DNA of 46,192 nucleotides from Propionivibrio sp. GTDB taxonomy: Bacteria; Pseudomonadota; Gammaproteobacteria; Burkholderiales; Rhodocyclaceae. Position numbers and translations under genes: made by a program. The stretch lies in contig NZ_JAGOIT010000015.1 of the NCBI RefSeq assembly GCF_017995515.1, forward strand, positions 1-46,192, written 5' to 3'. Positions within the stretch are counted from its first letter, which is position 1. Each line of letters opens with the position of its first letter. A model generated the notes under the pieces. The model was not told where the DNA came from. It saw nothing but the letters and a program-made list of their open reading frames with translations, and searched no databases. Of this stretch, positions 1 through 46,192 are shown piece by piece.

Positions 1-126
1 CAGTCGTGCGATCTCGCCCAGCGTGATCGCGTCGTTGCGGAACACCTTGACCTCCTGCCCCAGCTCGCCGAAGTACTGGACGATGTTGTAGGTGAAGGAG
101 TCGTAGTTGTCGATCATCAGCAGCAT
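1..126 (-). CDS. trpG: Anthranilate synthase component II (glutamine amidotransferase), 5' part only
   Basis: The first 42 codons of TrpG/PabA lie here, and the rest runs off the left edge. The visible N-terminus contains [20 protein letters not shown], the signature start of class I glutamine amidotransferases of the anthranilate/aminodeoxychorismate synthase group. The subunit releases ammonia from glutamine for TrpE, the chorismate-binding partner, in the cytoplasm. The start is the ATG at 126. TrpG rather than PabA is chosen because trpE lies upstream on the same strand, although about 1.8 kb of foreign DNA now separates the two. The catalytic Cys and His-Glu lie outside the window, so integrity cannot be judged. 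Confidence 0.9.
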
Positions 127-510
127 ACTGCGTTTATCCTATTGTTCTATATAGCAACTGACCCAGAGAACAAGCTGCAATACCCGCTTGGATACCCGCT
201 ATTTCTTTTGATACCCCTGCGCTTACGTTCTGGAACCGAATGCACTAAAACCTCTATTGTCCTCTATATCTGCGCCGACTCAAACCAAGCCGAAGCCAAC
301 ACTGAAATACTAGCTCGCTATCAAGACTTAACGTAATCGTCGACTACTGAAAACTATCCTCCGGTTTTGTCCTGCTCTCACACCAAACTCAATGCCCACA
401 ACCTAGCCCCTCAGTTCGATAGGCAATGCATCGTTTTCCTGCCACTACCACCGCCAACGATTGATCGGTATTGTGTACAACATTTTGCAACATCAGTCAG
501 TGAGACCCAC
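127..510. other. Gene-free stretch between trpG and the antitoxin gene
   Basis: No convincing coding sequence is seen in these 384 bases; a 64-codon open frame at 142-336 has no recognisable protein character. The stretch is visibly less GC-rich than the flanking trp genes, as expected for imported DNA. It should carry the promoter of the toxin-antitoxin pair. A TGTACA core at 474-479, of the kind bound by YefM/Phd antitoxins, and a direct repeat of CAACAT (480-485 and 490-495) lie just ahead of the antitoxin start. Confidence 0.5.
146..173 (-). promoter_or_regulatory. Possible promoter for trpG inside the inserted DNA
   Basis: On the minus strand TTGTTC (168-173), a 16-base spacer and TATAGA (146-151) resemble a sigma-70 promoter, placed so that transcription would begin roughly 14 bases before the trpG ATG. 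Such a promoter would let trpG be expressed although the insertion separates it from trpE. The match is only partial (4 of 6 bases in each box) and untested. Confidence 0.25.
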
Positions 511-807
511 ATGTCCATTTTTGCCAGTGACGTCATCCCCTTTTCACAAGCACGTGCCAAACTTTCCGACTTGGCAGATCAGGTCAAAGCAGGTGCCGAG
601 AAGATCATCACCAAGAATGGTGAAAGCTACGTTGCGCTGATTGACTCTGACCGGCTGGACTACTACCACCAGTTAGAGCGTGAGCGTATCCACCTGTTGC
701 TCATCAGTGAGGCAAGCAAGGGACTTGACGATATTGCGGCTGGACGTACTAGCGACGCACGCGGCACCGTGCAAGCCATCAAGCATCGCCGTAAGAGCGC
801 AGCCTGA
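511..807 (+). CDS. Type II antitoxin, Phd/YefM family
   Basis: The product is 98 residues. The N-terminal half (IPFSQARAKLSDLADQVKAG, then EKIITKNGESYVALI) is the Phd/YefM DNA-binding fold that represses its own operon. The C-terminal part should wrap and inhibit the toxin. ATG 511 was chosen because the Phd fold begins there; an in-frame extension upstream to 367 has no family resemblance. The toxin gene starts 2 bases after the stop codon, the usual arrangement for such pairs. A TGTACA core about 32 bases upstream is a plausible autoregulatory operator. The pair lies antisense to trpEG inside an insertion. The family call is firm; the exact subgroup is not. Confidence 0.87.
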   Translation: MSIFASDVIPFSQARAKLSDLADQVKAGAEKIITKNGESYVALIDSDRLDYYHQLERERIHLLLISEASKGLDDIAAGRTSDARGTVQAIKHRRKSAA

Positions 808-809
808 TC

Positions 810-1211
810 GTGGCGAGCCAGGAATCCCTAAAGACTACCGTCAAGCTCACTTCAAACTTTGAACGGAACCTCGACGAGATCGAGGCATTCCTTACCGAAG
901 CAGAGGCACCACAGGCCTTTGATGCGCTGCTTGATGAGCTGACGGAAACCGTCATTCCCAACCTCGAACGCTTTCCAGCTATGGGCCGCTCATTCCTCAG
1001 CCGCCCTATCCGCTCGGTTGAGACCAGTAATGGCATTGACATTATTCAAGGCAAATTGTCTGCAATCGGCGAAAATGCTGAAGTGCGTGAATACGTTCTT
1101 GAGCACTACCTGATGCTTTACGCACGCGTTGGGTCAGTGATTCATCTGCTCTCGATTCGGCATCACAAACAGTTGTCGTTCGACTTTCAGCATCTCTGGA
1201 CCGCCAGTTAG
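810..1211 (+). CDS. Type II toxin, RelE/ParE superfamily
   Basis: The product is 133 residues with a GTG start at 810, directly after the antitoxin stop. The order of helices and strands fits the RelE/ParE fold: an N-terminal NFERNLDEIEAFL helix pair, a middle segment with NLERFPAMGRSF, then YVLEHYLMLYARV and IHLLSIRHHKQLSFDF near the end. The C-terminal IRHHKQLSF matches the conserved strand of ParE-type toxins. Whether it cleaves ribosome-bound mRNA (RelE) or poisons gyrase (ParE) cannot be told from sequence. It is somewhat longer than the usual 95-105 residues. The frame is intact, so the pair may be active. Confidence 0.82.
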   Translation: MASQESLKTTVKLTSNFERNLDEIEAFLTEAEAPQAFDALLDELTETVIPNLERFPAMGRSFLSRPIRSVETSNGIDIIQGKLSAIGENAEVREYVLEHYLMLYARVGSVIHLLSIRHHKQLSFDFQHLWTAS

Positions 1212-1261
1212 CCCCAAACCGTTTGCCCAACCAATAAAAATACGCGCATTGCCACTCAGAC

Positions 1262-1471
1262 ATGACACAAGAAACAAACAATCTCGCCGCTGATATCTGG
1301 TCCCTCGCTGATCTACTGCGGGGTGATTTCAGGCAGAGCCAGTACGGTCGCATTATTTTGCCGTTCGCCCTGCTGCGGCGTCTGGAATGCGTACTGGAAG
1401 CCAGCAAGGAAGCTGTACTCAAACAGGTTGTCTGCCTTTACATCAACGATGACGTACTTCGAGCTAGCTGA
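1262..1471 (+). pseudogene. hsdM: 5' remnant of a type I restriction-modification methyltransferase gene (hsdM)
   Basis: The open frame gives 69 residues. The first ~50 match the N-terminal helical domain of HsdM ([17 protein letters not shown], then [20 protein letters not shown]). After about residue 55 the similarity to HsdM ends, and the frame closes at 1471. Full HsdM proteins are about 500-800 residues and carry an NPPF motif and SAM-binding motif I, both absent here, and no hsdS or hsdR follows. This is therefore a dead fragment that records a former restriction-modification locus. Its 3' end meets the GxxExxY gene head-on, with one base between them. Confidence 0.85.
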
Positions 1472-1472
1472 G

Positions 1473-1856
1473 CTAACAAAAACGAGGCTTCACTACGCGC
1501 TTCACACCCTCCTTGATTGTTTTTTCGTTGAAATTAATGAGCAAGCCGAGACGTTTGTCAGCCAACCTTAGGTAGGTGAGGAGTTGCGCTTCATGTATCG
1601 CTTGAATACGTTCAACTGCTTTTATTTCAACAATGACTTGTTCCTGTACCAGCAAGTCGATACGAAAACCGTCGCCCAACGCAGTGCCTTTGTATTCCAG
1701 CGGGACTGCCTTCTGTCGCTCGACGCGAACACCGCGCAAAGCCAACTCGCGCGCAAGAGCGAGTTCGTAAGCCGACTCCAACAGGCCCGGTCCCAACAGA
1801 CGATGCACCTCAATCGCTGCACCGATCACCTCGCCCGAAAGATTGCTGTCGTCCAT
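1473..1856 (-). CDS. GxxExxY family protein
   Basis: The product is 127 residues. The family signature is visible as GAAIEVHRLLGPGLLESAYE (G-L-L-E-S-A-Y), followed by the nuclease-like strand pattern FRIDLLVQEQVIVEIKAV. The D...E.K arrangement resembles the PD-(D/E)XK nuclease fold. The biological role of the family is not established; these genes occur as scattered accessory genes. The ATG at 1856 follows an octamer-like tandem repeat (1857-1891); an in-frame extension further upstream has no family match. The gene lies on the same strand as trpE, 52 bases downstream of its stop, so it may be read by trpE transcription. Confidence 0.85.
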   Translation of the reverse strand: MDDSNLSGEVIGAAIEVHRLLGPGLLESAYELALARELALRGVRVERQKAVPLEYKGTALGDGFRIDLLVQEQVIVEIKAVERIQAIHEAQLLTYLRLADKRLGLLINFNEKTIKEGVKRVVKPRFC

Positions 1857-1891
1857 CTCTGCGTTCTCTGCGCCTCTGCGCACTCTGCGTT
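1857..1891 (-). repeat. Degenerate GCAGAG tandem repeat ahead of the GxxExxY gene
   Basis: Read on the minus strand, four copies of an 8-9 base unit (consensus rCGCAGAG) run directly into the ATG of the GxxExxY gene. From memory, low-complexity leaders of this kind are common in front of GxxExxY genes in many bacteria. The last copies place GCAGAGA beside the start codon. Confidence 0.7.
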
Positions 1892-1908
1892 GAAAGCGGT
1901 TTCCTGAA

Positions 1909-3396
1909 TCAATCCAGCCGCGTATCCAGCCCCTGCTCAGCCAATTCCGCCGCGCGCAGGACGGCACGCGCCTTGTTCTGGGTTTCCTGCCACTCGGACG
2001 ATGGATCGGAGTCGGCGACGATGCCGGCGCCGGCCTGCACATGCAGCTTGCCGTCCTTGACGACGGCGGTGCGGATGGCGATGGCGAGGTCCATGTCGCC
2101 GTGGAAACCGAGATAGCCGACGGCACCGGCGTAGATGCCGCGCTTGGTTGGTTCGAGTTCGTCGATGATTTCCATCGCCCTGACCTTCGGTGCTCCGGAA
2201 ACAGTGCCGGCCGGAAAGGTCGCCTTCAGCACGTCGAGCGCGTTGAGGCCGGGTTGCAGCTTGCCTTCGACGTTGGAGACGATGTGCATCACGTGCGAGT
2301 AGCGCTCGATGGTCATGTTCTCGGTCAGCTTCACCGAGCCGACCTTGGCGACGCGGCCGGCATCATTGCGGCCGAGGTCGAGCAGCTGCACGTGCTCGGC
2401 GCGTTCTTTCTCGTCGGCCAGCAGCTCGGCGGCCAGCGCCTGATCTTCTTCGAACGACGTCCCGCGCTTGCGCGTGCCGGCGATCGGCCGCACGGTCACC
2501 GTATCGCCTTCAAGGCGCACGAGAATTTCGGGCGAGGCGCCGACGACGTAGAAGTCTTCGAGATTGAAGTAAAACATGTACGGCGACGGGTTGAGCGAAC
2601 GCAGCGAGCGGTAGAGCGCCAGCGGGCTGGCGGCGAACGGCTTGCTCATGCGCTGCGAGAGGACGACCTGCATCAGGTCGCCTTCGGTGATGTAGTGCTT
2701 GGCCTTGAGAACCGCCTGCTTGAAGTGCGCCTCGCCGAACATCGACACGGCGGGTTGCGACGGGCGCGGCGTTTCGGTCGGGATATTGGCCGGCTCGCGC
2801 AGCTTGGCGAGCAGCTCCTTCAAGCGGACTTGCGCCTTCTGGTAAGCGCCCGGCACGCCCGGCTCGGCGTAGACGACGAGCGTCAGCTTGCCGGTGAGGT
2901 TATCGACGACGGCGATTTCTTCCGAGAGCAGGAGCACGACGTCGGGCGTACCGATGTCGTCGGCGCCCTTGTTTTCCTTGCACGTCCTGGTCAGCCTGGT
3001 TTCGACGTAGCGCACGGTGTCGTAGCCGAAGCAGCCGACGAGACCGCCGCAGAAACGCGGCAGGCCGGTCGACGGCGCGGCGCGGAAGCGCTTCATGAAC
3101 TTGCCGATGAACTCCAGCGGGTTGGTGTCATCCTCGCGCTCCGAGATGCGATTGCCGGTGAGCACCAGCACCTGATGCGCATTGACGACGATGCGCGTCG
3201 GGCTGGCGAGGCCGATGATCGAGTATCGACCGAAACGCTCGCCGCCCTGCACCGATTCGAGCAGGTAGGTATAGGGACCGTTGGCGAGCTTGAGGTAGAT
3301 CGAGAGCGGGGTATCGAGATCGGCGAAGGTCTCGAGCGTGACGGGGATGCGGTTGTAACCTTCGGCGGCGAGCCGATTGAAATACGATTCGGTCAT
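1909..3396 (-). CDS. trpE: Anthranilate synthase component I
   Basis: The product is 495 residues, the usual length for TrpE. It converts chorismate plus ammonia (from TrpG) to anthranilate, the first step of tryptophan synthesis. The N-terminal domain carries the LLES feedback element (YTYLLESVQGGERFGRYSI) used for tryptophan inhibition. The C-terminal chorismate-binding domain has PIAGTRKRG, LLDLGRNDAGRV and the TFPAGTVSGAPKVRAMEII signature. ATG 3396 is preceded by GGAG at good spacing; an in-frame TTG-type extension to 3414 is less likely. The gene follows gph on the same strand, with a Trp-rich mini-ORF between them. Downstream, where trpG would normally follow within a few bases, lies a 1.8 kb insertion. 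Confidence 0.97.
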   Translation of the reverse strand: MTESYFNRLAAEGYNRIPVTLETFADLDTPLSIYLKLANGPYTYLLESVQGGERFGRYSIIGLASPTRIVVNAHQVLVLTGNRISEREDDTNPLEFIGKFMKRFRAAPSTGLPRFCGGLVGCFGYDTVRYVETRLTRTCKENKGADDIGTPDVVLLLSEEIAVVDNLTGKLTLVVYAEPGVPGAYQKAQVRLKELLAKLREPANIPTETPRPSQPAVSMFGEAHFKQAVLKAKHYITEGDLMQVVLSQRMSKPFAASPLALYRSLRSLNPSPYMFYFNLEDFYVVGASPEILVRLEGDTVTVRPIAGTRKRGTSFEEDQALAAELLADEKERAEHVQLLDLGRNDAGRVAKVGSVKLTENMTIERYSHVMHIVSNVEGKLQPGLNALDVLKATFPAGTVSGAPKVRAMEIIDELEPTKRGIYAGAVGYLGFHGDMDLAIAIRTAVVKDGKLHVQAGAGIVADSDPSSEWQETQNKARAVLRAAELAEQGLDTRLD

Positions 3397-3513
3397 GAAC
3401 GACTCCACAAACAATTACTGCAACAGGAGATGCGGCACCTGCAGGATCGACAGGCGTGCCGGAACACTACGCGGGGGTTACTGGCAGGGACGCCAGGGCC
3501 ACGCCTCCGCCCA
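3397..3513 (-). promoter_or_regulatory. Possible trp attenuator/leader region before trpE
   Basis: The gap between gph and trpE contains a mini-ORF with three Trp codons (3493-3495, 3499-3501, 3511-3513) and alternative pairings. AGGCGTG, covering the Trp-codon region (+ strand 3500-3506), can pair with 3452-3458. CTGGC/GCCAG (3481-3485 with 3492-3496) forms a hairpin over the end of the mini-ORF. A CTGCAGG...CCTGTTGCAG stem lies just before a TAATTGTTTG tract next to the trpE ribosome-binding site. This matches the logic of ribosome-mediated attenuation, but a strong U-rich terminator is not obvious. Confidence 0.4.
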
Positions 3514-3555
3514 GAATGCGGGCTCAAGATGCAGATTGTCGGGAGTGTGCTTCAT
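3478..3555 (-). CDS. Trp-rich mini-ORF, candidate tryptophan leader peptide
   Basis: This is a 25-codon frame with ATG at 3555, overlapping the gph stop codon by 4 bases (ATGA). Three of its last eleven residues are tryptophan (AFWAEAWPW, then RPCQ and stop). A Trp cluster near the end of a very short peptide ahead of trpE is what a transcription-attenuation leader peptide looks like. Coupling to gph translation through the ATGA overlap would ensure that it is read. No homologue was recognised, and the frame could be fortuitous in a GC-rich gap. Confidence rests on position, Trp content and overlap together. Confidence 0.45.
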   Translation of the reverse strand: MKHTPDNLHLEPAFWAEAWPWRPCQ

Positions 3556-4241
3556 GCGGCTTCGAGTTTCCGGATGCGCTGTGCTGCGGACAGGACGGTG
3601 GGGACTATAGCATCGCAATCGAGTTCCTGCACATCGCGGCCTTCGTTGTACCCATACGGCAGCAGGAAGACGCGGCAACCGGCGGCGCGGCCGGCGAGGA
3701 AATCATTGACCGAGTCGCCGACGAACAGGGCGTCGGCCGGCGAGACGTTGAGCCGCCCGCAGGCCCAGACGAGCGCCATCGGGTCCGGCTTGATTTTGGG
3801 CAGCGTATCGCCGCTGACCACCACGTCGAAATAGCCGGCCAGCCCCGTCATTTCAAGCAAGGGGATCGTGAATGCATGCGCCTTGTTGGTGATCACAGCC
3901 ATCGGAATGCCCTTGGCCTTGAGGTCGCCCAGCCCCTCGATCACGCCCGGGAAGCAGCGCACGTTGCGGCCGTTCTCGCGCGCGTAATGGTGGCGGAAGC
4001 TGGCCAACGCTTCGGCTGGCGGCGGTTGCGTGTCGTCGACCTCCAGCGACCCGGCCAGCGCACGCTTGACGAGGTTGGGAATGCCTCGCCCGACATAGCT
4101 GCGGATGGCGTCGACTTCCGGCGCCGGTTTCCCCATGTCGCGCAGCATGGCGCTGGCCGCGGCGTGCAGGTCGGGGATGGTGTCGAGCAGTGTGCCGTCG
4201 AGATCGAAGAGGACGGCACGGACGGCGAGCATTTCGTTCAC
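3552..4241 (-). CDS. gph: Phosphoglycolate phosphatase (HAD superfamily)
   Basis: The product is 229 residues with a GTG start at 4241, chosen because GAGGAAGGG lies about 6 bases upstream; ATG 4232 is the alternative. The four HAD motifs are present: DLDGTLLDT with the nucleophile Asp, VITNK, the Lys in PKIKPDP, and FVGDSVND. The helical cap and the length are typical of Gph. It dephosphorylates 2-phosphoglycolate, produced by oxidative DNA damage repair or oxygenase reactions, to glycolate. The gene follows rpe by 13 bases and precedes trpE, an arrangement common in betaproteobacteria. Its last codons overlap the Trp-rich mini-ORF. Confidence 0.93.
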   Translation of the reverse strand: MNEMLAVRAVLFDLDGTLLDTIPDLHAAASAMLRDMGKPAPEVDAIRSYVGRGIPNLVKRALAGSLEVDDTQPPPAEALASFRHHYARENGRNVRCFPGVIEGLGDLKAKGIPMAVITNKAHAFTIPLLEMTGLAGYFDVVVSGDTLPKIKPDPMALVWACGRLNVSPADALFVGDSVNDFLAGRAAGCRVFLLPYGYNEGRDVQELDCDAIVPTVLSAAQRIRKLEAA

Positions 4242-4254
4242 GGCGCGCCCTTCC

Positions 4255-4944
4255 TCAAACCTTGGCCAGTTCGGCGCGCATGGCGCCGATGATCGAATCG
4301 TAGCGATGCGCATCATCCGGCCGGCTGGCGCCGTAGATCGCCGAGCCGGCGACGAAGGTATCGGCGCCGGCGCGGGCAATCTCGGCGATGTTGTCGACCT
4401 TGACGCCACCGTCGACCTCCAGGCGAATCCTGCGCCCGCTCTCGCGCGCGTAGGCGTCGATGCGCGCACGCGCCTGCCGCAGCTTGCCCATCGTCGCCGG
4501 GATGAACTTCTGCCCGCCAAAACCCGGATTGACGCTCATCAGGAGGATGACATCGATCTTGTCCATCACGTAATCGAGATAGTCGAGCGAAGTCGCCGGA
4601 TTGAACACCAGACCGGCCTGGCAGCGGTTCTCGCGGATCAACGAAAGGCTGCGATCGATGTGATCCGACGCTTCCGGGTGGAAGGTGATGACGTCAGCGC
4701 CCGCCTTGGCAAAGTCGGGGATCATCCGGTCGACCGGCTTGACCATCAGGTGCACGTCGATCGTCGCCTTGGTCAGCGGGCGGATCGCCTCGCAGACGAG
4801 CGGGCCGACCGTCAGGTTCGGGACGTAGTGGTTGTCCATCACGTCGAAGTGGATCCAGTCGGCGCCGGAGGCGATGACATCGGTGATTTCGGCGCCGAGC
4901 CGGGTGAAGTCGGCGGAAAGGATGCTGGGGGCAATGACGAACAT
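4255..4944 (-). CDS. rpe: Ribulose-phosphate 3-epimerase
   Basis: The product is 229 residues, the normal length. This TIM-barrel enzyme interconverts ribulose 5-phosphate and xylulose 5-phosphate in the pentose phosphate and Calvin pathways. Visible family elements are [14 protein letters not shown] at the N-terminus, [18 protein letters not shown] with a metal/catalytic Asp, DVHLMV, the [14 protein letters not shown] phosphate-side loop, EVDGGV with the second catalytic Asp, and AGSAIYG. The ATG at 4944 begins directly with the conserved first strand. It heads the rpe-gph-trpE block; the 90 bases before it separate it from the HD-GYP gene. Confidence 0.97.
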
Positions 4945-5034
4945 GGCGATAACCCGAAGGAATGAGAAAGCTGGAGGATGGACGATTCTACCGTGAAAGC
5001 GCCCCCCGGCCGTAAGCGCCCGGCGCTCAGCAGT

Positions 5035-6630
5035 TCAGCAGTTCGGCAGGTCGATTTGTGACGGGTCGAGATACTGCCCGGCGTACTGCAGATAGACCTG
5101 CTGCTTGACGAAGACGTCGAACAGGTCGGGGTCGATGTGCCCGTCGCGGCTGAAACGTTCGAGGACACGCAAGGCCTGCGAGAGCTTCATGCCCTGCTTG
5201 TAGGGGCGGTCGCGCGCGGTCAGCGCCTCGAAGATGTCGGCGATACCCATGATGCGCGCCTGAACCGACATGTCGTCGCGTTTCAGCCCTTTCGGGTAGC
5301 CGGCGCCGTCCATGCGTTCATGATGGCCGCCGGCGTATTCGGGCACGTGCCGGAGGTGTTTCGGCCACGGTAGCGATTCGAGCATCCTGTTCGTCGCCAC
5401 GATGTGATGGTTGATTGTCTCGCGCTCGGCGTGCGTCAGCGTGCCGGTGCGGATGGTGAGGTTTTCGACCTCGTCGGCACTGAGGAAATCGGCTTCGACA
5501 CCCTCCGGGGCAACCCAGCGATAAGCCTTGGCGATGCGCCGCACACGCTCCTGGTCACTATCGCTCATCGCTTCGACACCGATATTGACGTGGTGCAGGA
5601 AGGCGCGATCACTGTCGATCGCCGCGCACAGCTCCCGCCAGCGCAACTCGGCCGCTTCGCGTTCGGCCCCGGCCACGACGGCGCGCAGCATGGCGAGTTC
5701 GGCATCCCGGCGAACGACTTCGAAACGCGTATCGACGAGCTGGATGCGATCGAAGATCGTCTGCAGCTTGGTCGCCTTGTCTACGACGTGAACAGGCGTC
5801 GTCACCTTGCCGCAGTCGTGCAGCAGGCCGGCGATCTTGAGTTCGTAGCGATCCTTGTCGCTCATGGCGAAGCCGGCCAGCGGCCCGTCGCTGGTGAGTT
5901 CAACCGCCTCGGCCAGCATCATCGTCAACGCCGGCACGCGCTGGCAGTGGCCGCCGGTATAGGGCGACTTCTCGTCGATCGCCAGGTTGATGAGCTTGAT
6001 GAACGACTCGAACAATTGCTCCAGTTGACTGACCAGCAAGCGATTGGTCAGCGCCACCGCGGCCTGGGAGGCGAGCGACTCGGCAAGGCGCTGGTCGGCG
6101 CTGGAGAAGACGCGCGCCGAGCCACCGTCCGGGTCGATCGCGTTGATGAGTTGCAGGACACCGATGATCTCGTTCTCGTGATTCTTCATCGGTACGGTCA
6201 GGAACGAGCCCGAACGGTAGCCCGTCACTTCGTCGAACTTGCGCGTCCCTGAAAAATCGAAGCCGTCCGCCGTGTAGGCATCGGCGATATTTACCGTTTC
6301 CGCCTTGAGAACCGAGTAGGCGGCGACCAGCGACGTGTTGGGCATGCCATCCTCGCGATACAGCGGCAGATCCTGGAAGCGGCCAGACATGGGTTCGCCA
6401 CTGGCGCCGCCCAGTGCCAGACCGAGTGAATCGGTGCGCACGATTTCGAAGCGCAAGGACTTCCGGTCTTCGCTGACGCGATAGAGCGTTCCGCCGTCGG
6501 CGTGCGTGATCGCCTTGGCGGCGAGCAGGATGTTCTCGAGCAGGCGGTCGATGTCGCGCTCGTCGGAAAGCGCGGCGCCGATCCGGTTGAGCTGTTCGAG
6601 ACGCGGCAACAGGTCGTTCAGATCTTCCAT
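5035..6630 (-). CDS. GAF domain plus HD-GYP phosphodiesterase, response to c-di-GMP
   Basis: The product is 531 residues and soluble. An N-terminal GAF domain (about residues 15-195, ending in VPMKNHENEIIGVLQLINA) should sense a small ligand. The HD-GYP domain follows, with the metal-binding HD in LLHDCGKV (about 268-275) and the signature HHERMDGAGYPKGL (about 435-448), predicting hydrolysis of cyclic di-GMP. The stretch between these motifs is about 165 residues, roughly 100 more than in compact HD-GYP domains, and it contains a helical Ala/Glu/Arg-rich insert. The gene follows a class II cyclic-nucleotide phosphodiesterase gene by 9 bases, so the two are almost certainly co-transcribed. 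Catalytic residues look intact; activity is inferred. Confidence 0.92.
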   Translation of the reverse strand: MEDLNDLLPRLEQLNRIGAALSDERDIDRLLENILLAAKAITHADGGTLYRVSEDRKSLRFEIVRTDSLGLALGGASGEPMSGRFQDLPLYREDGMPNTSLVAAYSVLKAETVNIADAYTADGFDFSGTRKFDEVTGYRSGSFLTVPMKNHENEIIGVLQLINAIDPDGGSARVFSSADQRLAESLASQAAVALTNRLLVSQLEQLFESFIKLINLAIDEKSPYTGGHCQRVPALTMMLAEAVELTSDGPLAGFAMSDKDRYELKIAGLLHDCGKVTTPVHVVDKATKLQTIFDRIQLVDTRFEVVRRDAELAMLRAVVAGAEREAAELRWRELCAAIDSDRAFLHHVNIGVEAMSDSDQERVRRIAKAYRWVAPEGVEADFLSADEVENLTIRTGTLTHAERETINHHIVATNRMLESLPWPKHLRHVPEYAGGHHERMDGAGYPKGLKRDDMSVQARIMGIADIFEALTARDRPYKQGMKLSQALRVLERFSRDGHIDPDLFDVFVKQQVYLQYAGQYLDPSQIDLPNC

Positions 6631-6639
6631 CGCAAACGG

Positions 6640-7416
6640 CTAGAACTCGAAGACCTGGTTGTTTTGCAGCATATGCGGTTTGAAGCGGCCGCCGAGGGCC
6701 TCGCACGCATTGATCTCGCGCATGATGCGCTCGACCTGGCCGGACTTGAGGTGGGTGATGTAGACCTCGGCGTCGCGTTCCAGCTTGGTGAGCCCGGCGT
6801 GCAACAGCGTCGGGCAGAGATGCCGGGACAGCGTCGCGAGCGCGGCCTCCTCGTTCGAGAAGGCCGTTTCGATGATCAGGTAGCGCAGGTTGTCGATGGC
6901 GTTGAGCAGCGGCCAGAGTTCGTCGTTGCTCGTCGTATCGCCGGTGAAGACAAGACTGCCGGCACCGGAATCAAGGTGGTAGCCGACGGCCGGCACCGTG
7001 TGCACGGCGGGGACGGCGGCGATCGTGCGGCCGCCGAGATGCGTTTTTTGCCCGACCTCGATCGCCCGGTACTGCATGACCGCGTCGGCGCGAATCGCAA
7101 TCTCGCTGAAATCCGGCCAGATCGCCCAGTTGAAAATGTGGCTCTTAAGGATCTCGAGCGTCGCCTCGGTCGCATGAACGATGACCGGCCCCTCGCGCCG
7201 GTCGCCCACCGTGTCGATCAGGAGCGGCAGCGCGGCAATGTGGTCGAGGTGTGAGTGCGTGATGAACACGTGATCGATGAGCACCAGTTCGTCGAGCGAC
7301 AACTCGCCGACACCGGTGCCGGCGTCGATCAGGATGTCGTGGTCGACAAGCATAGCCGTGGTGCGCAGATGGTGCCCGCCGATGCCGCCACTGCAGCCGA
7401 GAACCCGAACTTTCAT
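6640..7416 (-). CDS. Class II 3',5'-cyclic nucleotide phosphodiesterase (metallo-beta-lactamase fold)
   Basis: The product is 258 residues. It starts MKVRVLGCSGGIGGHHLRTT and carries the metal-binding HSHLDH motif, followed by FTGDTTSNDELW with a metal-ligand Asp and a late VYITHLKSG histidine. This is the pattern of the MBL-fold phosphodiesterases related to yeast PDE1 and bacterial cAMP phosphodiesterase class II. It probably lowers cAMP or a related cyclic nucleotide in the cytoplasm. It sits between a double-FHA gene (49 bases upstream) and the HD-GYP gene (9 bases downstream), inside a kinase/phosphatase run. Substrate choice cannot be read from the sequence. Confidence 0.85.
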   Translation of the reverse strand: MKVRVLGCSGGIGGHHLRTTAMLVDHDILIDAGTGVGELSLDELVLIDHVFITHSHLDHIAALPLLIDTVGDRREGPVIVHATEATLEILKSHIFNWAIWPDFSEIAIRADAVMQYRAIEVGQKTHLGGRTIAAVPAVHTVPAVGYHLDSGAGSLVFTGDTTSNDELWPLLNAIDNLRYLIIETAFSNEEAALATLSRHLCPTLLHAGLTKLERDAEVYITHLKSGQVERIMREINACEALGGRFKPHMLQNNQVFEF

Positions 7417-7464
7417 GCGATCTCCTGACGCCTCGAACCGTTCTGACGATGCTTACCGGCGCGC

Positions 7465-8220
7465 CTAGGCCTTGAGGAAGAATTCCATCTTGGCGCCGGC
7501 GATCTCGATGATGTCGTGATCGCTCAACTGATGCGCCTGGGCGGCGATCGCCTTGCCGTTGATCGTCGGAAACTGCGCGCCTTCGACGTGCGTGATGAAG
7601 TAGCCGTGCGGCCGGCGGGCGATCACCGCGACCTGGACGTGCGGTTTGCCCAGCGTCGTCAGGGTCTTGGTCAGGAGCAGCTCACGGCCGGCGTTGACAC
7701 CGTTGAGGATCTGGATCGCGCCGGTTCCGGGCGGTGGCGCGGCGGCGGCATTGGCTGAGGCGGCTGCGAGAACGGCTGCGGGCGAGGCCATTTTTGGCGC
7801 GGGGGCGGGCGCGGGTTGTAGCGCGGGCGGAGCCACCGGAATCGCGGACTCGACCGCATCCGGCCCCCGCTGTTCGCTGTTCGCGCGCAGCACCATCGTC
7901 TTCTCGTAGTCCGACGGTTCGGACGGCGCGGCCTGTTCGGTGATGTACTTGAGCTTGTACTTGCCCATCTCGATGACGTCGCCGTTTTTCAGGAAGTGCT
8001 TCTTGACCGGCTGTCCATTGACCAGCGTACCGTTGGTGCTGTTGAGGTCTTCAAGGAACGAGTCGTTGAGGATGGTCACCACCGCCGCGTGCTCGCCGCT
8101 GATCGCCAGGTTGTCGATCTGGATGTCGTTGTTCGGCTTGCGGCCGATCGACATGCGCTCCTTGACCAGCGTGATCTCCTTGAGGACCAGCCCGTCCATG
8201 CTCAGTATCAGTTTTGCCAT
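7465..8220 (-). CDS. Protein with two FHA domains
   Basis: The product is 251 residues. The N-terminal FHA domain (about residues 20-85) has the phosphothreonine-binding pattern MSIGRKPNNDIQI, then ISGEHAAV and LNSTNGTLVNG. An Ala/Pro-rich linker (about 115-155) leads to a second, more diverged FHA-like domain at about 160-251 (LTTLGKPHVQV, then INGKAI). FHA domains dock onto phosphothreonine peptides, so this is a likely adaptor or substrate of the kinase encoded two genes upstream, with the PP2C phosphatase between them. The second domain lacks the clear Arg/Ser pair and may be only structural. The ATG at 8220 begins at the conserved first strand. Confidence 0.88.
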   Translation of the reverse strand: MAKLILSMDGLVLKEITLVKERMSIGRKPNNDIQIDNLAISGEHAAVVTILNDSFLEDLNSTNGTLVNGQPVKKHFLKNGDVIEMGKYKLKYITEQAAPSEPSDYEKTMVLRANSEQRGPDAVESAIPVAPPALQPAPAPAPKMASPAAVLAAASANAAAAPPPGTGAIQILNGVNAGRELLLTKTLTTLGKPHVQVAVIARRPHGYFITHVEGAQFPTINGKAIAAQAHQLSDHDIIEIAGAKMEFFLKA

Positions 8221-8258
8221 CGCCTATCCTTTTCGCTTCTTCTCGATTTTTACCTGCG

Positions 8259-9104
8259 TCAACGCGCCTTGAACCAGGCGAACATGCTCGGCCACCCGTC
8301 CCGGCCGGCCGGGAATGCGCGCAACACCTTCACCAGAATGACGGAAACATTATCACGACCGCCGTTGTCGTTGGCCATCTGGATCAGCTGCGTCGCTGCC
8401 AGGTCCAGGTTCGCCGCAAGCATCTGCAAGGTCAGCCGGATTTCGTCGTCCTCGACCATGTCGTTGAGGCCGTCCGAACACAGGAGATAGATGTCGCCGG
8501 GGAGCACCGCGTAGTCGTGGATCTCGGCGTCGACCTCCGGATCGACGCCGATGGCGCGCGTCACCAGGTTCTTGTTGAGAGAGAAACGCGCCTCGTCGGC
8601 GCTGATCAGGCCGCTGTCGATCTGCTCCTGCAGCAGCGAGTGGTCGCGCGTGATCACGCTCAGCTCCCCGCCGCGCAGACGATAAAGCCTGGAATCGCCG
8701 ATGTGCGCGACGGTCACCTGATCGCTGTGAAACAGCGCCGCGACCAGCGTCGTGCCCATGCCGGCGTACTGCGCCTGGGTTTCCGAGGCATGGTGGATGG
8801 CCCGGTTGGTCACCGCGATCTTGTCGCGCAAGTAGGCATGTGCGTACGACTTGCCGCTCGCCGGGTCGATCGCGTGCGGCGGCGTCGCCGCGAAGGCGGA
8901 TTCGAGTTCGGAAGCCAGCAGGGTAGTCGCCATGCCGCTTGCCACCTCGCCGGCGTTGTAGCCACCCATGCCGTCGGCCAGAATCGCGAGACCGAGATTC
9001 GGATTGGCGAGCACGGCGTCCTCATTGTGCCCGCGCACCATCCCCGGGTCGGTCTTGACCACGATTTCGAGTGACTCGCTCACGTTCTTCTGCGTGTTGA
9101 CCAC
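8259..9104 (-). CDS. PP2C-type Ser/Thr protein phosphatase
   Basis: The product is 281 residues. The PP2C metal-binding motifs are all visible: RGHNEDAVLANP near the N-terminus, LAILADGMGGYNAGEVAS, MGTTLVAALF, VAHIGDSRLYRLR, LLCSDGLNDMV and GGRDNVSVILV. It is cytosolic and should dephosphorylate targets of the neighbouring Ser/Thr kinase, in the manner of bacterial Stp/PrpC enzymes. The kinase gene ends 12 bases upstream and the FHA gene begins 38 bases downstream, so kinase, phosphatase and FHA protein form one operon-like set. Confidence 0.93.
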   Translation of the reverse strand: MVNTQKNVSESLEIVVKTDPGMVRGHNEDAVLANPNLGLAILADGMGGYNAGEVASGMATTLLASELESAFAATPPHAIDPASGKSYAHAYLRDKIAVTNRAIHHASETQAQYAGMGTTLVAALFHSDQVTVAHIGDSRLYRLRGGELSVITRDHSLLQEQIDSGLISADEARFSLNKNLVTRAIGVDPEVDAEIHDYAVLPGDIYLLCSDGLNDMVEDDEIRLTLQMLAANLDLAATQLIQMANDNGGRDNVSVILVKVLRAFPAGRDGWPSMFAWFKAR

Positions 9105-9116
9105 CTCGTCTCCCTA

Positions 9117-10178
9117 TTACTTCTCGTACCCGGCATCGCTCGCCGTCGCGCAGCACGCGCGCAGCGCCCGCGCCATCTCGTCAGCCGACTGGAAACGCTG
9201 CGCCGCATCCTTGCGCGTCGCGCGCTCGATGACCGCGGCCAGCGCCTCCGACACTTGCGGATTCAGCGCGCGCACGTCGGGGCAGGCTTCGTTGGCGATC
9301 CGGGACATCAATTGCCCCAGCGATTGTCCGACAAATGGCAGCTGTCCGCACGTCAACTGAAAGAGCATCACACCCAGCGAATACAGATCACTGCGGCCGT
9401 CCACCTTCTTGCCCAGCAACTGCTCGGGCGACATGTAGCTCGGCGTGCCGAGCACCATGCCGGTCTTGGTATGCGACGAGTCGGTAAGGCGCGCGACACC
9501 GAAGTCCATGACCCGGAGCTGACGCGTTGCGGGGTCGTACATCACGTTGCCCGGTTTCACGTCGCGATGCACGACGTTGTTGGCATGGGCGCAGGCGAGC
9601 GCTTCGGCGATGCGTGCGCCGATGCTGGCGACTTCGGCAAAAGACAACAGGCTGTCGGGACGTGTAAATGGTCGCAGATTGCTGCCTGCCACGAACTCCA
9701 TGGCGATGAAGGCGAGCTCGCCGTCTTCGCCCGCGTCGAGGATCGCCACGATATCCGGATGCTGCAGACGGCCGGCCGTCTCGGCCTCGCGGAAGAAGCG
9801 TGCACGCACGTCGGCGAGTTCATCGGGCGCGAAGGCCTGGCTCAGCGCCAGCGTCTTGATCGCCGCGGGGATTCCGGTTTCACCATCGCGCCCGAGATAG
9901 ACTTCGCCCATGGCGCCGCGGCCGAGCTTCTTCTCGATACGGTAGTGACCGATCTGCGCCGGCAGCGGGTCGGGTGGCTGATCGATGTTCTCATCAACCA
10001 CGGTTCGACGCGGCGCAGCCGTTTGGGCGACGGTTGATCTTTCGCGCGCCACAGGAGCCTCGCGGCGCTTGTTCTGCAGTACAAGGCGAGCGAGCAGCAC
10101 GACGCCGACAACGAACGCCACGCCACTGACCAGCAGCACCGGAAGCCAGCCAGCGTTCCAGAACACCATTTCGTGCAT
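9117..10178 (-). CDS. Membrane-anchored Ser/Thr protein kinase (PknB/Hanks type)
   Basis: The product is 353 residues. A single transmembrane helix lies at the N-terminus (about residues 11-33), followed by a basic/proline linker and the kinase domain at about 78-340. The glycine loop is LGRGAMGEVYLG (85-96), the catalytic Lys is in AAIKTL (about 108), HRDVKPGN is at 204-211, DFG at 225-227, and the activation segment ends in SYMSPEQ. All catalytic residues are present. PknB-like kinases usually have the kinase domain first and the membrane helix after it, so this layout is reversed, with no extracellular sensor. ATG 10178 was chosen because GAGGTGG precedes it; GTG 10184 is the alternative. 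Its partners are the adjacent PP2C and FHA genes. Confidence 0.92.
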   Translation of the reverse strand: MHEMVFWNAGWLPVLLVSGVAFVVGVVLLARLVLQNKRREAPVARERSTVAQTAAPRRTVVDENIDQPPDPLPAQIGHYRIEKKLGRGAMGEVYLGRDGETGIPAAIKTLALSQAFAPDELADVRARFFREAETAGRLQHPDIVAILDAGEDGELAFIAMEFVAGSNLRPFTRPDSLLSFAEVASIGARIAEALACAHANNVVHRDVKPGNVMYDPATRQLRVMDFGVARLTDSSHTKTGMVLGTPSYMSPEQLLGKKVDGRSDLYSLGVMLFQLTCGQLPFVGQSLGQLMSRIANEACPDVRALNPQVSEALAAVIERATRKDAAQRFQSADEMARALRACCATASDAGYEK

Positions 10179-10228
10179 GCCCACCTCGCTTTCGACGCCT
10201 CATACCGGCGTCGCTCGGCATCTCCCGA

Positions 10229-11188
10229 TCAGCCGCCGTAAGGCAGCTCGACGCCCAGACCTTGTTCGCGCGCCATTGCTTCGAGACGCACGGCGACGGC
10301 GATGTCCTGGATCGCCATGCCTTGCGATTCGAAGATCGTGATCTGCTCGGGCGAGGTACGGCCGGGATGGCGGCCGATGATGACGTCGCCCAGTTCAACC
10401 ATCTGGCGCTCGCTCAGACGGCCCTTTTCGAGGAGCGGCAGCAGGTCGCCGGCCTCCTTCAATGCCGTCTCGACACTATCGACGACGATCGGACGGCACA
10501 GCTTCAGGACATCCTCGCCGATCTCGCGCCGGATCACCGAGTTCGAGCCGGCACCGTTGATGTGCGTGCCCGGCGACAGCCACCCAGCGTCGAAGAGCGG
10601 CGTCGTCGCCGTGGTGACGGTGCTGACGATGTCGCTGCCGCGCACGGTCTCCTCCGGCGAGGCGGTCGGCACCACATCGATCCGCAGGCGCTCGCTCATC
10701 TTCGTACAGAACGCCGCGAGCTTCTCCGGGTTGCGCGCGCAGACCTTGACGCGGCGCAGCGGACGCACGGCGGCGATCGCCTCGATGTGCCCCTCGGCCT
10801 GCCAGCCGGCGCCGAAGACGCCGAGAATCTCGGAATCGGGCCGCGCCAGCCAGCGCGTAGCGACGCCGGACGCGGCGCCGGTGCGCATCATGCCGAGCAG
10901 GTCGGCTTCGAGCACGACGCGCAGCGTGCCGGCCGCCGCGCTGAACACATGCACGAGGAAGCGCACGCCGGAGCGGTTGCTCGTGTAGGCCTTGTAGCCG
11001 ATCGCGTCGCGCCCCGGCAGCGCGCCCTGCAGGATGTGCAACGCCGTCTGCGGCAGACGCGTGCGCTGGCGCGGGATGTCGATGGCCTTGCCGAACGACA
11101 GTTCGCGATGCGCTTCCTCGACGGCGTCGAGCGCCAGATCCATGGTCAGCAATTGAGCGACGACCGATTCATTCAAAAACAACGACAT
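10229..11188 (-). CDS. Ornithine cyclodeaminase / mu-crystallin family oxidoreductase
   Basis: The product is 319 residues, typical for the family. The Rossmann nucleotide-binding segment ILGVFGAGWQAEGHIEAI (about residue 125) and the family elements LGMMRTGAASGVATRWLARP, GSDIVSTVTT and HINGAGSN are visible. Members act as ornithine cyclodeaminases, delta-1-pyrroline-2-carboxylate reductases or related imine reductases; the substrate cannot be fixed here. ATG 11188 was chosen over the longer in-frame extension because GGGGGAT lies upstream and MSLFLNESVV is the family start. It precedes the kinase gene on the same strand by 50 bases, so it may head that operon; a functional link is not evident. 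It is divergent from the carbonic anhydrase gene. Confidence 0.88.
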   Translation of the reverse strand: MSLFLNESVVAQLLTMDLALDAVEEAHRELSFGKAIDIPRQRTRLPQTALHILQGALPGRDAIGYKAYTSNRSGVRFLVHVFSAAAGTLRVVLEADLLGMMRTGAASGVATRWLARPDSEILGVFGAGWQAEGHIEAIAAVRPLRRVKVCARNPEKLAAFCTKMSERLRIDVVPTASPEETVRGSDIVSTVTTATTPLFDAGWLSPGTHINGAGSNSVIRREIGEDVLKLCRPIVVDSVETALKEAGDLLPLLEKGRLSERQMVELGDVIIGRHPGRTSPEQITIFESQGMAIQDIAVAVRLEAMAREQGLGVELPYGG

Positions 11189-11279
11189 AAAATCCCCCGG
11201 AATGGATGCAAAACGGCAATGGCTGGATTTTAGCGGCATTCCGGCGCACGCGGGCGGCCATGCCGGACAGGGGGGTCCG

Positions 11280-11285
11280 TATAAT
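11280..11285 (+). promoter_or_regulatory. Possible -10 element for the carbonic anhydrase gene
   Basis: A perfect TATAAT lies 64 bases upstream of the carbonic anhydrase start in the divergent gap. No good -35 box is seen at the right distance, so the assignment is tentative. Confidence 0.35.
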
Positions 11286-11349
11286 CGACGCGTCCTCGCA
11301 TTCCCGACGCCCGCCCTGGGCGTCCCAGACTCCAAGACCCGGATCCGCC

Positions 11350-12603
11350 ATGCGCCGCTTACTGCCCGTCGTGTTTTCACTCTCGCTGTTCCTATCCACC
11401 GGCGCGTACGCCGCCCAGTGGTCGCGCATCGCGACCAAGGACAAGGTGCGGCTCGAAGTCGACAGCGCAAGCGTCGTCAAAAGCGAAGACGGGAAGCTGA
11501 AGCTGTGGCATCGCGAGGTCCAGCCGGCGCCGAAGGTGCCCGATTCAGGCGCCTTCACCTTCATCCGCCGCACCCTGATGACCGAATTCAACTGTGAGAA
11601 GCGCACGACAACGCCGCTCCGGCAGATCCATACGGCACCGGACGGCAGCGAGCTGAAAGCCGAGACCTTCGATGGCGCCGAGGCGCAGCCGGTGCTGCCC
11701 GACTCGGCGATGGAGATCGTCTTCAACTACGCCTGCCGGCAAGCGAAAAATCCGGAGGCGAAGACGGAAGCCGCGAAGCCCGCCGAGGCGCCCCCCACCC
11801 CGGCGGCCACGGCCGAAGCCCCGGTCGCGGCGGCGGCCGCAGCCACCACGCCAGCGGTCGAAACGCCGGCCAGGAAACCGGCCAAGGGCAAGAAAGGCAA
11901 GGAAGAGCCGCCGCCACCGCACGTCACGCCGCACTGGAGCTACAGCGGCGCGAACGGCGCCGACAAGTGGGGCAGCCTGGACAACGAGTTCGCGACCTGC
12001 GGTATCGGGCAGCGGCAATCGCCAATCGACATCCGACGCACGGTCAAGGCCGACCTGCCGCCGATCCAGTTCGCCTACAAGCCAATCCCGCTATCGATTG
12101 TCGATAACGGACACAGCATCAAGGTCGACACGCCGGACGCCGGCGGCATCACGGTCGACGGCGAGAGCTACGAGCTCGTGCAGTTCCACTTCCACAAGCC
12201 GAGCGAGGAGAAGATCAACGGCAAGGCCTACGACATGGTCGTCCATCTGGTGCATCAGGCTAAGGGCGGCAAGCTCGCCGTCATCGGCGTGCTGATGGAA
12301 GCGGGCAAGGAGCAGAAGCTGATCCGCACACTGTGGACGCACCTGCCGCTGGAACAGGAAAAGCCGGTCGTGCGCGACGACGTGAAGATCGACCCGACGC
12401 AGCTCATCCCGCCGAAGCCGGGCTACTACACCTTCCTCGGCTCGCTGACGACGCCGCCGTGCTCCGAAGGCGTCCTCTGGCTGGTGATGAAGACGCCGAT
12501 CCAGGTATCGAAGGAGCAGCTGGCGAGTTTCGCCACCGTCTACAAGAACAACGCCCGCCCGATCCAGCCAACCAACGGGCGCGTGATCAAGGAATCGCGC
12601 TGA
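11350..12603 (+). CDS. Exported alpha-carbonic anhydrase with an N-terminal surface-adhesin-E-like domain
   Basis: The product is 417 residues. A signal peptide ends near AYA-AQW (about residue 21). Residues about 22-125 (starting QWSRIATKDKVRLEVDSAS) resemble the small adhesin-E-type domain of beta/gammaproteobacteria. A Pro/Ala/Lys-rich linker (about 125-190) follows. The alpha-carbonic anhydrase domain (about 195-415) starts HWSYSGANGADKWG and has QSPIDIRR, the zinc histidines in QFHFHKPSEE and VVHLVHQ, and the SLTTPPCSEGVLW signature. It should hydrate CO2 in the periplasm or at the cell surface. ATG 11350 is used because it gives a proper signal peptide; the longer frame from 11206 does not. 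It converges on livF with 9 bases between. The domain fusion is unusual, and the function of the N-terminal part is unknown. Confidence 0.9.
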   Translation: MRRLLPVVFSLSLFLSTGAYAAQWSRIATKDKVRLEVDSASVVKSEDGKLKLWHREVQPAPKVPDSGAFTFIRRTLMTEFNCEKRTTTPLRQIHTAPDGSELKAETFDGAEAQPVLPDSAMEIVFNYACRQAKNPEAKTEAAKPAEAPPTPAATAEAPVAAAAAATTPAVETPARKPAKGKKGKEEPPPPHVTPHWSYSGANGADKWGSLDNEFATCGIGQRQSPIDIRRTVKADLPPIQFAYKPIPLSIVDNGHSIKVDTPDAGGITVDGESYELVQFHFHKPSEEKINGKAYDMVVHLVHQAKGGKLAVIGVLMEAGKEQKLIRTLWTHLPLEQEKPVVRDDVKIDPTQLIPPKPGYYTFLGSLTTPPCSEGVLWLVMKTPIQVSKEQLASFATVYKNNARPIQPTNGRVIKESR

Positions 12604-12612
12604 CTCCGGGGA

Positions 12613-13320
12613 TCACGCCTCGCCGAGGTAGGCCTTGCGCACCCGGTCGTCGGCGAGCAGATCCTTGCCGTGGCCGGAGAAGCTGATCGCGCCGGTCTCC
12701 ATGACGTAGCCGGTATCGGCGACATCAAGCGCCGCCTTGGCGTTCTGTTCGACCAACAGCACCGTGACGCCGGCGGCGTTGATCTGCCGGATGATGTCGA
12801 AGATCATGCCGACGATGATCGGCGCGAGGCCGAGCGACGGCTCGTCCATCATCAACACCTTGGGCTTCGACATCAGCGCGCGGCCGACGGCCAGCATCTG
12901 CTGCTCGCCGCCCGAGAAAGTGCCGGCCTTCTGTTTGTGCCGCGCTTCGAGGATGGGGAACAGTTTGAATATCCGCTCGCGGTCGGCTTCGACCTCCTCG
13001 CGGTTGTGGCGCGCGTAGGCGCCGAGCGTCAGGTTTTCGTCGACCGTCAGGTTGGGGAAGACGCGGCGGCCTTCCGGCACGAGGACGATGCCCGATTCGA
13101 CGATGTCCTTGGTCTTTTCGCCGGTGATGTCCTTGCCGTTCCAGCTGACCGTGCCGCCACCGATCTTGACCAGCCCCATGATCGAGTTGAGCGTCGTGCT
13201 CTTGCCCGCGCCGTTGGCGCCGATCAGCGTGACGATCTTGCCGGCCGGGACGTCGAGACTGATGCCGCGCAGCGCACGGATGCCGCCGTAGTGGACCGAG
13301 AGATTATTGATAGACAGCAT
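12613..13320 (-). CDS. livF: Branched-chain amino acid ABC transporter, ATPase LivF
   Basis: The product is 235 residues. Walker A is GANGAGKST, the signature is FSGGEQQMLAVGRAL, Walker B is VLMMDEPSLGLAP, and the switch histidine position reads VEQN, which is usual in LivF. The PEGRRVFPNLTVDENL segment is typical of this subfamily. It powers import together with LivG through LivH/LivM. Its ATG directly follows the livG stop codon, and it is the last gene of livHMGF. Confidence 0.95.
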   Translation of the reverse strand: MLSINNLSVHYGGIRALRGISLDVPAGKIVTLIGANGAGKSTTLNSIMGLVKIGGGTVSWNGKDITGEKTKDIVESGIVLVPEGRRVFPNLTVDENLTLGAYARHNREEVEADRERIFKLFPILEARHKQKAGTFSGGEQQMLAVGRALMSKPKVLMMDEPSLGLAPIIVGMIFDIIRQINAAGVTVLLVEQNAKAALDVADTGYVMETGAISFSGHGKDLLADDRVRKAYLGEA

Positions 13321-14085
13321 TTATTCCACCCCCAGATAGGCTTCGATGACCTTGGGATTGTTCTGGATTTCCTCGGGCGTCCCGTGCGCGATGGTGACGC
13401 CGTAGTCGAGCACGTACATGCGTTTGCAGACGCCCATGACGACCTGCATGTGGTGCTCGATGAGCACGATGGTCAGGTCGAACTGGTCGCGGATCTTCAG
13501 GATGAATTCCATCAACTCGACCGATTCCTGCGGATTCATGCCCGCCGCCGGCTCGTCTAGGAAGAGCAGCTTCGGATCGGTCGCCAGCGCACGCGCAATC
13601 TCCAGCCGGCGTTGCGCGCCGTAGGGCAAAGCTGCTGCCGGCGCGTTCTCGTGATGCGCGAGGCCGACTTCGGCGAGCAGCGCGCGGGCGCGCTCGTGGA
13701 TGCGACGCTCCTTGGTCATGTAGGAAGGCAGACGCAGCGTCGCTTCGACCAGGTTCGTCCCCATGCGCATGTGCTGGGCAACGAGGATGTTGTCGAGCAC
13801 GCTCATTTCCTTGAACAGGCGAATGTTCTGGAAGGTGCGCGCGACGCCCAGTTTGGTGATCGCGTGCGGCTTCATGCCGGTGATGTTCGTGCCGCAGAAC
13901 TCGATCCTGCCGCTCGTGGGCTTGTAGACCCCGGTGATCAGGTTGAACGAGGTCGTCTTGCCGGCGCCGTTCGGGCCGATCAGGCCGATGATCTCGCCGG
14001 ACTGGACGTCGACGTTGAGCGCGGTCACCGCCGCGAGGCCGCCGAACTGCTTGTTAACGTCGGTCGTTTTCAGAATCGAGGTCAT
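13321..14085 (-). CDS. livG: Branched-chain amino acid ABC transporter, ATPase LivG
   Basis: The product is 254 residues. Walker A is GPNGAGKTT, the degenerate signature LPYGAQRRLEIARAL is the form normal for LivG, Walker B is LLFLDEPAAGMNP, and the switch His is in LIEHHM. VARTFQNIRLFKEMSVLDN is the Q-loop region. It forms the second ATPase of the LivFG pair on the cytoplasmic face. Its start overlaps the livM stop by one base (TAATG), consistent with translational coupling. Confidence 0.95.
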   Translation of the reverse strand: MTSILKTTDVNKQFGGLAAVTALNVDVQSGEIIGLIGPNGAGKTTSFNLITGVYKPTSGRIEFCGTNITGMKPHAITKLGVARTFQNIRLFKEMSVLDNILVAQHMRMGTNLVEATLRLPSYMTKERRIHERARALLAEVGLAHHENAPAAALPYGAQRRLEIARALATDPKLLFLDEPAAGMNPQESVELMEFILKIRDQFDLTIVLIEHHMQVVMGVCKRMYVLDYGVTIAHGTPEEIQNNPKVIEAYLGVE

Positions 14086-15185
14086 TACTTGCCCCCCTTG
14101 CCTTGCGCGGAGGCGCGTTTGGGCAGCAGACCGATCCGGGACAGCGAGTTCCAGTTGAACTCCGACTTGCCCATCAGCCCCTGCTGCCGGTAGATGACGA
14201 CGACCATCAAGAGCGCCGAGAAGAAGACCATGCGCAGGCCGGGAACACCGTGGGTCACCATGAAGCCGAGATTGAGCGGCCCGTCGAGGAAACGCAGCGC
14301 CTCCATCGCGACGGTGACGACGATGGCGGCGACCACCGAACCGGTGATCGACCCGACGCCGCCGAGGACGACGATGAGCAGGATGTCGAAGGTCTTGAGG
14401 AAGATGAACTGCTTCGGGTCGATCGTCGTCAGGTAGTGCGCCAGCAGGCCGCCGGCGATCCCGGCAAGGAAGCTGGAGATGGTGAAGGACAGGACCTTCA
14501 TGCCGAAGACGTTGACGCCCATCGACTCAGCGGCGATCTCGTTGTCGCGAATCGCCTTGAAAGCTCGCCCATAGCTGGACTTGATCAGCAGTACAAGGAA
14601 CAGCGTGACGACAATCGCCGAACCCCACGCCCACCACATCGTCGTGAAGCGCGGCAGGCCCTTGAGTCCGAGCGAACCGTTGGTCACCGTCTGAAGGTTG
14701 GTGAGCACGACGCGGATGATCTCGGAGAAGCCAAGCGTCGCGATGGCTAGGTAATCGTCACGCAGACGCAGCGCGATGACGCCGAGCAGCCAGCCGATGA
14801 AGCCGGCGATGACGCCACCGAGCAGCAGCGCCGGGACAAACGGAATGTGCACGTTCGCCAGCCAGGGAACGATCGGCTGCAGGACGTAGTTGGCTTCCTT
14901 CTGATCCGGCGACATGGTGAGGATGGCGCAGGTGTAGGCGCCGACCGCCATGAAGCCGGCGTGCCCGAGGCTGAACAGGCCGGTGAAGCCGTTGATCAGG
15001 TTGAGCGACAGGGCGAGGATGACGTTGATCGCGCAGAGCTTGAAGATCTGCATCGTAAACACGTCGAACGTGCCCTCGAAGACGAAGAGCAGCGCCAGGC
15101 CGACGATGGCCGCGCCGAGCGAGAGCAGCGTGCTCTGGCGCTTGGAAAGCTGTGTGTGTGGCGTATTCATTTGACCCGATTTCAT
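14085..15185 (-). CDS. livM: Branched-chain amino acid ABC transporter, permease LivM
   Basis: The product is 366 residues if translation starts at ATG 15185, which overlaps the livH stop by one base; ATG 15170 (MNTPHT) is an alternative. The protein is a multi-span inner-membrane permease. The conserved LNLINGFTGLFSLGHAGFMA element, the DDYLAIATLGFSEIIR loop and SYGRAFKAIRDNEIAAESMGV, which contacts the ATPase, are all visible. With LivH it forms the translocation channel. A longer in-frame extension upstream is just another frame of livH. Confidence 0.94.
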   Translation of the reverse strand: MKSGQMNTPHTQLSKRQSTLLSLGAAIVGLALLFVFEGTFDVFTMQIFKLCAINVILALSLNLINGFTGLFSLGHAGFMAVGAYTCAILTMSPDQKEANYVLQPIVPWLANVHIPFVPALLLGGVIAGFIGWLLGVIALRLRDDYLAIATLGFSEIIRVVLTNLQTVTNGSLGLKGLPRFTTMWWAWGSAIVVTLFLVLLIKSSYGRAFKAIRDNEIAAESMGVNVFGMKVLSFTISSFLAGIAGGLLAHYLTTIDPKQFIFLKTFDILLIVVLGGVGSITGSVVAAIVVTVAMEALRFLDGPLNLGFMVTHGVPGLRMVFFSALLMVVVIYRQQGLMGKSEFNWNSLSRIGLLPKRASAQGKGGK

Positions 15186-16078
15186 TAGACCTTCTCCCCC
15201 TGGTTCTTGCCGAGCAAGCCGGTGGGTTTGACGAGCAGGACGACGATCAGCAGGATGAAAGCGAAAGCGTCCTTGTAGCCGGTGAACTCCGGCAGGAAGG
15301 CGATGGTCATCAGCTCGATGATGCCGAGCAGCAGGCCGCCGAGCACGGCGCCGGCGATGCTGCCGATACCGCCGATGACGGCCGCGATGAAGCACTTCAA
15401 GCCGGGCATGATGCCCATCAGCGGCTCGAGGCGCGGGTACTTCATCGCCCACATGATGCCGCCGACCGCCGCCAGCGCACTACCGATGGCGAAGGTGATC
15501 GAGACGATCTTGTTCACGTCGATCGCCATCAGGCGCGCGGCGTCGATGTCGGTCGACACGGCGCGCATGGCCATGCCGGTCTTGGTGCGATGCACGATCC
15601 AGAGCAGCGCGGCGAGGATCAGCGCGGTGACGAGCGGGATGACCAGGCTGACGGTGGAAACGCGCACGCCGCCGAACATGAGGTTCTGCGAGAAGAACGC
15701 CGGCACCGGGAAGGCCTTGGGACGCGCGTCGAAGAGCACGATGGCCAGATTCTCGATGAGGAACGAGGCGCCGATCGCGCTGATCATGATCGAGATGCGC
15801 GGCGAATCACGCAGCGGACGGTAGGCCGCGCGCTCGAGCCCGACGCCGAAGACCGTGGTCAGCGCGATGGCAACGACGACCGCCAGCCACCAGGGCATGA
15901 AGAAGGTACTGACGCCGAAGAAGGCGAGATAGCCGCCAAGCATGAAGACGTCGCCGTGGGCGAAGTTGATCAGGCGGAGGATGCCGTAGACCATCGTGTA
16001 GCCGATGGCGATCAGCGCGTACAGGCTGCCGAGCGACAGTGCATTGACGAACTGCTGGAGAAAAGTTTGAAAATCCAT
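15185..16078 (-). CDS. livH: Branched-chain amino acid ABC transporter, permease LivH
   Basis: The product is 297 residues with about eight membrane segments. Typical LivH elements are NALSLGSLYALIAIGYTMVY, then ILRLINFAHGDVFMLGGYLA, YRPLRDSPRISIMISAIGAS, and the C-terminal GGIGSIAGAVLGGLLLGIIE. It pairs with LivM in the membrane. It is the first gene of the livHMGF run. The binding-protein gene livK lies 263 bases upstream on the same strand, with a palindromic repeat in the gap. Confidence 0.95.
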   Translation of the reverse strand: MDFQTFLQQFVNALSLGSLYALIAIGYTMVYGILRLINFAHGDVFMLGGYLAFFGVSTFFMPWWLAVVVAIALTTVFGVGLERAAYRPLRDSPRISIMISAIGASFLIENLAIVLFDARPKAFPVPAFFSQNLMFGGVRVSTVSLVIPLVTALILAALLWIVHRTKTGMAMRAVSTDIDAARLMAIDVNKIVSITFAIGSALAAVGGIMWAMKYPRLEPLMGIMPGLKCFIAAVIGGIGSIAGAVLGGLLLGIIELMTIAFLPEFTGYKDAFAFILLIVVLLVKPTGLLGKNQGEKV

Positions 16079-16226
16079 GACGTTCTTTCAGAAGCGGCGG
16101 CGCGGTTTCACGCTCTTGTTTTCGGCGTTGATAACCGTGCGGATGCTTCAAGAAAAATCCGAATGCGCCGGCGAACTCGGCCGCACATTCGGATTCCTGG
16201 TGCAAGCTGACTATAAATGTAGATGA

Positions 16227-16304
16227 TAGGAGCACAGATTCTCTGCGCGATAGCAGCTTTTCTTCGTAGAGCCGCTTCAATCGCCCGGTGTAACCGGGCT
16301 CCTA
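16227..16304. repeat. REP/BIME-like palindromic repeat between livK and livH
   Basis: TAGGAGC (16227-16233) and its complement GCTCCTA (16298-16304) bracket the element. Inside lies a tight hairpin, GCCCGGT...ACCGGGC (16283-16299), and a weaker GC-rich partner half. The design matches the repetitive extragenic palindromes with TAGGAGC ends common in Pseudomonas and related proteobacteria. In the livK-livH gap it could stabilise or end the livK message, giving more binding protein than permease. That role is inference. Confidence 0.65.
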
Positions 16305-16341
16305 CCACATCGCGGCGAACTAGCCGCCGCACACTACCGGA

Positions 16342-17493
16342 TCAGGGCTTGACGGTCGTCAGGAAGACGAACTTGCCATCCTTAACCGTCTTGAACACCG
16401 CCGCCTTGTCGGCGTTGCGCTCAGCGTTGATGGTGATGGAACCGGCAGAGCCTTCGAAGTCCTTGGTCTGCGTCAGCGCTTCGCGGATCTTCTCCGGCTC
16501 GGCAGAATTGGCACGCTTGATCGCGTCGAGGACGACGAGGTAAGCGTCGTAACCGAGCGCTGCAACAGCCGGCGGCTCCTTCTTGTATTCGTCGCGGAAG
16601 GACTTCAGGAAGGCTTCCGAGGTCTTGTTGATCGGCACGTCATTGGCGAAGAAGGTGGAAACAATTGCGCCTTCGACCGCGGCACCGCCAACTTCGAGGA
16701 AGGCGTTGATGTCCCAGGTGTCGCCGCCGATGAACTTGGCGGTGATGCCGAGATCGCGTGCCTGCTTGATGATCAGCGCGGATTCCGTGTAGTTGCCCGG
16801 CGCGAAGATGACGTCCGGCTCGAACTGCTTGATGTTGGTCAGCTGCGCCGAGAAGTCCTGGTCGCCGGTGTTGTAGTCGGCCGTCGCGACGATAGCCTTC
16901 TCGTCGCCGGAGAGCTTGACGAAATGATCGACGAAGAACTTGGCGAGGCCGACGGAGTAGTCGTTCGACACTTCACGGATGATCGCAACCTTCTTCGCCT
17001 TGAGTTCGTTGAACGCGTAGGCAGCGCCGACGGTGCCCTGGAACGGATCGAGGAAGCAGACGCGGAAGTAGAAATCGTTGCCCTTGGTCACGGCCGGGTT
17101 GGTCGCCGAAACGGCGACTGCGGGAATCTTGGCTTCGGCGAAGATCGGGCCACCGGCCATCGACAGCGAACTGCCCCATGAGCCGAGCACGGCGTTGACC
17201 TTCTCCTTCTGCGCAAGCACGGTCGCGGCGTTGGCGGCCTCCACCTTGTCCGACTTGTTGTCGACAACGACCAGTTGCACCTTCTTGCCCAGCACTTCCG
17301 GGGACAGCTTGTTGGCCAGCTTGATGCCGTCGTATTCGTCGGCACCGCCCGCGCCGTTGGCGCCGGTCAGCGGCTCGAACACGCCGATCTTGATGACGTC
17401 GTCGCTGCTGCTGCTTGAGCCGGAACACCCGACGATGGAGACGCTGGCGGCCAAAGCTGCCGCGAGCGTCAAGAGAGAAAATGTCTTTTTCAT
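16342..17493 (-). CDS. livK: Branched-chain amino acid ABC transporter substrate-binding lipoprotein
   Basis: The product is 383 residues. The N-terminal signal has a lipobox (SIVGC, Cys at 23) followed by a Ser/Asp-rich tether, so the mature protein is predicted to be lipid-anchored in the periplasm. The binding domain starts IKIGVFEPLTGANGAGG and has the class I periplasmic-binding features VLGSWGSSLSMAGGPIFAE, IPAVAVSATNPAVT and DFSAQLTNIKQFEPDVIF. It captures leucine/isoleucine/valine or a related ligand for LivHMGF. The exact ligand cannot be read. A strong AGGGGG ribosome-binding site precedes the ATG. Confidence 0.92.
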   Translation of the reverse strand: MKKTFSLLTLAAALAASVSIVGCSGSSSSSDDVIKIGVFEPLTGANGAGGADEYDGIKLANKLSPEVLGKKVQLVVVDNKSDKVEAANAATVLAQKEKVNAVLGSWGSSLSMAGGPIFAEAKIPAVAVSATNPAVTKGNDFYFRVCFLDPFQGTVGAAYAFNELKAKKVAIIREVSNDYSVGLAKFFVDHFVKLSGDEKAIVATADYNTGDQDFSAQLTNIKQFEPDVIFAPGNYTESALIIKQARDLGITAKFIGGDTWDINAFLEVGGAAVEGAIVSTFFANDVPINKTSEAFLKSFRDEYKKEPPAVAALGYDAYLVVLDAIKRANSAEPEKIREALTQTKDFEGSAGSITINAERNADKAAVFKTVKDGKFVFLTTVKP

Positions 17494-17894
17494 GGAAGCC
17501 CCCTGGTGATGGTCAACGATCGAATCGGAGTAACCGCCGGATGCTACAGAGCGCCATTTTTGCCGTCAAGACAAAGATCTAGTCGGATCGATCGGAGCAC
17601 GAACGGCATCCAAGGTGTCCGGAACGGAGCTCCACCCATTAGTCATGAAAACTTGCCTGACTTGCAGAATTCGCCGAACGTTCCGTAGAGCACCCAGCCA
17701 TTCGAGGTACAGGAAAGAAGCCGTTCAACGTAGCGCCCTGCGACCGAAGGGAGCAAGGCTGAACGCCATATCGATTTCCCGCCGTTGAAGTACTTTGCGA
17801 CAAGCGCGGGAGTTGCAGCGCCCTCCGCATTCGCCGATGGAAATGCCTGCGCCTTCAGAGAACAGCAAGGCAGCAAGGCGACGCCTGGAAAACC
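17494..17894. other. Gene-free stretch upstream of livK and of the toxin-antitoxin pair
   Basis: About 400 bases without a supported gene. Open frames here are short and show no family resemblance. The left part should hold the livK promoter on the minus strand, but no clear boxes were identified. The right part leads into the toxin-antitoxin promoter. Confidence 0.5.
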
Positions 17895-17922
17895 TTGCTG
17901 CGTAGCACAAACGTGCTACATT
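17895..17922 (+). promoter_or_regulatory. Promoter and palindromic operator of the RHH/ParE toxin-antitoxin operon
   Basis: A perfect 7-base inverted repeat, gtagcac-aaac-gtgctac (17902-17919), lies between a -35-like TTGCTG (17895-17900) and a -10-like TACATT (17917-17922), spaced by 16 bases. It is 33 bases before the antitoxin ATG. A ribbon-helix-helix antitoxin dimer bound here would block RNA polymerase, the usual autorepression of such operons. Confidence 0.65.
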
Positions 17923-17951
17923 GGCCTCCATTACTTTGTCTGGAGCCTGAC

Positions 17952-18236
17952 ATGCCAACCACCACCATCCGCCTGCCGGATGATCTGAAAACCCGCATTG
18001 CGGCCGCAGCCAAACACGCCGGAACGACGGCTCATGGCTTCATTCTCGAGGCAATTATCGAGAAAGCAGAGCAAGCTGAACGCCGCGCCGATTTCGATGC
18101 CGTAGCGGAAAATCGCTATGCCGGCGTTGTGTCCACCGGGAAAACCATCCCGTGGCAGGAAATGCGCGTTTATCTGGAAGCGCGCATGGCCGGCAAGGCG
18201 ACGAAGCGCCCCGTTGCACGCAAACTGGCACGCTGA
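17952..18236 (+). CDS. Antitoxin, ribbon-helix-helix (CopG/ParD-like) family
   Basis: The product is 94 residues. The N-terminal ribbon-helix-helix is evident: TTTIRLPDDLKTRIAAAA, then AGTTAHGFILEAIIEKAEQ. The strand contacts DNA and the helices dimerise. The C-terminal half (YAGVVSTGKTIPWQEMRVYL, then a Lys/Arg-rich tail) should bind the toxin. ATG 17952 is where the fold begins. Its TGA overlaps the toxin ATG (TGATG), so the two are translationally coupled. The operator upstream supports autoregulation. Confidence 0.88.
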   Translation: MPTTTIRLPDDLKTRIAAAAKHAGTTAHGFILEAIIEKAEQAERRADFDAVAENRYAGVVSTGKTIPWQEMRVYLEARMAGKATKRPVARKLAR

Positions 18237-18547
18237 TGGCGTCTTGCATTGAGTTGGCGCCGGAGGTTGCGGAGGATTTCGATCGCATCCTCGATTATCT
18301 GGCCAGCCACGAAGAGGAAAATCCTGTGCAGCGCATTGGCGAAATCATTGCCGCTCTGGAAATTCTGGCGCAGAACCCGTTGATCGGTCGTCCGGTGGCA
18401 AATGCCAAGCGCGAACTGGTGATCGGCCGTCGTTCACATGGGTATGTCGCCTTGTATCGCTACGTACCCGAGATGGATGCGGTATTCGTGCTGGCGATCC
18501 GCAACCAGCGCGAAGCCGGCTACTCCGAACGCGACCCCGCCAGGTAA
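18236..18547 (+). CDS. Toxin, RelE/ParE superfamily
   Basis: The product is 103 residues, the standard length. It shows the ParE-type pattern: IELAPEVAEDFDRILDYLAS helix pair, ILAQNPLIGRPV with the conserved P-x-x-G-R, ELVIGRRSHGYVALYRYV strands, and FVLAIRNQREAGY at the C-terminus. It starts at the ATG overlapping the antitoxin stop codon; the longer frame from 18152 is an overlap with the antitoxin gene. It is probably a gyrase poison or mRNA interferase; the sequence does not decide. The pair lies between livK and the ferredoxin-oxidoreductase operon with no other mobile genes beside it. Confidence 0.88.
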   Translation: MASCIELAPEVAEDFDRILDYLASHEEENPVQRIGEIIAALEILAQNPLIGRPVANAKRELVIGRRSHGYVALYRYVPEMDAVFVLAIRNQREAGYSERDPAR

Positions 18548-18956
18548 AGCGCTTGTCACCGCATCGCCGCAACTGACTTGCGTCAGTTGGCCGGGACAAT
18601 CCGAACGGCGGGTTCCGGATCGGTTATCTGTCATTCGCGCTACCGGATTCTTCCATCCCGCCATGCCGGTTGCTGGCCGAAAGCGCTATTTCGCCACTGC
18701 GCTGACTTCACTCGCAACCATGCTCAATCAACCTTGAAACCTCAGTTCAAACCACAACGACACAACGGACACAACGAAAAGCAAGGTTTTCAAACCCTGC
18801 GGCATCGTCACCCGCCGGGTGAATCCCGAATGAGTCATAAAGCCTTGCTTTTCCGTCGTGCGCGTTGTGCACGTTGTGGTTAACTGCTTTTTCCAGGATA
18901 GAGCAAGAACCAACCCTGGGCCGTTCGCGGCCCCGGACCCCTTGCCGAATCGGGGA
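18548..18956. other. Gap between toxin gene and the oxidoreductase operon
   Basis: No gene is supported in these 409 bases. The centre is occupied by the inverted repeat described separately (18749-18881). The right end lies directly downstream of the 951-residue flavoprotein gene, so the repeat may double as its 3' end structure. Confidence 0.5.
18749..18881. repeat. MITE-like long imperfect inverted repeat with short tandem units
   Basis: The left arm (18749-18790) begins AACCACAACGACACAACGG and ends AAAGCAAGG. The complement of the right arm (about 18836-18881) reads almost the same, AACCACAACGTGCACAACG ending AAAGCAAGG. The outer parts of both arms consist of degenerate 8-9 base units (acACAACG). 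The 45-base centre codes for nothing recognised. It looks like a small non-autonomous repeat able to fold into a long hairpin. Confidence 0.65.
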
Positions 18957-21812
18957 TCACGCCAACCCGTGCTTCACCTTGCTTTCCTGCTCCTGCACCT
19001 TGAATAGCCCGAAGCGCGGCAGGAACTTGTCCCAGTCGATGATGTGGCTGTCGATTTCCGGGCCGTCGATGCAGGCGTGCTTGCGCACCATCTTGCCTTC
19101 GATGTTGACCGGCACCATGCACGCGCCGCACATGCCCGTCGCGTCGACCATGATCGAGTTGAGGCTGGCGACGGTCTTTACGCCATAGGGCTTGGTCAGG
19201 TCGCTCACCGCGCGCATCATCAACGGCGGGCCGATGGTGACGACTTCGGCGATGCTGCGGCCCTTGCTCGTCTTGCCGTTCTTGAGCATTTCCTCGAGCG
19301 GCGTGGTGACGAAGCCGTGCAGGCCGAAGCTGCCGTCGTTGCTACAGTAGATGAGATCGAGCTGGTCGCCGAATTCGGCCTTGAGCTGGCCCATGCGCTC
19401 GTCCTCGCCGACCCAGAACAGCAGGTTGGCGTTGCGGAAGCCCGAGATCAGCGTCACGTGGTTGCCGAGCCTGAGATGCTCGCGTGCGATCGGGTAGACG
19501 GGCGGCAGGCCGACGCCGCCGGCGGTGAAGACGACGGTTTCCTTCTCGGCATCGTACTGATGCAGTTCGCTCGGCTGCCCAAGCGGCCCGGCGATGCCGG
19601 TGAAGGCTTCGCCGATCTGCATCTTGTTGATGTTGAGGCTGGTCGTTCCCATGCCCTGCACGACGAGGCAGATGGTGCCGGCCTTGGCGTCCCAGTCGGC
19701 GAGCGTCAGCGGGATCAGTTCGCCGTCCGGCCAGGCGAGCACGCGCACGAACTGGCCGGCGCGCGCCGATTTGGCAATCATCGGCGCCTTGACGATGAAC
19801 TCGACGATGCCGCCGGCGAGTTCGATCTTGTCGACGATGGTCTGCGGCGTCGCGCCCATCTCGGTGTATTCGCGCGCCGTTTCGACCATGTGCGCGATCT
19901 GCTCGTGCGAAAGGTCGATGTCGCCGACGATCTCGCGCGCCGCGGCCTGGCCATCGCCGGCGGCGCGGATCGCCGTCGAACCGCCGCGCGCCGCATCGCC
20001 GCCCGAGTAGATGCCGTCGAGCGAGGTCTTCATCGACCCCTTGGTGGCGAGGTCGATGGTGCCCCACTTGGTCGTCTTGAGGCTCGGCTCCGAATCCTTG
20101 ATGATCGGGTTCGGGGCGTTGCCGAGCGCCATGATGACGAGATCGGCCTTCATCAGCTCCTTCTCGCCGGTGGCGACCGGACTGCGGCGGCCGGACGCAT
20201 CCGGTTCGCCGAGCGCGATGACTTCAAGGTTCGCCGCCTTGACGAAGTGCGTCTTGTCGTCGCCGATGAATTCGCACGGCGAGCGCAGCACCTTGAGCTT
20301 GATCCCCTCTTCCAGCGCGTGGTGCAGTTCCTCGACGCGCGCCGGCATTTCGCTCTGCGTGCGGCGATAGACGATGGTGACGTTGCCGCCGAGCCGGCGT
20401 GCCGTGCGCGCCGCGTCCATCGCGGTGTTGCCGCCGCCGATGATGATGACTTCCTTGCCCTTCGTCTCAGGCAGCGGCGTCTCGTAATCGGCGCGCAGCC
20501 CCTGCATCAGATTGACGCGGGTCAGGAACTCGTTGGCTGACATCACGTTGAGCAGGTGCTCGCCCGGCACGTTCATGAAACGCGGCAGCCCGGCGCCGGT
20601 GCCGACGAAGACTTTCCAGAAGCCGGCCGCACGCAGGTCCTGCAGCGTCGCCGTCTTGCCGACGACGAAGTTCTGCACGAACTCGCCGCCGAGCAGCTTG
20701 ATCTTGGCGACCACGTCGTCGATCAGCGAATTGGGCAGGCGAAACTCGGGAATGCCGTAGCGCAGCACGCCGCCGAGCGCGTGGAAGGCTTCGAACACCG
20801 TCACCGGGAAACCCTCGGCGGCGAGCAGGTAGGCGTTGATCAGACCAGCCGGCCCGGAGCCGACGATGGCGATCGGCGGCTTGACCGCACGCGCCCACGG
20901 ATCGGGCACGCTGGCAAAACGTTCGACCACGCCGTCCGGATTGACGACCTTCTCGCGCTGCGGCAGGAACCACTCCAGCTGGCCGATTTCGATCGGCTGC
21001 TTGGTGTGCGCGCAGACGCCCTGGCATTGCAGCTCTTGCGGGCAAACGCGGCCGGTGACGTTGGGCAGCGGGTTGCAGCTCTCGATCAGCTCCATCGCCT
21101 CGCGGAACTTGCCGTTACCCATCAGCTCCAGCACCTTCGGGATGTGGATCTTGACCGGACAGCCGCCCTTCGGATCGGCCTTGCCGGCGACGTGCAGGCC
21201 GATTTCGCAGGGACGCTCCTCGCACTGCTTGTCGCGCAGCACTTCGAGCCAGACGATGAGATCGACTTCGCGCGCGCTGTAGCCGAGGTTCATGTAGCCG
21301 AGGTAGCCCTGGTTCACCAGCTCGAAGTCCGTGGACCGCTCTTCGGGCGAACGGATGTACGGCGGGATGAAACTTTCCGCCGGCCAGCCTTCGGACAGCC
21401 CCTTGAACATCGGATAGCGCTCCGACAGATGCTGGTCAATGGCGCGCACGAACTTGCGCTTCAAGCCGAGCGGCACGTTCCAGACAAAGCGCATCAGCAC
21501 CTTGCTCGTATCGTCGTCGCGCAGCAGCAGACTCCAGAACGTCTTGATGAAATCTGCGCCGAGCTCGGGCTGTTTGAACTCCCAGACGATCGCGTTGGTG
21601 CCGTCGGCGATGAACATGTCGCGGAACGCCTGCGGGTCGGCAAGCAGCCGGCGCTGCAGGAGCGCCATCTGGTGGTGGAAGGTTTCGACCGCTTCCGATT
21701 CCTCGAGCGCCTCAAGCTGGGCCTGCGTGCTCTCCAGCGACTTGCCGGCATCGAGGTAACGGAAGAGGTCTTCCCGGCCGGCGGAACCGGCGTTGGAGTT
21801 GCCCGTGCTCAT
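18957..21812 (-). CDS. NfnB-NfnA-type fusion: FAD-dependent NAD(P)H:ferredoxin oxidoreductase
   Basis: The product is 951 residues. Residues 1 to about 210 are an extension of unknown fold. Next comes a GltD/NfnB-like part: the cysteine-rich cluster domain CNPLPNVTGRVCPQELQCQG (about 243-262), the FAD site IAIVGSGPAGLINAYLLA (about 313) and the second nucleotide site VIIIGGGNTAMDAARTARRL (about 456). From about 665 an NfnA-like part follows: a ferredoxin-NADP reductase fold, then the [2Fe-2S] motif GMCGACMVPV with a later Cys in KHACIDGP (about 892-912). In anaerobes separate NfnA and NfnB subunits bifurcate electrons between NADPH, NAD and ferredoxin; here both are one chain. The start overlaps the end of the upstream 2-oxoacid oxidoreductase gene by 4 bases, so they likely work as one complex. 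Whether it bifurcates is inference. Confidence 0.85.
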   Translation of the reverse strand: MSTGNSNAGSAGREDLFRYLDAGKSLESTQAQLEALEESEAVETFHHQMALLQRRLLADPQAFRDMFIADGTNAIVWEFKQPELGADFIKTFWSLLLRDDDTSKVLMRFVWNVPLGLKRKFVRAIDQHLSERYPMFKGLSEGWPAESFIPPYIRSPEERSTDFELVNQGYLGYMNLGYSAREVDLIVWLEVLRDKQCEERPCEIGLHVAGKADPKGGCPVKIHIPKVLELMGNGKFREAMELIESCNPLPNVTGRVCPQELQCQGVCAHTKQPIEIGQLEWFLPQREKVVNPDGVVERFASVPDPWARAVKPPIAIVGSGPAGLINAYLLAAEGFPVTVFEAFHALGGVLRYGIPEFRLPNSLIDDVVAKIKLLGGEFVQNFVVGKTATLQDLRAAGFWKVFVGTGAGLPRFMNVPGEHLLNVMSANEFLTRVNLMQGLRADYETPLPETKGKEVIIIGGGNTAMDAARTARRLGGNVTIVYRRTQSEMPARVEELHHALEEGIKLKVLRSPCEFIGDDKTHFVKAANLEVIALGEPDASGRRSPVATGEKELMKADLVIMALGNAPNPIIKDSEPSLKTTKWGTIDLATKGSMKTSLDGIYSGGDAARGGSTAIRAAGDGQAAAREIVGDIDLSHEQIAHMVETAREYTEMGATPQTIVDKIELAGGIVEFIVKAPMIAKSARAGQFVRVLAWPDGELIPLTLADWDAKAGTICLVVQGMGTTSLNINKMQIGEAFTGIAGPLGQPSELHQYDAEKETVVFTAGGVGLPPVYPIAREHLRLGNHVTLISGFRNANLLFWVGEDERMGQLKAEFGDQLDLIYCSNDGSFGLHGFVTTPLEEMLKNGKTSKGRSIAEVVTIGPPLMMRAVSDLTKPYGVKTVASLNSIMVDATGMCGACMVPVNIEGKMVRKHACIDGPEIDSHIIDWDKFLPRFGLFKVQEQESKVKHGLA

Positions 21813-24800
21813 CGAATGATCTCCGCGTCGCAGTTGGCCGACACCCGCTTGACGCGCGCCTTGAGCTCAGGTGTCGGCGTCACGCGCTCAAGGATGCCGG
21901 GGATCAGGCGCCCGACTTCGCGGCTCTCGCCATTGACGACGATGCGCGTCTTCTCAAAGAGCTCGGACAGATCCTGGTAGCAGGTCTTGCAGTTGGTGCA
22001 TTTCACCTGATCGGCCTCGTCGTACGTGACAAGCGCATCGGCCGTCGCTGTCGCCGCAGCCGGCGCATTGGCGGCAGGCGCGGCACCGGAGACCGGCACG
22101 ATCGGGATCGTGACGCCGTTGCCGACCTGCGCCTTGCTCGACGCCGCCAGCTCCGACATGGCGCGCGCAAAGCTGTCGATCGACGAGTCGCGCTGCTTCA
22201 TGCCGTCCTGCACCTGTGCCTTCAGCGCGGCGATGCCGGCCTGGTATTCGGCGCTCATCTTCGAGACGTGCTGGCCGGCGAGGTATTGCAGCAGATGCCA
22301 GTACTTGCGCCGTTCCTCGACGAGCGCAACGACCGAAGGCGAGACACGCAAACGAATCAGACGCTTCTTGCTGTCGGCCGAGTAGATGAACGGCGTCTTG
22401 CCGGCGCGTTGCGACTCGTGCAGATCGATGAACTCGTCGATCGGAACCAGTCCTGCCTCGTTGCCGTTGAGCTTGCTGAACTGCTTCTTGAAGCGGATTT
22501 CGCCGAGCGCGAAGTGCGCCGGCGTCAGCGCCATCGTCATCAACTGCAGCTCGCCTTCGGCGTCGAGGTATTCGAGCGAGGTGCTGCTCCAGGTCTGCTC
22601 GGGATCCGGGTTGCCGTCAAGCGAGAACCACTCGTGCAGCGTCTTGCCGCGCCGCGGGTCATGCACGAACACGGGGTTCATCCGGCTCTCGACGGCCAGG
22701 CGCGACTGGCGCGCCGAGATGTTGTCGGCGATCCCGTGCTCGCCCTGGCACGGCGTATAGACGTCGAGCACGGCGGGCGAGTCGGTATAGGAGAGGAACT
22801 CCATCGTGTTCTTGAGGAAGTGCCCCTGCAGCGCGGTGCTCGTCGAGCAGACGAAGACGTTGGAGTGGAAGGAGGCGATCAGACCGAGCTCCTTGCGCGC
22901 CTCGTGCTTGCCGGAGGACGCTGCGCCGACGCGCGCCAGATCCGAATCCTGGCCGATGAAGCTCGACGTCGACGCCTGCCCGCCGGTATTCGAGTAGGCT
23001 CCGGTGTTAAGCACCAGCACCTTGATCGGCGTGTCGCTCGCCAGGATGCGCGAGAGCGCGCCGAAGCCGATGTCGTAGGTCGCGCCGTCGCCGCCGATCG
23101 TCATCACCGTCGGCATGAGCGCGATTTCCTCTGCCGTGAAATCCTTCCACTCGAGCATGCGCAGCGCCGGTTCCTGTTCCTCGGGAACGTACGCGTCCTC
23201 CAGTTCCAGGCGGGCGACGCGCAGCGCGCGCACGTCGGCGACCATCTGCGCCGAGATGCCTTCAAAGATGCCCTTGGCCAGCGGTTGTGCGTCCTGGAAG
23301 AGGCTGTTCACCCACGGATCGTTGTAGGCATTGAACGGGAAGGTCGAGGCATAGACGCTGCTGCAGCCGGTCGAGTTGGCGATCACCGCGCCGGCCGGGC
23401 CGTTGCCGGTCGGGCCGCTCTCGTAGAGGTAGAGCCGTTTTTCCAGCGTCGCGATCAGTTCGCCAATGCGCTGGCCGCGCGCCGCGTCCTTCTTGCCGAG
23501 CGTCGCCTGCTTCGCGCCGAGGTCGGCGATCAGTTGTTCGAGTTCGGCGATGTGCTCGTGCCGCCGCTTGTCGGTGATCGCGTGGTTGGTCGCCATCACG
23601 AGACGGATGGCCGTCACTTCGCCGCAGCCGCGACAGCCGCCGTGACCGCCGGTCGTCGAGTAGTAGTTGGAGCGGTCGAGCAGCAGGCGCTTGATCTCGC
23701 CGCCCGGTTCGATCGCGTCGTCAACGAAGCGCGCCGGCGTGTTCGGCAGCTTGCTCATGAAGTCGAAGCGCTGCTGCAGGGTCGACAGCAGCGCCGCGTC
23801 CTGTTCGTGCGGGACGAGCGCCTTCGGGCCGCAGACATCGACGCACTCAAGACAGCCCGTGCACTTCCACGGGTCGATATTGGCGGCAAACAGCCCGCCC
23901 GTACCGGCGACGGATTTCTCCATCGCGTCGAAGAACGGCCGCGTCTTGGCGACCGGATAGGTAGCCAGCACGTCGACCAGTTTGGTGAAGTTACCAAGCA
24001 GCGTCGCCTGCCGCGTCGTAATCCTGGCGGCGGCTTCGGCGACGAGCTCATGGAAGGCGCGCGGCGTCTTGCTCTGCCGGTACGCTTCGCGCACGGCTTC
24101 GGTCACACCGAAGATCTGACCGCGCATCGCTTCGCGTTGGGCCTCGGTGATGTCGAGCGTGTCGATGGCGGTGAGCAGCAGTTCGTGGATGTCGTGCACC
24201 GAATTCGGGATCGCCGCATCCGGGCAGACCAGCGCGCATTCCATGCAGCCGGTACAGACGTCGGGGTTGAAGATCGGCACGGCGCGCCGGAACAGCCCCT
24301 TGTCTTTCGCTCCGGCGGTGCCGGCCGGCATGAAGAGGCCGGTGCCCGGCAGCACCGGCGCTTCGCCAATCGTGCCTTCGCGGAAAGGCTTGGCGACCAT
24401 TTCCTCGAAGTACTCGCGGTCGAACATGCCGCCGCAGGCCGACGAACCGCCCGGCTGGCACATCGCCGCCGACAACGAGGCGTTATGCAGGGTAATCGGC
24501 GCCGGCCGCGCGTCAATCTTCTTGAACGCCGCGGCGCTGTAGTCGACGCGCGTCGTCGACTGCAAGCCTTCGCGGATCACGGCCATATTGCCTTCGACGA
24601 CCGCTGCGCCCTTGGCGCCGAACTTCTTGGCGATCTGCTTGCCGATCTTCTCGAGGATCGCGTCGGCCGAGGCGCCGGCGGCGACCTGCCGGACATGCCC
24701 GGCGACGGCGCCGATGAAGGCGATGCCCATCATGCGCGTCGCCAGTTCGGCCGATGGCGCGTTGCGCTTGGCGACACCGAAGGCGTCGATGATGAAGAAG

Positions 24801-26803
24801 TTGATGTTCTTCTCGCGGATCGTCTTGCGCGCCGCCGGCGGCAGTTCGGTCCAGACTTCCTCGGGCGTGGCGTTCGACTGCATGATGAAGGTGCCGCCCT
24901 CGGCCAACCCGCGTAGCGGATTGGTGTGGCTGAACGCGCGGTGGTCAGGCGAGATGACGACCTCGACGTCCTCCAGTTCGGCGTTGGTGATCTTGATCGG
25001 CTCGGGCGAGAGCGTGATGTAGAAGTTGGTCGGCGCGCCGCTCTTCTCGGAACCGTACTTCGGCGCCGACTTCGAGTGCATGTCGAGCACGCCGGCGAGG
25101 ATGTCGGTCAGCAGCTTGCCCGAGGCGATCGTGCCGTAGCCGCCGACCGAATGGAAACGCACGCGGAAGGCCGAGTCCGGCAGCAGGCGCGGGTTGTCTC
25201 CCGTTTCGAGCGCCATCAGCTCGGTCGCCGGATACGCTTCGCGCAGCCGCTTCTGCAGCTCGGCCATGCGCGGCGACGGGCTCTTGGAGAAGAACTGCGA
25301 GCCGAGGTAGATCAGCGGTGCGCTGCTGCCCTGGCCTTCCATGTTCTTGAACGCAGCGATCAGGTGGCGCGGCTGCAGGTCGTGTCCGCCGAGACCGAAG
25401 ATCGCGGTGGTCAAACGCGGCATCGTCTTGATCGCCGGGATGCCTTCGTGGCGCATCTGACTCGCGTTTTCGCAGCCCTTGAACAGCGCCTGCGTCACCA
25501 GCGTAGTCAGTGCGGTCTGCTCGGAACGCTCAAGCACGGTGACGGCCTTCTTGCCCTTCAGCGCAGCGACGACTTCCGCCTCCGGGAAGGGCTGCAGCAG
25601 CTTGATCGAGACGACGCCGACCTTCTTGCCCTGGCTGCGCAGATGGGTGACGACCGCTTCGACGTCGTCGGTCACCGAACCGAGGCCGACCATCACCATC
25701 TCCGCGTCGTCGCACATGAAGGTATGGACCGGCGAATACGTGCGACCGGTCAGCGCCGAGTATTCATCCATGGCCTGACGCACGAGGCCCGGCACTTCGC
25801 TGACGAAGTGCGTGCGGTGGTCGGCCGAGCCGGCCTGGAAGTCCGGCTGGTTCTGCACCGCGCCGGTGAGGCCCGGATTGTTGATGTCGACCTGTGCCGG
25901 CACCAGCTGGCGCGTGCCCTTTTCGAAAGAATTGAGCCACTGCCGCCGCCACTGACCGTGCAGCTCCTCCGGCAGCCAGGCGAGCGTCTTGGCGACCAGT
26001 TTGCCTTCGTTGTCCTTCTCGATCTTTTCGCCGTTGGTGGCGAGGAATTTCTTCAGCGCGGCGAGGTTGGTCGGCGTGATGTCGCTATCGCGCCGCATCA
26101 GGTACTGCGACAACTGAAATACGCGCCCCTTGGAACCAAACAAAACTTCCTGTGCCAAAGTCGGCGCCTTGATACGTCCGGCCGGGTCGCCGAGGTATTC
26201 GCGCAACAGCTCGGGTTCGGGCATGCGCGCCTCGCTCATCATGTGGCTGGTGGCAAAACCGTCCATCGCATTGGCGACCGGGATCAGCGAGAGCGCCGAG
26301 ACGCGGTAGGAAATCGCCGCCAGGTCGGCCGCTTCCTGCGGGTTCGAGCCGAAGAGGATGGTGTAGCCGGAGGAAAGCAGCGCGTAGACGTCGTCGTGTC
26401 CGGCCATCACGTTGAGCGAGTGCTTGGAGACGACGCGTGCGGCCACCTGCAGCACGAAGCCGCCGACCTTCTTGCCGACCGTCACATAGTGCGATTCGAG
26501 CGCGTACAGGATGCCCTGGCTCGACGAGGCGTTCGAGACGAACTGGCCGCCGGTCAGCGTCGCGCCGAGCGCGCCGCTCTGCGCCGAATGCTCGCCCTCG
26601 GGCTCGAAGAAGAACGGGTGCTTGCCCCAGACATTGACGCCGCCTTCGGCACGGAACGCTTCATAGATCTCGGCGATCTCGGTCGATGGCGTGATCGGGT
26701 AGCCGATGACGCCGCCGCAGACGTTGCTCATGACGTGCGCCACCGCGCCGTTGCCGTGGATGACGCTGGAGATGCCGGGATATTTCACTTTTGAGGCTTT
26801 CAT
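21809..26803 (-). CDS. Giant pyruvate:ferredoxin oxidoreductase-like 2-oxoacid oxidoreductase
   Basis: The product is 1664 residues, versus about 1170-1230 for ordinary NifJ/PFOR. Domains in order: pyrimidine-side domain with YPITPSTEIAE and the catalytic-Glu region FEPEGEHSAQSGA; domain II; gamma domain with FHSVGGYGTIASGKLL; two [4Fe-4S] motifs, CTGCMECALVCP (about 848) and CTGCLECVDVCGP (about 980); and a TPP domain with GGHGGCRGCGE (about 1052), STGCSS, GGDGATYDIGFGAL (about 1236) and NTGAYSNTGGQAS. Cysteines for the proximal cluster appear complete. Extra parts are an insert after domain I, a coiled-coil-like insert in the TPP domain (about 1075-1120) and a C-terminal tail of about 300 residues with CTNCKTC (about 1600) and a final Cys. 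ATG 26803 was chosen over a TTG at 26836. It likely oxidises pyruvate or another 2-oxoacid to acyl-CoA, or runs in reverse; substrate unknown. Confidence 0.88.
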   Translation of the reverse strand: MKASKVKYPGISSVIHGNGAVAHVMSNVCGGVIGYPITPSTEIAEIYEAFRAEGGVNVWGKHPFFFEPEGEHSAQSGALGATLTGGQFVSNASSSQGILYALESHYVTVGKKVGGFVLQVAARVVSKHSLNVMAGHDDVYALLSSGYTILFGSNPQEAADLAAISYRVSALSLIPVANAMDGFATSHMMSEARMPEPELLREYLGDPAGRIKAPTLAQEVLFGSKGRVFQLSQYLMRRDSDITPTNLAALKKFLATNGEKIEKDNEGKLVAKTLAWLPEELHGQWRRQWLNSFEKGTRQLVPAQVDINNPGLTGAVQNQPDFQAGSADHRTHFVSEVPGLVRQAMDEYSALTGRTYSPVHTFMCDDAEMVMVGLGSVTDDVEAVVTHLRSQGKKVGVVSIKLLQPFPEAEVVAALKGKKAVTVLERSEQTALTTLVTQALFKGCENASQMRHEGIPAIKTMPRLTTAIFGLGGHDLQPRHLIAAFKNMEGQGSSAPLIYLGSQFFSKSPSPRMAELQKRLREAYPATELMALETGDNPRLLPDSAFRVRFHSVGGYGTIASGKLLTDILAGVLDMHSKSAPKYGSEKSGAPTNFYITLSPEPIKITNAELEDVEVVISPDHRAFSHTNPLRGLAEGGTFIMQSNATPEEVWTELPPAARKTIREKNINFFIIDAFGVAKRNAPSAELATRMMGIAFIGAVAGHVRQVAAGASADAILEKIGKQIAKKFGAKGAAVVEGNMAVIREGLQSTTRVDYSAAAFKKIDARPAPITLHNASLSAAMCQPGGSSACGGMFDREYFEEMVAKPFREGTIGEAPVLPGTGLFMPAGTAGAKDKGLFRRAVPIFNPDVCTGCMECALVCPDAAIPNSVHDIHELLLTAIDTLDITEAQREAMRGQIFGVTEAVREAYRQSKTPRAFHELVAEAAARITTRQATLLGNFTKLVDVLATYPVAKTRPFFDAMEKSVAGTGGLFAANIDPWKCTGCLECVDVCGPKALVPHEQDAALLSTLQQRFDFMSKLPNTPARFVDDAIEPGGEIKRLLLDRSNYYSTTGGHGGCRGCGEVTAIRLVMATNHAITDKRRHEHIAELEQLIADLGAKQATLGKKDAARGQRIGELIATLEKRLYLYESGPTGNGPAGAVIANSTGCSSVYASTFPFNAYNDPWVNSLFQDAQPLAKGIFEGISAQMVADVRALRVARLELEDAYVPEEQEPALRMLEWKDFTAEEIALMPTVMTIGGDGATYDIGFGALSRILASDTPIKVLVLNTGAYSNTGGQASTSSFIGQDSDLARVGAASSGKHEARKELGLIASFHSNVFVCSTSTALQGHFLKNTMEFLSYTDSPAVLDVYTPCQGEHGIADNISARQSRLAVESRMNPVFVHDPRRGKTLHEWFSLDGNPDPEQTWSSTSLEYLDAEGELQLMTMALTPAHFALGEIRFKKQFSKLNGNEAGLVPIDEFIDLHESQRAGKTPFIYSADSKKRLIRLRVSPSVVALVEERRKYWHLLQYLAGQHVSKMSAEYQAGIAALKAQVQDGMKQRDSSIDSFARAMSELAASSKAQVGNGVTIPIVPVSGAAPAANAPAAATATADALVTYDEADQVKCTNCKTCYQDLSELFEKTRIVVNGESREVGRLIPGILERVTPTPELKARVKRVSANCDAEIIR

Positions 26804-27331
26804 GATGACCAATCCGAAAAAAGGGATGCGCGGCAAAAAGCCAGACGCTATGGAACGACCTGACCAGACAGTGGAATAACGGACGAAGGCTTTAGCGACG
26901 CCAATCCGTTACAGGCAGTGGCGCAGAAATTATCCGGAGGCACTCACCGGGAGTTTGGGCACCGGCAAGCTGGCGGACGGGAGGCAACTGGCGCGGGCGA
27001 AGACACGAGCACTCGCCACACGATCCGCAAGAGAGAAAAACGACAACGCTTCGACTGCCACAACAACACCGGGAAACCCAATGACCATGAACAAGCACCT
27101 TTAGCAAACCCCGGCGATGAGCGCGCGGGCGTTACCTACAATGTTCTGATACGGATGTTCTGCAAAGCCAATGATGTGCTGTCGATTCGACGTACCGCAT
27201 CGGGAAAGACAGATCCGGACGGGTACTTTCGAATCGGCTGATGTAGCCTCAAGTATGCGGCGACAAGGGGGCGAAAGCCAAGACCTGATATCAAAAATCG
27301 GCAAATCCCCGGCCGGAACGCAAGCGGCGGC
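26804..27331. other. Gene-free leader region of the oxidoreductase operon
   Basis: These 528 bases hold no supported gene; open frames at 26918-27241 and 26892-27107 show no family resemblance and differ between strands. The region must carry the promoter and an unusually long leader for the minus-strand oxidoreductase operon. No clear sigma-70, sigma-54 or FNR site was found by eye. It also separates that operon from the upstream diguanylate cyclase gene. Confidence 0.5.
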
Positions 27332-28732
27332 TCAGGCGCGCGCCGGGTCGAAGAAGCGGTAGCAGTTCTTGCCGGCGAGCTTCGCGTCGTACATCGCATG
27401 GTCGGCCTGACGCAACAACTGATCGCCCGACGGATCACCGTCCTGCAGGAAGAACGTCACGCCGATGCTCGCCGAGCGCTCGAAGGTGGTTCCGCCGAAG
27501 GTCACCGGTTCAGCCGCCGCAGCGAGCAGGCGCTCCAGCGTCGTGACGCTGCTGCGCTCATCCGGCAGGTCGAGAAGCACAGCCACGAATTCGTCACCGC
27601 CCAGGCGGGCGAGCGTATCGCCTTCGCGCAGCACCCCGCGCATCCGGTTCGCCAGGTTCACCAGCATGTGGTCGCCGGTGCCGTGGCCGTACAGATCGTT
27701 AACGCTCTTGAAACCGTCGATGTCGATGAAAACAACGGCCAGTTTCTGGCCTCGGCGCAACGACTGCGCCATGCTCTGCTGCATGCGGTCGGCCAGCAGG
27801 AGGCGATTCGGCAGATTGGTCAGCGCGTCGAAGTGCGCGTTATGCTCGAGCTCGCGCTCATGCTGCTTGAGCGCGGTGATATCCGAGAACAGGCCGAGAT
27901 ACTGCGTCGTATTACCTTCGTTGTCGCGCACGGCACTGATCGTCAGCAGTACGGCGAACAGTTCGCCGTCCTTGCGCCGGTTCCAGACCTCGCCGCTCCA
28001 GTAACCATCCTCGGTCAGACTGCGCCACATGGCGCGGTAGAACGCTTCGTCATGCAGGCCGGAGCCGAGAAAACGCGGATTGGTGCCGAGCACCTCCTTG
28101 CGCCGATAACCCGTAATCGCGCAGAACGCCTCATTGACGTCGATGATCATCGCATCCGGGTCGGTGATCAGAATGCCCTCGCGCGCATGAGTGAAGACGC
28201 TCGCCGCGAGGCGCAGCTGTTCCTCGTCCTGTCTCTTTCCGGTGATGTCGCGCGAAACGCCGAAGGTGCCGATGATCGTTCCTTCCTCGTTGCGCAGCGG
28301 CACCTTGGTCGTGGACACCCAGGTGTCGGGCTGGTGGAACCAGGTTTCGCGCTCTTCGATGTTGAGCGTCTTGCCGGTGCGGATGATTTCGAGTTCATCC
28401 GCTCGCGCCTGCTGCGCGTGCGCCGGCGAGAAGAAATCGAAGTCCGTCTTTCCGACCGCCTCGACCGGATCGCTCAGGCCGAACAATGTCGCCTGCGCGC
28501 GGCTGGTACGGATGAAGGCGCTGTTTCTATCCTTGAAGTAGACATAATCGGGGATGTTGTCCATCAAGGCCTGCAGCAGGAAGCGCTCCTGGGCGAGCGC
28601 CTCGCGCTCGTCGTTGAGTTCCTGGGTTTTCTTGTCGAGCAGCAACTCCGCCCTGAGCCGCGCCACGCGCTCGCGCCGCACCAGTTCCTGCAATTTGGCG
28701 ATTTCGTCCTGCCTGCTTTCCTCGGCCGCCAT
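27332..28732 (-). CDS. Diguanylate cyclase with two PAS domains (PAS-PAS-GGDEF)
   Basis: The product is 466 residues from ATG 28732; GTG 28744, four codons earlier with AAGGA close by, is the alternative. An N-terminal coiled coil leads to PAS 1 (about 50-170, starting DNIPDYVYFKDRNSAF) and PAS 2 (about 180-295, DVNEAFCAITGYRRKEVLG). The GGDEF domain follows, with HFDALTNLPNRLLLADRM and the active site LARLGGDEFVAV. An inhibitory-site RxxD (REGD) lies five residues before GGDEF, so product inhibition by c-di-GMP is expected. There are no membrane segments, so it is a cytosolic sensor that makes c-di-GMP. It stands alone, 136 bases downstream of sucD beyond a strong terminator. Confidence 0.94.
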   Translation of the reverse strand: MAAEESRQDEIAKLQELVRRERVARLRAELLLDKKTQELNDEREALAQERFLLQALMDNIPDYVYFKDRNSAFIRTSRAQATLFGLSDPVEAVGKTDFDFFSPAHAQQARADELEIIRTGKTLNIEERETWFHQPDTWVSTTKVPLRNEEGTIIGTFGVSRDITGKRQDEEQLRLAASVFTHAREGILITDPDAMIIDVNEAFCAITGYRRKEVLGTNPRFLGSGLHDEAFYRAMWRSLTEDGYWSGEVWNRRKDGELFAVLLTISAVRDNEGNTTQYLGLFSDITALKQHERELEHNAHFDALTNLPNRLLLADRMQQSMAQSLRRGQKLAVVFIDIDGFKSVNDLYGHGTGDHMLVNLANRMRGVLREGDTLARLGGDEFVAVLLDLPDERSSVTTLERLLAAAAEPVTFGGTTFERSASIGVTFFLQDGDPSGDQLLRQADHAMYDAKLAGKNCYRFFDPARA

Positions 28733-28815
28733 TCCACGCCCCACCAGATCCTTGGTCGAATCTGGATCGTACCGCTACAAATCTTCACGGTCGAGATCGT
28801 TTGGCGCCGTGGACG

Positions 28816-28844
28816 AAAAAAAGCCGGGAGCATCGGCTCCCGGC
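28816..28844 (-). terminator. Rho-independent terminator of the sucCD operon
   Basis: A perfect 9-base stem, GCCGGGAGC/GCTCCCGGC (28823-28831 with 28836-28844), has a 4-base loop. On the minus strand it is followed by seven T (28822 down to 28816). It lies 24 bases after the sucD stop codon. Confidence 0.93.
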
Positions 28845-28868
28845 CCTTCAAGCGTGAAGAAGATCTGA

Positions 28869-29762
28869 TTACAGCAGCGACTTCAAGAGCTTGCCCATTT
28901 CCGACGGATTGCGCGTCACCTTGAAGCCGCACGCTTCCATGATCGCCAGCTTGGCCGCCGCCGTGTCGGCGCCGCCGGAGATCAGCGCGCCGGCGTGGCC
29001 CATGCGCTTGCCGGCCGGGGCGGTGACGCCGGCGATGAAGCCGACGACCGGCTTCTTCATGTTGGCCTTGCACCACTGCGCGGCGTCGGCCTCGTCCGGG
29101 CCGCCGATTTCGCCGATCATGATCACGGCATCGGTCTCCGGATCGTCATTGAACATCTGCATGACGTCCTTGTGTTTCAGGCCGTTGATCGGGTCGCCGC
29201 CGATGCCGACGGCCGACGACTGGCCGAGGCCGATCTCGGTGAGCTGGGCGACCGATTCGTAGGTCAGCGTGCCGGAGCGCGAGACGACGCCGATACGGCC
29301 CTTCTTGTGAATGTGGCCGGGCATGATGCCGATCTTGATTTCGTCCGGCGTGATGAGACCTGGGCAGTTGGGGCCGAGCAGCAGCGTTTCCTTGCCGCCG
29401 GCGGCGATCTTCGCGCGCATCTTGCTGCGCAGTTCGAGCATGTCGCGCACCGGGATGCCTTCGGTGATGCAGATGGCCAGGTCGAGGTCGGCTTCGACCG
29501 CTTCCCAGATCGCCGCGGCGGCGCCGGGTGGCGGCACGTAGATGACGGAGACGGTGGCGCCGGTCTGCTGCGCGGCTTCCTTGACCGTACCGTAGATCGG
29601 GATGCCGAAGATGGCTTCGCCGGCCTTCTTGGGATTGACGCCGGCGACGAAGCAGTTCTTGCCGTTGGCGTATTCCTGGCATTTCTCGGTGTGGAACTGG
29701 CCGGTCTTGCCGGTGATGCCCTGGGTGATGACCTTGGTGTCCTTGTTGATGAGAATCGACAT
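28869..29762 (-). CDS. sucD: Succinyl-CoA synthetase, alpha subunit
   Basis: The product is 297 residues, the normal length. It contains the CoA-binding start [52 protein letters not shown] and the phosphohistidine region [19 protein letters not shown]. With SucC it interconverts succinyl-CoA and succinate with ATP or GTP formation in the TCA cycle. It starts 14 bases after sucC and is followed by a strong terminator, so it ends the operon. Confidence 0.97.
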
Positions 29763-29776
29763 GTTCTTTGGCTCCC

Positions 29777-30933
<1,157 letters not shown>

Positions 30934-30937
<4 letters not shown>

Positions 30938-31548
30938 TTACCTTCCTTGCCTGAATGTAAGTGAAGAGCATTGGGCAGATCTTTTGCATCCTCCTCCTGC
31001 CCGGGGTTTCCGCTGCGATACCAGCGCGGGTAAAAGCGCCTGACCGCTTCCGAATGTGCTACGAGGGCGTGACAGCGTTCGAGCTGATATGGCTTGTGCT
31101 TGCTGTCGTCGTTGTCGAGAACTTCACTGGCGAAGGTCTGCAGAGCCACGGTCGGCAACTGCATCAGCAATTCGCTGACGTGCGCGCAGCCGCGCGTGCC
31201 GCCGTACAGATCCTTGACCGCCTTGCGGAACCCGTGAAAGAGGTTCAGCCCGACGATCCTTGAATAGTCCGGCGGAACGCTGTCGCAGTGGCCCATGTAG
31301 GGCGCTGCGTCGGTACACGCGGCCGCTTCGAGGATATTCATCTTCGCGTCAATGGTGACGCGCACCGACATGTCGTGCACCGCCTCGCCGGGCCGGCGCA
31401 AACCGGAGGAAAGCGGGTAGTCCTGGTCTTTCGTATCGACGATGCGCGCCTCGATATCCCACAAGCCGTCGGAACGCTTGAAGCCTTCAAGCGCGACGCT
31501 GCGCAGATGCAAGCGCGCGCGTTCCGCAGTCGGAGGAGGAAGAGGCAT
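30934..31548 (-). CDS. DUF2889 family protein, overlapping sucC
   Basis: The product is 204 residues from ATG 31548. It matches the DUF2889 pattern, with [20 protein letters not shown] near the N-terminus, [27 protein letters not shown] and a C-terminal CAHVSELL segment ([13 protein letters not shown]). The function of DUF2889 proteins is not known. No signal peptide or membrane segment is seen. The last codon overlaps the sucC start (ATGA), so DUF2889 and sucCD should be transcribed together and translation may be coupled. An in-frame non-ATG extension to 31569 is less likely as the start. Confidence 0.85.
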
Positions 31549-31958
31549 CGTCAATCCCGAAAGTGACAAGTCAGTAGCGCATTTATTCCGGATTCAACTT
31601 TCGATTTTCAATCTAGCACACCACCTGCAAGCGGCAAGCCGAACCCTGTCTCCCGACAGCCACCTGCCGCCCACCCACCAGACCGACCAAAACGCGCGCG
31701 CAACGGCGCGAACCCGTCGGTCAGACATGGGGCAGAAGCTTCAAGTGACTGATCGCCCTGCTGTTCTCCACGGCCAGCCATCGACCGTGATCGTCGTACT
31801 GCTTTTCTTGTAGTTACATCAGCGCGTACCCGCCCAGGCCACGTTCGGCGAGGCCGAAAACCCGGCAACTGGCGCACGTTGCCCGTTCGAGTACGGATTT
31901 AACGAAATGTTCAATATTATTTAACGATTATTGACCGCCATGGGCGAAGGGCCGAAAG
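31549..31958. other. Gene-free promoter region upstream of DUF2889-sucCD
   Basis: No gene is supported here. The right part (about 31890-31935) is AT-rich, unlike the rest of the window. The left part holds the candidate sucCD promoter listed separately. No small RNA could be recognised. Confidence 0.5.
31582..31611 (-). promoter_or_regulatory. Candidate sigma-70 promoter of the DUF2889-sucCD operon
   Basis: On the minus strand TTGAAA (31606-31611, 5 of 6 consensus), an 18-base spacer and AATAAA (31582-31587, 4 of 6) would start transcription about 27 bases before the DUF2889 ATG at 31548. Confidence 0.4.
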
Positions 31959-31995
31959 CACGAAGGCGAGCCGGAAGCCCCGGCTCGCCTTCGTG
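31959..31995 (-). terminator. Perfect 16-bp hairpin after the chemoreceptor gene
   Basis: CACGAAGGCGAGCCGG (31959-31974) pairs perfectly with 31980-31995 around a 5-base loop. It begins 17 bases after the chemoreceptor stop codon. There is no U-run, only CTTTC, so it may protect the 3' end or help Rho-dependent release rather than act as a classical terminator. Confidence 0.65.
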
Positions 31996-32011
31996 TCGTT
32001 CTCGCGGCGGG

Positions 32012-33643
32012 TCAGACCGTGAACTGGTTCACCGACTTGTTCATCCGCTCGACGATCGATGTCAGGCGGCCGACCATCGACTCGGTCTGCGTGACGACGG
32101 CGACGTTCTGCTCGGTCATCGACGCCACCTGCTCGACGTTCTGCGCGAGCAGCGTCATCGCTTCGCGCTGCTCATCGGACGCGTGCGAGATTTCATTGAC
32201 GCGCTGGATGGTGTCGCTCATCTCGTCGTTGATCTTCTGCAAGGCATCCTGCGCCGAATGCACGAGCGAAACGCCTTCCTCGACCTGCGAGGCGCCGGAG
32301 CGCATGCCTTCGACCGCGCGCTGCGTATCCTGCTGGATCAGGTCGATCATGCTGCTGATCTGCTGCGTCGCACGGCCGGTACGCTCGGCCAGCTTGCGCA
32401 CTTCGTCAGCCACCACGGCAAAGCCGCGCCCCTGCTCGCCGGCACGTGCCGCTTCGATCGCGGCATTGAGCGCCAGCAGGTTGGTCTGGTCGGCGATCTC
32501 CTTGATTTCGCCGGCGATGTGGCTGATCTCGGCGGAACGCTGGCCGAGCGTCTCGACCTTTTCTGCCGACTCCTTGACCGTCCCGGCCAGCGCCGTGATC
32601 GTCGCACACGCTTCGCCCGAGCGTTTGGCGCCCTCGCGCGACACGTCGCCGGTGTTCAACGCGACTTCCTTCGTCGTGTATGCGTGCTCGGCCACTTCGC
32701 CGATCGACACGGTCACTTCCTCGACGGCCGCGGCGGCGGCCGACGTCGCCTCGCTCTGTTTCTCGGCCGAGCGATGGACGACGTGCATGCCGGCTTCGAC
32801 CTCAGACGTCGATTCGGCCACATGCCTGGCGGTATCGGCCATGCCTTGCACGGTCGCCTGCACCGAAGAAACAAAGGCATCCATCCGGTTCACTACCGAC
32901 CCAAGCATGTCGGATCGTCGAATCAGCAGGCGTCGCTTAAGGTTACCGGTCGTCAAAAGACTCTCGGTCCAGTCCGCCATCTTGTCGAGATCACGGCTGA
33001 GCTTCGGCACGAAAAATCCCACAAAGTAGATCGCATAGGCAATGGCAAGGCCCATCAGCGCTTCATGAACCCATCCAAAATCGAGGCTAAAAACCACTTC
33101 GGAAAGATCAATACAGCCCAGCAGCAACACCAGGAATCCGAGAAAGTACGTCTGTCCGCGCAGCGAGGTCATCGCCTTGACCAGCGCCGAATGTCTGTAG
33201 ACGGCGTGGCCGTGAATGATTACCAACGATGAGCTACCCCGGTTGATCTTCTCGTACGCCGCCGTCGCCGCCTCGATTTCTTCACGGCTCGGCCGGCTGC
33301 GCACCGACTGGTAGCCGACGATCTGGCCGTTCTCGCGCACCGGCGAGACGTTGGCGACAACCCAGTAGAAGCCGCCGTCCTTGCGCCGGTTCTTGACGAT
33401 GCCGCGCCACGGCCGCCCGGTCTTGAGGTCGGCCCACATGTCCTTGAACGCCGCCTCCGGCATGTCCGGGTGGCGCACCATGTTGTGCGGCTGGCCGACC
33501 ATTTCCTCACGGGTATAGCCGCTGACGTTGCAGAACGCCTCGTTGGCTTCGGTGATCACTCCTTTCAGGTCCGTTCTCGAGTAGATGAACTGATTGTCGG
33601 GGAGGCTGGTTTCGATGTTGGTCACTGGAAGATTCTTGCGCAT
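32012..33643 (-). CDS. PAS-containing methyl-accepting chemotaxis receptor, Aer-like
   Basis: The product is 543 residues from ATG 33643. An N-terminal PAS domain (about 15-120) has the Aer-type series [20 protein letters not shown], then [10 protein letters not shown] and [17 protein letters not shown]. Two adjacent membrane segments at about 165-220 form a short hairpin anchor without a periplasmic sensor domain. The signalling domain ends with the conserved tip [20 protein letters not shown], then [18 protein letters not shown]. Such receptors sense redox state or energy through FAD or another PAS ligand and signal to CheA/CheW. There is no C-terminal CheR-tether pentapeptide. An FNR-like box lies upstream. 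Confidence 0.93.
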
Positions 33644-33695
33644 GGTTCCCTCGGGTCGATTTGGCGGTTTTCTTGACAGACGCTCTCTGAAAAGA

Positions 33696-33721
33696 ATCAA
33701 AGCGATTTTGATCTACATCCA
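33696..33721 (-). promoter_or_regulatory. FNR/ANR-like box and overlapping palindrome upstream of the chemoreceptor
   Basis: TTGAT-CTAC-ATCCA (33708-33721) matches the FNR consensus TTGAT-N4-ATCAA at 9 of 10 positions and lies 65 bases before the chemoreceptor start. It overlaps a perfect inverted repeat, ATCAAA-N5-TTTGAT (33696-33712). Oxygen-responsive control of a redox-sensing receptor would make sense, but spacing to a clear -10 box could not be confirmed. Confidence 0.4.
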
Positions 33722-33885
33722 AAGCCGGATAATGCCCGTCGCAGGGAGAAAAGTGTTGTGCGCGCGCCACCCCGACATTGACTAAGGCCTCGGGCCGTTG
33801 CGAAAAAGCCGCAGTCGGTCAGTTTTCCAGCCTGGCGGACGTTAGCCATAGAATGCGAGGCATTCCCCACAGCGACCCGCAAGCC

Positions 33886-35682
33886 ATGGACCGAACCCCC
33901 ATCCTATACACCGTCCTGCCAGCCCATCCCGCCGCACATCGCTTCGAAGTGCGCTGCACCGTCGATTTGCCCGATCCGGTCGGGCAACGTTTCGCGCTGC
34001 CGGCATGGATTCCCGGCAGCTACCTGATCCGCGACTTCGCCCGCAACATCGTGTCTATTCGCGCCGAAGCAGGCGGCAAGCCGGTCGCGCTGGAGAAGCT
34101 CGACAAGCACACCTGGCAGGCGGCGGCGCTGAAGCACCCGACGGCGCTGACTGTCGTCGTCGAGGTCTACGCCTGGGATCTCTCGGTGCGCGGCGCGCAC
34201 TTTGACGAGACGCACGCCTTCTTCAACGGCACCAGCGTCTTCCTGCGCGTGATCGGGCAGGAAGAGTCGCCTTGCCACGTCGATATCCAGCCGCCGGCAG
34301 GCGAACGCTACAAGGACTGGCGCGTCGCCACGGCGATGAATCCAGTTCAAGCCGCCGGCGACAAGCGCGGCAAAGCCAGGCGCCACGGCTTCGGCCTGTA
34401 CGGCGCCGAAAACTACGACGAACTGATCGACCACCCGGTCGAAATGGGCCGCTTCAGCCACGCCACCTTTGAGGCCTGTGGCGTTCCACATGAGATCGTG
34501 ATTACCGGTCGCCACGATTGCGACATGAGTCGCCTGTGCCGCGACCTCAAGCGCATCTGCGAATGGCAGATCCGCTTCTTCGGCGAACCAGCGCCGATGT
34601 CGCGTTACGTTTTTCTCGTCACTGCAGTCGGCAGCGGCTACGGCGGCCTCGAACACCGTGCCTCGACGGCGCTGCTCTGCTCGCGTAACGACCTCCCCTA
34701 CGCCGGCATGACCGGCCTACCCGAGGGCTACCGCACCTTCCTCGGCCTGTGCAGCCACGAGTACTTCCACACCTGGAACGTCAAGCGCATCAAACCGGCG
34801 GCCTTCACGCCCTGTGATCTCGAGCGCGAGAACTACACGACGCTGCTCTGGGCGTTCGAGGGCTTCACGTCCTATTACGACGATCTGGCGCTGTTGCGCA
34901 GCGGCGCCATCGAACGCAAGGACTGGCTGGAGTTGATGGGCAAGACGATCAGCAACGTGCTGCGCACACCGGGCCGCCTGAAGCAATCGCTGGCCGAGTC
35001 GAGCTTCGACGCCTGGAGCAAGTTCTACCGCCCGGACGAGAACACGCCGAACGCCGTCGTCAGCTACTACGCCAAGGGCGCGCTCTTCGCGCTGGCGCTC
35101 GACCTCACGCTACGCGCGAAGACCGACGGCCGCGTCGCGCTCGACGACGTCATGCGCGCGCTGTGGGAGAAACACGGCAAGACCGGCGTCGGCGTCGACG
35201 AGGACGACATCCGGGAAATAGCCGAGGGATGTTCCGGACTCAAGCTGAAAAGGCTCTTCGTGGAAGGCGTCTCCGGAACGCGCGACCTGCCGCTCAAGAA
35301 GTTGCTGGCGCCGCTCGGCGTCGATCTGTCGCTCGAAACCGCGCCGGCGGCGAAGACGCCATCGCTCGGCATCAAAACCAATGGGGACAACGGCGCCAAC
35401 GAGATTCGCCTGGCCACCGTCTTCGACGGCGGTGCCGCGCAGACCGCGGGACTCGCGGCAGGCGATGCGCTGCTCGCCGTCGACGGCCTGCGCGTCACGC
35501 CAACGACGCTGGACCAGCTGCTCGCGCGCCATCAGCCGGGCGACACGGTGCACATCCACGCCTTCCGCCGCGACGAGTTGATGGAATTCACCGTGCGCCT
35601 CGACCCGCCGCCGGAAGACAACGCGCGGCTGGCCATCCGGGAAGGTGCCTACCCGCTGCGCAAGCAATGGCTGGGCGGCTGA
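33886..35682 (+). CDS. M61 family metallopeptidase with PDZ domain
   Basis: The product is 598 residues and has no signal peptide. The zinc-binding HEYFHTWNVKRIKP (about residue 290) and the downstream glutamate in WAFEGFTSYYDDL are intact, as in glycyl aminopeptidase-type M61 enzymes. An N-terminal beta-sandwich domain (PAWIPGSYLIRDFARNI) precedes the catalytic part. A PDZ domain (about 495-570, FDGGAAQTAGLAAGDALLAV) lies near the C-terminus. ATG 33886 is used because MDRTPILYTVLPAHP is the family start; the frame is open further upstream to 33778 without similarity. Its substrate is unknown. It converges with the Nif3-family gene. Confidence 0.92.
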   Translation: MDRTPILYTVLPAHPAAHRFEVRCTVDLPDPVGQRFALPAWIPGSYLIRDFARNIVSIRAEAGGKPVALEKLDKHTWQAAALKHPTALTVVVEVYAWDLSVRGAHFDETHAFFNGTSVFLRVIGQEESPCHVDIQPPAGERYKDWRVATAMNPVQAAGDKRGKARRHGFGLYGAENYDELIDHPVEMGRFSHATFEACGVPHEIVITGRHDCDMSRLCRDLKRICEWQIRFFGEPAPMSRYVFLVTAVGSGYGGLEHRASTALLCSRNDLPYAGMTGLPEGYRTFLGLCSHEYFHTWNVKRIKPAAFTPCDLERENYTTLLWAFEGFTSYYDDLALLRSGAIERKDWLELMGKTISNVLRTPGRLKQSLAESSFDAWSKFYRPDENTPNAVVSYYAKGALFALALDLTLRAKTDGRVALDDVMRALWEKHGKTGVGVDEDDIREIAEGCSGLKLKRLFVEGVSGTRDLPLKKLLAPLGVDLSLETAPAAKTPSLGIKTNGDNGANEIRLATVFDGGAAQTAGLAAGDALLAVDGLRVTPTTLDQLLARHQPGDTVHIHAFRRDELMEFTVRLDPPPEDNARLAIREGAYPLRKQWLGG

Positions 35683-35718
35683 CGCTCACCGCCCGATCAA
35701 ATCCGTATCGCCGGCTCA

Positions 35719-36471
35719 TCACACCGGGCTGTCGATATCGACGAATTCGCAGTGCAGGTCAAAACGCTCGGCCAGGTGCTCCGCCAGCGCCCGTACGCCG
35801 TAGCGCTCGGTCGCATGATGCCCGGCGGCGATGTAGGTAACGCCGGACTCGCGCGCCAGATGGACGTTCTGCTCTGAAATTTCGCCACTCAAATACACAT
35901 CGACGCCTTGCTCGACGGCCTGCTCGAACAGGCTCTGCGCGCCGCCCGAGCACCAGGCGATGCGCAGCAGCGGTCGGTCGCTGTCGTCATCACCGATCAC
36001 CTGCGGTGCGCGCCCGAGTTCGGCAGTCAACCGCTGCACCAGCTCGGCCCGCCGCAGCGGCTGATCGAGCCGCCCGAACCAGCCCAGGTCGTGCTCGCCG
36101 AAACGGCCGTCGACAACCCACCCCATCCGCTGCGCCAGTTGGGCGTTGTTGCCGAACTCGGCGTGGCTGTCGAGCGGCAGGTGATAGGCGTAGAGATTGA
36201 TGTCGTGCGCCAGCAGCGCCTTGAGCCGATTCCTGCGAAAACCGGCAATGCGCCCATCCTCGCCGCGCCAGAACCAGCCATGATGAACAAGTATCGCATC
36301 AGCCCCGCGCGCGATCGCCGCATCGAGCAGCGCCTGACTCGCCGTCACGCCAGTGACGATCTTCCCGATCGCCGCGCGTCCTTCCACTTGCAAACCGTTT
36401 GGGCAATAATCCTTGAAGCGCGCGGTTTCCAGTAATTCGTCGAGATAGTGCGCCAGCGTTTCACGTTTCAT
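35719..36471 (-). CDS. Nif3-like dinuclear metal-centre protein (DUF34/YbgI family)
   Basis: The product is 250 residues. The N-terminal [10 protein letters not shown], the metal ligands in [11 protein letters not shown] and [10 protein letters not shown], and the C-terminal [14 protein letters not shown] are the family's conserved blocks. YbgI/Nif3 proteins form hexameric toroids with two metals per subunit; suggested roles include GTP cyclohydrolase-like or metal-insertase activities, and none is settled. It is divergent from the HtrA gene, with 26 bases between the start codons. Confidence 0.92.
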
Positions 36472-36497
36472 CGCTTATTCCTTTTCCTCTGTTCCCC

Positions 36498-37667
36498 ATG
36501 CGTAAACTCTGGCTGATTTTTGCACAAAGCGTCACCGTAGCGGTTGCGGTTGTCTTCGTCATCAGCACGCTCAAACCCGACTGGTTGCCGCAGCGCAGCG
36601 CCGATCCGGCAATCAGCGGCACCGGGGAGCCCGGCAAACCGGCCGAGACCGCGCCCGGCGGCTCATACCGCGAAGCGGCAAGGAAGGCGCTGCCTTCGGT
36701 GGTCCACGTATACACCACGCAGAAGCTCGTCGCGCCCAAACACCCGCTCGTTGACGATCCGATCTTCCGCCATTTCTTTGGCGACTCGGCCGAATCCGAA
36801 GACCAGCCCAATTCGGGACTCGGCTCCGGCGTCATCGTCAGCGCCAGTGGTTACGTCCTCACCAACTATCACGTCATCGAAGCCGCCGAGCAGATCGAAG
36901 TATCGCTCAACGACGGCCGCGATCTGAAGGCGCGTCTCGTCGGCAGCGACCCCGAGACCGATCTGGCCGTTTTGCAGATTGAGGCGGAAGCGTCGGAGGA
37001 ACTCAAGCTTCCGGCGATCAGCCTCGGCCGGATGGACGACGTGATCGTCGGCGACGTCGTGCTGGCCATCGGCAATCCCTTCGGCGTCGGGCAGACCGTC
37101 ACCATGGGCATCGTCTCGGCGCTCGGTCGCTCACACTTGGGCATCAACACCTTCGAGAACTTCATCCAGACCGACGCCGCAATCAACCCCGGCAACTCCG
37201 GCGGCGCACTCGTCGACACGCACGGCAAGCTGCTCGGCATCAACACGGCCATTTACTCACGCTCGGGCGGCTCGCTCGGCATCGGCTTCGCTATCCCCAT
37301 CTCGACCGCCGGCAGCGTCATGGAGCAGATCATCCAGACCGGTACCGTGACGCGCGGCTGGATCGGCGTCGAAGCGCAGGAGATCACACCGGAACTGGCC
37401 GAATCGTTCGAATTGAAGGACGCCAGCGGCGCCCTGATCGCCGGCGTCCAGCGCGGCAGCCCGGCCGACGCGAGCGGAATCCGCCCGGGCGACATTCTGC
37501 TTTCGGTTGAAGGAAAGCCGGTCAAGGACCCACAGGTCATGCTCGACCTGATCGCCGCGCTCAAACCCGGCGCCAGCGTGCCGTTCAGACTGCTGCGCCA
37601 GAAAGCCGAGTTCTCGACGACGATCAGGATCGGCAAACGCCCGCCGCTGACGCGCGAGCGTGAATAA
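36498..37667 (+). CDS. Membrane-anchored HtrA/Deg-type serine protease with one PDZ domain
   Basis: The product is 389 residues. An uncleaved N-terminal membrane helix (about 5-25) is followed by the trypsin-like domain. The catalytic triad is visible: His in TNYHVIEAAE (about 124), Asp in ETDLAVLQIEA (about 154) and Ser in NPGNSGGALVD (about 233). One PDZ domain follows at about 285-375. An anchor plus a single PDZ resembles DegS, which initiates the envelope stress response by cleaving an anti-sigma factor; DegP/DegQ carry a cleavable signal and two PDZ domains. No RseA-like gene is in the window, so the target is unknown. It faces tatC tail to tail. Confidence 0.93.
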   Translation: MRKLWLIFAQSVTVAVAVVFVISTLKPDWLPQRSADPAISGTGEPGKPAETAPGGSYREAARKALPSVVHVYTTQKLVAPKHPLVDDPIFRHFFGDSAESEDQPNSGLGSGVIVSASGYVLTNYHVIEAAEQIEVSLNDGRDLKARLVGSDPETDLAVLQIEAEASEELKLPAISLGRMDDVIVGDVVLAIGNPFGVGQTVTMGIVSALGRSHLGINTFENFIQTDAAINPGNSGGALVDTHGKLLGINTAIYSRSGGSLGIGFAIPISTAGSVMEQIIQTGTVTRGWIGVEAQEITPELAESFELKDASGALIAGVQRGSPADASGIRPGDILLSVEGKPVKDPQVMLDLIAALKPGASVPFRLLRQKAEFSTTIRIGKRPPLTRERE

Positions 37668-37685
37668 CGCGACGAGCGACGGGAA

Positions 37686-38435
37686 TCAGACGAGGTCGGT
37701 ACCGTCGCTTTCCGGCTTGACGGGCTTGCTGACGAATTTCGCCATCAGCATCCCGAGTTCGTAGAGCAGACAGAGCGGGATCGCCAGCATCAGCTGCGAA
37801 ATCACGTCCGGCGGCGTGAAGATCGCGGCGATGACGAAGGCGGCGACGATCATGTACGAACGCCATTCCTTCAGCGTCTCCAGGGCGACGATGTTCATCC
37901 GGACGAGCACCACGACGACGACCGGCACCTCGAACGTCACGCCAAACGCGAGAAAGGTCGACATCACGAACGACAGGTACTTCTCGATATCCGTCATCCA
38001 GGCAACGCCTTCCGGCGCGATGTTCGCCATGAACTTGAACACCGTCGGAAACACGAGGAAGTACGCGAAGGACATGCCGACGAAGAACAACACGACGCTC
38101 GCCGCGACCAGCGGCAAGGCCAGCCGCTTTTCGTGCGAGTACAAACCGGGGGCGACAAAGGCCCAGACCTGATACAGGACATACGGCAGCGCGATCAGGA
38201 AGGCAACCATCAGCGCCACCTTCATCGGCACCAGGAAGACGCCGACGACGTCGGTGGCGATCATCTGCCCGCCCTGCGGCAATGTCGCGATCAACGGCTG
38301 CGCGAGCAGCGCGTACAGTTCCTTCGCCCACGGAAAAAGACAGACAAAGACGATGCCGATGGAAAGCAGCGCCTTGATCAGACGATCACGCAACTCGAAG
38401 AGGTGCGAAAGGAAGGTGTCTTCCTGCTGATCCAT
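37686..38435 (-). CDS. tatC: Sec-independent (Tat) translocase subunit TatC
   Basis: The product is 249 residues with six predicted membrane helices. The conserved FLSHLFELRDRLIKALLSIG at the N-terminus contains the signal-peptide-binding glutamate. FVAPGLYSHEKRLALPLV, FEVPVVVVVLVRM and FTPPDVISQLMLAIPLCLLY are standard TatC segments. It recognises twin-arginine signal peptides and, with TatB, recruits TatA to move folded proteins across the inner membrane. It starts 6 bases after tatB and is the last gene of the his-tat operon. Confidence 0.97.
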   Translation of the reverse strand: MDQQEDTFLSHLFELRDRLIKALLSIGIVFVCLFPWAKELYALLAQPLIATLPQGGQMIATDVVGVFLVPMKVALMVAFLIALPYVLYQVWAFVAPGLYSHEKRLALPLVAASVVLFFVGMSFAYFLVFPTVFKFMANIAPEGVAWMTDIEKYLSFVMSTFLAFGVTFEVPVVVVVLVRMNIVALETLKEWRSYMIVAAFVIAAIFTPPDVISQLMLAIPLCLLYELGMLMAKFVSKPVKPESDGTDLV

Positions 38436-38441
38436 AGGTCG

Positions 38442-38855
38442 TCAGGCCTTTGCGGCGGGTTGTTGTTCGGGAGCCACTGCGGGTTCGACCACGGGCGCGG
38501 TCGTTACGGCATTCGGCTCGGCTTGAGTACCTGCTGCCGATGTCTGCGCCAGATCATCCAGCGCGCTGCGCGCCGACTGGACGTGCTCGCCGACTGCCGT
38601 CTCCACCGCCCGCATTTCCCCGCGGATGCTCGCTTCCAGATTGAGTGCCGTATCCTGCACGTCGCTCTTGAGCTTCCGGAGTTCGTCGAGCTGGATCTCG
38701 CGATTGATGTCCGCCTTCACGTCGTTGACGTAGCGCTGCATCCGGCCGAGCAGATGCCCCGCCATGCGCGCCACCCGGGGCAGACGCTCAGGTCCGATGA
38801 CGACCAGCGCCACGATACCGATCACGACGAGCTCGCTAAAACCGACGTCAAACAT
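38442..38855 (-). CDS. tatB: Tat translocase subunit TatB
   Basis: The product is 137 residues. It begins MFDVGFSELVVIGIVALVVI with the Glu of the membrane helix, then GPERLPRVARMAG and a long amphipathic helical region, ending in an Ala/Pro-rich tail. TatB forms the substrate-receptor complex with TatC. A terminator-like hairpin separates it from tatA upstream. Confidence 0.95.
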   Translation of the reverse strand: MFDVGFSELVVIGIVALVVIGPERLPRVARMAGHLLGRMQRYVNDVKADINREIQLDELRKLKSDVQDTALNLEASIRGEMRAVETAVGEHVQSARSALDDLAQTSAAGTQAEPNAVTTAPVVEPAVAPEQQPAAKA

Positions 38856-38883
38856 GGGTTTGGATTTCCAGGAGGAAGGCAGA

Positions 38884-38921
38884 AACGAAAAGCGCTGTGA
38901 ATGATGACATCCTCACAGCGC
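38884..38921 (-). terminator. Terminator-like hairpin between tatA and tatB
   Basis: A perfect 9-base stem, GCGCTGTGA/TCACAGCGC (38892-38900 with 38913-38921), has a 12-base loop. On the minus strand it is followed by TTTTCGTTT. It lies 25 bases after the tatA stop codon and 28 bases before the tatB start. Since tatB and tatC have no other obvious promoter, it is probably a partial terminator that sets the subunit ratio. Confidence 0.75.
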
Positions 38922-38946
38922 AACCAGTGGTCGATACCGTTATCGG

Positions 38947-39171
38947 CTACGACTTCGTCTTTTCCTTGACCTCGCCTTCGATGGTCTGTCCGCCGGTCAC
39001 CTGCTGCTGCGCCGCCTCGGCGGCCTTTTCCTCGGCCGACTTCATGCCTTCCTTGAAGCCTCTGACGGCGCCACCGAGGTCCTCGCCGATGTTCTTCAGC
39101 CGCTTCGTGCCAAAAACCAGCAGGACGATGAGCAGAACGATCAACCAGTGCCAGATGCTGAAACTTCCCAT
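38947..39171 (-). CDS. tatA: Tat translocase subunit TatA
   Basis: The product is 74 residues. It has a short membrane helix ([20 protein letters not shown]), the FGTKRL hinge, the amphipathic helix [17 protein letters not shown] and a charged soluble tail. Many TatA copies assemble to permit passage of the folded cargo. It is followed by a terminator-like hairpin. It starts 12 bases after the HIT-protein gene. Confidence 0.96.
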
Positions 39172-39183
39172 GATGAATCTCCT

Positions 39184-39534
39184 TTAAACCCGCTTGAGCA
39201 TCGGCCCGACCGGTTCCGGGCCGCCGACGATGTGCGCGTGCAGATGCGGCACCTCCTGCCCGCCGACCCGGCCGTTGTTGATGATGACACGAAAGCCGTC
39301 CGGACTGCCGTTCTCTTCGGCCAGTCGCCTGGCCACCGACAACATCCGGCCGAGCACCGGCTCGTCTTCGGAAGTAATGGTTTGCAGCGAGTCGATGTGA
39401 CGCTTGGGCACGACCAGCAGGTGCATCGGGCGCGCCGGATTGATGTCGTGAAACGCGAAGACTTCGTCGTCTTCGTAGACCTTGCGCGACGGAATGTCTC
39501 CACGCGCAATCTTGCAAAACAGGCAGTTGTCCAT
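39184..39534 (-). CDS. HIT family nucleotide hydrolase (HinT-like)
   Basis: The product is 116 residues. The histidine triad HLHAHIVGG (H-x-H-x-H) is at the C-terminal side, with NCLFCKIARGDIPSRKVYED at the start and a conserved RVIINNGRVGGQEV strand. HinT-type enzymes hydrolyse AMP-lysine and similar purine phosphoramidates in the cytoplasm. Placement between hisE and tatA is widespread in betaproteobacteria. Confidence 0.93.
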   Translation of the reverse strand: MDNCLFCKIARGDIPSRKVYEDDEVFAFHDINPARPMHLLVVPKRHIDSLQTITSEDEPVLGRMLSVARRLAEENGSPDGFRVIINNGRVGGQEVPHLHAHIVGGPEPVGPMLKRV

Positions 39535-39552
39535 GCCGACTCCTCCTGACGC

Positions 39553-39879
39553 CTACTTCGCCGTCCGCGATTTCTTTTCGTCGATGCCGGAAATCCCCTC
39601 GCGACGACGCATTTCCTGCGACACGTCCTCGATTCCCATGCCGTAGAAGGCAAGCAACACCATGATGTGATAGATGAGGTCCGTCGATTCCCAGACGATG
39701 TTCAGGCGCTTGCCGTCCTTGGCCGCCATGATCAGCTCGGCGCTCTCCTCGCCGATCTTTTTCAGGATGGAATCCGGACCGTTGGCGAACAACTTGGCCG
39801 TATACGAGGTCTCCGGGTCGGCGTGACGGCGCGAAGCCAGGGTTTCGGAGAGGCGGTGCAGAATATCGTGAGTGCTCAT
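39553..39879 (-). CDS. hisE: Phosphoribosyl-ATP pyrophosphatase
   Basis: The product is 108 residues. It shows the all-helical HisE/MazG-like pattern, with SYTAKLFANGPDSILKKIGE, EESAELIMAAKD carrying metal-binding acidic residues, and ESTDLIYHIMVLLAFYG. It removes pyrophosphate from PR-ATP in histidine synthesis, step 2. Its start overlaps the hisI stop by one base (TAATG). Confidence 0.95.
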   Translation of the reverse strand: MSTHDILHRLSETLASRRHADPETSYTAKLFANGPDSILKKIGEESAELIMAAKDGKRLNIVWESTDLIYHIMVLLAFYGMGIEDVSQEMRRREGISGIDEKKSRTAK

Positions 39880-40280
39880 TATGCGTAGATTTCCTTAGGA
39901 TCTTTCAGAACCGGGTCGGTGGCGACCCAGCGCTCTCCCTGCAATTCCAGGAAGAAGCAACTTTCTCGTCCGGTGTGGCAGGCAATTCCGCCGACCTGAT
40001 CGATGGACAACAGCAGGACGTCGCCGTCGCAGTCCGCGCGAATCGATTTGACTCGCTGGAAGTGGCCCGACTCTTCGCCCTTGCGCCACAAGCGCTGGCG
40101 CGAGCGCGACCAATAGACGGCGTTTCCTGTCTTGACGGTCTCTTCCAGCGAGACGCGATTCATCCAGGCAAACATTACCACACGGCCGCTCGCTGAATCC
40201 TGCGCGATGGCCGGGATCATGCCGTTCTCGTCCCACCTCAACGCGTCGAGCCAGAACTTGCCCGCGTCCAGGTCGCTCAC
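39879..40280 (-). CDS. hisI: Phosphoribosyl-AMP cyclohydrolase
   Basis: The product is 133 residues from a GTG start at 40280, which overlaps the hisF stop (GTGA). Family blocks are [51 protein letters not shown] and [10 protein letters not shown] with the metal-binding cysteines. It opens the purine ring of PR-AMP, step 3 of histidine synthesis. hisI and hisE are separate genes here, not the fused enterobacterial hisIE. Confidence 0.95.
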
Positions 40281-41038
40281 AGACGCACCTCGATGCCGCG
40301 GTCGCGCATGTACTCCTTGGCCTGGCGCACGGTGTATTCGCCAAAGTGGAAGATGCTCGCCGCCAGCACCGCATCGGCCCGCCCCTCGGTCACGCCGTCG
40401 GCGAGATGCAGCAGGTTGCCGACGCCGCCGCTGGCGATCACCGGAATATCGACCGCGTCCGAAACCGCGCGGGTGAGTGCCAGATCGAATCCGTTCTTCG
40501 TGCCATCGCGGTCCATGCTGGTCAGCAGGATTTCGCCGGCGCCGAGTAGCTGCACGCGACGCGCCCAGTCGACGGCATCGAGGCCCGTCCGGTTGCGGCC
40601 GCCGTGCGTGAAGACCTCCCACCTGCCCGGCTCGACCTGCTTGGCGTCAATGGCGACGACGATGCACTGGTTCCCGACCTTGGCCGCGGATTCGGCGACG
40701 AGGTCCGGATTGTTGACGGCAGCCGTGTTCATGCTCACCTTGTCCGCACCCGCATTGAGCAGGCGCCGAACGTCGGCGACCGTGCGCACGCCGCCGCCGA
40801 CGGTCAGCGGGATAAAGACCTGCGACGCGCACGCTTCGACAATGTGCAGGATGATGTCGCGCTGGTCTGACGACGCCGTGATGTCGAGGAAGGTCACCTC
40901 GTCGGCGCCCTGCAGATCGTAACGGCGGGCAATCTCCACGGGGTCGCCGGCATCGCGCAGATCGACGAAGTTGGTCCCCTTGACGACCCGCCCGGCGGTG
41001 ACGTCAAGGCAGGGGATGATGCGTTTCGCGAGACCCAA
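40277..41038 (-). CDS. hisF: Imidazole glycerol phosphate synthase, cyclase subunit
   Basis: The product is 253 residues. The start is a TTG at 41038, since no ATG or GTG precedes the conserved [18 protein letters not shown]. The two-fold (beta-alpha)8 barrel features are visible: the first catalytic Asp in [19 protein letters not shown], and the second in [18 protein letters not shown], with phosphate loops [11 protein letters not shown]. It pairs with HisH, using its ammonia to make IGP and AICAR from PRFAR. Confidence 0.96.
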
Positions 41039-41071
41039 AGCGTTTACCGTTCTTTCGTAGAGGGAAAAAGA

Positions 41072-41815
41072 TCAATCGCCGTTGAGGCTGTCGGCTTCGG
41101 CCTGCGCCGCTGCGAAGTCGAGCGAGCCGTCGTAGATGGCGCGCCCGGCAATGGTGGCGACGACGCCTTCGTGCTCGACGCTGCACAACGCCCGGATGTC
41201 GTCCATGTTCGACAGGCCGCCGCTGGCGATCACCGGGATGGTCAGCGCCTGCGCCAGCTTGACCGTCGCTTCGATGTTGATGCCGGAAAGCATGCCGTCG
41301 CGGCCGATATCGGTGTAGATGACGCTCTCGACGCCGTAGTCCTCGCACTTCCTGGCCAGATCGATCACGTCGTGACCGGTCAGTTTCGACCAGCCGTCGA
41401 CGGCGACCTTGCCGTCCTTGGCGTCGAGTCCGACGATGATCTGGCCGGGGAACGCGCTGCACGCGTCGTGCAGGAAACCGGGGTTCTTCACCGCAGCCGT
41501 GCCGATGATGACGTAGCTCACGCCGTTGTCGAGGCAGCGCTCGATCGTGTCGAGGTCGCGGATGCCGCCGCCCAGCTGGATCGGAATCTCGTCGCCCAAA
41601 GCTGCGACGATTTCCTTGATCGCTCTTTCGTTCTTCTGCTTGCCGGCGAACGCACCGTTGAGATCCACGATATGCAGGCGACGCGCGCCCTGTTCCAGCC
41701 AATGGGCGGCCTGTTCGCCGGGAGAGTTGGAGAATACGGTCGCTTCGTCCATCAAACCTTGCTTCAGACGAACGCACTGCCCGTCCTTCAGGTCAATCGC
41801 GGGAATGATCAGCAT
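41072..41815 (-). CDS. hisA: ProFAR isomerase (phosphoribosylformimino-AICAR-P isomerase)
   Basis: The product is 247 residues. This TIM-barrel enzyme begins [16 protein letters not shown] with the catalytic Asp, has [20 protein letters not shown], and the second catalytic Asp in [14 protein letters not shown], then [15 protein letters not shown]. It catalyses step 4, the Amadori rearrangement of ProFAR to PRFAR. It lies between hisH and hisF in the usual order, separated from hisF by 33 bases. Confidence 0.96.
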
Positions 41816-41878
41816 TTTGGAAAACGAAAGTAGTGGAGGGAAAAAGGAATGGAAGGAATGGAGAAAAGCAGGTCCTGT

Positions 41879-42529
41879 TTATGGGTTCCAGCGTACGAAG
41901 TTGGATAACAGGGCGAGTCCGGCTTGCGCGCTCTTCTCGGGATGACATTGGATGGCAAAGATATTATCCCGCGCCACCGCACTGGTAAAGGGGATGCCGT
42001 ACTCGGTCGTGGCGGCGATGCAGGCACGATCGACCGGATCGACAAAGTAGCTGTGTACGAAGTAGAAACGCGCACCGTCGTCGATGCCGCTCCACAGCGG
42101 ATGACTCCCGGCGTGCACCACACGGTTCCAGCCCATGTGCGGCACTTTCAGCTTCTCACCGGATGGGCCGATCATCTTCTCCGCCGGAAAACGGCGGACC
42201 GGGCCGGCGAAAACGCCGAGACCGGGCACGTTGCCCTCTTCGCTCTGTTCGAAGAGCATCTGCAGGCCGATGCAGATGCCGAGGAAGGGTTTCGTTCGCG
42301 CCGCCTCGATCACGACTGAACGCAAACCGCGCGCATCGAGCTCGCGCATGCAGTCGGGCATCGCCCCCTGCCCGGGAAAGACGACGCGCCCGGCGCCAGC
42401 GACCACCTCCGGATCGGCCGTGACGACGATTTTCCGGCCATCGGCCACGTGCACCAGCGCCTGCCAGACCGAACGCAGATTCCCCATGCCGTAGTCGATG
42501 ACGGCAATTTTCCCTGCGGAAGAAGCCAT
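41879..42529 (-). CDS. hisH: Imidazole glycerol phosphate synthase, glutaminase subunit
   Basis: The product is 216 residues from ATG 42529, whose A is shared with the hisB stop (TGATG); GTG 42532 is one codon earlier. The class I glutaminase triad is visible: nucleophile Cys in FLGICIGLQMLFEQSEEG and the His-Glu pair in AIQCHPEKSAQAG. It supplies ammonia to HisF. The 63 bases between it and hisA contain no clear structure. Confidence 0.96.
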   Translation of the reverse strand: MASSAGKIAVIDYGMGNLRSVWQALVHVADGRKIVVTADPEVVAGAGRVVFPGQGAMPDCMRELDARGLRSVVIEAARTKPFLGICIGLQMLFEQSEEGNVPGLGVFAGPVRRFPAEKMIGPSGEKLKVPHMGWNRVVHAGSHPLWSGIDDGARFYFVHSYFVDPVDRACIAATTEYGIPFTSAVARDNIFAIQCHPEKSAQAGLALLSNFVRWNP

Positions 42530-43116
42530 CACAGCGATCCCTTGGTCGACGGAATACTGCCGGCGGCGCGTTCATCGGCTTCGAGCGCGACGCGCAGGGC
42601 GCGGCCGAAGGCCTTGAAGATCGTTTCGGCCTGATGGTGCGCGTTCGCGCCACGCAGATTGTCGATGTGCAGCGTCATCAGCGCGTGATTGACCAAGCCC
42701 TGGAAAAACTCGCGTATCAGGTCCACGTCGAACGCGCCAATGGTGGCGCGCGTGAATTCGACGCCGAAGACCAGCCCTGGGCGCCCGGAGAGGTCGATCA
42801 CCACACGCGAAAGCGCCTCGTCGAGCGGCACGTAGGCGTGCCCGTAGCGGCGGAGGCCCTTCTTGTCGCCAACGGCCTTGCTCAGCGCCTGCCCGATCGT
42901 GATGCCGATATCCTCCACCGTGTGGTGCGCGTCGACGTGCAGGTCGCCATCGGCTTCGACCTCGAGGTCGATCAGCCCGTGACGCGCCACCTGATCGAGC
43001 ATGTGATCGAGAAAGGGGACGCCGGTCGCAAGGCGACATTGCCCGGTGCCGTCGAGATTGAGACGCACCGTGATCCGGGTTTCCAGGGTGTTTCTGCTGA
43101 TTTCGGCTTGCCGCAT
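42529..43116 (-). CDS. hisB: Imidazoleglycerol-phosphate dehydratase
   Basis: The product is 195 residues, the monofunctional form without a phosphatase domain. Metal-binding motifs [19 protein letters not shown]-type (HHTVED) and [17 protein letters not shown] (HHQAE) are both intact, along with [13 protein letters not shown]. It dehydrates IGP to imidazole acetol phosphate, step 6. It is the first visible gene of the hisBHAFIE-HIT-tatABC operon; hisG and hisD are not in this window. It is divergent from hisC. Confidence 0.96.
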
Positions 43117-43287
43117 GAAAGCCTCATGACAAAGGATGTGTTACTGGTGGTAAGGCCATCGCAGGCACGCCGGCAATTACTCAGGGAGGCGCTGCCACGG
43201 CCCGAGCCAGCCGCCCGCGGGCTGTAACCGGCACGGCTGCATGATACCATCTGACGCTCCCGCTGCACCCGACCCCTGCGAGCCGTT

Positions 43288-44367
43288 ATGAGCCAATTCT
43301 GGAGCCCCCTCGTCCACAGCCTGACGCCCTACGTTCCGGGCGAACAACCCAAGCTGGCCAACCTGATCAAGCTGAACACCAACGAGAACCCGTACCCGCC
43401 GTCGCCGCGCGCCGTCGCAGCGATGCAGGCCGAGCTGGGCGCCGATGGCGGCACGCTGCGCCTCTACCCCGACCCGAACGGCGATCGCCTGAAGGAAGCC
43501 GTCGCCCGCCACTTCGCCGAGTTCGGCATCAACACACGCAACGTCTTCGTCGGCAACGGTTCGGACGAAGTGCTCGCGCATGCCTTCATGGCACTCTTGA
43601 AGCACGACAAGCCGCTGCTGCTGCCGGACATCAGCTACAGCTTCTACCCGGTGTATTGCGGACTGTACGGCATTGAAAGCGTCGCGATTCCGCTCGGAGA
43701 CGCGTTCGAGATCCGCGTCGACGACTACGCACGCGAGAACGGCGGCATCATCCTCGCCAACCCGAACGCGCCGACCGGGCAACTGCTGCCGCTCGCCGAG
43801 ATCGAACGGCTGGTCGCCGCGCATCCGCGGGCGGTCGTCGTCATCGACGAAGCCTACATCGACTTCGGCGGCGAAACAGCCATCGCCTTAGTCACGCGCT
43901 ACCCGAATCTGCTGGTTATCCGTACGCTGTCGAAGTCGCACTCGCTCGCTGGCCTGCGCGTCGGCTACGCGGTCGGCCACGCCGATCTGATCGAGGCGCT
44001 CGATCGCGTCAAGAACAGCTTCAACTCGTACCCGCTCGACCGCCTGGCGATCGTCGGCGCCGCCGCGGCGATCGACGACAAGGAACATCTGGAGAAAGCG
44101 CGGCAAGCCGTCATGGCCAGCCGCGCGACGCTGGTCGCGGGCCTGGAGCAGCTCGGCTTCGCCGTCCTGCCCTCCGCAGCGAACTTCATCTTCGCGCGCC
44201 ACCCGCAACACGACGCGGCCAAGCTCGCTGCGCAGTTGCGCGAGCGCCAGATCATCGTGCGCCACTTCAAGCAACCACGTATCAACCAGCACTTGCGCAT
44301 CTCGATCGGTACCGATCAGGAATGCGCTGCGCTGGTCGACGCCTTGCGGGCGATCCTCGCCGCTTAA
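43288..44367 (+). CDS. hisC: Histidinol-phosphate aminotransferase
   Basis: The product is 359 residues. This fold type I PLP enzyme has [15 protein letters not shown] at the start, the phosphate and ring contacts in [25 protein letters not shown], and the Schiff-base lysine in [20 protein letters not shown]. It transfers an amino group to imidazole acetol phosphate, step 7. It is divergent from hisB, so it has its own promoter in the 171-base gap. Its stop codon overlaps that of the dps remnant (TTAA) on the opposite strand. Confidence 0.95.
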
Positions 44368-44747
44368 TCCTCAAGCAGACTGCGCAGCATCCACGCAGTC
44401 TTTTCGTGGATTTCCAGGCGCTGCGTCAGCAGATCGGCGGTCGGCTGGTCGTTGGCCGCTTCAACCACCGGGAACAGCTTTCGCGCCGTGCGCGCCGTCG
44501 TTTCCTGCGCATCAACCAGATGACGGACCATATCGGTCGCCTTGGGCACGCCCGACACCTCCTTGACCGACGTCAGCTTGGCGAACTCGGAGAAGGTTCC
44601 AGGCGCCGGATGGCCGAGCGCGCGGATGCGCTCGGCGATGATGTCGAGCGCGTTCCACTGCTCGGTGTATTGCCCCATGAGCATCAGGTGCAGGCTGTTG
44701 AACTGCGGGCCGGTGACGTTCCAGTGGAAGTTGTGCGTCAGTATGTA
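44364..44747 (-). pseudogene. dps: 5'-truncated Dps (DNA-binding ferritin-like) gene
   Basis: The frame reads continuously as Dps from [20 protein letters not shown] to the C-terminus ([11 protein letters not shown]), about 127 of the usual 155-165 residues. Ferroxidase ligands are present (THNFHW, SLHLM, then ALDIIAERI with Asp and Glu). The first 30-40 residues, including the start and first helix, are missing. Before the Tyr codon at 44747 the frame continues with unrelated sequence to a stop, without a start codon suited to Dps. The first ATG (44684) would drop the first half of the ferroxidase site. The gene is most likely broken by a rearrangement at about 44748. Confidence 0.82.
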
Positions 44748-45224
44748 AGCGCGAGGTACGTGCGTATGGACATGGCGAAAATGGAAGGCAAGTATTCGGT
44801 TATTTGAGAGAACGGATCATGTCCACGAAAATTGCAATTTTTGGGTCATATTTGTGATTGATGTCCACGCTGACCGATCTGTCCGTAATTCAGGACGACG
44901 AATTTGTGAGCTTGTTGCAAGGTAGCGAGTTAGCGTCTTCGAAGAAGTGGCTACGGTTTGCTGCGAAATCGCGCCAATTTGACCAATGATTCTTATAGCA
45001 CTTGACCGCAGAATCTCGATCACCTGACAGGCTCTTGCCGACCCAAACTTGTCCTTCGTTTTGCCCGAAAGCTGCCGTAGGCTCCGACGATGAGTTTTCA
45101 AGTTTCGCTTCTACAAACCAGTCGTTGAGGAACTCAAACAACCGGCCAGTTCCGGCCGTTTGAGACACAGGAAGCGATGTGACTCGAACGGCCGGTAGTC
45201 TTTACGAAAGCTGCCTTCGGTTAC
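44748..45224. other. Low-GC junction region without a recognised gene
   Basis: These 477 bases are less GC-rich than the his genes and hold only short frames. One minus-strand frame (44890-45168, 92 codons) and one plus-strand frame (44861-44992, 43 codons) show no family I recognise. Near the right end (about 45137-45230) GGCC-rich inverted segments, accggccagttccggccgtt and gaacggccggtag, suggest a dispersed intergenic repeat. The region begins where dps loses its 5' end, so it is probably a scar of recombination. Confidence 0.5.
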
Positions 45225-46055
45225 CTACGCGAGCCGACTCCCTTTGAAGGCTTTAACCTGGGCAGTGATCGCGCGCTCTGTAGGCAAACGCTCAATCGAC
45301 GAAGCGCCAAAGAAACCATCAATTCCAGGCATTTTGGACAGCGCGATAGCTACATTTTCCGGTTCATCGAACGGTCCTCCGTGGCAGATGACCAAAATAT
45401 CCTTCCGCACACGACGACCGGCTTCAGCGATGGTCATGACCTTATCAATCGCTTCATCCAGACTAAATGCCACGGCAGCGCCAATCGTGCCCGCCGTGGT
45501 CAGGCCAACGTGGGCAACCAGTTGATCGGCGCCGGCTTCGGCCATCTTGCGTGCATCCTCTGCATCGAAAACGTAGGGCGAGGTAAAGAAATCCTGGCGA
45601 TTGGCCTCGCGTACCATTTCGATTTCCTTGTCGTAGCCCATGCCTGTGCCTTCAAGGTTGGCGCGGAAGTTACCATCGATCAGTCCCACTGTCGGGAAAT
45701 TCTGCACGCCCGAGAAACCTGCTTCCTTGAGTTGGGTAATGAAGCGTGGCATCAGGCGGAACGGATCAGTCCCGCATACGCCGGCGAGTACCGGCGTATG
45801 TTTAACGACCGGTAGCACTTCGGACGCCATATCCATCACGATCGCATTTGCATCGCCGTAGGGCATCAGACCGGCCAGGGATCCCCGGCCAGCCATCCGA
45901 TAGCGACCGGAGTTGTAGATGATGATCAGGTCGGCACCGCCGGCTTCGGCCAACTTGGCCGAGATACCCGTACCCGCGCCGCAGCCGACAATCGGCGAAC
46001 GTTTGGCTTTTTGGTCATTCAAGCGTTGAAGAACTTCTTGTCTGGTCAGGCTCAT
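45225..46055 (-). CDS. Phosphoenolpyruvate hydrolase family TIM-barrel protein
   Basis: The product is 276 residues. It matches the PEP-hydrolase-like TIM-barrel family, with PIVGCGAGTGISAKLAEAGG, YNSGRYRMAGRGSLAGLMPY, VLAGVCGTDPFRLM, NFPTVGLIDG and LVICHGGPFDEPENV. The same domain occurs as the C-terminal part of fungal and plant Tm-1-like proteins, next to a UPF0261 domain. The bacterial partner gene, if present, would lie upstream, where the IS element now is. AGGAG precedes the ATG at good spacing. The metabolic role is not established. Confidence 0.85.
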   Translation of the reverse strand: MSLTRQEVLQRLNDQKAKRSPIVGCGAGTGISAKLAEAGGADLIIIYNSGRYRMAGRGSLAGLMPYGDANAIVMDMASEVLPVVKHTPVLAGVCGTDPFRLMPRFITQLKEAGFSGVQNFPTVGLIDGNFRANLEGTGMGYDKEIEMVREANRQDFFTSPYVFDAEDARKMAEAGADQLVAHVGLTTAGTIGAAVAFSLDEAIDKVMTIAEAGRRVRKDILVICHGGPFDEPENVAIALSKMPGIDGFFGASSIERLPTERAITAQVKAFKGSRLA

Positions 46056-46070
46056 TGGGCTTTCTCCTAG

Positions 46071-46192
46071 TCCATTGAATCAATGAAATTGCACCCCATA
46101 TAGGGGGCATGGGAAAGATGAATCTGAGTGAATTGGAGCGGGACGAGTTGGAGGGCTTGCAGCGCAAGCGGACGGCGCCGGTGGCGCAGGTT
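46071..46192 (+). mobile_element. Left end of an IS630-type insertion sequence (continues beyond the window)
   Basis: A transposase reading frame starts at 46118. The preceding bases are candidates for the terminal inverted repeat. A CTAG (46067-46070), the type of site that IS630 elements favour, lies within the ribosome-binding region of the neighbouring gene. The right end and target duplication are outside the window, so the exact boundary is a guess. Confidence 0.45.
46118..46192 (+). CDS. IS630 family transposase, N-terminal 25 codons
   Basis: The visible residues (MNLSELERDELEGLQRKRTA, then PVAQV) match the helix-turn-helix start of IS630-type transposases (pattern LS..ER.EL..L.R.RTAP.A.V). 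Frame and start are clear; the DDE catalytic part lies off the window. Confidence 0.7.
   Translation, partial: MNLSELERDELEGLQRKRTAPVAQV

What the first reader, a model, noticed from the sequence alone, without database searches (positions are those of the whole stretch)
18957..26803. Two-gene unit: giant PFOR-like enzyme overlapping a fused NfnB-NfnA flavoprotein
Seen: a 1664-residue 2-oxoacid:ferredoxin oxidoreductase with intact TPP and Fe-S motifs overlaps by 4 nt a 951-residue chain with two nucleotide sites in a GltD-like half plus a ferredoxin-reductase half ending in a [2Fe-2S] motif. Known: Nfn complexes couple NADH, NADPH and ferredoxin by electron bifurcation, normally as two subunits; PFOR makes or uses reduced ferredoxin. 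Inference: the pair is one complex that links 2-oxoacid oxidation (or reductive carboxylation) directly to NAD(P)H. This would suit a denitrifying or aromatic-degrading betaproteobacterium needing low-potential electrons.
Basis: partly seen in the sequence, partly recalled or inferred. Interest (0 to 1): 0.78.

Follow-up and report, generated by a model that had tools for sequence, protein, structure and literature searches.

The report
Pyruvate enzyme wired to Nfn transhydrogenase
Two overlapping bacterial genes, found side by side in several bacterial groups, appear to make an oversized pyruvate-oxidising enzyme carrying its own tethered ferredoxin, which probably hands electrons straight to a fused flavoprotein that makes NADPH.

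Summary
A 1664-aa PFOR-like enzyme (26803-21809, minus) overlaps by 4 nt a 951-aa fused Nfn chain (21812-18957). Catalytic, Fe-S, FAD and NAD(P) motifs are largely intact. The Nfn chain fits the uncharacterised 'Pattern C' fused Nfn of Liang 2019 (NCBIfam PRK12779).

The pair is conserved: 64 of 69 non-redundant close PFOR relatives with sequence beyond the stop have the Nfn fusion directly downstream.

It goes with the Nfn: 12 of 12 Nfn-bearing genomes in one sampled order carry tailed, adjacent PFORs, and the tail-less copies have no Nfn beside them. Parsimony gives three real tail losses, all without adjacent Nfn; one locus keeps the tail without Nfn. A distant giant-PFOR clade with the same tail lies inside rnf operons.

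Best reading: a dedicated pyruvate-to-Nfn electron module, roughly pyruvate + CoA + NADH + 2 NADP+ -> acetyl-CoA + CO2 + NAD+ + 2 NADPH. Complex formation, substrate and stoichiometry are inferred. The proposed denitrifying or aromatic setting was not tested.

The parts
21809..26803 (-). Giant PFOR-like 2-oxoacid (probably pyruvate) oxidoreductase, 1664 aa
   Evidence: ORF; Pfam POR_N/PFOR_II/POR; PDB 6cin E 9e-88; Foldseek 6cin E 2.4e-28 for residues 465-1664
18957..21812 (-). Fused Nfn chain, 951 aa, L (NfnB/GltD-like) half then S (NfnA) half
   Evidence: NF009415 1801 bits, residues 11-951; 5jca_L and 5jca_S by sequence and by fold, TM-score on target 0.83 and 0.88
21809..21812 (-). 4-nt ATGA start/stop overlap of the two genes
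   Evidence: ATGA with the Nfn frame in register in 40 of 64 pairs, with any of ATG/GTG/TTG 47 of 64
23831..24256 (-). Two CxxCxxCxxxC motifs (C850-C860, C981-C991) of the medial and distal 4Fe-4S clusters
   Evidence: all eight Cys 88 of 88
22958..23110 (-). TPP-binding core (residues 1232-1282) incl. N1272
   Evidence: PF02775; N1272 88 of 88
23420..23620 (-). Helical-hairpin insertion (about 1062-1128) between proximal-cluster Cys 1060 and 1147
   Evidence: AF2 model
22019..22153 (-). Disordered Ala/Pro-rich linker (about residues 1551-1595)
   Evidence: pLDDT about 30-50
21812..22018 (-). C-terminal single-cluster [4Fe-4S] ferredoxin domain (1596-1664; C1602, C1605, C1608, C1658)
   Evidence: Cys 83 of 88; tail profile to ferredoxin 7m1o E 4.8e-8; pLDDT about 82; window tail alone is below the Pfam cut-offs
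21222..21773 (-). N-terminal all-helical extension of the Nfn chain (14-197), no known family
   Evidence: AF2; residues 1-195: no Pfam match, no PDB sequence match
21159..21233 (-). Altered 4Fe-4S motif D194-x2-C197-x4-C202-(variable loop)-C218-P
   Evidence: D194, C197, C202, C218 invariant in 32 of 32; canonical form CxxCxxxxCxxxCP seen in L146
19929..21167 (-). NfnL-like half (216-628): FAD and NADP(H) sites
18975..19841 (-). NfnS-like half (658-946): FAD, NAD(H), [2Fe-2S] with D890, C895, C898, C914
   Evidence: NF004862 above its cut-off; these residues invariant in 32 rows

Best explanation
The pair encodes a dedicated electron-transfer module. Shown from sequence: the large chain is a pyruvate:ferredoxin oxidoreductase-type enzyme with a complete catalytic core and cluster chain, plus a single-cluster ferredoxin domain on a linker predicted to be disordered. 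The second chain is a fused Nfn with both FAD sites, an NADP(H) site, an NAD(H) site and Fe-S motifs, one of them altered. Inferred: pyruvate oxidation loads electrons through the three core clusters onto the tethered ferredoxin domain. That domain swings to the Nfn entry cluster. The Nfn then confurcates with NADH to make NADPH (pyruvate + CoA + NADH + 2 NADP+ -> acetyl-CoA + CO2 + NAD+ + 2 NADPH). Potentials recalled, not computed here, make this close to reversible in the cell, so pyruvate synthesis driven by NADPH is possible in some hosts. The tether would remove the need for a diffusible ferredoxin in facultative organisms.
For: Adjacency: 64 of 69 clade-1 PFOR loci with at least 300 nt after the stop. 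In the genus all 19 Nfn-bearing genomes have it beside the PFOR; the other two of 21 PFOR-bearing genomes are cut at contig ends. In the phylum sample 9 of 398 genomes have the fusion and the same 9 have the close PFOR. Nfn-led control: 12 of 297 genomes of one order, and all 12 have the giant PFOR. Tail-Nfn linkage: seven genomes of that order with only a tail-less PFOR had no Nfn match at E <= 1e-150; G1061 holds a tailed copy beside an Nfn and a tail-less copy elsewhere. The tree implies three real tail losses. Tail is a ferredoxin. Clade 2 with the same tail sits in rnf operons. Branch lengths agree: Mantel r 0.934, 0 of 2000 permutations.
Against: No physical or kinetic evidence. The Mantel test is not corrected for the organism tree, and 10 pairs of strongly supported splits conflict between the two trees. 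L134 has the tail but no Nfn nearby, nor a good match in its genome. Clade 2 tails exist without Nfn, so the tail is not Nfn-specific. The genome of tail-less L096 has a different Nfn-type fusion elsewhere (44% over the L half). The first 4Fe-4S motif of the Nfn half lacks one canonical Cys, which might alter or abolish that cluster. The window's own tail scores below Pfam cut-offs. The host also has aceE (pyruvate dehydrogenase) and pntA, so the unit is not its only route. The Nfn-led Actinobacteria sample gave 0 of 396.
Confidence: 0.7

Rival explanations
1. A non-bifurcating pyruvate:NADP+ oxidoreductase: the Nfn chain only passes ferredoxin electrons to NADP+ (or NAD+), like eukaryotic pyruvate:NADP+ oxidoreductase (PNO, recalled).
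For: Liang 2019 warns that Nfn homologues may be bifurcating or not and that sequence alone cannot tell (section 14 read). The 4Fe-4S motif is altered.
Against: Motif residues of both flavin/nucleotide halves and the Asp beside the [2Fe-2S] cysteines (Nfn-type ligand, recalled) are invariant in 32 of 32 rows, more than a simple reductase needs.
Confidence: 0.4
2. Reductive use: NADPH-driven bifurcation feeds pyruvate synthase (acetyl-CoA + CO2 -> pyruvate), for acetate assimilation in the phototrophic members.
For: Purple bacteria are among the carriers (Rhodopseudomonas, Rhodoplanes, Rhodopila). PFOR is discussed as a pyruvate synthase in purple bacteria (PMC8307300, passages).
Against: Many carriers belong to groups I recall as fermentative (Mobiluncus, Actinotalea fermentans, Propionibacteriaceae), where oxidation is expected.
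Confidence: 0.25
3. The substrate is another 2-oxoacid, not pyruvate.
For: TIGR02176 is far below its cut-off; identity to solved PFORs in the fold alignment is only about 18-21%.
Against: T38, E71, R123 and N1272 match D. africanus PFOR residues recalled as substrate/TPP-binding. The best and longest hits are to pyruvate enzymes, ahead of oxalate and other oxidoreductases.
Confidence: 0.15
4. Co-regulated neighbours only: the two proteins share soluble ferredoxin and do not form a complex.
For: No physical evidence; the tail domain also occurs without Nfn (L134, clade 2).
Against: Tail and adjacent Nfn are absent together in three lineages, and the paralogues of G1061 differ accordingly.
Confidence: 0.25

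Closest known systems
Pattern C fused Nfn (Mobiluncus curtisii type; Liang 2019, PMC6405883) = NCBIfam PRK12779/NF009415
   Same: Single chain, about 200 aa longer than other fused Nfn, S half at the C-terminus, in Actinobacteria and Proteobacteria. M. curtisii (L097) is itself in this set, with the giant PFOR upstream.
   Different: No partner or role is given for it in the passages and sections read. The Figure 2 legend lists PFOR near some nfn; the figure is not held, so prior sight of this adjacency cannot be excluded.
NfnAB / NfnI (5jca, 4ylf)
   Same: Both halves match by sequence and fold.
   Different: Two genes, nfnA then nfnB; here one chain in the order L then S, with a helical extension, Asp in place of the first 4Fe-4S Cys, and a PFOR partner.
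Homodimeric PFOR (6cin, 1b0p)
   Same: Domain order, TPP site and the three core clusters.
   Different: About 430-490 aa longer, with insertions, a linker and a ferredoxin tail.
Eukaryotic pyruvate:NADP+ oxidoreductase (recalled; one search was a listing only, no paper on it opened)
   Same: PFOR coupled directly to NADP+.
   Different: There a cytochrome P450 reductase-like domain is fused (recalled); here a separate Nfn chain able in principle to confurcate.
Rnf-linked giant PFOR (clade 2: L062-L064, L135-L139, L141, L143, L144)
   Same: 36-38% identity in the ten full-length rows, same ferredoxin tail.
   Different: Gene lies between an rnfB-like gene and rnfC instead of beside nfn.

Membership tests
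PFOR (2-oxoacid:ferredoxin oxidoreductase superfamily) | POR_N, PFOR_II, POR domains, TPP site and three 4Fe-4S clusters | tested here: met
PFOR, NifJ equivalog TIGR02176 | score above curated cut-off | tested here: not met
   421.7 against 911.35 bits
PFOR | pyruvate as substrate | not testable with these tools
   residues consistent, activity untested
Pattern C Nfn / PRK12779 | full-length NF009415 match above cut-off; L half then S half | tested here: met
   1801 against 1519 bits, residues 11-951
Nfn (bifurcating) | two FAD sites, NADP and NAD sites, [2Fe-2S] with Asp ligand, two 4Fe-4S clusters | tested here: inconclusive
   flavin/nucleotide motifs, D890 and Cys conserved; one 4Fe-4S motif has Asp for Cys; the Asp ligand role is recalled
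Nfn (bifurcating) | electron-bifurcating activity | not testable with these tools
   none

The most novel reading that the evidence does not exclude
Giant PFORs form a modular family with a built-in, tethered ferredoxin. One clade plugs directly into a fused Nfn for pyruvate-to-NADPH confurcation without soluble ferredoxin, and its sister clade plugs into Rnf for direct pyruvate-driven ion pumping.
Probability: 0.4. Interest if true: 0.78.

Novelty: new variant of a known kind. Interest (0 to 1): 0.62.

Why it matters
Pattern C Nfn has been flagged in print as uncharacterised, with the M. curtisii protein placed at the base of one Nfn tree (PMC6405883, PMC6085437; passages and sections). This work gives it a partner, a probable electron donor and a testable docking element. 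If right, it is a prokaryotic pyruvate:NAD(P) machine in which the low-potential carrier is covalently held, useful for understanding facultative anaerobes and for redox engineering.

Tried and rejected
A role in PHA storage (Accumulibacter-type NADPH supply) was my first idea and was dropped. Class I PhaC passes its cut-off in 1 of the 21 giant-PFOR-bearing genomes of the genus and gives no match in the window's own genome, but passes in 5 of the 7 genomes without the PFOR. This contrast may be phylogenetic.

The guess that the second carrier genus was Competibacter was wrong: a contig-length match (41343 bp) points to a Magnetococcales MAG.

Replacement of the membrane transhydrogenase was not supported: pntA passes the cut-off in 22 of 28 genomes including the host.

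FNR box: sites with at most 1 mismatch lie within 400 nt upstream in 14 of 89 loci against 0.64 expected from mononucleotide shuffles, mainly Alphaproteobacteria and partly close relatives. The window's own best site has 3 mismatches, so it says nothing for this host.

Wider operon context for clade 1: ten neighbours in eight loci differ and give no shared function; three of the ten had no Pfam match. No Rfam family and no tRNA was found in the window. Actinobacteria sample led by the Nfn: 0 of 396, so the unit is patchy there; the tool warns that an empty answer without a positive control shows nothing. Only the best two candidates per genome were scored in the large samples. The joint structure of the two chains could not be predicted.

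Rows dropped or corrected: in the 69-locus count 4 loci have neither tail nor Nfn. One of them, L070, is a broken frame in the assembly with Nfn sequence downstream by tblastn. L065 (contig end) and L070 are not counted as real tail losses, although they raise the raw parsimony count to 5. L079 ends 278 nt after its PFOR and was outside the 69; its genome has the Nfn fusion on another contig. Pieces shorter than 1540 aa, such as L056 and L064, were not in the 88-row alignment. The 66 rows of the Mantel test include duplicate records of the same genomes. A first count of start/stop overlaps (52 of 64) ignored the Nfn frame and was replaced by 40 of 64 ATGA in register.

Full report
What is there. 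On the minus strand a 1664-aa PFOR-like gene (ATG at 26803, stop 21809) overlaps by 4 nt a 951-aa gene (21812-18957). Pfam finds the PFOR core and 4Fe-4S domains in the first, and Fer4_20, Pyr_redox_2 and a DHODB-type [2Fe-2S] domain in the second. The second is a nearly full-length match to NCBIfam NF009415/PRK12779 (1801 bits, cut-off 1519). For the first, none of the 25 models shown of 32 passes its cut-off (TIGR02176, 421.7 against 911 bits). Solved relatives are PFOR 6cin and 1b0p for the first and NfnI 5jca (L and S) for the second. AlphaFold models agree: residues 465-1664 of the PFOR match 6cin (E 2.4e-28), and the two halves of the Nfn chain match 5jca_L and 5jca_S with target TM-scores 0.83 and 0.88.

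Integrity. Over 88 full-length PFOR rows the residues aligned with D. africanus Thr31, Glu64, Arg114 and Asn996 (role recalled; alignment) are conserved without substitution, and the 12 core cluster cysteines are invariant. Over 32 Nfn rows many flavin and nucleotide motif residues and D890, C895, C898 and C914 of the [2Fe-2S] site are invariant. One departure is systematic. The canonical CxxCxxxxCxxxCP motif, seen in another Nfn fusion (L146), is here D194-x2-C-x4-C-variable loop-C-P in 32 of 32 rows. The chain also has an all-helical N-terminal extension with no Pfam or PDB sequence relative.

A tethered ferredoxin. The PFOR ends in helices to about residue 1554, a low-confidence linker (pLDDT about 30-50) and a confident small domain, 1596-1664, with CxxCxxC...C. 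A profile of 15 such tails finds single-cluster ferredoxins (7m1o, E 4.8e-8; FdI 1dax, E 4e-4). The two clade 2 tails tested pass Pfam Fer4_13; the window tail alone and that of L083 stay below the cut-offs.

Who has it. In the genus sample 21 of 28 genomes carry the close PFOR; 19 also show the Nfn beside it, and the other two are cut by contig ends. In 398 genomes of the phylum, 9 have the Nfn fusion and the same 9 have the close PFOR (59% or better); two further genomes have only a distant giant PFOR. Matching contig lengths put records titled Propionivibrio sp. and Accumulibacter sp. in the window's genus. After removing duplicates 72 of 82 full-length loci belong to clade 1 (50% or more identity to the window protein). 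Of the 69 with at least 300 nt after the stop, 64 have tail and Nfn, 1 (L134) has the tail only and 4 have neither, L070 among them being a broken assembly frame. In 40 of the 64 pairs the genes share an ATGA overlap with the Nfn frame in register, as in the window; 47 of 64 if GTG or TTG starts are allowed.

Tail and Nfn go together. An Nfn-led search of 297 genomes in the order of Pleomorphomonas found 12, and all 12 carry the giant PFOR. In 11 it is a full tailed copy directly adjacent. In G1061 the tailed end lies beside the Nfn on a short contig (the rest of that copy probably on another), and the Nfn's own frame is broken. A PFOR-led search of 279 genomes of the order found 19: those 12 and 7 with only a tail-less PFOR. 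By handle numbering these 7 were also, where they gave no Nfn at E <= 1e-150. G1061 also holds a tail-less second copy; none of the eight tail-less copies fetched with their surroundings (12-13 kb) has the Nfn there. Mobiluncus curtisii (L097) has both tail and Nfn, M. mulieris (L127) neither. On a tree of PFOR cores the real losses fall in three places: a clade of eight with the Pleomorphomonas and Rhodospirillum-titled copies, the G1061 second copy, and M. mulieris. PFOR and Nfn distances correlate (Mantel r 0.934, 66 rows, 0 of 2000 permutations), without correction for the species tree and with 10 conflicting pairs of strong splits.

A sister clade wired to Rnf. Giant PFORs at 36-38% identity keep the ferredoxin tail but have no Nfn in their loci. 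In 11 of 11 such loci an RnfB-like gene lies directly upstream, and in 10 of 11 rnfC and other rnf genes lie downstream; the eleventh ends with its contig (gene names from Pfam on L143, carried over by blastp). The giant PFOR thus travels with a ferredoxin-oxidising converter in both clades.

Mechanism. Shown: the parts and their linkage. Inferred: electrons pass from pyruvate through the core clusters to the tethered ferredoxin, then to the Nfn chain, and with NADH reduce NADP+; the reverse may serve pyruvate synthesis. The altered 4Fe-4S motif sits in the part of Nfn where I would expect ferredoxin to deliver electrons, so it may be an adaptation to the tethered donor; that is speculation. 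The host also has aceE and pntA and no class I PHA synthase match, so a conditional, probably anaerobic role is likelier than a housekeeping one (inference).

Literature. The fused chain fits 'Pattern C' of Liang et al. 2019 (PMC6405883: passages and sections 6 and 14 read), described there as uncharacterised; its Figure 2 legend names PFOR near some nfn genes, figure not seen. Poudel et al. 2018 (PMC6085437, passages) place the M. curtisii protein earliest in Nfn. R. palustris AadN (PMC9973337, passages) is called a Pattern B protein and is different. None of the papers they listed describes the giant PFOR-Nfn or PFOR-Rnf pairing in its title or the shown start of its abstract. The lists were capped, cover open-access text only, and most hits were not opened, so this is not proof that it is unpublished.

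Noticed in passing
window 17952-18547, + strand: Between the Nfn gene and the liv transporter genes two small overlapping ORFs read like a ribbon-helix-helix antitoxin and a RelE/ParE-type toxin (judged by eye, no family search).
   Followed up: no
L143:692-10971 and ten similar loci: Giant PFOR gene embedded in an rnf operon between rnfB-like and rnfC; possibly a pyruvate-driven Rnf.
   Followed up: partly
window 28869-30937, - strand: succinate-CoA ligase genes (sucC, sucD) upstream, separated from the PFOR by a PAS-GGDEF gene.
   Followed up: no
window 11206-12603, + strand: 465-aa ORF combining an Adhesin_E-like part with a eukaryotic-type carbonic anhydrase domain.
   Followed up: no
L045:14207-15826 (minus) and genes beyond: In L045 (G005) a GltD-like Fe-S flavoprotein lies upstream of the giant PFOR; one search places further POR-type matches within about 4-7 kb of it in four genomes (G004, G005, G012, G026), perhaps a second nucleotide-linked OFOR cluster.
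   Followed up: partly
L178:678-3053, L187:603-2993 (minus): Tail-less PFORs in two tested loci lie divergent from feoB (ferrous iron uptake), and five tail-less loci have near-perfect FNR-type sites 112-119 nt upstream.
   Followed up: partly
genus sample G000-G027: Giant PFOR presence and class I PHA synthase are almost mutually exclusive in the genus (PhaC over cut-off in 1 of 21 with the PFOR, 5 of 7 without).
   Followed up: partly
G450 (genome of L096), C78:37110-39308, L146: A second type of fused Nfn (S half first) in the genome of a tail-less PFOR, on another contig; it might serve as a soluble-ferredoxin partner.
   Followed up: no
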